Below, in pieces: positions 1 through 38,562 of a stretch of DNA of 38,562 bases. Under the pieces are notes generated by a model. It saw only the letters and a program-made list of their open reading frames with translations. It ran no database searches and was not told the DNA's origin. The DNA is from Candidatus Woesearchaeota archaeon (lineage in GTDB: Archaea; Nanobdellota; Nanobdellia; Woesearchaeales; GW2011-AR4). Numbering within the stretch: the stretch's first letter is position 1; each line of letters starts with the position of its first letter. The DNA lies in contig JADHVG010000005.1 in the NCBI GenBank assembly GCA_016784105.1, positions 1 through 38,562 on the forward strand. Direction: 5' to 3'. The position numbers and the translations under genes are program-made.

Positions 1-2334
1 GAGATGTACCGTAACCTAACCAAAAAGGGTGTTAAGATTCCTAATGGTTTTGCCGTGACTGCTCATGCCTACAACTATTTTCTCGAATATGCAAAAATAA
101 GAGAACACATAAAGGAAATTCTTTCCGACCTTAATACTCATAACATTAGAAATCTTACTGAACGAGGAAGAAAAGTTAGAGAATTAATTTTAAACTCTCA
201 CCTCCCTCCTGAGCTCGAGTCTGAGATCATAAAAGCTTACACAAAACTTTCTCGAGAATATAAAACAGAAGAAACAGATGTTGCCGTTAGAAGTTCAGCA
301 ACAGCGGAAGATCTTCCTGATGCAAGCTTTGCGGGTCAACAGGAAACTTACCTTAATGTTAAGGGATCCTTCAAGCTTTTAGAAGATTGCAAAAAATGCT
401 TTGCTTCTTTGTTTACCAACCGAGCTATCTCTTATAGGGTAGATAAGGGGTTCGACCATTTTGATATAGCACTATCCATAGGGGTTCAGAAAATGGTTCG
501 TTCTGATCTTGCTTCTAGTGGGGTCATGTTTTCAATTGATACTGAATCAGGTTTCAAGGATGCGATTCTGATAACTGGTTCATACGGACTGGGAGAAAAT
601 ATTGTCTTAGGAGCTGTTAACCCTGATCAGTTCTATGTGTTCAAGCCAACTCTAAGGAAGGGTTACAAACCTATCTTAAGTAAAAGACTTGGTGAGAAAC
701 AAATAAAAATGATTTATTCTCATATGGGAGAGAAAACTGCTACAAGGAACGTAGAGGTTTCTGCTGCTTTTAGACACAAATTTTGCATAGATGATAAAGA
801 CATTTTGAAGCTTGCAAAATGGGCTATGATAATTGAAGATCATTATTCAAAAAAAGCTGGGAAATTCAAACCTATGGATATTGAATGGGCTAAGGATGGT
901 AGGACTGATGAGATTTATATCGTTCAGGCTAGGCCGGAAACCGTACAAAGTGTGAGAGATGTTAACGTAATAGAGAAATATTCTATACAACAAAAAGGTA
1001 AAGTTTTGATAGAAGGAACTAGTGTGGGTGATAAGATCGGTCAGGGAAAATCTCATATTATTATGGACGTACGCGACATGGAGCAATTCAAAAAAGGAGA
1101 AGTTCTTGTTACTGAGATGACCGACCCGGACTGGGAACCGATCATGAAGATTGCTTCTGCTATCGTAACTAATCGTGGTGGAAGAACTTGTCACGCTGCG
1201 ATCATAGCTCGTGAGTTGGGAATTCCTTGTGTTGTTGGAACTGGTCACGGTACCGAGAAGATAAAGAACAATCAAAAAGTCACTGTTTCTTGTGCAGAAG
1301 GTTCAACAGGATACATCTATGAAGGTCTTCTCAAGTTTGAGATAAAAAAAACTGACCTGAAAAAATTAGACAAACCAAAAACCAAGATAATGATGAATCT
1401 TGGAAATCCTGAGCAGGCTTTTGAGTTCTCCTTTTTGCCACATGATGGGATAGGACTGGCAAGACAAGAATTTGTGATAAGTTCTTACATAAAGGTTCAT
1501 CCTCTCGCTTTGTTACATCCTAACATGATCAAGGATAATGAAACAAAGAAGCTGATAGATGAAACTGTTAGAGGGTATCAGGATAAACAACCCGAATATT
1601 TTTTTATTGACAAATTGGCAGAAGGCATTTCAACTTTAGCCGCTGCTTTCTATCCAAAAGATGTTATTGTTCGTTTATCAGACTTCAAGAGTAATGAGTA
1701 CGCCAACTTAATTGGTGGCAAGTACTTTGAGCCTAAAGAAGACAATCCAATGATTGGGTGGCGTGGAGCTTCAAGATATTATTCTGAGAAATATAGACAA
1801 GCTTTTGTCCTTGAATGTATGGCCTTGACTAAGGTAAGAGATGAAATGGGATTGACTAATGTTAAAGTTATGGTTCCTTTTTGCAGGACGGTTGAAGAAG
1901 GAAAAAATGTCATAAGTATCATGGCAAAGAATGGTCTTAAGCAAGGTAAAAACAATTTGGAAGTTTATGTGATGTGTGAGATCCCTTCTAATGTGATTCT
2001 TGCGGATGAGTTTGCAAAGATATTTGATGGTTTTAGTATAGGAACTAACGACCTTACTCAATTAACATTAGGTCTGGATAGGGATTCTGAACTTGTTAGT
2101 CACATCTATAATGAGATGGATCCTGCTGTTACCAGTTTGGTTGCTTCTGTGATTAAAACAGCAAAGAAGCATAAGAGAAAGATAGGTTTGTGTGGAGACG
2201 CTCCAAGTTCTTCAGTGGAATTTGCAAGATTTCTGGTTGAGTGCGGTATAGATTCCATGTCTCTAACTCCAGACGCACTCTTAAAGACGTTTGTTTCTGT
2301 TGCTAAAGAAGAGAAAAGGCTCAAGAAGAAGTAA
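1..2334 (+). CDS. ppsA: Phosphoenolpyruvate synthase (pyruvate, water dikinase), 5' end cut by window
   Basis: Interconverts pyruvate + ATP and PEP + AMP + Pi in gluconeogenesis or reverse flow; cytosolic. The frame is open from base 1 (GEMYRNL, matching the end of the family's GGKNASLGEM start), so about 15-20 N-terminal residues are missing. Domains in order: ATP-binding N-terminal domain with RSSATAEDLPDASFAGQQET near residue 95; swivelling phosphohistidine domain with GGRTCHAAIIARELGIP, where the His is phosphorylated, near residue 395; C-terminal PEP/pyruvate barrel with SIGTNDLTQLTLGLDRD and GLCGDAPSS near residues 680-735. Length fits the usual 780-800 residues. It ends 14 bp after the 3' end of the convergent methyltransferase gene, so the two 3' ends overlap. 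Confidence 0.96.
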   Translation, partial: EMYRNLTKKGVKIPNGFAVTAHAYNYFLEYAKIREHIKEILSDLNTHNIRNLTERGRKVRELILNSHLPPELESEIIKAYTKLSREYKTEETDVAVRSSATAEDLPDASFAGQQETYLNVKGSFKLLEDCKKCFASLFTNRAISYRVDKGFDHFDIALSIGVQKMVRSDLASSGVMFSIDTESGFKDAILITGSYGLGENIVLGAVNPDQFYVFKPTLRKGYKPILSKRLGEKQIKMIYSHMGEKTATRNVEVSAAFRHKFCIDDKDILKLAKWAMIIEDHYSKKAGKFKPMDIEWAKDGRTDEIYIVQARPETVQSVRDVNVIEKYSIQQKGKVLIEGTSVGDKIGQGKSHIIMDVRDMEQFKKGEVLVTEMTDPDWEPIMKIASAIVTNRGGRTCHAAIIARELGIPCVVGTGHGTEKIKNNQKVTVSCAEGSTGYIYEGLLKFEIKKTDLKKLDKPKTKIMMNLGNPEQAFEFSFLPHDGIGLARQEFVISSYIKVHPLALLHPNMIKDNETKKLIDETVRGYQDKQPEYFFIDKLAEGISTLAAAFYPKDVIVRLSDFKSNEYANLIGGKYFEPKEDNPMIGWRGASRYYSEKYRQAFVLECMALTKVRDEMGLTNVKVMVPFCRTVEEGKNVISIMAKNGLKQGKNNLEVYVMCEIPSNVILADEFAKIFDGFSIGTNDLTQLTLGLDRDSELVSHIYNEMDPAVTSLVASVIKTAKKHKRKIGLCGDAPSSSVEFARFLVECGIDSMSLTPDALLKTFVSVAKEEKRLKKK

Positions 2335-3346
2335 TAACCAGTATCTTCCTTGTTAAATTGCTGTGTACATAAACAGAAAATTCTTTTTTTATTTTTAGTT
2401 TTGATTTTTTTATCAATTTTTTATAATTTACATAGTTTGGGAAAATTATCACTGCTTTCTTGGTTAATATTTTCTTTAGGTGTAAGGCTATGTCAGAATA
2501 AAAATTTTCTAGATATTTTTTCATCTCTTCTTTATTTTTTTTTGTTACCCTTATATTTTTCATGATGCTTGCATTCAGACCGTAAGGAAGATCCGCAACG
2601 ATATACTCATATTTTTTCTTTGTGTCAAAAAAATCTTTTACTTCCAGTTTGCTTTTCACTCTGAAATGTTTGAGGTTTACCATTGACTTCCATATCATTT
2701 TCTGATTGATATCTGTTCCAATAGTTTTTAGTTCCATAAGGCCTGCTTCTATGAGTATTCCTCCAGACCCGCAAAAAGGATCCAAAACTGTTCCTTTTTT
2801 TATTCCTGTTAAATTTATCATGGACCTTGCGAGTTTTGGATGTAACGATATTGGTGAAGGTTTTGGTCTTAAATGAGATTTTCTTTTCTCAAAGTTTTGT
2901 TCAATATTTTCAAGAAGCAAACAACAAAACACTTTATTTTTTGTAAAAAAGATACGTATATCCGTTTCAGGATTCTTTAATTTAACTTTTGGTTCTTTAA
3001 CAGCTCTCCAGACATATCCTGCAAGCTTTTTTTCGGAATATTCTTTTGTTAACTTTTTATTTTGAAGATTTATTGATTCTATTCCAAAGTTTTTTTTGTA
3101 AATCTTTTTCCAGTTATAACTTTCAATTTTTTTTAGAAAATCTTTGTAATTGACTTCAAATAGTAATTTGTTGATTGATTTTGTGTAAGCAAGCCGTTCA
3201 GCTAGGAACTTAATTTTTCTTTTATCTTTGATTGTTAATTGTAGAAGATTATCTATTGTTGGGGGGTTTTTGTTGTTTGTTAATGCTAGGACTTCCTCTT
3301 TTGCTAATTCTGGAAATTCTTTGTACATCTCAAATACATAGTTCAT
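2321..3346 (-). CDS. Trm-G10-type tRNA (guanine-N2) methyltransferase, THUMP plus Rossmann fold
   Basis: Predicted SAM-dependent methyltransferase for G10 of tRNA (archaeal Trm-G10/Trm11 family). The C-terminal half has the SAM-binding motif LDPFCGSGGILIEAG and a catalytic DLPYG, the (D/N)PPY-type motif of N2/N6 amino methyltransferases. The N-terminal ~150 residues have the look of a divergent THUMP RNA-binding domain (VFEMYKEFPELAKEEVLAL). I chose the ATG at 3346 over an in-frame TTG at 3364: a TATA-like CTTTTAAGC lies about 30 bp upstream of this ATG, placing the mRNA start near it. Length (341 residues) is normal. The family is clear; the exact position methylated is inferred. Confidence 0.85.
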   Translation of the reverse strand: MNYVFEMYKEFPELAKEEVLALTNNKNPPTIDNLLQLTIKDKRKIKFLAERLAYTKSINKLLFEVNYKDFLKKIESYNWKKIYKKNFGIESINLQNKKLTKEYSEKKLAGYVWRAVKEPKVKLKNPETDIRIFFTKNKVFCCLLLENIEQNFEKRKSHLRPKPSPISLHPKLARSMINLTGIKKGTVLDPFCGSGGILIEAGLMELKTIGTDINQKMIWKSMVNLKHFRVKSKLEVKDFFDTKKKYEYIVADLPYGLNASIMKNIRVTKKNKEEMKKYLENFYSDIALHLKKILTKKAVIIFPNYVNYKKLIKKSKLKIKKEFSVYVHSNLTRKILVITSS

Positions 3347-3378
3347 AATAAGAAAAGAATTCAAGTTAGCTTAAAAGC

Positions 3379-3957
3379 TTATTTCTTGATCTTTTTGTAT
3401 GCAAGAAATATTACTAAGATAAGTTCTGCTAGGATTATTGGTGGTTTAACGAATCTGTGCAGATCTCCAAAAACCATGATGGTTCCAAAGAATAGTGTTA
3501 ATAATCCTCCTAACAAAAATCCGGTTCCTATCCATTCATTTAACCTTGAACTTGTTGGAAGATAAAATGCGATGATTATGGCGATTAATGCAAATATTGC
3601 TGAGATAATAAACACAACAAAACTATGTTCTTCTCTTGCGGTATCATATTCGTTCTGGCAAGTCTCACAAGAATAACTTTTTGGACAATTAAATTCATCG
3701 TACTCATAAGCAATTTGTCCTTTTTTATCTGTACATGCTTTAGTTTCCGTTTCCGAAGGTCCTTTTATTTCTTTGCAATCTGCTCTGTCTTTGTACACTA
3801 CCGGTTTTTCTATAAATCGTTCTTCGCAGAAATCATTGTACTTAGGAGTGGGATAAACAGCATCAATTGAGGTAAAAACGAAAACAGTAAACAATATCGC
3901 TATGATAAAAATCAATCCTATTTTTCTTATGTCAAACTTGGAAGTTGTTTTAGACAT
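3379..3957 (-). CDS. Membrane protein with extracytoplasmic Cys-rich domain, unknown function
   Basis: About 192 residues. One N-terminal hydrophobic segment (residues ~12-32) is followed by an ~75-residue polar region with six cysteines (FCEE, DCKE, ACTD, NCPK, SCETC), then three more membrane segments near residues 110-180 and a short KKIKK tail. The even number of Cys in a loop that should face outside suggests disulfides. The ATG at 3957 is preferred over a TTG at 4002 because a TATA-like TTTTTAAA sits ~28 bp before the ATG. It diverges from the winged-helix gene at 4043. I do not recognise the family; conservation in related archaea is likely but not shown here. Confidence 0.75.
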   Translation of the reverse strand: MSKTTSKFDIRKIGLIFIIAILFTVFVFTSIDAVYPTPKYNDFCEERFIEKPVVYKDRADCKEIKGPSETETKACTDKKGQIAYEYDEFNCPKSYSCETCQNEYDTAREEHSFVVFIISAIFALIAIIIAFYLPTSSRLNEWIGTGFLLGGLLTLFFGTIMVFGDLHRFVKPPIILAELILVIFLAYKKIKK

Positions 3958-3980
3958 AGGGATTATCTTGTTTCTGTTGT

Positions 3981-4042
3981 TTAAAAACTTATTTATTTTC
4001 AATATAGTAAAGTATATATACTAATTCTCCCATTTTTAAGTT
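3981..4042. promoter_or_regulatory. Divergent promoter region between membrane protein and wHTH gene
   Basis: On the + strand GTATATATACT at about 4012-4022 is a TATA box ~25 bp before the ATG at 4043, implying a leaderless or near-leaderless mRNA. On the - strand TTTTTAAAC near 3980-3988 stands ~28 bp before the ATG at 3957. Confidence 0.6.
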
Positions 4043-4363
4043 ATGGCTCGTGGAAGACCCACCAAATCTGAAATAAGACAAAACATTATAGAACTTCTTT
4101 ATTTCATGAAAGAAGGTTACGGCTATCATATATACAAAGCTTATGTTGCTATCTTCCCAAAAGTTACGATGAGAAGTATTTACTATCATCTCAAAAAAGG
4201 TATCACTTTGGGAGAATTCAAAATTTCAAAGATAGAAAAAGAAAAAGGAGAATTTTCATGGGGTGGTGAAGTCGAAAAAACTTACTATGCTCTTGGAGAA
4301 CAAGCGAAACCTTCAGTAGATGAACGCGTCAAAGAATATTTTGATAAAAAGAGTAGTTCTTAA
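4043..4363 (+). CDS. Small winged-helix DNA-binding protein (PadR-like)
   Basis: 106 residues. An N-terminal basic ARGRPTKSEIRQNIIELLYFM helix leads into a compact winged-helix pattern (GYGYHIYKAYVAIFPKVTMRSIYYHLKKG...) followed by a wing-like FSWGGEVEKTYYALGEQ and a charged C-terminal helix. The YHLKKG recognition-helix region and TYYALGE wing resemble PadR/ArsR-type regulators. Expressed from its own TATA box; 13 bp after its stop starts the pilin-like gene, so they may be cotranscribed. DNA binding is inferred; the target is unknown. Confidence 0.7.
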   Translation: MARGRPTKSEIRQNIIELLYFMKEGYGYHIYKAYVAIFPKVTMRSIYYHLKKGITLGEFKISKIEKEKGEFSWGGEVEKTYYALGEQAKPSVDERVKEYFDKKSSS

Positions 4364-4376
4364 TCCTTAAATTAAA

Positions 4377-5156
4377 ATGAATGCGAAAAGAGGTCAGATT
4401 GCTATTTTCATGTTGTTAATTTTAACTGTTAGCATAGCCTACTCTTTCATTCTTTATTTGAATGGTTCTGAAGCAGAAGATATCCGAGTTGAAACTTCAA
4501 AAATCTTAGAAAATCCCTCCAATCAAATAAATCTTTTTGTTAGTCTTTGTCTTGAAAAAACAGCAGAAGAAGGAATATACACTCTAGGTATCGGAGGAGG
4601 TTCTTATTTCAATAATAGTTTAAGTACAGAATCATCCATTAAAATTCCATTTTATTTATTGGATGGGAAAAATATAATGCCTTCTTTAAACCATATAGAA
4701 TCTGAACTTTCTTTTTTTATAGAACAAAATCTAGAAAGTTGCATAGATAAATTTGGTGATATAAAAGAAGGATATGTGTTCAAAACAGGAGACATACATG
4801 TAGAATCTGTCATAGGAGTGGAAGATGTTTTAATCTCCCTTAAATATCCTATAGAATCCACTTTTAATGATAATAAAATTTTATTGGAAGATTTTTCTTC
4901 AAAATTGAATTTTAATTTTAAGGACAAATATGATTCTGTGGCCTATTTTTTGGAAGTTCAAGAATTAGAGCCAGAAAGTGTTGCTTTGGGTCAGTTATCT
5001 AATCTTGCTTATCACAAAAATTTTACATTTGATCTTGTCAGGTTAGGGAACGATGAAATCCTTTATGTCTTGTCTTTTAATGAATCTCCCAAAGATAATT
5101 TTGTATATAGTTTTTTGATTGGATATGGTGGAGACTTGGAGGAAAATTCAGTATGA
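4377..5156 (+). CDS. Surface protein with archaeal class III (pilin-like) signal peptide
   Basis: 259 residues. The N terminus MNAKRGQIAIFMLLILTVS has the short basic stretch, a KRG/Q junction and a hydrophobic helix typical of archaeal type IV pilin-like (class III) signal peptides, cut between G and Q by a prepilin peptidase. The rest is an acidic, hydrophilic region with two Cys (SLCLEKTAEEG and LESCIDKFG) arranged as in a family often seen near secretion genes in DPANN archaea. It overlaps the next gene by 4 bp (ATGA), so the two are translationally coupled. I infer a cell-surface role; no enzymatic motif is visible. Confidence 0.75.
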   Translation: MNAKRGQIAIFMLLILTVSIAYSFILYLNGSEAEDIRVETSKILENPSNQINLFVSLCLEKTAEEGIYTLGIGGGSYFNNSLSTESSIKIPFYLLDGKNIMPSLNHIESELSFFIEQNLESCIDKFGDIKEGYVFKTGDIHVESVIGVEDVLISLKYPIESTFNDNKILLEDFSSKLNFNFKDKYDSVAYFLEVQELEPESVALGQLSNLAYHKNFTFDLVRLGNDEILYVLSFNESPKDNFVYSFLIGYGGDLEENSV

Positions 5157-6535
5157 AAAAAATATTTTCTGTTTTTATGCTCATAATTTTGCTAAACTCT
5201 TTTTTAGTTCAAGGTGTAGATTGGGATTCTGAAGATGCAATACTAGACGAAAATTTTTTGAATAATTTTAGGGCTGATCCTGTTGGAGGGTTTGTACATG
5301 CTCCTGATAAGTCTTGGGAGACTTTAGAAAATGATCCTGCGTTAATGGAAGATCCAAAAATAGCAGATGCTGCATTTAAATCCGATCCAGTGAAAGCATC
5401 TGAAGTTCTAGACAAAAATCCTGATTTGTTGGAAAATGAGGAAGTGTCTACAAAATTTAACGACGCAATATCCAAAAAAATAAGTTTGTTGAATGATAAT
5501 TTGGAATTAAAGAAAAAATGGTTTTCTATAAGGGGAATAGAACTTCCTGATCCGAATGTACCAATAGAAAAATACTGGATTAGGAATGTTGAAGGAACTG
5601 ATCAAGAATATATAAAAACAGAAGGATTTGCAAGACCCGGTTCTTCCGTGCCCTTACACCGGGTTAAACTTATTGACACAGTTGGTAGGGTCATGCTGGA
5701 AGAGGGGTTAGTTGTTTCAGGTTCAGATGTTATAGAAGTAATAATTCCTGCAGAAGGAGGAAGTCCAGAAAGAAAATTCTATGATATCAACAAAGGGGAA
5801 GTTTTTACGCAATATGCTTCTGATGTTAACTTCATAGCAAGAAACGGTGCAGAAATGTACAGTAGTGATGGTTCTGTTGTGTATCGTTCTGTTCCACCAG
5901 GATTGTATCTTCCTGCTGGGGTAAACAGACCTGCAGGATATTCTAGACCTTCTAACTCTATCTTAGCAGTCATAAAGGGAAACGAAAAAGATCCAATAAT
6001 TCAAGGAGGAGAACTACAGCCTGAAAGAAAACATCCCCTACTAGTAGATTTGCGTAGGGATCCTATCTTTAGGGGTTGGAAACCCGGAGAAGAACCGAAC
6101 ACAGAATGTGAAAATTGTGTTGGTCTTGATGTGGTTATAAATCATTTCGAAAAAAATAATCCTAAAAAAACATTTGAAGGGCTGTTTGCTGCTATAAGTG
6201 GTGCTAAAGCAGATTTCATAGCAAAGATTCAACCTCCAGATAATTCGGAAGATCCTACTAACGTTGCAGACCTTCAATCAATCCATCCTATTGCGGAGGT
6301 AGAGGTAATTTCTCAGGATAGTAAAAAAATTGTTGGAGGAATTTATGATGTTACTTCAAAAAATCCTAGTAATCCTGTTGCAGATTATCTGGAAGAAGAA
6401 TTTGTGGATAAACCTATAGAGTTGGTCAAAACGGTAGTTAGTATTCCAATATCCATTCTTAAAAGCATTGGAGGCATGTTCGATTCCATTGTAGAGAGTA
6501 AAAGCCCATCTGAAGAAGTTGCTGAATTGCCTTAA
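5153..6535 (+). CDS. Large secreted protein of unknown function
   Basis: 460 residues with a cleavable-looking signal peptide (MKKIFSVFMLIILLNSFLVQG). It has a charged helical region with repeated DP/NP units (DPALMEDPKIADAAFKSDP, DKNPDL) at residues ~40-110, then a probable beta-rich region (residues ~130-300), one CENC pair near residue 320, and an amphipathic hydrophobic C-terminal helix (ELVKTVVSIPISILKSIGG) that could touch the membrane. It starts inside the stop of the pilin-like gene. I do not recognise the family. Together the two genes look like a small surface-structure module. Confidence 0.75.
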   Translation: MKKIFSVFMLIILLNSFLVQGVDWDSEDAILDENFLNNFRADPVGGFVHAPDKSWETLENDPALMEDPKIADAAFKSDPVKASEVLDKNPDLLENEEVSTKFNDAISKKISLLNDNLELKKKWFSIRGIELPDPNVPIEKYWIRNVEGTDQEYIKTEGFARPGSSVPLHRVKLIDTVGRVMLEEGLVVSGSDVIEVIIPAEGGSPERKFYDINKGEVFTQYASDVNFIARNGAEMYSSDGSVVYRSVPPGLYLPAGVNRPAGYSRPSNSILAVIKGNEKDPIIQGGELQPERKHPLLVDLRRDPIFRGWKPGEEPNTECENCVGLDVVINHFEKNNPKKTFEGLFAAISGAKADFIAKIQPPDNSEDPTNVADLQSIHPIAEVEVISQDSKKIVGGIYDVTSKNPSNPVADYLEEEFVDKPIELVKTVVSIPISILKSIGGMFDSIVESKSPSEEVAELP

Positions 6536-7081
6536 CTAAACTCTTCCAAGATCAAAACTTTCCGGTTTTTCATGTATTGCCGTAGGAATCATCTTCTTTA
6601 GTATCGTTTCAAAGATTAGTACAAAGACATACAAGAGCATCAAGTCTATCATGACCCACCTAGTTATGGTCAATAAATTGTGTATCCACAAGACTGCTAT
6701 GGCAGACAGATAATAAATTGCGCTGGGTGATGCAAAAAGGAAAAAAACACTTTCCTTAATCTTATGAGTAAATGAAATAAAAATTATAAAAAGTGCATAG
6801 AATGCTATAACAAAAATAAATATTGCTTTGTCAAAGCTAAACAACCCTAGATCCATATTAAAGAGTGATTTTGAGCTTATTATAACAACCCAGAACATAG
6901 ATAAACCATTTCCTAGTGCAGTATTCCAACCCAATTTTTCAGTTTTATATCTTCCGAAATATATTTCTATTATCAACCAAAAGAATATTATTGGTGTTAA
7001 CAACCACCAGATAGATGCATCTTTAGCCGGAGCAAAAATTATCTCTTTTAATCCCAAGAGTAAATTGTCCAAAACAGCCAT
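6536..7081 (-). CDS. Polytopic membrane protein, unknown function
   Basis: 181 residues with about five hydrophobic segments (ASIWWLLTPIIFFWLIIEIYF, TALGNGLSMFWVVIISS, KAIFIFVIAFYALFIIFISF, SVFFLFASPSAIYYLSAIAVL, WVMIDLMLLYVFVLIFET). It ends at the base directly after the stop of the convergent secreted-protein gene, with no spacer. ATG at 7081; A/T-rich DNA follows upstream. No catalytic motif seen. Confidence 0.72.
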   Translation of the reverse strand: MAVLDNLLLGLKEIIFAPAKDASIWWLLTPIIFFWLIIEIYFGRYKTEKLGWNTALGNGLSMFWVVIISSKSLFNMDLGLFSFDKAIFIFVIAFYALFIIFISFTHKIKESVFFLFASPSAIYYLSAIAVLWIHNLLTITRWVMIDLMLLYVFVLIFETILKKMIPTAIHEKPESFDLGRV

Positions 7082-7124
7082 AACCTAATTTTAGAATTAT
7101 TTTTTATAAATATTGTTGTTTTAG

Positions 7125-9005
7125 TTAATAATTAAGCAAAACTTCCACGTCTTTCCCAAAAACGTTCTTAAGATTTTCAAATATTGGTCCTTTGATGAAC
7201 ACTTTTGAAGGTATGTCTACTTTCGTAAGAACTTTTTCAAATTCTTCTAGTGAACTTCCTTGCACCATCCCCAAGCTTCCATCTTCTTTTATCTTTGCTT
7301 TGGAAACTTCTTTTTCTTCACTGTCAACATCGTGTATGATAAACGCTATTTTATCAAGCAGGATTACTTCTCCAAACTTGTTTCCGTGTTTTACTTTTAT
7401 TTTTGCACGTTCTATTTCTCTTCCACGTCTTCTTTGAGTATATTCAACTAAAAACTTAATCAGCTCATTTGAATTCCTATGCACTTTATCAACTTCCACT
7501 TTGGATAATTTTTTATTATCATAATCCTTTTTCGCTTGTATCAGCTCATTAAGTATCCTCAAGAATTTTGCTGGAACTTTTCCCTGGCTTATGAGTTCAT
7601 TTTCGAATGTTTTTATTATCTCTTCATCTTTTATTTTTTCAACTCCTTCCATCCGGAGAACATCTCTTATTATAGTGACCATATTCTCATAGGTAGTTAT
7701 CATGTCTTTTTCTTCTTTTATCTTCTCTATCTGGGTAAATAATCTTTTTATTCTCTTAAGATATTTATCACTTTCACCAAGAAGTTCATCTATTTCCTTC
7801 CCGGTCAATTCTTTTTTATCGCCGTGCTCTATGGCTTTTCTTGTAAGAATAACTTTTTCCAAAGTTTTAACAAATTTTTCTTCTAAAAGTTTCTCTTTTT
7901 TGACAAATATTTCTTTCATCAGTTCTGCTGTCTCTTTTGGAGCGGGAGGTGGAATTCCGTGAAGCATCAATGCAGCCTGTGAAGGGGTTAGTATCGCATA
8001 GTACAGGTCTTCCATCCCTATATCTTTTAGTTTTGTTTCTACTCTTCGAAGCATTTGCTCTCCTGATCCCATGAACATGTCTATTGCTTCTGCTGAAGGC
8101 TTGATCTTGCCCATCTTAAGAAGTTGTTTCCATGGCATGAATATTCCTCTATCATAGAAAGGAACTCCATCCCTAAGCAAAGTGAAGATTATTGGATTAG
8201 ATTCACGCAAACTATCCCAGAAATCAGTCAATATATAGACTTGGATGTTTATCTTATTCTTTATCCCAGTTAAATCTCCAGCTTCAATACCCATCCCTAT
8301 GATTATTGCCCTTAACTTGTCTTTTAGTTCAGCTCGGGTCATCTTCTTGACATCGGTGTCATCTATCACGATCCACACATCTATATCTGAGGAGGGAGTT
8401 GCTCTACCTTGAACCAAAGATCCTGCTAAAACATAACTGACAATGTACTTCTCAAATTTCTTCAAGACCATAGTCTTGTGTACTTCTGATATCTTGATAG
8501 CAGCCAACATCCCTTTGTCAAATACCGGGGCTGACATGGCTATTAATTGTAATAAATCATTTTTTCCGTCATAGCAGTTCTGCCATAACTCAGACAATAT
8601 CACGGTTTGCGGTTCCAGATTCTTGTCTATTTCTTGCGCAATGCTGCTTATAATTCCAGTTAGTTTTTCCTTAAGCTCATGCTTAGGCATTTTCCTGCTG
8701 TCAGAATCATCAACAAGAACAAGCACACTTATCTTGTCTTTATCTACTGGCTTTTCTGGTTTTTGTTGGGGCAAATTTGAATTTTCTGGTTGTTTTGGTG
8801 GTGGCAACAAGGTAATTCCTGCTATGTATTTATCAAATTTTTCAAGGACTTTTTTTTGGAATTTATCTAATTTTGCTTTTATCCCTTTGAGCTTTTCCTG
8901 TACATCTTTAGGTAACTTCTCTAAAGCCTTTTCTTGAGTAACAGAAATATCATTAGCTTTCTTTTCATCTATTTTTTTAGGAGATTTAGAAGATTTCTTC
9001 GCCAT
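7125..9005 (-). CDS. Duplicated nucleotidyltransferase (one degenerate) fused to HEPN-like domain
   Basis: 626 residues. After a Lys-rich head, residues ~55-170 and ~182-300 are two copies of a nucleotidyltransferase-like fold: compare VLVDDSDSRKMPKHELKEKL with IVIDDTDVKKMTRAELKDKL, and ELWQNCYDGKNDLLQLIAMS with DFWDSLRESNPIIFTLLRDG. The second copy has the intact motif GSLVQGRATPSSDID (residues 195-209); in the first a Pro/Gln/Lys-rich linker replaces it, so it should be inactive. Residues ~305-430 are a helical domain with RKAIEH (R389, H394), which fits the R-x4-6-H motif of HEPN ribonucleases. The C-terminal ~190 residues are helical, then beta-rich. GGAG lies before the ATG and a TATA-like CTTTATAAAT near 9032-9041. 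NTase assignment is firm, HEPN is inference. Confidence 0.82.
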   Translation of the reverse strand: MAKKSSKSPKKIDEKKANDISVTQEKALEKLPKDVQEKLKGIKAKLDKFQKKVLEKFDKYIAGITLLPPPKQPENSNLPQQKPEKPVDKDKISVLVLVDDSDSRKMPKHELKEKLTGIISSIAQEIDKNLEPQTVILSELWQNCYDGKNDLLQLIAMSAPVFDKGMLAAIKISEVHKTMVLKKFEKYIVSYVLAGSLVQGRATPSSDIDVWIVIDDTDVKKMTRAELKDKLRAIIIGMGIEAGDLTGIKNKINIQVYILTDFWDSLRESNPIIFTLLRDGVPFYDRGIFMPWKQLLKMGKIKPSAEAIDMFMGSGEQMLRRVETKLKDIGMEDLYYAILTPSQAALMLHGIPPPAPKETAELMKEIFVKKEKLLEEKFVKTLEKVILTRKAIEHGDKKELTGKEIDELLGESDKYLKRIKRLFTQIEKIKEEKDMITTYENMVTIIRDVLRMEGVEKIKDEEIIKTFENELISQGKVPAKFLRILNELIQAKKDYDNKKLSKVEVDKVHRNSNELIKFLVEYTQRRRGREIERAKIKVKHGNKFGEVILLDKIAFIIHDVDSEEKEVSKAKIKEDGSLGMVQGSSLEEFEKVLTKVDIPSKVFIKGPIFENLKNVFGKDVEVLLNY

Positions 9006-9148
9006 TTTACATTACTCCGATGTATTATTTAATTTATAAAGCTTTTGATAATAACTACCTAGGAGTATGACAAAATAGATAATTAAAAAACATTGTCCTA
9101 TATCATTTAACAAAAATATTTATAAACTAAGATGCTTATGTGACTGTT

Positions 9149-9181
9149 ATGACAATTAGTGTGACTTTGGAAGTTGAATGA
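9149..9181 (+). CDS. Upstream ORF 1 in aRF1 leader (10 residues)
   Basis: Reads MTISVTLEVE then TGA. It begins at the position where the TATA box predicts the mRNA 5' end, so it could be translated as a leaderless ORF. Its stop overlaps the ATG of uORF 2. Function is speculative; it may be chance. Confidence 0.3.
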   Translation: MTISVTLEVE

Positions 9182-9195
9182 CTGGTTCTTGTTAG
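9178..9195 (+). CDS. Upstream ORF 2 in aRF1 leader (5 residues), in frame with aRF1
   Basis: Reads MTGSC then TAG; no further stop lies between this TAG and the aRF1 ATG at 9220. Readthrough at the UAG would give an aRF1 with 13 extra N-terminal residues plus the recoded one. Short enough to occur by chance. Confidence 0.3.
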   Translation: MTGSC

Positions 9196-9219
9196 TTGCA
9201 TCTATATTTTGAGGTTAAA

Positions 9220-10320
9220 ATGAGTATAACTGAAAAGCAAAAGCATGGACTCAAAAAATTCATAAAGGATTTGGAAAAGCATAGAGGAAGGCACACTGAA
9301 CTTGTTTCAGTTTACATCCCACAAGGCTATGATATCATTAAGATAATAAACCATCTTGATCAGGAAAAAGGTACTGCTACTAATATTAAATCTTCCGGAA
9401 CAAGAAAGAACGTCATAGATTCTTTAGAAAAAATGACTCAGCACCTGAGATTGTTCAAAAAAACTCCTGAGAATGGACTTGCTGTTTTCTCTGGTAACGT
9501 GGCAGAGCGTGAAGGTCAACAAGACTTTAATGTGTGGAGTATTGAACCTCCTATTCCGCTAAACACTCGCATCTATAGGTGTGACAAAGAATTTGTTCTT
9601 GATCTTTTGAGAGATATGCTCGATACCAAAGAGATGTACGGTTTGGTTATTGTTGACAGGAGGGATGCAATAATCGCCCATCTTAAAGGAAAAGTTATCA
9701 TACCCTTGCTAAAAACTCATTCTGAAGTTCCTGGAAAGACTAAAGCCGGAGGACAAAGCTCTGCAAGATTTGCCAGATTGAGAGAAGGTGCAAAAAAAGA
9801 TCATTTCAAGAAAGTTGCTGAATACATGAAAGAAAAATTTTTGGGGGATAAAAACTTGAAAGGCATAATTGTTGGTGGTCCCGGTCCAACAAAATATGAT
9901 TTTATTGATTCTAGTTATATAACTGCTGATGTCAAAAATAAGATAATTGCTTTCAAAGATTTAAGTTATACCGGGGATTTCGGATTGCAGGAACTTTTGG
10001 AAAAAAGCGAAGATGTGCTTGCAGCTGAAGATGTTATAGAAGAAAAAAAAATTGTTAAAAAATTTTTTGAGCTTCTTTCAACAAAACCAGGAATGGTATC
10101 TTATGGTATTGAAGAGACCTTAAAAAATTTGAAGATGGGAACTGTAGAAACCTTATTGGTTTCAGAGGTTTTGGATGATGAAAAAATAGAGGAGTTTGAG
10201 AAAGAAGCAGAGATGGTTGGAACAGAAGTAAAGATTATTTCCACTGAAACTCGAGAAGGTTCTCAACTGAAGGATCTTGGAAAGGTAGTTGCTATTTTGA
10301 GGTATGAGGTCCAGCAATAA
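9220..10320 (+). CDS. prf1: Peptide chain release factor aRF1
   Basis: Recognises all three stop codons and triggers peptidyl-tRNA hydrolysis on the ribosome. 366 residues. Domain 1 has NIKS at residues 55-58 and YRCDKEF (YxCxxxF) at 119-125, both used for stop-codon reading. Domain 2 has GGQ at 177-179 (KAGGQSSARF), which reaches the peptidyl-transferase centre. Domain 3 covers the C-terminal third, with GIEETLKNLKMGTVETLLVS. The ATG at 9220 is chosen over TTG 9196 because GAGGT stands 5 bp before it. The stop overlaps the start of the metalloprotease gene (TAATG). Confidence 0.96.
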   Translation: MSITEKQKHGLKKFIKDLEKHRGRHTELVSVYIPQGYDIIKIINHLDQEKGTATNIKSSGTRKNVIDSLEKMTQHLRLFKKTPENGLAVFSGNVAEREGQQDFNVWSIEPPIPLNTRIYRCDKEFVLDLLRDMLDTKEMYGLVIVDRRDAIIAHLKGKVIIPLLKTHSEVPGKTKAGGQSSARFARLREGAKKDHFKKVAEYMKEKFLGDKNLKGIIVGGPGPTKYDFIDSSYITADVKNKIIAFKDLSYTGDFGLQELLEKSEDVLAAEDVIEEKKIVKKFFELLSTKPGMVSYGIEETLKNLKMGTVETLLVSEVLDDEKIEEFEKEAEMVGTEVKIISTETREGSQLKDLGKVVAILRYEVQQ

Positions 10321-10976
10321 TGTCCATTGTAAGTGATGCTTTTGAAGATTTATTTCCGGATAAAAATATTGAAGATTATTCTTTAATAATTAAGTATTCT
10401 GGTAGATTTAAGCCGTACAATGCTAATGTTAGATACAGGAAAAATTCTTTCACTTTTAATTTGAGTAAGAACTGGAAGACAATCAGCAGAGAGATCCAGA
10501 TTGGTTTGTTGCAAAGCTTGTTTGTTAAGGTTTTCAAAAAGAAAAAAACAACGTTCAACATTGATCTGTACAATAATTTCATGAAAAAAATCCACATAGC
10601 TGCTCCTAAAACAAAAACCGATCCTATTTTGAGGGATTCTTTTGATAAGGTTAATGAAAAATATTTTCATGGGTTGATAGAACCAACAAATTTCGTCTGG
10701 CATAACTCAACTAATCGTTTGGGAAGTTATGAATATGGTTCTGACACCGTTTCTATAAGTAAAATTTTGTTGCAAGACCCAGAAGCTTTGGATTATGTGA
10801 TGCATCATGAAATGTTACATAAAAAGCTTAAGTTCAATGACAAAAACGGTTCTTGTAGACATCATACTCCCAAATTCAAAAAGTTGGAAAAAAAGTTTCA
10901 TAATTCAGAAGAGATGGAAAACAGACTTAAAACAATAGTGAGAAATGCAAAAAGGAAGAAATTCCTCTTATTTTAG
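10320..10976 (+). CDS. SprT-like zinc metalloprotease
   Basis: 218 residues with a zincin motif H163-E-M-L-H167 (HHEMLHKKLKF) and a downstream CRHHTPKFKKLEKKF that probably supplies the third zinc ligand, as in SprT/WLM/YgjP-like proteases. The N-terminal ~95 residues are not recognisable. Its ATG shares a base with the aRF1 stop, so the two are coupled. SprT relatives cut DNA-protein crosslinks in other organisms; that role here is only a family-level inference. Confidence 0.8.
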   Translation: MSIVSDAFEDLFPDKNIEDYSLIIKYSGRFKPYNANVRYRKNSFTFNLSKNWKTISREIQIGLLQSLFVKVFKKKKTTFNIDLYNNFMKKIHIAAPKTKTDPILRDSFDKVNEKYFHGLIEPTNFVWHNSTNRLGSYEYGSDTVSISKILLQDPEALDYVMHHEMLHKKLKFNDKNGSCRHHTPKFKKLEKKFHNSEEMENRLKTIVRNAKRKKFLLF

Positions 10977-11033
10977 CTACAAAACATTTAAATACCAGTC
11001 TGTTTCCTAAAATAACAACAATATGGTGAGATT

Positions 11034-11243
11034 ATGAGCACAAGAATACTTCCTTTGGCTGCTATGGAAAAAATAATGAAGCAATCCGGCGCAGACAGGG
11101 TATCGGACAAGGCAAAGGTTGCTTTAAAGAATGTGGTTGAGGAAATAGCTGAGGAAATAGCTGGAAAAGCTATACAATTAGCATCTCATGCCGGTAGGAA
11201 AACTGTTAAAGCAAGGGACATCAAGCTTGCGGCAAAAAGCTAG
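11034..11243 (+). CDS. Archaeal histone
   Basis: 69 residues, a bare histone fold without tails: LPLAAMEKIMKQSGADRVSDKAKVALKNV then AGKAIQLASHAGRKTVKARDIKLA. It matches HMfA/HMfB-type histones in length and in the conserved RVSDKA and GRKTVKARDI loops that contact DNA. A TATA-like ATTTAAATA lies near 10987-10995 and GGTGA precedes the ATG. A four-codon ORF from 11023 (ATGGTGAGATTATGA) overlaps the start by ATGA and may be incidental to the SD. Confidence 0.95.
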   Translation: MSTRILPLAAMEKIMKQSGADRVSDKAKVALKNVVEEIAEEIAGKAIQLASHAGRKTVKARDIKLAAKS

Positions 11244-11291
11244 CATAATATTTATAATAGGTAAGAAATTTCTAGAAAATTAGGTGATATA

Positions 11292-11684
11292 ATGGCAACA
11301 AAGATGCAGAGTGTTGGAAGCTTACAAAAAGGCAGCTATGTGTTAGTGGAAAATATTGCTTGTAGGGTTTCAGATACTTCAGTATCGCGCCCAGGAAAGC
11401 ATGGACACGCAAAAGTCAGGATGACTGCTGTGGGTCTTGTAGATGGTAAAAAGAGAGTTGTTGTCATGCCTGGTCACGATAACGTTGAAGTTCCAATCAT
11501 CGAAAAAAGAACAGCGCAAGTATTATCCATTCAGGGAAATACTACAAATGTTATGGACGCAGAAACATATGAAACTTTTGATATGGACATTCCTGAAGAG
11601 TTAAAAGCAGAAATTGCTGAAGGAGTTAATGTATTGTATTGGGTGATAATGGACGATAAAGTTATAAAACAAATAAAAAGTTAG
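11292..11684 (+). CDS. eif5a: Translation factor aIF5A
   Basis: 130 residues. The N-terminal SH3-like domain carries the hypusination loop SRPGKHGHAKVRM with the target Lys at residue 36; the C-terminal half is an OB fold. aIF5A promotes peptide bond formation at stalling sequences such as polyproline. TATA-like AATATTTATAAT near 11246-11257 and SD AGGTGAT before the ATG show that it has its own promoter. L40e follows 8 bp after the stop. No hypusine synthase gene is visible in the window. Confidence 0.95.
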   Translation: MATKMQSVGSLQKGSYVLVENIACRVSDTSVSRPGKHGHAKVRMTAVGLVDGKKRVVVMPGHDNVEVPIIEKRTAQVLSIQGNTTNVMDAETYETFDMDIPEELKAEIAEGVNVLYWVIMDDKVIKQIKS

Positions 11685-11692
11685 GAGTTAAA

Positions 11693-11854
11693 ATGGTTAA
11701 ATTTCCAGAAGCAGAAGCTAGAAAATTCAGAAATATATTTGTTTGCAAAAAATGCAAAAGCAAGGTTAGAGCTAACAACATGAAGGTTATTCAAGGTAAA
11801 GTTACCTGTAGAAAATGTAGCAGCCCTCGCTTGAGAACGGTTAGAAAAAAATAA
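11693..11854 (+). CDS. rpl40e: Ribosomal protein L40e
   Basis: 53 residues: starts MVKFPEAEARKFRN, with zinc-binding CKKC (C18, C21) and CRKC (C39, C42) and a basic SPRLRTVRKK tail. This is the full length of archaeal L40e, the free form of the protein fused to ubiquitin in eukaryotes. GGAG at 11684-11687 overlaps the end of aIF5A and serves as its SD. The next gene starts one base after its stop, so aIF5A, L40e and the site-2 protease look like one operon. Confidence 0.93.
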   Translation: MVKFPEAEARKFRNIFVCKKCKSKVRANNMKVIQGKVTCRKCSSPRLRTVRKK

Positions 11855-11855
11855 A

Positions 11856-13190
11856 ATGCCTCTTGATTTCCAAAGCATATCTGCCCTCATCTTTCTTGTA
11901 TTACTTTCTTTGTTTCTTTATTCTAAACGTAAGAAATTACAAACTCAGGGCTATTTTCCCTTTTTCTATTTTTCCATGTACCGTACAAAGATTGGTTTAG
12001 AGTTCATGGATTTTTTGGCTAAAAAAGCTAATAAGATTATGAAGTTTCTTGGGTATGCTGGGATTGTTGTTGGTTTTTTGGGGATGATTTTGCTGGGGTA
12101 TTCATTATTAGATAACTTATATGATATTTTCACAAAACCTGAGGCTCCTCCAGGAGTTGGTTTAGTGCTTCCTTTTGAAGCAAAAGGTGTTGTTTTTGTC
12201 CCGTTTTTTTATTGGATCATCTCAATTTTCATAATTGCCTTGATTCATGAATATGCTCATGGAGTTATTGCTCGTGCGCATAACATCAAGGTCAAAAGTT
12301 CTGGGTTTGCTTTTCTTGGTTCAAGTTCTTTGATTCTAGGAATACTGATGGTATTGTTCACATTACCTAAAAGGATTCTTAACTCAGAATTTAGTATAAC
12401 CTCATTATCTTTACAAAACGATTTTGTTCTGGTCTTCGGAGCATCACTTGTTCTGTTATCCTTATTCAAAAATTTACACATGCCAATAATTCCTGCTGCT
12501 TTTGTGGAGCCTGATGAAAAAGTTCTGAGAAAAAGATCAGTAAAACAACAACTAAGTGTTTTTGCTGCAGGTCCTTTTTCCAATATTCTGCTAGCTTTTT
12601 TGGTTCTTGCTTTATCAGCATTCATTTTAGCCCCTATAGGAAACAATATGATGGAACTAGACGGGGTAGAGATAACCGGGTTTATTAAAGGGGATTATCC
12701 CGCAGAGAAAGCCGGAATTGCTGAAGGAGAAATTGTTAAAGAAATTGATGGAGCAGAAGTAGGGACTTTGGACGATTTTTCTGAGATATTGGCTGGTAAA
12801 AATCCAGGAACAAATATTAATCTTAAAACAGATAAATCCCAATACAACCTTATTCTAGCTTCAAACCCGGAAGATGAACTAAAATCTTATTTGGGTGTTT
12901 ATGTGCAGCAAGAAGCATCTGTCAAGGAAGCTTTCAGCGAAAAATATGGGAAGTTTATTCCAGTTATGATATTGTGGGTTGCCGGACTGTTTAAATGGTT
13001 GATAATACTCAATTTGGGTATAGGTCTATTTAATTTGGTACCGATCGGACCTTTAGATGGTGGAAGAATGATGCAATTAGCTTTGCATAAATTTTTTAAC
13101 AAGAAAAAGGCTGACAAGATTTGGCATCATACTAGTATGGTGTTCTTGTTTATTGTGTTAGCTAACATCTTAGCTGCATTTATTAAATAA
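11856..13190 (+). CDS. Site-2-type intramembrane zinc metalloprotease (M50) with PDZ domain
   Basis: 444 residues, several membrane segments. The zinc motif H131-E-Y-A-H135 lies in a hydrophobic helix (IIALIHEYAHGVIA), and the second family motif NLVPIGPLDGGRMM near residue 395 brings the Asp ligand. A PDZ domain sits between them (GFIKGDYPAEKAGIAEGEIVKEIDG, residues ~265-330). Such proteases cut transmembrane substrates. Starts right after L40e; substrate unknown. Confidence 0.92.
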   Translation: MPLDFQSISALIFLVLLSLFLYSKRKKLQTQGYFPFFYFSMYRTKIGLEFMDFLAKKANKIMKFLGYAGIVVGFLGMILLGYSLLDNLYDIFTKPEAPPGVGLVLPFEAKGVVFVPFFYWIISIFIIALIHEYAHGVIARAHNIKVKSSGFAFLGSSSLILGILMVLFTLPKRILNSEFSITSLSLQNDFVLVFGASLVLLSLFKNLHMPIIPAAFVEPDEKVLRKRSVKQQLSVFAAGPFSNILLAFLVLALSAFILAPIGNNMMELDGVEITGFIKGDYPAEKAGIAEGEIVKEIDGAEVGTLDDFSEILAGKNPGTNINLKTDKSQYNLILASNPEDELKSYLGVYVQQEASVKEAFSEKYGKFIPVMILWVAGLFKWLIILNLGIGLFNLVPIGPLDGGRMMQLALHKFFNKKKADKIWHHTSMVFLFIVLANILAAFIK

Positions 13191-13240
13191 TTCAGGATTC
13201 TATTTAAAGTAAGATTGATATTCCTATAATTTAGTTTAAA

Positions 13241-13930
13241 ATGATAGAATTAATTTTGATTGAACCTAGGAAACAAGAGAATTTGGGCGCAGTAGCTCGA
13301 GTTATGGCAAATTTTGATTTTAGTAAACTAACTTTAATAAATCCTAAATGTAAGATTGGTAAGACCTCAAGAAAAGTAGCAAAGCACGCGAATAAAGTAT
13401 TAGATAAAACTAAAATAAAGGATTTTGATTACCTCAAAAAATTTGATTATTTGATTGGGACTACGGCCATACTTGGGACTGATTACAATATTCCTAGGAA
13501 CCCTATTAATCCGGAACAGGTTGCAGATAAATTAGTTAGATTAAACAAAAAAATAAGAATTGCTTTGATTGTTGGTAGGGAAGGTCAAGGACTTTCTAAT
13601 GAGGAGATAGATCTGTGTGATATTCTTGTTACAATTCCCGCTTCCAAAACTTATCCTACTTTAAACATAAGCCATGCTGTCTCTATCCTACTGTTTGAGA
13701 TATTCAAGAAGTCTTCTTCTGAAAAATCCAATTCCCATATTAATTTTGCAACCAAAAAAGAAAAAGAAGTTATAATGAAATATATAAACAACAAACTAAA
13801 AAGTATGGACTTCGCAACAAAAGAAAAGTTGGGAACTCAAAGAAAGGTGTGGAAGCGTTTACTGGGGAAAAGTATGATGACAAAAAGAGAGGCTTTTGCG
13901 TTGATGGGCTTTCTTAGAAAACTAAAATAA
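13241..13930 (+). CDS. trmJ: TrmJ-type tRNA 2'-O-methyltransferase (SPOUT)
   Basis: 229 residues. SPOUT fold: IEPRKQENLGAVARVMANFDF near the start, then the SAM knot motifs ALIVGREGQGLSNEEIDLCD and IPASKTYPTLNISHAVSILLFE. This pattern is that of TrmJ/SpoU enzymes, which methylate the ribose of nucleotide 32 in tRNA. The C-terminal ~70-residue helical extension (TKREAFALMGFLRKL) is also found in TrmJ and helps dimers bind full tRNA. TATA-like TATTTAAAG lies near 13201-13209. Substrate position is inferred from family. Confidence 0.87.
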   Translation: MIELILIEPRKQENLGAVARVMANFDFSKLTLINPKCKIGKTSRKVAKHANKVLDKTKIKDFDYLKKFDYLIGTTAILGTDYNIPRNPINPEQVADKLVRLNKKIRIALIVGREGQGLSNEEIDLCDILVTIPASKTYPTLNISHAVSILLFEIFKKSSSEKSNSHINFATKKEKEVIMKYINNKLKSMDFATKEKLGTQRKVWKRLLGKSMMTKREAFALMGFLRKLK

Positions 13931-14023
13931 TTTTGCTTCTCAAAACTGTAGTATTCTAAAATTGGTTTCTAAAATTTATTTAATCAATAAGTTTAAATAG
14001 GATTTTTCCTTTGCGATATTAAA

Positions 14024-14584
14024 ATGGAAACTGGAATGCAGGTTGCGGACGCAATGACCATGAATGTCATCTCTGTTACTCCTGATTTTTCTCTTCCTGA
14101 CACTGCAAGATTGATGACCTCAAACAAAATAGGGGCTGTTGCTATTAAAGACAAAGGAAAATTTCTTGGTTTATTGACGGAAAGAGATATCGTCCGTAAG
14201 GCTGTTGCAAAAAACATTAACATAAAAAGGGCAAAGGTCAAGGATTTCATGAGGACTGAATTAGCTACAATAGGTCCTGCAGCTGATTTGTATGAAGCTC
14301 TTATTGAGATGCGAGATAATAGCATACGGCACTTACCAGTTGTTGAAAATAACAAGCTTATAGGGCTGCTAACGATAAAAGATGTTCTTAAAATAGAACC
14401 TCAGCTTTTTGACCTTATTGTTGAAAAGTATGAGTTAAAAGAAGAGAGTAGGAAACTCCTCAATACCCTCCGGCCTGAAGAAGGGATATGCAACGAATGC
14501 GGAGAATATTCTGAAAAGATAAAAAACGATGATGAAGTTTCTCTTTGTGAAAACTGCTCTAAACCCCAAACTACTGTTGTATAG
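14024..14584 (+). CDS. Two CBS domains plus C-terminal zinc ribbon
   Basis: 186 residues. CBS 1 (MTMNVISVTPDFSLPDTARLM ... GLLTERDIVRKAV) covers residues ~8-65, CBS 2 (FMRTELATIGPAADLYEALIEM ... LIGLLTIKDVL) ~70-128. The tail has ICNECGEYSEKI and SLCENCSKP, a four-Cys zinc ribbon. CBS pairs usually bind adenine nucleotides or SAM. TTTAAATAG at 13992-14000 is ~25 bp before the ATG, so the mRNA is probably leaderless. Partner unknown. Confidence 0.88.
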   Translation: METGMQVADAMTMNVISVTPDFSLPDTARLMTSNKIGAVAIKDKGKFLGLLTERDIVRKAVAKNINIKRAKVKDFMRTELATIGPAADLYEALIEMRDNSIRHLPVVENNKLIGLLTIKDVLKIEPQLFDLIVEKYELKEESRKLLNTLRPEEGICNECGEYSEKIKNDDEVSLCENCSKPQTTVV

Positions 14585-14628
14585 TAGTAGAAACATTTAT
14601 ATATTTTCTAAACGAGATTTTTATTAAG

Positions 14629-15177
14629 ATGGATGCTTATAGTGAAATGGGTGGTGGAGCCCTTTACTTGCAGTATAAGGGAGTTTGGGATATGCAGGAT
14701 TTATACGAATTCATTGCATCTTTTTTCTCAGGTAAAAAATTCAAATTCTATGAAAAAAAGTACATAACTAAGCATCCTAGTCCTTTTGGTCCTGAAACTT
14801 ATTACATTTGGGAAGCAAAGAGGGATGTAGAAGAATATTATAGGTATATGTGTACAATTTTTTTACATACCTATGATACTCAGGATGTTGAAGTTGTTGG
14901 AAAGGATGGAAGCAAAAAGATGTTTACAAAGGGAAGATTATGGATACAAATACAAACAAAAGTTGTCTTGGATTACGATAAGAGATGGGATGAAACTGCT
15001 TTCTACAAAAGCTTAAAGAATTTCTATACTAAGTATGTTATGAAGAAAAAGATAGAAGGGTTGTATTGGGATAATATGTATTATAACGTTCATTTGAAAC
15101 TACATTCGTTGATTAAGGAGCGTCTTAAACTTGAATCAGAGGGTTTTGAGCATAGGTACTTTAACAAGATGAGGTAA
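14629..15177 (+). CDS. Tandem paralogue family, copy 1 (unknown function)
   Basis: 182 residues, rich in aromatic and charged residues, no membrane segment. It aligns by eye with the next two genes: YKGVWDMQDLYEFIASFF at the start, a central W-E-A-K region followed by basic/hydrophobic strands, GRLWIQIQTKVVLDYDKRW, then FYKSLKNFYTKYVM and a C-terminal helix LYWDNMYYNVHLKLHSLIK. The alternation suggests an alpha/beta fold with a beta sheet in the middle. A TATA-like ATTTATATAT near 14595-14604 drives the three-gene operon. I do not recognise a named family. Confidence 0.8.
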   Translation: MDAYSEMGGGALYLQYKGVWDMQDLYEFIASFFSGKKFKFYEKKYITKHPSPFGPETYYIWEAKRDVEEYYRYMCTIFLHTYDTQDVEVVGKDGSKKMFTKGRLWIQIQTKVVLDYDKRWDETAFYKSLKNFYTKYVMKKKIEGLYWDNMYYNVHLKLHSLIKERLKLESEGFEHRYFNKMR

Positions 15178-15178
15178 G

Positions 15179-15724
15179 ATGGGAGAATTAAGAGTAACTG
15201 TTGACCATTTAAGGCTGAATTACGAAGGGCCTTTTGATGCACATGAGTTATACAAACACCTTACCAATTTTATCTATGAAAAAGGATTTGATTTTAGGCC
15301 TGACAAAGAATTCGAGCATGAGCTTCAGAATGGGAAGCATATTGAATGGCTATTAAGACCTTGGAAGCAAATAAGTCATGACATGAGGCAAATAGTAAAA
15401 ATGAAGGTTTTGATATACAATTACAAGAAAGTTGATGCTATTGTTAATAATAAGAAAACAAAAATTGGTAATGGTAAGCTAGTTATGTATTTTGATGGCT
15501 ACATCGATTTTGACCAGTGGAATATGTGGGAACATAAGCCTTTTTTGCAGTTCATAAGAACGGCATATCTTAATTTTGTGCACAAGACCTACACCGAACA
15601 TTTTGAGCAAAGATTAACTAGTGATGTCAATTATTTGTATCATAGTGTTGAAAAGTTTTTGAACATGCACAAACATTACAAGGTTGTTTCAAAAGTATCT
15701 TCTTTCGCTTCAACAGTACAATAA
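15179..15724 (+). CDS. Tandem paralogue family, copy 2 (unknown function)
   Basis: 181 residues. Shares with copies 1 and 3 an N-terminal YEGPFDAHELYKHLTNFIYE, central IEWLLRPWKQISHDMRQIVKM, GKLVMYFDGYIDFD, and the FLQFIRTAYLNFVHK region. It starts one base after the stop of copy 1, with GAGGT overlapping that stop as SD, so the two are tightly coupled. Copies 2 and 3 are closer to each other (IEW, W-K, QIVKM) than to copy 1. No catalytic motif evident. Confidence 0.8.
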   Translation: MGELRVTVDHLRLNYEGPFDAHELYKHLTNFIYEKGFDFRPDKEFEHELQNGKHIEWLLRPWKQISHDMRQIVKMKVLIYNYKKVDAIVNNKKTKIGNGKLVMYFDGYIDFDQWNMWEHKPFLQFIRTAYLNFVHKTYTEHFEQRLTSDVNYLYHSVEKFLNMHKHYKVVSKVSSFASTVQ

Positions 15725-15730
15725 TAAAAA

Positions 15731-16249
15731 ATGGTAGAAAAAAAACAGGTTGTGGATGACCTAATGTATAAATACAACGGCCCTTTCCTAATCGAAGATT
15801 TTTATAAAGAAATTGAATCTTGGATGAACGAAAATGGACTGTTTAGGGATCAAAAAAATAAATCCGAAAAAATTACTCAAAAAGGTAAAAAGATAGAGTG
15901 GGTAGTTGAAATGTGGAAAAAGCCTGTTAATGATGTTAAACAGATTGTGAAAATGCGTGTTTTGATGAATAATGTTAAAGATATAAAATTAAAAAGAAAA
16001 AACAAGACTATTAAAACGAATCAAGCAACCGTCATTATCAACATTGATGGTTGGATTAAAACAATTTTGGGTTATAGGTGGACTTCCGCTCCAGTATATA
16101 CTTTTTTCAGGACCCTTTATGATAAGTATATCTGGCTCATTGGAAGTAATGTTACTGAAGCCAACGAAGGTCCAGTATCCGATCTTTGTTATGATTTACA
16201 TAAACGGTTGAAAGGCTTCTTTGAGCTTTCTAAGATGAAACTGAAATAG
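15731..16249 (+). CDS. Tandem paralogue family, copy 3 (unknown function)
   Basis: 172 residues, shortest of the three. Shared blocks: YNGPFLIEDFYKEIESWMNE, KIEWVVEMWKKPVNDVKQIVKM, TVIINIDGWIKTI, VYTFFRTLYDKYIW, and a C-terminal helix LCYDLHKRLKGFFEL. It starts 6 bp after copy 2. A T-run (CTCTTTTTTAAA) just after the stop could end transcription. Confidence 0.8.
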   Translation: MVEKKQVVDDLMYKYNGPFLIEDFYKEIESWMNENGLFRDQKNKSEKITQKGKKIEWVVEMWKKPVNDVKQIVKMRVLMNNVKDIKLKRKNKTIKTNQATVIINIDGWIKTILGYRWTSAPVYTFFRTLYDKYIWLIGSNVTEANEGPVSDLCYDLHKRLKGFFELSKMKLK

Positions 16250-16300
16250 CTCTTTTTTAAACAGCAATCTTTAAAAACAGCTTTCTTCCTCTGGAGGGTT

Positions 16301-16750
16301 ATGAAAAAATTCAGATGGATAGAATGGGTTGGGATAATTCCTTCTATATTTTTAATAGTGCTAGTGGGGTTGATATATTTTATTACAAATTTTAATACAA
16401 AGATTTTACCGCTCTTTTTATTGGCATTTTTATTCGCTATATTTTCTATTACTTACATTTTAAGTGAGCGGTTACAGGAGTGGGGAGAAGAAAGATTAAG
16501 AGAGGATATATATTTGTTGGAAACAGAAAAAAGTAATATGGCTTTAATTTGGGCTTATATTAGTGCTATTGGATTTGGATTTTTGATGCCTGGTTTAGTG
16601 GGGGAAAGTTCTAATAACCTTTTATTGTTAGCTACAGGCCTGATATTTTTAATTCTTGCAAATGTTGTCTATTATGGATTTTATTTTCCTAGATATGCCC
16701 TATTACTAAGGAAAAGAATTGTGGAATTAGATTGTAAAAACAAAAAATAA
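16301..16750 (+). CDS. Four-helix membrane protein, unknown function
   Basis: 149 residues with about four membrane segments (WVGIIPSIFLIVLVGLIYFI, ILPLFLLAFLFAIFSITYIL, MALIWAYISAIGFGFLMPGL, LLLLATGLIFLILANVVYYG) and a Glu-rich loop between 2 and 3. GGAGGG at about 16292-16297 is the SD. Its stop lies 1 bp from the 3' end of the convergent tRNA-Leu gene. Confidence 0.72.
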   Translation: MKKFRWIEWVGIIPSIFLIVLVGLIYFITNFNTKILPLFLLAFLFAIFSITYILSERLQEWGEERLREDIYLLETEKSNMALIWAYISAIGFGFLMPGLVGESSNNLLLLATGLIFLILANVVYYGFYFPRYALLLRKRIVELDCKNKK

Positions 16751-16797
16751 ATGCGGGGGGAGGGATTTGAACCCACGAACTCACTAAGAGACAGGAT

Positions 16798-16843
16798 ATC
16801 TCCCGTACAAGGAAGTGTCTTTTTTTAAGTCACAATTGCCGGT
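16798..16843 (-). other. Predicted canonical-site intron 2 of tRNA-Leu (position 37/38, 46 nt)
   Basis: Lies one base 3' of the UAA anticodon, the common archaeal site. The BHB is relaxed: C32-U33-U34 can pair with intron GAG (one G-U), followed inward by CCG/CGG; the downstream bulge is AT|A. Weaker than intron 1 but needed to restore the A38-U39 side of the loop. Confidence 0.65.
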
Positions 16844-16850
16844 CTTAAGT

Positions 16851-16867
16851 TTCGCACCCATTAAGGA
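16851..16867 (-). other. Predicted noncanonical intron 1 of tRNA-Leu (position 30/31, 17 nt)
   Basis: It forms a textbook bulge-helix-bulge: tRNA nt 25-28 (CGCA) pair with intron TGCG over 4 bp; the 3-nt bulges are GG|T and AA|A, cut after the second base of each; the inner hairpin is CCT/GGG with a short loop. Position 30/31 lies within the anticodon stem, not the usual 37/38 site. Confidence 0.75.
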
Positions 16868-17016
16868 CCTGCGCATTTGACCAAGCTTTGCTACCCCCGC
16901 ATGGAAAAATAAGAAAAGAATTCTCTTTTTAAAGATTGCTAATAGTCCACTGGACATTTACGCGTGAGCTATTTAAACTAAAAAATTTCCCTTATTTTGT
17001 TTTTCTAGTAGGCACC

Positions 17017-17859
17017 ATGAAAAATCAAAATAAACAAGGGAATTTAAAAGAATCAAATAGCATTGCAGAATTCTTAGGCTGGCATTTAGGGGATGGTTGT
17101 TTGAGCGCAAAAAAAGGAAAACTTCAATTTTCTCTGACCGGAGATATTTCTGAAGAAAAAGAGTTCTACACTAAAGAAATTTTGCCAATTATGAATAAAT
17201 TGTTCGAAAAACAATTAAAACAACCATTTATTTTAAAATACTACAGATCTGTAGGAGTTTGTGGAATATATACTGCTAATAAAAAATTTACATCTCATCT
17301 TAGAAAAAGCTTTAATTTGAATGTTGGAAAGAAAAAGAATATTTTCGTTCCAAAATACGTAAAAACTTCCTTACAGAAGAAGAATCTTCTTAGAGGATTA
17401 TTTGACACAGATGGCTCAATCTATTTTTGTAAAAGTTATGTTAAGAGGAAAACGCTGAGTCCTCATAACATTTTTCACTATATCCCTAAGATGAAACTAG
17501 CCACAATCTCTAAGAAGCTTATATCTGACATCTTTAACATGCTCCTAGATTTAGGTTTTTCTCCAAGGATTCAAAAACCAATTCAACAAAGAAAAAATGA
17601 ACTTCCAATGCACTCAGTAGTCATGGACACCAAAAAAGATGTGTTGAAGTGGTTGAAGGAAATAGGATTCAGAAATCTCAAACATAACACTAAAGTAGAG
17701 ATATGGGAGAAATTTGGTTTTTGCCCTCCAAAAACAACTTTAAAAGAAAGACGTTTAATTCTAGAAAATGAATTAGATCCAATTAGTTTCTACCAGTTCA
17801 AAGGATACTCTTTAAATAATCTAAAATCCAAATTTCATCCAGGAACTTCAAAATTATAA
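17017..17859 (+). CDS. LAGLIDADG homing endonuclease, free-standing
   Basis: 280 residues with two LAGLIDADG helices: FLGWHLGDGCLS near residue 20 and LLRGLFDTDGSIYF near residue 128, each ending in the acidic residue that binds the catalytic metal. The body between and after them (ISKKLISDIFNMLLDLGFSPRIQ) fits the two-repeat monomeric type. ATG at 17017 is preferred over TTG at 16936; ATTTAAACT near 16970 is the likely TATA. No intein or intron host is seen around it: it sits between the tRNA-Leu and a convergent Tag-like gene, overlapping the latter's 3' end by 25 bp. The adjacent intron-bearing tRNA is a possible historical target. Confidence 0.9.
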   Translation: MKNQNKQGNLKESNSIAEFLGWHLGDGCLSAKKGKLQFSLTGDISEEKEFYTKEILPIMNKLFEKQLKQPFILKYYRSVGVCGIYTANKKFTSHLRKSFNLNVGKKKNIFVPKYVKTSLQKKNLLRGLFDTDGSIYFCKSYVKRKTLSPHNIFHYIPKMKLATISKKLISDIFNMLLDLGFSPRIQKPIQQRKNELPMHSVVMDTKKDVLKWLKEIGFRNLKHNTKVEIWEKFGFCPPKTTLKERRLILENELDPISFYQFKGYSLNNLKSKFHPGTSKL

Positions 17860-18293
17860 TATTCTTTTTTAGAATTGTGAAGTTTGGACATCCATCCAGA
17901 GGTTATTGGTCCTATCCTTTTGAATCTTTGAAAAGCTTCATCTAGTGAAGGATTAAACATAGGATCTTTGTTAAATATTTTTTTTGTTTTTGCTATCCAT
18001 TTTAGTACAGAACCATGCTCTTTTCTTATCTCTGCACAAATTTTAGCATTTTCTATTATTGATTCTATCTTGCCACGATTCTTGATCATGCCTTCTGCTT
18101 TCATTAGTTTATCTATTTCTTTTTCTTTGAATCTGGAAAGTTTTTCTATATTGAAATTAGAAAATGCTTTTTTTATGAGTGAAAATTTACTTTGTACAAT
18201 AGAAAAACGAAATCCTGAAGCAAAAATGATAAAACCTATACCTGAAAGGAATTCATTATCATTTTTCGGTTTTTCAACTCGTTGTTTGGGCAT
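17835..18293 (-). CDS. DNA-3-methyladenine glycosylase I (Tag)-like protein
   Basis: 152 residues. The stretch FSLIKKAFSNFNIEKLSRFK, then KLMKAEGMIKNRGKIESIIENAK, matches the Tag family, where the I-x-N-R-x-K-I-E-x-x-I-x-N-A segment is characteristic of its helix-hairpin-helix fold; GPITSGWMSKLHN resembles the later conserved region. Family members remove 3-methyladenine from DNA. It is shorter than bacterial Tag (~185 residues) and lacks the usual N-terminal Cys-containing RCxW start, so zinc binding and full activity are uncertain. Its 3' end overlaps the endonuclease gene by 25 bp. Confidence 0.68.
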   Translation of the reverse strand: MPKQRVEKPKNDNEFLSGIGFIIFASGFRFSIVQSKFSLIKKAFSNFNIEKLSRFKEKEIDKLMKAEGMIKNRGKIESIIENAKICAEIRKEHGSVLKWIAKTKKIFNKDPMFNPSLDEAFQRFKRIGPITSGWMSKLHNSKKEYYNFEVPG

Positions 18294-18396
18294 ATCCTAA
18301 TCAGATTTTTCTTATTTAAATAGATTATGACTGAATGTCCAGTGCTGCATTTTGAATAGTAATTTTTAAAAACAGGGCTTTTATCCAGAATTTTAT

Positions 18397-18468
18397 GCCT
18401 CCGTGGCTTAGTGGTATAGCGCCACCTTGGTAAGGTGGAGGTCCCGAGTTCAATTCTCGGCGGAGGCT
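18397..18468 (+). tRNA. tRNA-Thr(GGU)
   Basis: 72 nt. Acceptor GCCTCCG/CGGAGGC, discriminator T at 18468. Anticodon stem CCACC/GGTGG around loop TTGGTAA gives anticodon GGU. T arm CCGAG-TTCAATT-CTCGG. No intron, no encoded CCA. TATA-like TTTTTAAAAAC at about 18363-18373 is ~25 bp upstream. Confidence 0.97.
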
Positions 18469-18515
18469 TACTTATTTTAAGAAAAGTTTTTAAATTGGTT
18501 CGGCAACTAACTCTT

Positions 18516-18896
18516 ATGGCTAATCTCACAGATTTTGTGAATGGAAAAATAACTCAATTCTGGAATAAAATGATAAGTTTGAGCCCAGGTATGGATGCTA
18601 TGACTAGCAATACAATGAGGATGGATTCGAATTACGATGTTTATAGAGCTACGACTGTGTCTGCTCAGAAAGATATACTTGCATTAGAAAAAAGATTGTT
18701 AAGAGAAGGGTATGCTGGAATTTTGACAACTCATTTTAATAATATCCGAGGACTTCTAAATAGATTGTATCAAGGATCGAGGGAGGCCGTAGGTATAGGG
18801 AAAGCTATAAAGGAAGAACTTGAAGCTGCTATCGTGACCCTTAAAGAAAAAAATGGCGAGTTTGAAAATGTGCCTTCTCAATTCCAGTTTACTTAA
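18516..18896 (+). CDS. Small helical protein, unknown function
   Basis: 126 residues, mostly predicted helix, with no Cys or membrane segment (DFVNGKITQFWNKMISLSPG..., DILALEKRLLREGYAG, LLNRLYQGSREAVGIGKAI). A longer in-frame ORF from 18435 runs through tRNA-Thr, so I use the ATG at 18516; GTTTTTAAATTG at about 18485-18496 is a TATA box giving a leaderless mRNA. Family not recognised. Confidence 0.68.
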   Translation: MANLTDFVNGKITQFWNKMISLSPGMDAMTSNTMRMDSNYDVYRATTVSAQKDILALEKRLLREGYAGILTTHFNNIRGLLNRLYQGSREAVGIGKAIKEELEAAIVTLKEKNGEFENVPSQFQFT

Positions 18897-18911
18897 GAAT
18901 TAGTTCTACAT

Positions 18912-19265
18912 TTAATACAATGGACATTTAACGCATTCTCTTCTTTCACATCCTTCTAGGTTAGGATTGTGTTTAGCGTACCATTTCCTTAAAGAAGTGA
19001 TTATTTCTTGCAGTTCTTTGCCTTGTTTTGTGAGAGAATAAGATGTTCTTACTGGCATTTCTCCAGCAAGGATCTTTTTGGTTATTATCCCAAATTTTTC
19101 AAGATCTTTAAGTCTTTGAGAGAGTAGTTTTGGGCTTACTTTTTCCATACGGTGGTGTATCGCATTAAATCCTTTGCTACCATTCAAAGCTACTTCTTGT
19201 ATGACTACTATGGACCATTTCTTGCCGATTATGTCAGCAACCTGAAATATTGGACATTTATACAT
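18912..19265 (-). CDS. HxlR-family transcription regulator
   Basis: 117 residues. Typical HxlR winged helix: N-terminal CPIF (Cys 4), GKKWSIVVIQEV, then SPKLLSQRLKDLEKFGIITKKI and a wing with YSLTKQGKELQEIITSLRKW. The tail has CERRECVKCPLY, three Cys, so with C4 a redox or metal-sensing role is possible. It is transcribed away from nrdD; the shared 117-bp spacer holds a TTAC/GTAA palindrome near its own start and two repeats nearer nrdD. Confidence 0.88.
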   Translation of the reverse strand: MYKCPIFQVADIIGKKWSIVVIQEVALNGSKGFNAIHHRMEKVSPKLLSQRLKDLEKFGIITKKILAGEMPVRTSYSLTKQGKELQEIITSLRKWYAKHNPNLEGCERRECVKCPLY

Positions 19266-19271
19266 TCTAAC

Positions 19272-19285
19272 TTACCAATTAGTAA
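19272..19285. promoter_or_regulatory. Palindrome TTAC-n6-GTAA before the HxlR gene
   Basis: CTTACCAATTAGTAAC: TTAC at 19272-19275 and GTAA at 19282-19285, lying 6 bp upstream of the HxlR ATG, between it and the TATA-like ATTATATAAATAA near 19290. A candidate autoregulatory operator; inference only. Confidence 0.4.
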
Positions 19286-19319
19286 CTATAAATTATATAA
19301 ATAAGTTTCTATTATGTAT

Positions 19320-19335
19320 CTACTACATATTGTGT
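19320..19335 (+). promoter_or_regulatory. NrdR-box-like repeat 1 upstream of nrdD
   Basis: CTACTACATATTGTGT. It differs from repeat 2 at one base and matches about 13 of 16 positions of the bacterial NrdR box consensus acaCwAtATaTwGtgt as I remember it. It lies ~25-30 bp after the strongest TATA (ATTATATAAATAA), near the likely transcription start. Confidence 0.5.
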
Positions 19336-19351
19336 AGCTACTATAAGTCAA

Positions 19352-19367
19352 CTACAACATATTGTGT
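19352..19367 (+). promoter_or_regulatory. NrdR-box-like repeat 2 upstream of nrdD
   Basis: CTACAACATATTGTGT, 15/16 identical to repeat 1 and 32 bp (three helical turns) after it. Bacterial NrdR boxes are typically 16-bp pairs with 15-16 bp between them, the same geometry. It precedes the SD GAGGTGA (19371-19377). Confidence 0.5.
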
Positions 19368-19382
19368 TTAGAGGTGAAATTA

Positions 19383-21461
19383 ATGGAAAAGAAATTTGTT
19401 TCTGGTTTAAGTATGATAAAAAAAAGGGACGGCACCATAGTAGAATTTGTCAAGGAAAAAATTGCTAATGCTATTTACAATGCTGCTGATTCTGTTGGAG
19501 GGAAAGACAAAAATCTTGCAGAAAAACTAGCAGATAAAGTAACTACTATTCTAGAATTCAAATATGATAATAAAAATGTTCCTTCTGTGGAAAACGTTCA
19601 GGATATTGTTGAAAAGGTCTTAGTGAAAACAGGTCACGCTAAAACAGCAAAGGCATACATCTTACATAGGAAAAAACACGAATCCTTCAGAAGATCGAAA
19701 GGGACTTTTATAGAAGTAAAAAATGCCATGAACGAATATCTAAAAAAGACTGATTGGAGAGTTTATGAAAACAGCAACTCCGATTATAGTTTTTCTGGAC
19801 TCATGTCCCATATTTCTGGAAAGATGATAGCAAATTATACCTTAAATGAGCTATACTCTGACAAAGTGTCAACTGCTCATAGAGAAGGAGACATACACAT
19901 TCATGATTTGGGGTATGGTGTTGTAGGGTATTGTAGTGGCTGGTCCTTAAACAATCTGTTGATGAGGGGATTCGGAGGAGTAGATAAAAAGATAAGATCC
20001 AAACCCCCAAAACACTTGGAAGTTGCATGTATCCAGATGATAAATTTTATGGGTACTTTGCAGATGGAACACGCAGGAGCACAAGCGTTTTCTTCTGTTG
20101 ATACTTTGCTGGCTCCATTCATCAAAAAAGATAATTTGGATTTTAAAAAAGTCAAACAGAATATGCAAATGTTAATTTTTTCTTTAAATGTTCCCAGTAG
20201 GTGGAGCTGTCAAGCACCTTTCACTAATTTTACTTTTGATTGGGTTGTTCCAGATGATATGAAAGATGAAAAAGCATTGGTAGGGGGAAAGGAGCAAGAA
20301 TTTACATATGGGGACTGTCAAGAAGAAATGGGCATGATAAATAGGGCTTTTATTGAAGTCATGCTTGAAGGAGATGCAGATGATCGGACTTTCTTTTATC
20401 CAATCCCAACTTACAACATAACAAAAGATTTTGATTGGGATTCTGAGAATAGCAAGTTATTATTTGAGATGACTTCTAAGTACGGAACACCCTACTTTCA
20501 AAATTTTATCAATAGCCCGTTAAACCCTTCTGATGTTAGGAGTATGTGTTGTAGATTACAATTAGATTTGAAAGAACTGCGTAATAAGATGGGAGGCCTG
20601 TTCGGGGCAGGAGACCAAACCGGAAGTATAGGGGTTGTGACCATAAATCTCCCTAGATTAGGATATCTTTCAAAAAATGAGGAAGAATTCTTAGATAATG
20701 TTGAAGTTATTATGGGTGTTGCAAAGGACTCTTTGGAAGTAAAAAGAAGGATAGTGGAGAAAAATTTGCAAGCTGGATTGATGCCCTTCACCAAACTATA
20801 TCTTGGCACTTATAAAAATCATTTTTCCACTATAGGAATAAATGGTATGCATGAAGCTTTATTAAATCTGATAGGGCAGGGGATAGATACTAAAGAAGGA
20901 AAGAAACTAGCCATAAAAACATTGGATTTCATACGAGAAAAGCTTTCTGAATATCAAGAAGAAACTGGAAACTTGTACAACTTAGAAGCAAGCCCTTGTG
21001 AGAGCGCTACTTATAGATTTGCTAAAGAAGATAAAAAAAGATTTCCTGGAGTGATTTCTGCAGGAACCAAGGAAAGATCGTATTACACTAATTCTACCCA
21101 TCTTCCTGTTAATCACACAGAAGACTTGTTTGAAGCATTGCAGCACCAAGATAACTTCCAGACATTATACACTGGTGGTACCGTCCACCATTGTTTTATC
21201 GGAGAAAAAATAGATGACTGGGAAATCACAAAAAAACTTGTAAAAAAAATAGCTTATTCATTCAAGCTACCTTATTTTACTATAACCCCCACATTTAGCA
21301 TTTGTCCAGAGCATGGATATATATCTGGAGAACATGAATCATGTCCACTTGAAGATAACAAGATAAAAATTCTCGGAGGTGAAAAACATGAAATGCAATC
21401 GCAAGACAGAAGTATACAGTCGCATAGTAGGATACTTTCGCCCAGTCCAGAATTGGAATGA
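19383..21461 (+). CDS. nrdD: Anaerobic (class III) ribonucleotide reductase NrdD, large part without glycyl-radical tail
   Basis: Makes dNTPs from NTPs without oxygen. 692 residues. Residues ~10-100 are an ATP-cone (IKKRDGTIVEFVKEKIANAI), the allosteric site; the barrel follows, with GYCSGWS (C184) and SMCCRL (C389/C390), likely including the thiyl-radical Cys. The C-terminal zinc motif CPEHGYISGEHESCP is only half present; the frame then runs 45 residues that resemble nothing and lacks the RVxGY glycyl-radical motif every NrdD needs. That motif is encoded in the +1 frame from its own ATG at 21388. Start ATG 19383 is fixed by SD GAGGTGA. Heads the operon with the tail ORF, a radical SAM gene and nrdG. 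Confidence 0.95.
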   Translation: MEKKFVSGLSMIKKRDGTIVEFVKEKIANAIYNAADSVGGKDKNLAEKLADKVTTILEFKYDNKNVPSVENVQDIVEKVLVKTGHAKTAKAYILHRKKHESFRRSKGTFIEVKNAMNEYLKKTDWRVYENSNSDYSFSGLMSHISGKMIANYTLNELYSDKVSTAHREGDIHIHDLGYGVVGYCSGWSLNNLLMRGFGGVDKKIRSKPPKHLEVACIQMINFMGTLQMEHAGAQAFSSVDTLLAPFIKKDNLDFKKVKQNMQMLIFSLNVPSRWSCQAPFTNFTFDWVVPDDMKDEKALVGGKEQEFTYGDCQEEMGMINRAFIEVMLEGDADDRTFFYPIPTYNITKDFDWDSENSKLLFEMTSKYGTPYFQNFINSPLNPSDVRSMCCRLQLDLKELRNKMGGLFGAGDQTGSIGVVTINLPRLGYLSKNEEEFLDNVEVIMGVAKDSLEVKRRIVEKNLQAGLMPFTKLYLGTYKNHFSTIGINGMHEALLNLIGQGIDTKEGKKLAIKTLDFIREKLSEYQEETGNLYNLEASPCESATYRFAKEDKKRFPGVISAGTKERSYYTNSTHLPVNHTEDLFEALQHQDNFQTLYTGGTVHHCFIGEKIDDWEITKKLVKKIAYSFKLPYFTITPTFSICPEHGYISGEHESCPLEDNKIKILGGEKHEMQSQDRSIQSHSRILSPSPELE

Positions 21462-21522
21462 AGGCAAGAAACAAGAATTTTCTGATAGAAAGGAATATGA
21501 AATAGAAAATTTTACAGGCTAA
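21388..21522 (+). CDS. Separate 44-residue glycyl-radical subunit of NrdD
   Basis: Starts MKCNRKTEVYSRIVGYFRPV; G15 in SRIVGYF is the glycyl-radical residue of class III reductases, followed by the conserved QNWNEGKKQEFSDRKEY. A strong SD (GGAGGTGA, 21375-21382) stands 5 bp before the ATG, and both lie inside the nrdD 3' end, whose +0 frame continues 74 bp into this ORF. C3 may complete the zinc site of the large part. The ORF ends 1 bp before the radical SAM gene. I read it as a real split gene with translational coupling. Alternatives are a programmed +1 frameshift or a sequencing indel; the linker would then be longer than in usual NrdD. Confidence 0.85.
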   Translation: MKCNRKTEVYSRIVGYFRPVQNWNEGKKQEFSDRKEYEIENFTG

Positions 21523-21523
21523 A

Positions 21524-22420
21524 ATGCAGAGATTAGATTTAAAAGTGGGATTTTCATGTAATTGTAAATGTGATTTTTGTGTTCAGGGAGATAAAAGGTT
21601 AAAATACAAGGATAAGAAAACCGAAGAGTTAAAACTTCTCATAGAACAAAACTACAATAGAGGATTTAAGGAGATTGTTTTCACAGGAGGAGAATGCACT
21701 ATAAGAAAAGATCTCCCGGAACTTGTTAAATATGCTAGCAAACTTGGGTACGAAATCATACAGATACAAACGAATGGTCGCATGCTTTATTATTTTGATT
21801 TATGCAAATCATTAGTTGAATCAGGAGCAACCGAATTCAGTCCCTCAATACATGGTTCCTACGCGAAAATGCATGATTCTTTAACAAGTGCTCCAGGTAG
21901 TTTTGAGCAGGTAACACAAGGAATAAAAAATTTAAAATTTTTAGGGCAGCGTGTGATGACTAACACAGTGATTACAAAACAAAATTATAAAGATCTTCCA
22001 AATCTTGCAAAACTTCTTGTCTCTTTGGATGTTGACCAATTCCAGTTTGCTTTCATACATATCCTTGGGAGTGCTGACAAAAATAAATCTTTGATGGTTC
22101 CAAAAAAATCAGATATCATGCCTTATGTGAAAGAGGCTTTGGATATCGGAATTAAAGCTAACAAGAGAGTGATGACCGAAGCCATTCCTTATTGTTTTAT
22201 GAAGAACTATGAACCCTATGTTGCAGAAGAGATTATTCCTGTTACTAGAGTAGAAGATGCAACTTGGGCTATAGAGAATTTTACAAAATTCAGGCTAAAT
22301 GAAGGGAAAATTAAGGGAGAGAAGTGCAAAGAGTGTAAGTATTATCCAAGATGTGAAGGTCCTTGGAAAGAATATCCTGAGATATTTGGCTGGGATGAAT
22401 TCATTCCAATAAAAAAATGA
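21524..22420 (+). CDS. Radical SAM protein with C-terminal Cys cluster
   Basis: 298 residues. C12xxxC16xxC19 (CNCKCDFC) binds the radical SAM [4Fe-4S] cluster; FTGGECT is the GGE SAM motif. The C terminus has CKECKYYPRCEGPWKEY, a SPASM-like Cys set that could hold a second cluster. It lies between the glycyl-radical ORF and nrdG and overlaps nrdG by ATGA, so it belongs to the operon. Its substrate is unknown; with NrdG present it is not needed as the standard activase. Confidence 0.82.
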   Translation: MQRLDLKVGFSCNCKCDFCVQGDKRLKYKDKKTEELKLLIEQNYNRGFKEIVFTGGECTIRKDLPELVKYASKLGYEIIQIQTNGRMLYYFDLCKSLVESGATEFSPSIHGSYAKMHDSLTSAPGSFEQVTQGIKNLKFLGQRVMTNTVITKQNYKDLPNLAKLLVSLDVDQFQFAFIHILGSADKNKSLMVPKKSDIMPYVKEALDIGIKANKRVMTEAIPYCFMKNYEPYVAEEIIPVTRVEDATWAIENFTKFRLNEGKIKGEKCKECKYYPRCEGPWKEYPEIFGWDEFIPIKK

Positions 22421-23109
22421 TAAAAGGCCTGCAAAAAGTTACTTTGATAGATTATCCGGGAAAAATAGCTTGCACCATATTTATTTCAGGATGTAATTTT
22501 AGGTGTGGTTATTGTTATAATTCTGATTTGGTTTTTAACAGTAAAAATATTCCAAATATTCCTGAAAAAGAGATAATTGAATTCTTGAAATCAAGAATAA
22601 ATCTCCTTGAAGGTGTTTGTATAACTGGAGGAGAGCCTACCCTGTACAAAAATTTGGTTCCATTACTAAAAAAAATAAAAAAGTTAGGTTATTGTGTAAA
22701 ATTAGACACGAATGGTAGCAATCCTGAGGCAATACAAGATTTATTGAATAAAAAACTACTAGATTATATTGCTATGGACGTTAAATCTTCTCTAGATTCT
22801 TATCCTAAAATAACAAATTCAAAAATAAATAAAGTAAAATTAAGAAAAAGCATAGAACTAATAAAAAATTCAGGGATAGATTATGAATTCAGAACAACAG
22901 TTGTCCCGGACATAATTAATAAAAATGAGGTGGCAAGCATCTGTTCTGAAATCAGAGGAGCAAAAAAGTATTTCTTGCAACAATTCATGGCTAATGAGAA
23001 AACAATAGATAAAAAATATAATTCTATGCGGCCTTTAAAGAAAGAGTCTTTAGAGCTGTTTAGAGAAATTGCATTGGATCAAGTTGAAAATACTAAAATC
23101 AGAGCTTAA
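22417..23109 (+). CDS. nrdG: Anaerobic ribonucleotide reductase activating protein NrdG
   Basis: 230 residues. Radical SAM activase that abstracts H from the NrdD glycine. C26xxxC30xxC33 (SGCNFRCGYCYN) binds [4Fe-4S], ITGGEPTL is the GGE motif, LDTNGSNPEAI and IAMDVKSSL follow as in the NrdG family. The start LQKVTLIDYPGKIACTIF is also typical. Its last 4 bp overlap the convergent ATP-cone gene. Confidence 0.92.
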   Translation: MIKGLQKVTLIDYPGKIACTIFISGCNFRCGYCYNSDLVFNSKNIPNIPEKEIIEFLKSRINLLEGVCITGGEPTLYKNLVPLLKKIKKLGYCVKLDTNGSNPEAIQDLLNKKLLDYIAMDVKSSLDSYPKITNSKINKVKLRKSIELIKNSGIDYEFRTTVVPDIINKNEVASICSEIRGAKKYFLQQFMANEKTIDKKYNSMRPLKKESLELFREIALDQVENTKIRA

Positions 23110-23402
23110 GAAATGTCCCTATGAGTTTCATACATGAATGAAACATCTTTATCATGTTTCTTCAATGCAATTGTTACTTTTTTAAAAATCTCGTTAGAAT
23201 TAACAGCTTTTTCTTTTTTTGCCCAGGTTTTTATTTCCTTGCATACTTTTCCTGCTATCTTTTCTGCTGCCGTATGTTCTATATGGCAATTGAGACAAGC
23301 TGAGTAAACGGAAGCGTACACTTTTCTTTCATCAAATTCTTCTATGTGGCCTTGTCTCTTTACCGCACAGTATTTGCATTTCTTTCCTTCTGTTGTTTTC
23401 AT
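23106..23402 (-). CDS. Stand-alone ATP-cone protein with N-terminal CxxC
   Basis: 98 residues, almost all one ATP-cone (VKRQGHIEEFDERKVYASVYSACLNCHI ... FMYETHRDIS), the nucleotide-sensing module of ribonucleotide reductases and of the repressor NrdR. A KKCKYC motif precedes it and a second CxxC (CLNC) lies in the cone. A complete NrdR zinc ribbon is absent. ATG at 23402 preferred over TTG 23411. It converges on nrdG (4-bp overlap) and follows ccdA by 1 bp on the - strand. It could be a nucleotide sensor for the neighbouring reductase. Confidence 0.82.
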   Translation of the reverse strand: MKTTEGKKCKYCAVKRQGHIEEFDERKVYASVYSACLNCHIEHTAAEKIAGKVCKEIKTWAKKEKAVNSNEIFKKVTIALKKHDKDVSFMYETHRDIS

Positions 23403-23403
23403 T

Positions 23404-24114
23404 TTATCCAAAGTTTATTGTTCCGTTTGCAATTAACATAAGCAGCCATCCCAGACCTATCAATAACAATCCTGCAAAAAGTCTCATGTATGGTCTAGAA
23501 GCTTGTTTCCATTTTTTTACTTCTTGTAGCTTTACTCCTAGTGCTACCATTATCAAAATTACAATTAAAGGTGCTACAAATATTATATTATAAAGTACTA
23601 GAAGCATGAATGCAACAAAATTAAAATTTTGAGATAGTAAAGTTATGATTGCTAGGTATGGCGCTCCTGTACAAGGTAATTCAACAGCAGACACAAAAGC
23701 TCCTAAAAATATCACCCCTAAAATTGTTGTTTTTGAACTATATTTCTCTATCTTTTTTGACATTGCATAAGGTATTGCTAAGGAAAACCACTTACCGTAC
23801 CAAAAAAAGTCTTTTATTTCTAAAAGTCCTGCTATTATTATTATCGCTCCTACCGCTATCGAGATGTATTCTGCTACGTACAGAGGAATAATCGAGAGAA
23901 AGTACATAAGTCCTAGACCTGCAAGCAGATAAACTATCATGACCGAAAGTATGTACAGCCCTCCCAACAACAACATATGTTTTGTGGATTGTTTCCCTGC
24001 TAGCATGACAGAAATCATCAATATAAGAACTCCTATAGCACATGGATTAATTGAATCTATGGCCGCTGTTATTATTATTGTTATCAAACTTGGAAGGTAT
24101 GCTTCTACTGCCAT
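23404..24114 (-). CDS. CcdA/DsbD-type membrane thiol-disulfide transporter
   Basis: 236 residues, six predicted membrane segments. Conserved Cys in SINPCAIGVL (C25) and VELPCTGAPYL (~C146) are the redox pair that CcdA-family proteins use to carry electrons across the membrane to extracytoplasmic thiols. It lies 3 bp after the multicopper oxidase gene and just before the ATP-cone gene on the same strand, which suggests a role in keeping the oxidase's or its partner's Cys reduced, or in metal loading. Confidence 0.86.
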   Translation of the reverse strand: MAVEAYLPSLITIIITAAIDSINPCAIGVLILMISVMLAGKQSTKHMLLLGGLYILSVMIVYLLAGLGLMYFLSIIPLYVAEYISIAVGAIIIIAGLLEIKDFFWYGKWFSLAIPYAMSKKIEKYSSKTTILGVIFLGAFVSAVELPCTGAPYLAIITLLSQNFNFVAFMLLVLYNIIFVAPLIVILIMVALGVKLQEVKKWKQASRPYMRLFAGLLLIGLGWLLMLIANGTINFG

Positions 24115-24117
24115 TTT

Positions 24118-26091
24118 TTACTCCATATGCATTGAATGGTCTTCCTGTTCCATTGACTCTGGAACATGTTCCATTTCTGTTGCTTTTTTGTTATACTCAG
24201 TAATTTTTCCTAATAGATCCCTCAAACTTTCAGGAATCTCAAAATTTTCATATAATATAAGCCCTATCATCCCACCTGGATAGAATCCATCATTTGTTAC
24301 GTGAGGAGTTATGTGATCATGGAACACCCACGCCCCTTTGTTTTTCATTCTCATCTCCAAATCGTATCTTTCTCCTGGAAGTATAGGTAAAGTATCCATT
24401 TCCTGTTTGTTTTCAACTGGAAATCCATCTTTATGAGTTACAATAAAAGAATGTCCGTGCATGTGCATCGAGTAAGGTTCTTTGCCCATGTTTATCAGTC
24501 TCATCTTTATTAACTCGTTTTCTTTTACGCTGATTGGAGTTGTTGCTGGGAAAGCTTTTCCATTGATTAGGAAAGCATCTTTCTCTGCTTTGTATTGTGC
24601 ATGTCCACTGAAGTAATCACTTTCTTCAGCTATATGATCATGTTTTTTTGTGTTGAATGAGCTTAACATCCAGACTATTTCTCGATCATATTTTGAATTG
24701 TCCTCAGCAGGATCTTCTACTATGAATGGTCCGTACATTCCCATATCTATGTGATGGTCAGTATCCACATGACAATGATATGCGTGAGTCCCTGATGGTC
24801 CTGCAACAAATTCATAAGTAAAAGTTTCTTTTGGTTTCACTACTTGTTGTGTTATTCCCGGAACTCCATCCATACTATTTTGAACGTGTTGGCCGTGCCA
24901 GTGTATTGTGTGATCTTTATTGTGCTTGTTTTCAAAGATAACCCTTACATTATCTCCTTCATCAACACGTAGTTCTGGTCCAGGAACCTGCCTGTTGAAT
25001 CCCCAAGCCTCCACATACACTCCAGGCCTTATTTCTTTTTTGATTGCTTCAATCCACATTCTGAAAACTTTGATTTCTTTTCCATCTTCATAAATAATTT
25101 CTGGATCCAAAGTAGATTGAGATTCTTCTAAAGGTAGATCTTCAAGTGCTTTTTGATCTTCCATATCACTCATTTCCTCAATCTCATGACTTATATCTTC
25201 CATACCATCCATATCATGATGTCCATCACTATTGTCATGCTCATCCTCAGAATTTTCAGTTGAACTAGAACTTCGCATCGTGTCCTGATTTTCATATGTC
25301 CATTCGTTGGCTTCCCAGCTCTCACATAATTTGTCTGTTGTTTCTGCATTTCCTTGTGAAAATTCAAAGAGGATACAATCTCCAGGAGGAACATTTTGTT
25401 CTGGAGAGGGAACATATTTTTCAGGATTTTCTATTTTTTTTCCGTTGACATAAACTTTTAGGTTTGATTCTTGACCCTTGCACAGGTCTCCTTCTCCATA
25501 GGCTTTTTGACCTTCGTTTGTTGGCAACATTATCAGGTTTTTCTCTAAATGACCCCCTGCAATCTCAAAGTAATTTCCAAGATTTACGTCTTCTAAATCC
25601 ATGACAACCCCTTCTACGTGCATCCGGTCATCATTATGTTCATGCATAACCGAACTTCCTATTTTGTTGGATATTCCTTCCGGGTCAACTAGTTGTAATC
25701 TTTCCCCACAGGCAAATATCTGGTAGTCTGCATGCCAGTGCACTGGTCCCTTAGTCACTGAAGTAGTGTTCAGATAAATTGTGGAACCAGCAAGGTACAC
25801 TGTTGCAAATATTACCGGTAGAGCTATTCCTAAAAAAAGAATCCAATTTAAGCTCTCAGATCGTTTCTTAAGAAATATTGAGAATAAAACCAAAGCAAGA
25901 ATAAAGATGCTTGTTACTATTACATATGCCACCGATTTTGATTTAAGGACTTCTGCCATGCTTTCTTCTTGAACTTCCACATGCCCATCTTCTTCTCCAT
26001 GTGCATACACCCCTAAAACTCCTATAAGAAACACAACTAGTAAGATAAGAAACTTATAATTTATATTAAGAAATGTATTGTTAGTACTCAA
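24118..26091 (-). CDS. Membrane-anchored multicopper oxidase with extra N-terminal His domain
   Basis: 657 residues. Hydrophobic segments at ~13-30, 54-74 and 82-103; an extracytoplasmic domain at ~115-265 with VHWHADYQIFACGE and HEHNDDRMHVEG; an acidic His/Met/Asp-rich linker at ~270-325; then a two-cupredoxin oxidase. Copper motifs are HWHG (397-400), HCH (439-441), HMHGH (543-547) and HDH (591-593). The only type 1 site (C440, H446/447, M450/452) is in cupredoxin 1; domain 2 has no Cys. So it is a laccase-like two-domain oxidase with type 1 copper in domain 1. Start is TTG at 26091, supported by SD GAGGT 6 bp upstream and no in-frame ATG before the membrane segments. Confidence 0.9.
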   Translation of the reverse strand: MSTNNTFLNINYKFLILLVVFLIGVLGVYAHGEEDGHVEVQEESMAEVLKSKSVAYVIVTSIFILALVLFSIFLKKRSESLNWILFLGIALPVIFATVYLAGSTIYLNTTSVTKGPVHWHADYQIFACGERLQLVDPEGISNKIGSSVMHEHNDDRMHVEGVVMDLEDVNLGNYFEIAGGHLEKNLIMLPTNEGQKAYGEGDLCKGQESNLKVYVNGKKIENPEKYVPSPEQNVPPGDCILFEFSQGNAETTDKLCESWEANEWTYENQDTMRSSSSTENSEDEHDNSDGHHDMDGMEDISHEIEEMSDMEDQKALEDLPLEESQSTLDPEIIYEDGKEIKVFRMWIEAIKKEIRPGVYVEAWGFNRQVPGPELRVDEGDNVRVIFENKHNKDHTIHWHGQHVQNSMDGVPGITQQVVKPKETFTYEFVAGPSGTHAYHCHVDTDHHIDMGMYGPFIVEDPAEDNSKYDREIVWMLSSFNTKKHDHIAEESDYFSGHAQYKAEKDAFLINGKAFPATTPISVKENELIKMRLINMGKEPYSMHMHGHSFIVTHKDGFPVENKQEMDTLPILPGERYDLEMRMKNKGAWVFHDHITPHVTNDGFYPGGMIGLILYENFEIPESLRDLLGKITEYNKKATEMEHVPESMEQEDHSMHME

Positions 26092-26117
26092 TCTATTACC
26101 TCTTTTTTTAGATTAAT

Positions 26118-26216
26118 TCAACAAAATTCGCACATCTTTGGCTTTGATGTCTTTTTTTTAGCTGGCTTTTTTGTTGAACTTTTTGATTTTGTTGTTTTCT
26201 TTTTTGGTTTTGCCAA
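26118..26216 (-). CDS. Lys-rich microprotein ending in CEFC
   Basis: 32 residues: TTG start, MAKPKKKTTKSKSSTKK at the head, a long Lys/Ser/Thr tract, and a C-terminal KMCEFC. SD AGGTG lies 6 bp before the TTG, and a TATA-like ATTTATATAGT on the - strand near 26253-26263 is a promoter for it. It stands 26 bp before the oxidase start and shares its strand, so it is probably the first gene of that operon. The CxxC could bind a metal. Real translation is likely but unproved. Confidence 0.55.
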   Translation of the reverse strand: MAKPKKKTTKSKSSTKKPAKKKTSKPKMCEFC

Positions 26217-26306
26217 ATTTAACACCTGTTTGATATAAAATAATTCATATTAATACTATATAAATCTTACCTATTTATTTATAAAGAAACATATTTTCCT
26301 AGCCTT

Positions 26307-27038
26307 ATGGTCTTAAGAATAGTTATTAACAAGGAAGGGAAGAAATTTTTGGTTAAAGATACTTCTCAGGACCTTCACACCCAATATGGTTTCCTAAAGA
26401 AAGAAGATCTCAAGAAAAAGAGTGGGAGTAAACTAGTTTCTAATACCGGTAAAGAATTCTCAATTTTTGATGCTAGATTCATTGACTTATACCGGAAAAT
26501 AAAAAGAGGAGCCCAGATTATTCCTCTCAAAGATATTGGGTTAATAATCTCGGAAACAGGTATAAGTAAAAAAAGCAAAGTTCTTGATTCTGGGTCTGGG
26601 TCTGGAGCAACTACCTGTTTCCTTGCAAACATTGTGAAGGAAGTTATTAGTTATGAAATAAGGGAAGATTTTTTTAAAATAGTTGAGAAAAATATCAAAA
26701 ATTTAGGATTAAAAAATGTCAAATTAAAACATAAGGACATATATCTCGGAATTTCTGAAAAAAATTTGGATCTTATCGTTTTAGATCTTCCTGAGCCGTG
26801 GAAAGTAATCGAACATGCTGCTATTTCATTAAAACCCGGGGCTTTTCTTGTTTCTTACAGCCCAACCATTCCCCAGGTTATGGATTTTGTGGATGCTATA
26901 AGAAAAAATGAAAAATTTTCTTACTTAAAAACTTCTGAGATAATAGAACGTGAGTGGGAAGTGGAAAGCAGGAAGGTACGTCCAAGATCTCAAGCTATAG
27001 GTCATTCAGGATTTCTTAGTTTTGTTAGAAAAATCTAA
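26307..27038 (+). CDS. trmI: tRNA (adenine-N1)-methyltransferase TrmI
   Basis: 243 residues. The N-terminal beta domain is followed by the RGAQIIPLKDIGLIISETGI segment typical of TrmI, the SAM motif VLDSGSGSGATTCFLA, and LIVLDLPEPWKVIEHA, the D-L-P-x-P-W catalytic region; the end REWEVESRKVRPRSQAIGHSGFLSF is also a TrmI signature. Archaeal TrmI makes m1A at positions 57 and 58 of tRNA. TATA-like ATTTATAAAG lies ~25 bp before the ATG: leaderless. Overlaps the convergent NurA-like gene by 4 bp. Confidence 0.92.
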   Translation: MVLRIVINKEGKKFLVKDTSQDLHTQYGFLKKEDLKKKSGSKLVSNTGKEFSIFDARFIDLYRKIKRGAQIIPLKDIGLIISETGISKKSKVLDSGSGSGATTCFLANIVKEVISYEIREDFFKIVEKNIKNLGLKNVKLKHKDIYLGISEKNLDLIVLDLPEPWKVIEHAAISLKPGAFLVSYSPTIPQVMDFVDAIRKNEKFSYLKTSEIIEREWEVESRKVRPRSQAIGHSGFLSFVRKI

Positions 27039-28084
27039 CTGATTGTGTCAAGAATTTCATGTGCGTCCGTGCTGGTTAATGATTCTTTTATTTTTTCCCA
27101 TTCTTTTCCAAATTTGACACTAAGATAAGTTTGCATTGTCTTCTTTTCTTCATTAGAAACACGAGCGTGCCTGTCTGCATCTATCAGCCCGTAAGGGTAT
27201 CCTACAAAAACTGAATCTCTTGAATTTTCCGAGAGTAAAGAGATAACCTCCAATAATTTACTTTTTTGTTCTTTGAATATTTCAAATCTAAAAGCATATT
27301 TTGATTTATCATGTAATTTTACAAATGCCATCTCTGCCCTATGATCTTTGCTTTTTATGTCTGCAACCGGATGATATGCCCATTTTCCTTTAACATTAAA
27401 ATTATTCAACACATTTAGGATAGAGTTTCCTTTGTCTGTCATCAAAGTAGTAGTTTTGCTTAATCCAGTCACAATAACCTTTTTTTCTGAAGCCGTTCCC
27501 AATAGTTTATCCATATACTTCCTTTCATTTGTGAGGGTGCACTGTAATGACCCATCTAAAACTATCATGTCTCCTTCATCTAGCTGGCCTACCAGGCAAC
27601 ATGCTAATTTTAATTCAGAAAATCTTCTTATTAAATTAGAAACATTGGAAACACTTGCTCTGTTTATACCTTGAGTTATTGTTTTGTCAAAAGAACTTAC
27701 AAGTAAATCTTCTTTTTCTGGAACTGTTTTTTCATTGGTTCCTATAATCTCAGTTTCGTAAGATATTTCATTATTGACACTCTTAGCTTTAGTTAATGAA
27801 TAAAAATCTTTTTTGGTTGATTTTATCTTTTTGTGTCCTGAAAAAATGGAATAATAAGTTCTTATGATGTTAAGAGAAAAATTAGCAGACCTCACAATTT
27901 CTGCATTGCCTCCGTCTATAAATGCTATTTTATTTTCTTTTTCTGGCTTTTTTAGGGTATTGAAGTTTTTCCTGTCAAATTTATGTGCTTGATAGTTTGT
28001 GTCTGAGAACTTCACATAGTGGTCATCACTTTCAATAGTTGCATCCTTTACCAACTCTACCACCCTCTTAAAAACGTCTTCCAT
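27035..28084 (-). CDS. NurA-like 5'-3' nuclease
   Basis: 349 residues. NurA motifs: IAFIDGGNAEI (D57), MIVLDGSLQC, and GYPYGLIDADRHARVS near the C terminus. NurA works with HerA helicase in DNA end resection; no herA is visible here. The metal-binding Asp residues seem kept. Assignment rests on motif order; a NurA-domain protein with another role is possible. Confidence 0.8.
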   Translation of the reverse strand: MEDVFKRVVELVKDATIESDDHYVKFSDTNYQAHKFDRKNFNTLKKPEKENKIAFIDGGNAEIVRSANFSLNIIRTYYSIFSGHKKIKSTKKDFYSLTKAKSVNNEISYETEIIGTNEKTVPEKEDLLVSSFDKTITQGINRASVSNVSNLIRRFSELKLACCLVGQLDEGDMIVLDGSLQCTLTNERKYMDKLLGTASEKKVIVTGLSKTTTLMTDKGNSILNVLNNFNVKGKWAYHPVADIKSKDHRAEMAFVKLHDKSKYAFRFEIFKEQKSKLLEVISLLSENSRDSVFVGYPYGLIDADRHARVSNEEKKTMQTYLSVKFGKEWEKIKESLTSTDAHEILDTIS

Positions 28085-28124
28085 AGGAATTCAATTGATT
28101 TTAGAGTATAAAAAGTTTTAGTTG

Positions 28125-29135
28125 TTAAATAGAATAAATATTTTGTCTTGTATCTTTAAGATAAGGCTGTATTGTTATGAGTTTTTTTCCCAGAAGAATT
28201 TCCAGTGCATTCCTAACCGTTCTTTCAGGCAAATAAGTTTTGTTTATAATTTCTTTTTGCGTGAGATTGTTTTCATAAGATAATATGTTGTATATTAATT
28301 TACAGCTTGCCGGCAAATTTTTTGTCTTCTCCATGCGTGCTACGATTGTCCTTTTCTTTAGTTTATCTTCCAAAACATATTCTTTTGAAAATTGCACAAA
28401 GCAAGCATCATATCTCGATTTTTCAATCTCTACTTTGTCTTTTCTTATGGGTATTCTTATGTTCCCATCCATGATTGCTATTGGCAGGGTAGCGTGTATA
28501 TTGTCCACAACTATCTGGGAATTGTTCCTTATTATCATTGATGATTTTTTTTCTATTGAGGAGATAGGGGTTATCGACAATACTTCTGGTTCCTCAAGAA
28601 TTATCGGACCGTGAGCACTGTACGAATATCCTGTACTTCCGGTTGGTGTGGATATTATTAACCCATCCGCATTATCTTTCCATAAAAACTCATTGTTAAT
28701 GTTTAAATTATACCTTATCAAAGAGGCCGATTTTGAGGAAAATATTCCTATGTCGTTCAAGGCAGAGTATTTCTTGTTGTCTACTCTCGCAACCAATCTT
28801 GCTCTTCTAAAAACATTAAATTTTCCTTTGAGGATAAGGTCTATATGTTTTTCATAGTTATTTGTATCGGATTGTGCAAGAAAACTTTGCTCTGCTGAAA
28901 TTCCTAAAACCGGAATTTCTCTTTTCTTTAAATCGTGAAAAGTTTTCAAGATAGTATTATCATCTCCCACCACAAATATGAGTTTAGGATGGGATTCATT
29001 CAATGATTTCCTGTTTCTGGAAACGTTCAATTCTTTGTCAACTTCTACCATAGCTTTTTTTTTATGAAGGTAACTAACTATTTTCTTTGTAAGTTCTAAT
29101 GAGGCATGGTCCTTTTTGCTTGTTAAATAGTACAT
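28125..29135 (-). CDS. nadK: NAD-kinase-like protein fused to winged-helix domain
   Basis: 336 residues. The C-terminal half of the kinase domain is intact: ADGLIISTPTGSTGYSYSAHGPI and PISSIEKKSSMIIRNNS. The N-terminal half is degenerate: the GGDGT motif reads VGDDNT (catalytic Asp kept, two Gly lost), GINxGxLGFL reads GISAEQSFL, and the NE motif reads ND. Residues ~270-336 are a winged helix (LIYNILSYENNLTQKEIINKTYLPERTVRNALEILLGKKLI). It may still make NADP or may be an NAD(P)-sensing regulator. A perfect palindrome overlaps its TATA box. No other NAD kinase is in the window. Confidence 0.82.
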   Translation of the reverse strand: MYYLTSKKDHASLELTKKIVSYLHKKKAMVEVDKELNVSRNRKSLNESHPKLIFVVGDDNTILKTFHDLKKREIPVLGISAEQSFLAQSDTNNYEKHIDLILKGKFNVFRRARLVARVDNKKYSALNDIGIFSSKSASLIRYNLNINNEFLWKDNADGLIISTPTGSTGYSYSAHGPIILEEPEVLSITPISSIEKKSSMIIRNNSQIVVDNIHATLPIAIMDGNIRIPIRKDKVEIEKSRYDACFVQFSKEYVLEDKLKKRTIVARMEKTKNLPASCKLIYNILSYENNLTQKEIINKTYLPERTVRNALEILLGKKLITIQPYLKDTRQNIYSI

Positions 29136-29177
29136 ATTGCCCCTATTATGTTAAAAAATATAAAAATATTACTATTT

Positions 29178-29196
29178 ATAGGCAAAATTTGCCTAT
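29178..29196. promoter_or_regulatory. Perfect 9-1-9 palindrome at the nadK-wHTH promoter
   Basis: ATAGGCAAAATTTGCCTAT. On the - strand it abuts and overlaps the TATA/BRE (CCTATAAATAGT) of the NAD-kinase/wHTH gene, whose ATG is at 29135. Related half-sites TTGCCT at 29220-29225 and GGGGCAAT at the gene start (29135-29144) suggest an operator for a dimeric regulator, perhaps the fusion protein itself. Confidence 0.55.
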
Positions 29197-29266
29197 TTTT
29201 CTCTATCTTCTGTTCCAAATTGCCTGTTCAAATAACTATTTTAAAAAGAAATAACAGAAGAGGTAC

Positions 29267-29722
29267 ATGGAAAGTCTGACAGACATTGTGGAAACAGAAA
29301 AAGGTAAAAAAAAAGATGCTGATTATTTGGATAAATACATTTTCGAATTGATAAGGGCTTCTGAAAAATATTTTTTCTATGTTAAACTTATCGAAAAAGA
29401 CAAAAAAGAAAAATCAGTTTCTAATGAACTGAGTATTGTTGAAGAAAAATCTTTTTTTGATGTGTTCTTAGATGAAGAAACTGAAGAGGGGGAAAAAGAA
29501 CTGATTGTTGTTGAAGATGATATCTCTTACAAAGTGGAAACCCCTAAAAGAACAGACTCGGGATACAAAGTAGAGAAACCAAAACAACAAACTCAAGAAC
29601 TATGGGAGAAAGAAGGTTTTTACCAGACCAAAACAACACAATCTCATGTCAGTGTCCAAATATGGCCAGAGCATTCATTTTATGATCATTTTAAGAGGAG
29701 AAAAGCTTTCTTGTTCTGTTAA
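29267..29722 (+). CDS. Acidic protein, unknown function
   Basis: 151 residues. A helical, Lys-rich N-terminal half (DADYLDKYIFELIRASEKYFFYV) is followed by an acidic stretch (FLDEETEEGEKELIVVEDD), two short repeats (YKVETPK, YKVEKPK) and an aromatic C-terminal part ending in FLFC. SD AGAGGT precedes the ATG; TATA-like ATTTTAAAAAG near 29238-29248. It diverges from the NAD-kinase fusion and precedes topA by 38 bp, but topA has its own TATA. Not recognised. Confidence 0.7.
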   Translation: MESLTDIVETEKGKKKDADYLDKYIFELIRASEKYFFYVKLIEKDKKEKSVSNELSIVEEKSFFDVFLDEETEEGEKELIVVEDDISYKVETPKRTDSGYKVEKPKQQTQELWEKEGFYQTKTTQSHVSVQIWPEHSFYDHFKRRKAFLFC

Positions 29723-29760
29723 CTAAACATTTTTAAATAAAAATCTGTTATTCTTAATTT

Positions 29761-32016
29761 ATGTATGAACTTATCATAACTGAGAAGCCTAACGCTGCTA
29801 AAAGGATTGCAGAGGCTCTTGCTGATGGAAAGCCAATAAGAGAAGGGAAGGGTAATGTTTATTATTATAAATTAACTCACGGAAAAACAGATATAGTGGT
29901 AACGTGTGCAGTTGGCCATCTCTATGGTCTTGCAGAGAAAGAAAAGAAATCTTGGTCTTTTCCTATTTTCGATATTGAATGGAAACCTTCTTTTGAGATG
30001 TCAAAAAATGCTGCCTTCACTAAGAATTACTTAAACACCATAAAAAAACTTTCCAAAGAAGCAAGTTCTTTTACAGTTGCAACAGACTACGATGTTGAAG
30101 GAGAGGTCATAGGGTTAAATGTTGTTAAGTATGCCTGCAAACAAAAAGATGCTGCAAGGATGAAATTTTCCACATTAACAAAACCAGACCTTGTTGAAGC
30201 TTACGAAAACAAAAAGAGTACCTTAGACTGGGGTCAAGCTAATGCCGGAGAGACCAGACATTTTCTGGATTGGTATAACGGAATTAATTATAGTCGGGCA
30301 TTAACTTCTTCTATCAAGACTGCTGGTTCTTTCAAGTTGATGTCCACTGGACGTGTTCAAGGTCCTGCATTGAAGATGATAGTGGAAAAAGAGAAAGAAA
30401 TCAAGGCATTTAAACCTGAGCCTTTCTGGCAGATAGAACTTAAGGGTTCAGTGGATAAAGGCAACCTAATAGCTTGGCATAAAGAAGATAAGTTCTGGGA
30501 CAAGAAAAAATCTGATGAAGTTATGAATTCTGTCAAAGGACAAAAGACAGCAATCATTTCTGATACTAAAAAAAGAACATTTACGCAACAACCCCCGACA
30601 CCTTTTGATCTCACAACTTTACAAGTTGAAAATTACAGGTGCCATAGAATAAGTCCTAAGGAAACCTTGCAATTAGCCCAAGAACTTTACAGTTCTGGAT
30701 TCATTTCTTATCCCCGTACAAGTTCCCAACAACTTTCTGAGAAGCTTGGTTTCAAAAAAATATTGAATCAGTTGGCAAAGCAAGATAATTACCTTGAGCT
30801 TGTTAATCTTCTCCTAAAAAAATCTTCTTTGAAACCAAATAATGGAAAAAAGACAGATCCTGCTCATCCCGCTATCTACCCTACTGGAATTTCTCCTAAA
30901 AACCTCAATGAACGAGAGCAGAAATTGTATGATCTTATTGTTAGAAGATTTTTAGCAACTTTTGCAGAAAGTGCAAGCAGAGAAACTGCTATAATTGACG
31001 TTGATTGTAACAATGAAATTTTTGTTGCAAAAGGAACTCGTACAGTAGAAAAAGGATGGCACATCTATTACGGACCTTATGTGAACATAGAGGAAGAAGA
31101 ACTTCCTGCTGTCGAAAAAAATGATGAGGTAAGTGTAAAAAAAATTAATTTGTATGAAAAAGAAACTCAGCCTCCAAAAAGATTTACTCCTGCATCTATA
31201 ATAAAAGAATTGGAAAAACGTAACTTGGGAACTAAATCAACTCGTTCAGAGATTGTCGATACTTTATTCAAGCGAGGCTATGTTGATGGGAAGAGTATTG
31301 AAGCTACCAATCTGGGAATAAAAACTTGTGAGACTCTGGAAAAGTACGCTCCTAAAATCGTGGATGAAGAGCTTACAAGCCACTTTGAAGAAGAGATGGA
31401 ACTCATAAGGGAAGGAAAAAGAACAAGTGAAGATGTTTTGAGTGATGCAAGAGCAAAGTTGACTGAAGTGATAAAAGATTTCAAGAAAAATGAAAAAAAT
31501 ATTGGGGAAAAGCTTCTTGAAGCCAATATTGAAACCAGAAATGAGCTTTCTTTTCTTGGAAAATGTCCAAAGTGCAAAGAAGGAGATATGCAGATAAGGA
31601 GGGGGAAGTTTGGCGGTTTTGCCGCTTGTAACAAGTATCCTGATTGCAAAACAACTTTTTCTCTGCCAGGGAATGCTCTGATAAAGCCTGCAAGGAAAGA
31701 ATGTGAGTCTTGTACTTTTCCAAAAGTCACTGTTATTAAGCGTGGTAAGCGTCCTCAGGATTTCTGTTTGAACCCACAATGCCCTACCAAAAATGTTGAG
31801 GGGGATGCTGGTAAAGAGGCTAAAGAAGTAGCAAAAGGAATTGTAGAAAAAGAATGTCCAAAATGTACTGGGAAGCTAGTTTTGAGAGGATCTATTTATG
31901 GGAAATTCTATGGTTGTTCTAAATATCCTAAGTGCAAGCATGTAGAAAAACTTGCAGATGGTCCGTTAAAAGAAGATTTTGAAAAAAAAAAGAAAACTAA
32001 AAATTCAAAAAAATAA
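29761..32016 (+). CDS. topA: DNA topoisomerase I (type IA)
   Basis: 751 residues. Toprim domain: IITEKPNAAKRIAEAL, then ATDYDVEGEVIG with the acidic metal ligands. Core: STGRVQGPALKMIVEKE and the active-site Tyr 317 in GFISYPRTSS. The C terminus has three Cys4 zinc modules: CPKC...CNKYPDC, CESC...CLNPQC, CPKC...CSKYPKC, then a Lys-rich end. Relaxes negative supercoils. TTTTTAAATA at about 29731-29740 is ~25 bp before the ATG, so the mRNA is leaderless. Confidence 0.96.
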   Translation: MYELIITEKPNAAKRIAEALADGKPIREGKGNVYYYKLTHGKTDIVVTCAVGHLYGLAEKEKKSWSFPIFDIEWKPSFEMSKNAAFTKNYLNTIKKLSKEASSFTVATDYDVEGEVIGLNVVKYACKQKDAARMKFSTLTKPDLVEAYENKKSTLDWGQANAGETRHFLDWYNGINYSRALTSSIKTAGSFKLMSTGRVQGPALKMIVEKEKEIKAFKPEPFWQIELKGSVDKGNLIAWHKEDKFWDKKKSDEVMNSVKGQKTAIISDTKKRTFTQQPPTPFDLTTLQVENYRCHRISPKETLQLAQELYSSGFISYPRTSSQQLSEKLGFKKILNQLAKQDNYLELVNLLLKKSSLKPNNGKKTDPAHPAIYPTGISPKNLNEREQKLYDLIVRRFLATFAESASRETAIIDVDCNNEIFVAKGTRTVEKGWHIYYGPYVNIEEEELPAVEKNDEVSVKKINLYEKETQPPKRFTPASIIKELEKRNLGTKSTRSEIVDTLFKRGYVDGKSIEATNLGIKTCETLEKYAPKIVDEELTSHFEEEMELIREGKRTSEDVLSDARAKLTEVIKDFKKNEKNIGEKLLEANIETRNELSFLGKCPKCKEGDMQIRRGKFGGFAACNKYPDCKTTFSLPGNALIKPARKECESCTFPKVTVIKRGKRPQDFCLNPQCPTKNVEGDAGKEAKEVAKGIVEKECPKCTGKLVLRGSIYGKFYGCSKYPKCKHVEKLADGPLKEDFEKKKKTKNSKK

Positions 32017-32021
32017 AGAGA

Positions 32022-32102
32022 CTATTTATCTAAAAAATCTTCCATAATGTCTTCTCCATAAGATTTGAAGAATTTTTCTTCGTCAATTTCTGAGTAGCTC
32101 AT
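32022..32102 (-). CDS. Acidic 26-residue microprotein
   Basis: Begins MSYSEIDEEKFFKSYGED and ends MEDFLDK; predicted helical, net negative. SD GGAGGTG stands 5 bp before the ATG (GGAGGTGGAAAATG), and TTATATATAA at about 32153-32162 on the - strand is a TATA box, placing the transcription start ~25-30 bp before the SD. Thus a complete short transcription unit exists between topA and the next gene. Function unknown; expression inferred from the signals. Confidence 0.6.
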   Translation of the reverse strand: MSYSEIDEEKFFKSYGEDIMEDFLDK

Positions 32103-32198
32103 TTTCCACCTCCAATCGTTTATTTTTCTCTACTCTAGGTGTAACAAAGAAATTATATATAATCACCCTAAATAAACTATATAGAGAAAGAGAAACTA

Positions 32199-32642
32199 TT
32201 AATTTCTCATAAGATATTTTGCGAATTCTTTCTGCATCAGCACAGCAGAGACAGGGGAAATGAGTTTACCTTCTCCGAAATTGGATTTTTCCATTGAATG
32301 TAGAATAGCTTTTTTTATTCCTTCATAGTTCGTGTCAGGAGAGAGTTTTTCTTCAGAAATGTGTTTTTCTCCCAAATGAGATATTGGTCTTGTGATAAAA
32401 GATATGTAGCTGTTGACAGCTTGTCCCAAGACTGCTTCTGAATCTCTGATTTTTTCTTGCTCTTCAAGCACAGCAAGTTCTTGATGGCTGGGATAATTCT
32501 CAGGGTCACAAAGAAAGTTTCTTATGTCTCTGTCTCCTAAAAATACTCCATAATCTGAGTTTCCTAATGATCCGCCTAGAGCTGAGGAGACCATCGACTC
32601 CAAAGCACCAGGTTTTTGTTCAGTTTCAACAAGTGCATCCAT
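32199..32642 (-). CDS. Soluble protein, unknown function
   Basis: 147 residues (ATG 32642; TTG 32651 is also in frame). It reads as a mostly helical protein with a Gly/Ser stretch near the start (SSALGGSLGNSDYGVFLGDRD), a region of helix (YPSHQELAVLEEQEKIRDSE) and a KLISPVSAVLMQKEFAKYLM end. TATA-like TTATATATCC near 32667-32676. No recognised family. Confidence 0.62.
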   Translation of the reverse strand: MDALVETEQKPGALESMVSSALGGSLGNSDYGVFLGDRDIRNFLCDPENYPSHQELAVLEEQEKIRDSEAVLGQAVNSYISFITRPISHLGEKHISEEKLSPDTNYEGIKKAILHSMEKSNFGEGKLISPVSAVLMQKEFAKYLMRN

Positions 32643-32758
32643 CTTTACCAAATTATTAAGCTACAACCGGGATATATAAGGCATAACTACATAAACTCTA
32701 TAGTTTAGAAGATAAATATATAGCTAGTATTATATACTAAATAGTTCTTCATTGTTGT

Positions 32759-33706
32759 ATGCAAAGAAGGAAGATACAGCTTGTAGCAGGAACCACTTAC
32801 ACAGTCTCTCTTCCAAAGGAATGGGTAAAGAAGAACGGTCTTAAGGAAAAGGACGAAGTTCTGATACAGGAGAGGAACAATCAGACCTTGACCATATCTT
32901 CCAGCGTGCTAAAAGACAGTCAACTAAAGGAAATCTCCCTAAACATTGATGAACATTCCGATAATATAGATCAAGTGCTATTTTCTATATACTACCTTGG
33001 TATTGAAAACATAACCTTATTCTCAAAAAAAGAGTTGAGCAAAGAGACAAGGTCTCAGATAAGAAAAACTCTTACTTATATGAGTGGGACCGAGATAGGT
33101 TATGAAGACACATCCAGGATAACCATCAGAGTTTTGCTTGATAAATCTAAGATAAGCATAAATCAGATTTTGTATAGGATAAATCTTATCCTGGACCTCT
33201 CCCTATCTAATTTAACCGATAATTTCGATATAGAAGAGATAAGGATGAACGAAAATGAGATAGATAGGCTTTATCATTTGTGTACAAAAATAGTTTCCCT
33301 GTCCTTAAGGGATTCAAACGTGCTAAATTCGTCAGAGATAAGGAATGTTTCCCTGATTCCATCTTATTTCCTTATATCCAAGAGGCTTGAAAACATTGCA
33401 GACAACATAAACCACCTATCAGAATACATTGAAAAGAATAAAGCGAGGTTTGATGATAAAAAAATAGCTGAATTCATCAGAAAAGAACTCAGCCGTAGCA
33501 TACTCAACTTGATAAAAAAATCTGCAACTTCTTTCAAGAAGATAAAAAAAGAAGAAGTGATGAAGATTAGTGAAGAATTGTTAAAAACCAAAGACAAAAC
33601 AGTTTTCAACTATTTAGATAATGTTGTTAGGTTTATAGTGGACGTGGAAGAGGAGATAGTCAACATATCATTCTACAAGCAACTTATTGAAGAAGAACTT
33701 TTATAG
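32759..33706 (+). CDS. AbrB-type DNA-binding domain plus PhoU domains
   Basis: 315 residues. The first ~45 residues (RKIQLVAGTTYTVSLPKEWVKKNG) are a SpoVT-AbrB swapped-hairpin domain; the rest is a helical PhoU-like repeat (NENEIDRLYHLCTKIVSLSLRD; FLISKRLENIADNINHLSEYI with its E-x-x-A-D metal-binding type motif). Such fusions are common archaeal phosphate-transport regulators. A TATA-like TATTATATACT ~25 bp upstream implies a leaderless mRNA. No pst genes are nearby, so the regulated target is not visible. Confidence 0.86.
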   Translation: MQRRKIQLVAGTTYTVSLPKEWVKKNGLKEKDEVLIQERNNQTLTISSSVLKDSQLKEISLNIDEHSDNIDQVLFSIYYLGIENITLFSKKELSKETRSQIRKTLTYMSGTEIGYEDTSRITIRVLLDKSKISINQILYRINLILDLSLSNLTDNFDIEEIRMNENEIDRLYHLCTKIVSLSLRDSNVLNSSEIRNVSLIPSYFLISKRLENIADNINHLSEYIEKNKARFDDKKIAEFIRKELSRSILNLIKKSATSFKKIKKEEVMKISEELLKTKDKTVFNYLDNVVRFIVDVEEEIVNISFYKQLIEEELL

Positions 33707-33749
33707 TAAAACAAAAAACATTATAAAAAATATATATTTCTAGGATATA

Positions 33750-35513
33750 ATGAAAAAGTTAATTGTTTTATTGTTGATTTTATCCATTGTGCCTTCTGTT
33801 TATGCACAACAAGGTCACATGAATCTTCTCGCTGTTTCTGAAACTGAACAAGGACAAGTGGGAGGCATAGCTGATTTATTCCTGGAAATAAATCCTGGTT
33901 CCGGAAGAGTTTTTCTGGAAACTTTTCCTTTGACAAGGATTGACACTCAAGTTTCCACTAGGTTCGCAAAACAAGTAGCATGTGATTTTGCAAAGGTTGA
34001 CTGTGAAGGTTTAGATTTTTTTTATACTATAACTTCTAACAGCCCAATAATTGCTGGCCCCAGTGCAGGTTCTGCCATTGCTGTTTTAACGTTCTCATTA
34101 ATAACTGGAGAAAAAATAGATAAGGACACTGCAATAACCGGAACAATTAATTCAGGAGGCCTTATCGGTCCTGTTGGAGGAATAAAAGCAAAAATAGAAG
34201 CTGCTTCTAAGATAGGAATAAGAAAAATTTTGATACCTTCTGGAGAAATAATGACTTCTAACTTTAACCTAGAAAAAAATGAAAGTATTAATTCTACTTT
34301 AGACATAAAAAATCTTAGCAAGGAGTTAAATGTCAAAATTCTTGAAGTTCCTACTTTAGATGATGCGTTGTTTGAATTCACCGGAAAAAGATTTAGGCAG
34401 CAAAGAGAAAATCTCACGATAAGTGAGAGCTACAAGGATACTATGAAGTTGCTTGCGATAGAATTATGTTCGAGAAGTACCAGATTAAAGGAAGAAACTT
34501 CTGATTCCACTAATAATAATTTTACAAGAGATTTAAGGAATAATGCTGTTAATTTATCAGATAAAGGAAAACTTTCTTTTAAAGAAAATAAGTTTTATTC
34601 AGCTGCTTCTTATTGTTTTGGATCAAATGTGGAATTTAATTATCTCTCGCTACTTAATGAGAATATCTCCAAAAAAGACATAGTGGAAAATGTTGAAGAA
34701 TTAAGGACTGACATAGGAAAGTTTGAAAGCAATATTGAAAATAAAAAAGTAAAAACTATAACTCAGCTTGAAAGCTACATGGTTGTCAAAGAAAGACTTT
34801 TGGAAGCTGAAAATTTTCTTGAATTAACTTTAGAAAGTATTGGTGATTCGAATGTGAGTTTAAGAAATCTTGCGTATTCCCAAGAGAGATTGAATTCCGC
34901 AAAATCGTGGGCAAAGTTTATGGAAAATTCTGGAAAAGAATTTGACTTGAATAAAAATGTTATAAGAAATGCCTGTCAGACTAAAATTTCTGAGGTTGAA
35001 GAACGCTTGCAGTATGTTGAGTTAACCTTGCCTCAAAATCTTGAAAGCACCAGAAAAGAGTTGAGTTATGCTTACAATGATTTAGCAAATGAAAAATATG
35101 AGCTTTGCTTGTTTAAAGCAAGTAAGGCTAAAGCAAACGTTGATAGTATCCTAAGTGTTTTTGGTGTTAGGATAGAAAACGTAGGAGCAGTTGTTGAACA
35201 AAGGTTAAATGTTGCTGAAAGGACTCTTGTAGAGGAAACAGAAAAAGGGATTTTTCCGGTGTTGGGTTATAGTTATTTTGAGTACGCTAATTCGTTAAAG
35301 GATGATGATCCTTTCTCTGCATTATTGTATTCTGGTTATGCTTTGGAACTGAGTAATCTAGATATTTATTTCAGGGATATTAGCAAGAGCATGCAAAAAA
35401 AAGAAAATATTCTGAATAAAATAGATAAAAATGCAGTATTTATTCTTATTATTGGAATTTTAATAGGGATTGTTATCACAAAATCCTACTATTCAAAAAG
35501 AGTTAAGAAGTGA
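33750..35513 (+). CDS. Secreted, membrane-anchored Lon-type (S16) serine protease
   Basis: 587 residues. Signal peptide (MKKLIVLLLILSIVPSVYA), then a Lon proteolytic domain at ~25-215 with catalytic Ser 105 in AGPSAGSA and catalytic Lys 146 in GPVGGIKAK. Residues ~220-555 are a long helical region rich in Glu/Lys, and a C-terminal membrane helix (VFILIIGILIGIVI) with a KRVKK tail anchors it. There is no AAA ATPase domain, so unfolding is not ATP-driven. The topology puts the protease outside the cell. Confidence 0.88.
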   Translation: MKKLIVLLLILSIVPSVYAQQGHMNLLAVSETEQGQVGGIADLFLEINPGSGRVFLETFPLTRIDTQVSTRFAKQVACDFAKVDCEGLDFFYTITSNSPIIAGPSAGSAIAVLTFSLITGEKIDKDTAITGTINSGGLIGPVGGIKAKIEAASKIGIRKILIPSGEIMTSNFNLEKNESINSTLDIKNLSKELNVKILEVPTLDDALFEFTGKRFRQQRENLTISESYKDTMKLLAIELCSRSTRLKEETSDSTNNNFTRDLRNNAVNLSDKGKLSFKENKFYSAASYCFGSNVEFNYLSLLNENISKKDIVENVEELRTDIGKFESNIENKKVKTITQLESYMVVKERLLEAENFLELTLESIGDSNVSLRNLAYSQERLNSAKSWAKFMENSGKEFDLNKNVIRNACQTKISEVEERLQYVELTLPQNLESTRKELSYAYNDLANEKYELCLFKASKAKANVDSILSVFGVRIENVGAVVEQRLNVAERTLVEETEKGIFPVLGYSYFEYANSLKDDDPFSALLYSGYALELSNLDIYFRDISKSMQKKENILNKIDKNAVFILIIGILIGIVITKSYYSKRVKK

Positions 35514-35520
35514 GTATAAA

Positions 35521-35546
35521 CCCCAGCAAAGCGAACTTTGCCAGGG
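35521..35546 (+). other. GC-rich hairpin after the Lon-type gene
   Basis: GCAAAG (35526-35531), loop CGAA, CTTTGC (35536-35541), with CCC/GGG beyond a small internal loop. It starts 8 bp after the protease stop codon. GC is far above the window average, which suggests a structured 3' end or small RNA. Confidence 0.4.
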
Positions 35547-35563
35547 AAAAAGAGGTGATAGAA

Positions 35564-35585
35564 TATTGTTAATTACTTAACAATA
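35564..35585. promoter_or_regulatory. 9-4-9 inverted repeat upstream of the PLD lipoprotein gene
   Basis: TATTGTTAA at 35564-35572 and TTAACAATA at 35577-35585. A related TTTACAATAGT recurs ~30 bp downstream at 35605-35615, next to the TATA-like GTATTTAAAT at 35617-35626. Candidate operator. Confidence 0.45.
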
Positions 35586-35640
35586 GTCTAACATTAGTGT
35601 TACTTTACAATAGTAGTATTTAAATTTTTCGCTGATACGG

Positions 35641-36621
35641 ATGAAAATAAACAAGTTTTTGCTGGTTTTTCTCTACGCAATTCTAGTGACAGTATCTGCC
35701 TGCTCCAACCTTAATTTAGACCAAAATAGTTCAAATAAAGAAGTTTATGAGCCTATAACTCTAACAACGTATTTCTGTCCAAAACATGATTGTGATAATG
35801 TTCTAGAAGAAAACGTAAAAAATGCAAAATTATCTTTGTATTGTGCTTTTTATGATCTAAACTTAAAAAATTTGATTAATGAAATAGTTACAAAAAGCAA
35901 AAAAATTGATGTTAAGGTAGTTATTGACAAAAACAACTATGATGAACAAATAAAAGGTCCAGGAATCAAAGTAGCTAATTCGAAACAATACATGCACAAC
36001 AAATTCTGTATAATAGATAACAAAAGAATAATCACCGGAAGCACAAACCCAACAAAAAATGGAGTTAATTTTAATAATAATAACTTGATTGTTGCTGATT
36101 CAAAATATCTTGCCGAAAATTATAAAGAAGAATTTGATGAGCTCTGGAATGGAATTTATGTTTCTGGAAATAAAGTGAAGTACAAAAAAATTATTTCAGA
36201 TAATGTTATCTTGGAAAACTATTTCTGCCCGGAAGATGATTGTAAAGGTAAAGTTATAGAGCAGATAAAGAAAGCCCAAGAAAGCGTTTATTTCATGACT
36301 TTTTCTTTTACTGATGAGGACATCGCAGATGTTATACTATTCAAAAACTTAGAAATAAAAGGAATATTTGAGACAACTCAAGCAGGATCTTCTTATTCAC
36401 AATATCAAAGATTAAAAGATTTTGGGATTGATGTCAAGAAAGATAAGAACAAAAAAGCGATGCACCATAAGGTTTTCATAATAGACAAAAAAGTGGTGAT
36501 AACTGGAAGTTACAATCCTACCGGTTCCGGAAACTTTAGAAATGATGAAAACATCTTAGTCATCCATAATACAGATATTGCACGTGCCTTCCTAAATGAA
36601 TTTGATTCTTTATGGATTTAA
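35641..36621 (+). CDS. PLD-superfamily lipoprotein with two HKD motifs
   Basis: 326 residues. Lipoprotein-type signal (LLVFLYAILVTVSAC, Cys 21). Two half-repeats, each starting YFCPxxDC, carry HKD motifs: H119xK121 with D126 (MHNKFCIIDNKRIITGSTNP) and H274xK276 with D281 (MHHKVFIIDKKVVITGSYNP). Members hydrolyse phosphodiester bonds in lipids or nucleic acids; an extracellular nuclease or phospholipase is likely. Leaderless start; candidate operator upstream. Its stop overlaps the convergent channel gene by 4 bp. Confidence 0.87.
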   Translation: MKINKFLLVFLYAILVTVSACSNLNLDQNSSNKEVYEPITLTTYFCPKHDCDNVLEENVKNAKLSLYCAFYDLNLKNLINEIVTKSKKIDVKVVIDKNNYDEQIKGPGIKVANSKQYMHNKFCIIDNKRIITGSTNPTKNGVNFNNNNLIVADSKYLAENYKEEFDELWNGIYVSGNKVKYKKIISDNVILENYFCPEDDCKGKVIEQIKKAQESVYFMTFSFTDEDIADVILFKNLEIKGIFETTQAGSSYSQYQRLKDFGIDVKKDKNKKAMHHKVFIIDKKVVITGSYNPTGSGNFRNDENILVIHNTDIARAFLNEFDSLWI

Positions 36622-37415
36622 TTTCTAAAAAAATGCTTTTTCTTTTTTTCGGGTTTTGTACTCACTGTTTCTAGTTCTTCCGATTTGTCAAGGTCCAAAA
36701 AAGCATTCGCAAGTTGTCTTCCTCCAACAACTTGAGGCAGCACAACTATCTTCGCACCGATCTTGTGTAGTCTGTCAACAGCGTGTTCTTCTTCTGCTTT
36801 TGCAGCAAGATGTAAACTGGGATTTATCTCGGTAGCAGTAATGATAAGATAAATATTGTCGGAATCTTCTCCTAATGTTGCTATGAGTCCTTTCGCATTG
36901 TCTATGCTTGCTTTCTTTAGCACTTCTTGATCAAGAACATCTCCTTGTAGAACTGATTCCCCATTAGAAACTAAAGAAGCACATTTGTCTGCATCCTTAT
37001 CTATTATCAAATATTTTTGTTTCTTTTGTTTTAATTCATTACATACATATTTTCCAAGTTTTCCATAACCGCAAACAATGATATGATTTTTCTCTTTCCT
37101 CATTTTAACAAAACCTCCTTTTATTCCTCCTAGTAACAATCTTGTCTGACCTTCTATTAAGTTACTCGCAAAAAAAACCACTATGTAAAAAACAAGCCCC
37201 ATCCCAGCTCCAACAACAAGCATTACTAGTACTTTGCCCAAAGTTGTTAAGGGAAAATAAGGAGCCCCGATAGTTGTTACGAACAGCACCATATAAAAAA
37301 ATGAATCGAATAAGTTAACACCTTCAACTATACTAAAAACGTAAGTTCCTCCTAAGATTACAAAAGCAAGTAATGCCATTCCAAAAAAAAAATTCCTAAT
37401 GTTAGCGTCTGCCAT
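36618..37415 (-). CDS. Two-helix ion channel with RCK (TrkA-N) domain, altered filter
   Basis: 265 residues. Helices at ~10-30 and ~60-88 flank a pore loop whose filter reads TTIGAPYFPLT in place of the K+ channel TVGYGD. Residues ~110-235 are an RCK domain with nucleotide-binding HIIVCGYGKLGKYV and acidic IIDKD; a basic tail follows (EKKKKHFFRN). SD GAGGTG precedes the ATG. The fold is of the MthK/KtrA type; K+ selectivity is doubtful. Confidence 0.85.
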   Translation of the reverse strand: MADANIRNFFFGMALLAFVILGGTYVFSIVEGVNLFDSFFYMVLFVTTIGAPYFPLTTLGKVLVMLVVGAGMGLVFYIVVFFASNLIEGQTRLLLGGIKGGFVKMRKEKNHIIVCGYGKLGKYVCNELKQKKQKYLIIDKDADKCASLVSNGESVLQGDVLDQEVLKKASIDNAKGLIATLGEDSDNIYLIITATEINPSLHLAAKAEEEHAVDRLHKIGAKIVVLPQVVGGRQLANAFLDLDKSEELETVSTKPEKKKKHFFRN

Positions 37416-37510
37416 CTACACCTCTTTTACTTATTTTATCTAAGGTTATTATTAAAATGTTTGGTTTGTAATTGGCAAGTTTTTTAAAGAAAGTATTTTT
37501 CTCAAGATTC

Positions 37511-38410
37511 ATGATAAGTCCAATAATAATCGGAACTATGGCTCTTGACAGCATAAAAACTCCGTTTGGTGAAGTTAATGATGCTCTTGGAGGGAGTGCT
37601 ACCTTCTCTTCTATCGCCGCTTCATTTTTCTCAAAACCAGGAATCTTGTCTATTGTGGGTAAGGATTTTCCTAAAGAACACATGGATTTTTTGCATAGCA
37701 GGAATATTGATACTACTGGAGTTTCTACTGGAGACAAAACTTTTCGTTGGAAAGGTTTTTATGAATTTGATATGAATGAAGCCAAGACTTTAAACACGGA
37801 GTTAAATGTTTTGGCAGATTATAAAGTTGAAATTCCTAAAACTTATGAAGATGCTGAGTACGCTTTCTTAGGTAATATTGATCCTGAGCAGCAGATTAAG
37901 GTTATTGATTCTTTAAAGAAACCTAAGCTCATAGCTATGGATACCATGAATTTTTGGATAGATATCAAAAAAGATATTTTATTGGAAGCTATAAAAAAAT
38001 CTGATATTTTAGTCATTAATGATGGTGAAGCTCGTCAGCTGTTTGAGACAACCAATCTTGTTAAAGCTGCCAACAAAGCTTTGAAACTTGTCTCTAAAGC
38101 TGTTATCATCAAAAAAGGTGAACATGGTGCTTTGTTATTTACTGATTCAAAGCACTTTAACGCTCCTTCCTATCCGCTTGAAGATATAAAAGACCCTACT
38201 GGCTGTGGTGATTGTTTCGGAGGAGGACTTATAGGCTATCTTGCTAAAACTAATAATTTTGATGAAGCTAACATCAGAAAAGCCATGATTTATGGAAGCA
38301 CAATTGCTTCTTACAATGCTGAAGGTTTCGGAACAGAAAGACTCAAAGAAATCACACTGGAAGACATAGAGAAACGGTATAAGGTTTTTGAAGATATAAG
38401 AGAATTCTAA
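37511..38410 (+). CDS. PfkB-family carbohydrate/nucleoside kinase
   Basis: 299 residues. Ends with DPTGCGDCFGGGLIGYL, the PfkB signature 2 with catalytic Asp; the N-terminal LGGSATFSSIAASFF is the substrate-side GG motif. The ATG at 37511 is preferred over TTG 37472; TTTTTTAAAG near 37481-37490 is a TATA ~25 bp upstream. Substrate (sugar, nucleoside or similar) cannot be read from the sequence. Confidence 0.88.
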   Translation: MISPIIIGTMALDSIKTPFGEVNDALGGSATFSSIAASFFSKPGILSIVGKDFPKEHMDFLHSRNIDTTGVSTGDKTFRWKGFYEFDMNEAKTLNTELNVLADYKVEIPKTYEDAEYAFLGNIDPEQQIKVIDSLKKPKLIAMDTMNFWIDIKKDILLEAIKKSDILVINDGEARQLFETTNLVKAANKALKLVSKAVIIKKGEHGALLFTDSKHFNAPSYPLEDIKDPTGCGDCFGGGLIGYLAKTNNFDEANIRKAMIYGSTIASYNAEGFGTERLKEITLEDIEKRYKVFEDIREF

Positions 38411-38432
38411 AGTTTGTTATTAAGGAATTAAT

Positions 38433-38562
38433 TTAACTTCTACTACCTAAAGTATAGTTCACAAACCAAGGGAACTCGGAATTCCTCCTTAGGGTGGTTG
38501 CTATTTCAATATCTTCTTGATAAACATATGCTTCTTCAATTCCTAACTTATTGAGTTCATCT
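38433..38562 (-). CDS. C-terminal 42 residues of an unknown protein, cut by window end
   Basis: Open from the window edge to TAA at 38433: DELNKLGIEEAYVYQEDI, then TTLRRNSEFPWFVNYTLGSRS. It converges with the PfkB gene with a 22-bp spacer. Too short to assign a family. Confidence 0.55.
   Translation of the reverse strand, partial: DELNKLGIEEAYVYQEDIEIATTLRRNSEFPWFVNYTLGSRS

Follow-up and report, generated by a model that had tools for sequence, protein, structure and literature searches.

The window analysed here is a stretch of 38,562 nucleotides (contig JADHVG010000005.1 of assembly GCA_016784105.1) from a Candidatus Woesearchaeota archaeon, whose genome comprises 1.19 Mb and is 83% complete. 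One of its open reading frames encodes a protein of 336 amino acids, named REG in this work, and the features that belong to this gene and to the intergenic region before it are collected in Table 1. The order and the strand of the neighbouring NurA nuclease gene vary among relatives, and this gene is not clearly part of the system.

Several features of the window lie away from this locus. They include three tandem, paralog-like genes of about 175-180 amino acids without Pfam family (14629-16249, plus strand), a free-standing LAGLIDADG-type ORF (16936-17859, plus strand) located about 540 bp before a tRNA-Thr gene (18397-18468), and a large multicopper oxidase of 657 amino acids with an N-terminal membrane region (24118-26091, minus strand), encoded in a small archaeal genome.

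Table 1. Genes, protein regions and DNA elements of the REG locus (positions in the window)
Feature	Position	Strand	Basis or remark
NurA nuclease gene	27035-28084	-	Pfam NurA, 8e-11; next gene on the REG strand
REG, proposed NAD-kinase-derived regulator gene (336 aa)	28125-29135	-	ORF; both NAD_kinase domains of Pfam
C-terminal winged helix, residues 265-336, MarR/TrmB-like (TQKE, LPERTVR, wing DxRQ)	28128-28343	-	HMM matches; structural model
NAD kinase fold (residues 1-250), putative sensor of NAD(P)	28386-29135	-	Pfam; sequence and fold matches in the PDB
TPTGSTGY, residues 163-170, NAD-binding region II	28626-28649	-	Family alignment; nearly invariant
GDDNT, residues 57-61, equivalent of GGDGT	28953-28967	-	Alignment of 25 members; degenerate across the family
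Likely REG TATA box (leaderless gene)	29150-29170	-	A/T run about 25 bp before the ATG
TATAAATA noted in the preliminary description	29173-29180	-	Overlaps the palindrome edge; not in all orthologs
Perfect 9-1-9 palindrome ATAGGCAAAATTTGCCTAT	29178-29196		Two arms around a central A
Conserved core GGCAANNNTTGCC of the palindrome	29181-29193		Kept across orthologs
Second half-site (TTGCC on plus, GGCAA on minus)	29220-29224		31 bp from the palindrome; -47 of the divergent promoter
TATA box of the divergent promoter (nadA promoter in relatives)	29238-29248	+	Centred at -24.5; position shared with relatives that have nadA
Small gene ending in AFLFC (151 aa, no Pfam family)	29267-29722	+	Occupies the nadA position of relatives

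A NAD kinase fold joined to a winged helix

Pfam recognises in REG the N-domain (residues 29-106, E=4e-8) and the C-domain (NAD_kinase_C, residues 126-248, E=1.6e-20) of NAD kinases and, apart from these, only a weak helix-turn-helix (HTH). The AlphaFold2 model (mean pLDDT 82) ends in a helical domain at its C-terminus. When this model was compared with solved structures by Foldseek, NAD kinases were retrieved, such as the Pseudomonas protein 7qvs (E=1.5e-25) and the Archaeoglobus protein 1suw, and there was no significant fold match among viral structures. The best NCBIfam matches are NAD kinases as well, far under the cut-off (137 bits against 493).

The preliminary description of this DNA had placed a winged helix at the end of the kinase, and profile searches bear this out. 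With matches counted at E up to 0.01, the C-terminal 70 residues or so match HTH_24 in all nine members tested, and MarR_2 and TrmB in six of the nine each. MarR structures were retrieved by a sequence profile of the domain, and the MarR-type wing motif D-x-R is present in it; the last 15 residues (the wing, 322-336) are modelled with low confidence. The winged helix is one of the most conserved parts of REG. A stretch matching this domain alone (G071:C10:54094-54273, 39% identity, an open frame of 72 amino acids) was observed in another genome, about 6 kb from its canonical NAD kinase.

Two of the kinase motifs are altered, as had been reported from the sequence of the window. GGDGT reads GDDNT in REG, and GGDG is absent from every member of an alignment of 25 REG proteins, in which the position of the catalytic aspartate is occupied by D (15 members), S (6), N (3) or T (1); the window protein and 14 other members retain it (Asp59 in the former). 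GINxGxxGFL is replaced by LGISAEQSFL, which is one residue shorter. The change of the NE motif had also been taken as a sign of decay, and this reading was rejected: the short motif is NE/D in working kinases (PMC8553519), and ND is common among the canonical bacterial NAD kinases aligned here, although some of these rows were recruited with an ALND pattern. The NAD-binding half is intact, as claimed, since the family shows no variation at the N of ALND/ALNE, at an Asp-Gly pair or at the GST core of TPTGSTGY.

In the enzyme LmNADK1, Asp45 takes the proton from the 2'-hydroxyl of NAD, and the Asp of GGDG is vital in both LmNADK1 and Ppnk (PMC8553519). REG keeps the NE/D short motif and the conserved region II of catalytic NAD kinases and lacks their GGDG with its catalytic Asp, this residue being lost in 10 of the 25 members. 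A loose ATP and catalysis side together with a fixed NAD side is the pattern expected of a sensor, and most likely the kinase fold has lost phosphorylation and kept the pyridine-nucleotide pocket. Weak kinase activity may persist in the window protein, since the catalytic Asp is kept in it and in 14 other members.

It had been left to be seen whether the genome has a second canonical nadK. It does: this NAD kinase (G000:C53, 263 amino acids) has GGDGT and NE intact and an unusual region II, SSAAGSYAW. It may resemble mitochondrial NADK2. Phylogenetically its place is among other DPANN NAD kinases, and REG stands apart from these enzymes in the tree. REG is not the only nadK of the genome, and the presence of the second enzyme makes it dispensable as the NAD kinase of the cell. 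This bears on the idea of a bifunctional enzyme-repressor of the NadR kind, that is, an active NAD kinase with a second role in the control of its own synthesis and of nadA (see below). The Asp kept in 15 of 25 members, Asp59 of the window protein among them, and the intact NAD pocket agree with such a protein, and NadR shows that dual proteins exist (PMC12421817). The idea is nevertheless improbable, because GGDG is missing in all members, 10 of 25 carry Asn, Ser or Thr in place of the Asp, the GINxG motif has disappeared and the same genome provides a second kinase with GGDGT.

In the archaeal family to which the window belongs (Nanoarchaeota, DPANN), REG occurs in at least 21 of 36 genomes. 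Further REG genes were found in another family of the order (f23; the G057 ortholog, 34% identical) and in two families of the class, namely f82 (seven genomes) and f101 (G212); a contig scan gave one REG (L089, on the same contig as G018), the rest being ordinary NAD kinases. In a tree of 68 rows every REG row lies on one side of one branch (support 72), and a single origin is likely. REG is under purifying selection (dN about 0.2, dS saturated), also between genomes that lack nadA. In G003 the REG frame (L015, G003:C37:64918-65881) is broken between residues 264 and 281, which could be an assembly error or decay.

A two-part operator shared with NAD biosynthesis genes

The palindrome first noticed at the REG promoter is indeed a perfect 9-1-9 repeat, ATAGGCAAA-A-TTTGCCTAT (29178-29196). 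A search for more palindromes, proposed at the same time, gave no other place within two mismatches in the genome of the window; with three mismatches allowed, shuffles of the window give 0.09. The three-mismatch palindromes of this genome are inside genes or between unrelated genes, and they were discarded as sites.

The core GGCAANNNTTGCC is found upstream of 21 of 22 orthologs, and in the remaining one, G057, a version with a single mismatch lies at 43 bp. By chance, as estimated from dinucleotide shuffles of these 22 upstream regions, 0.014 occurrences would be expected in total. Within the family, the centre of the palindrome lies 50-52 bp (around 51) before the REG start codon in 21 of 21 orthologs. 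The half-site GGCAA starts 30 or 31 bp from the palindrome, about three helical turns, in all 22 upstream regions, and at most loci the divergent start codon follows at 46-48 bp from the half-site and about 80 bp from the palindrome. REG combines, as is expected of winged-helix transcription factors, the DNA-binding domain with an operator conserved at its own promoter.

All 22 upstream regions contain an A/T run whose centre precedes the REG start codon by 23-29 bp. With such runs at about -25 of both start codons, REG and the divergent gene look leaderless, and one operator element is located immediately upstream of each core promoter. The proposed overlap between the palindrome and the TATA box of REG holds only in part: TATAAATA does overlap the palindrome edge, but the CCTATAAA adjoining the palindrome is missing in several orthologs, and the likelier TATA box is the A/T run mentioned above, downstream of the palindrome. 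Since the operators lie at about -45 to -57, off the -25 boxes, REG could equally well act as an activator or as a repressor.

In 17 of the 21 REG-bearing genomes of the family the divergent gene is nadA (quinolinate synthase, PF02445, E about 1e-120, best 3e-121), followed by nadC (PF02749, PF01729). Beyond nadC, the loci that were read further contain nadX (aspartate dehydrogenase, PF01958), a nadB-like gene (PF00890), the NAD synthase gene nadE and a NadM-like nucleotidyltransferase. Among the 36 genomes, 17 have both REG and nadA, four only REG, three only nadA and 12 neither (Fisher p=5e-4, a guide value only, as the genomes are related and incomplete). Two of the genomes with nadA and without REG, G002 (two nadA genes) and G021, do not have the palindrome; in the third, G032, nadA lies at a contig end, and palindrome and half-site are both present. 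In family f82, pncB (PF17767/PF04095) adjoins REG, followed by pncA (PF00857), nadE (PF02540) and, in one case, nadK. In f101, nadK and a NadM-like gene adjoin REG, and QRPTase-family and pncA-like genes and nadE are also present. The GGCAANNNTTGCC palindrome was not found at the REG loci of f82 or f101. REG shares its regulatory region with NAD biosynthesis genes, and its linkage to de novo genes in one lineage and to salvage genes in others fits a regulator of NAD metabolism and not a fixed enzyme partner.

These data weigh on another reading of the gene, in which REG is an ordinary NAD kinase that carries an accessory domain at its C-terminus and the palindrome is the site of a different regulator. 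NAD kinases are the best NCBIfam matches of REG, though at the low score given above, and NAD genes also cluster on metabolic grounds. Nevertheless, the palindrome tracks REG, being missing at the nadA genes of G002 and G021, its distance of 51 bp to the REG start is fixed, and few parts of the protein are as conserved as the winged helix, all of which makes an ordinary kinase very unlikely.

No wider regulon was found when GGCAANNNTTGCC was searched over the 36 genomes, where the copies off this locus are almost all inside genes; of the few intergenic matches outside the reg-nadA region, some belong to genomes that have no REG. A second target of REG may exist in G031 (L187, position 1570, contig C59), where an intergenic GGCAAATATTGCC with an adjoining TATA-like run lies between two genes that match no Pfam family. 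Similar intergenic palindromes, with TTTGCCGAG as the flank, were noted near proteasome-, GatD- and PGK-like genes (L183, L191 and L193) of three genomes, in two of which REG was not found; they are probably another element. The nadM promoters of four genomes without nadA and of one with it carry no operator and at most a single half-site.

NAD biosynthesis in the genome of the window

Neither nadA, nadC, pncB nor a true nadE was found in the genome of the window (83% complete), and the same holds for three relatives (G001, G003 and G011), two of which are 95-96% complete; these genes appear to have been lost in the four genomes. The genome of the window keeps REG, the operator, the second NAD kinase and nadM. 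NadM and NAD kinase are also kept in the three relatives, and a dependence on imported NMN, NR or NAD is probable for these four organisms.

The divergent position is occupied in the window by the small gene ending in AFLFC, whose start codon lies at the nadA spacing. This gene is confined to four genomes with REG and without nadA, and it is found in none of the other 32 genomes of the family. The four genomes do not form one clade on the REG tree, which indicates that the exchange between nadA and this gene happened, or was reversed, more than once. In the genome of the window REG probably controls itself and the AFLFC gene; as a guess, the latter could take part in obtaining NAD precursors.

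REG could also be, in this genome, a relic that is decaying or without function, its targets having gone. The genes nadA, nadC, nadE and pncB were not found in the four genomes, as such a relic would have it, and the REG frame of G003 is broken. However, strong purifying selection acts between the nadA-less genomes (dN 0.2, dS saturated), the perfect palindrome, the half-site and the divergent TATA box are retained, and a conserved small gene starts exactly where nadA does in relatives, so that decay is a poor explanation with little chance of being right.

Proposed mechanism and comparison with known regulators

Our preferred reading is that REG is an autoregulatory transcription factor of NAD biosynthesis, made from a NAD kinase and sensing NAD(P), and a probability of roughly 0.8 is given to it. 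The proposal of a NAD(P)-sensing factor derived from NAD kinase, made from the window alone, is supported by the operator present in every one of the 22 orthologs, by the linkage to nadA-nadC or other NAD gene clusters and by the second NAD kinase. Several points weigh against it: the window protein and 14 other members keep the catalytic Asp, the main proposed targets were not found in the genome of the window, GGCAANNNTTGCC is missing in f82 and f101, the branch that unites the REG rows has a support of only 72, and the frame is broken in G003. Sequences display the fusion, the loss and retention of motifs, the two-part operator of fixed spacing and the divergent nadA-nadC genes; from them we infer DNA binding, the ligand, the loss of catalysis, the oligomer and the sign of regulation. 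The NAD kinase fold, having lost phosphorylation, would act as NAD(P) sensor through the kept pyridine-nucleotide pocket. The C-terminal winged helices of a REG dimer would read GGCAANNNTTGCC just upstream of the promoter of REG itself, and a further pair of subunits may reach the half-site, which is three helical turns away and directly precedes the divergent nadA promoter. On binding NAD(P), REG would change its interaction with DNA, and nadA-nadC and reg would be adjusted to the size of the NAD(P) pool, either by activation at low NAD(P) or by repression at high NAD(P).

The molecule sensed could instead be another compound of the pathway, such as NaMN, NaAD, NMN or ATP. The residue two before the invariant Asp, often Arg, Lys or Gln in canonical kinases, is variable in REG, and among known regulators NAD and ATP are the signals for NadR, and a response to ATP has been described for NadQ (PMC12421817). 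Against this, it is the classical NAD-binding motifs that have been conserved in the domain, and a ligand other than NAD(P) is considered rather unlikely.

Four types of transcription factors are known to repress genes of NAD synthesis or salvage: NadR, NiaR, NrtR and NadQ (PMC12421817, 2025). NadR, from Escherichia coli and Salmonella, is like REG a protein of NAD metabolism enzymes with an HTH, and it represses NAD genes, nadA included, in answer to NAD and ATP (PMC12421817). However, NadR consists of an N-terminal HTH, a NMN adenylyltransferase and a NR kinase, whereas REG has a NAD kinase fold and a C-terminal winged helix; the set of domains of NadR is not found in REG, and the two proteins have no Pfam domain in common. 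NrtR and NadQ also join an enzyme-derived sensor to a winged helix, and MsNrtR, which controls de novo NAD genes, is also its own repressor (PMC6800001). Their sensors, described in bacteria, are Nudix (NrtR) or Nudix-like (NadQ), whereas that of REG is a NAD kinase; no Pfam match to a Nudix domain was obtained in REG at E up to 10. NiaR is a repressor of NAD biosynthesis genes (PMC7713382) that responds to niacin and, unlike REG, lacks a NAD kinase domain.

REG resembles the NAD kinases themselves (PF01513/PF20143; LmNADK1, and 1suw of A. fulgidus) in fold (Foldseek E to 1e-25), NE/D motif and region II, and it differs from them in the loss of GGDG(T) and GINxG, the added winged helix and the presence of a second kinase in the same genome. 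With regulators of the MarR/TrmB type it shares the HTH_24, MarR and TrmB HMM matches, the DxR wing and a palindromic operator by its own promoter. Only the DNA-binding domain is common to both, while dimerisation and sensing in REG would come from the NAD kinase fold.

Neither a transcription factor derived from NAD kinase nor an archaeal NAD regulator was found in the open-access papers searched. On balance we lean towards REG being a fifth class of NAD biosynthesis regulator and the first in archaea, in which the NAD kinase fold has been turned into a transcription factor dedicated to sensing NAD(P), with a two-part divergent operator, the nadA promoter having been taken, in NAD-auxotrophic lineages, by a gene that may serve the acquisition of NAD or NMN from a host. 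If this is true, REG would add a new fold to the sensors of the NAD(P) pool and illustrate the evolution of an enzyme into a regulator, and it would offer a prediction (site, partner gene and geometry) for DPANN archaea, in which gene regulation is almost unstudied. A reader of NAD(P) with a kinase-type pocket would be a possible part of biosensors, the lineages without NAD synthesis and with the switch would allow the fate of a regulator after the loss of its pathway to be studied, and the gene at 29267-29722 would be a candidate for NAD-related dependence on a host. REG would work like NadR and NrtR, with an enzyme-type sensor joined to an HTH and control of both its own gene and the pathway; it is nonetheless outside the NadR and NrtR/NadQ families, and the motif by which catalytic NAD kinases are defined is missing from it.
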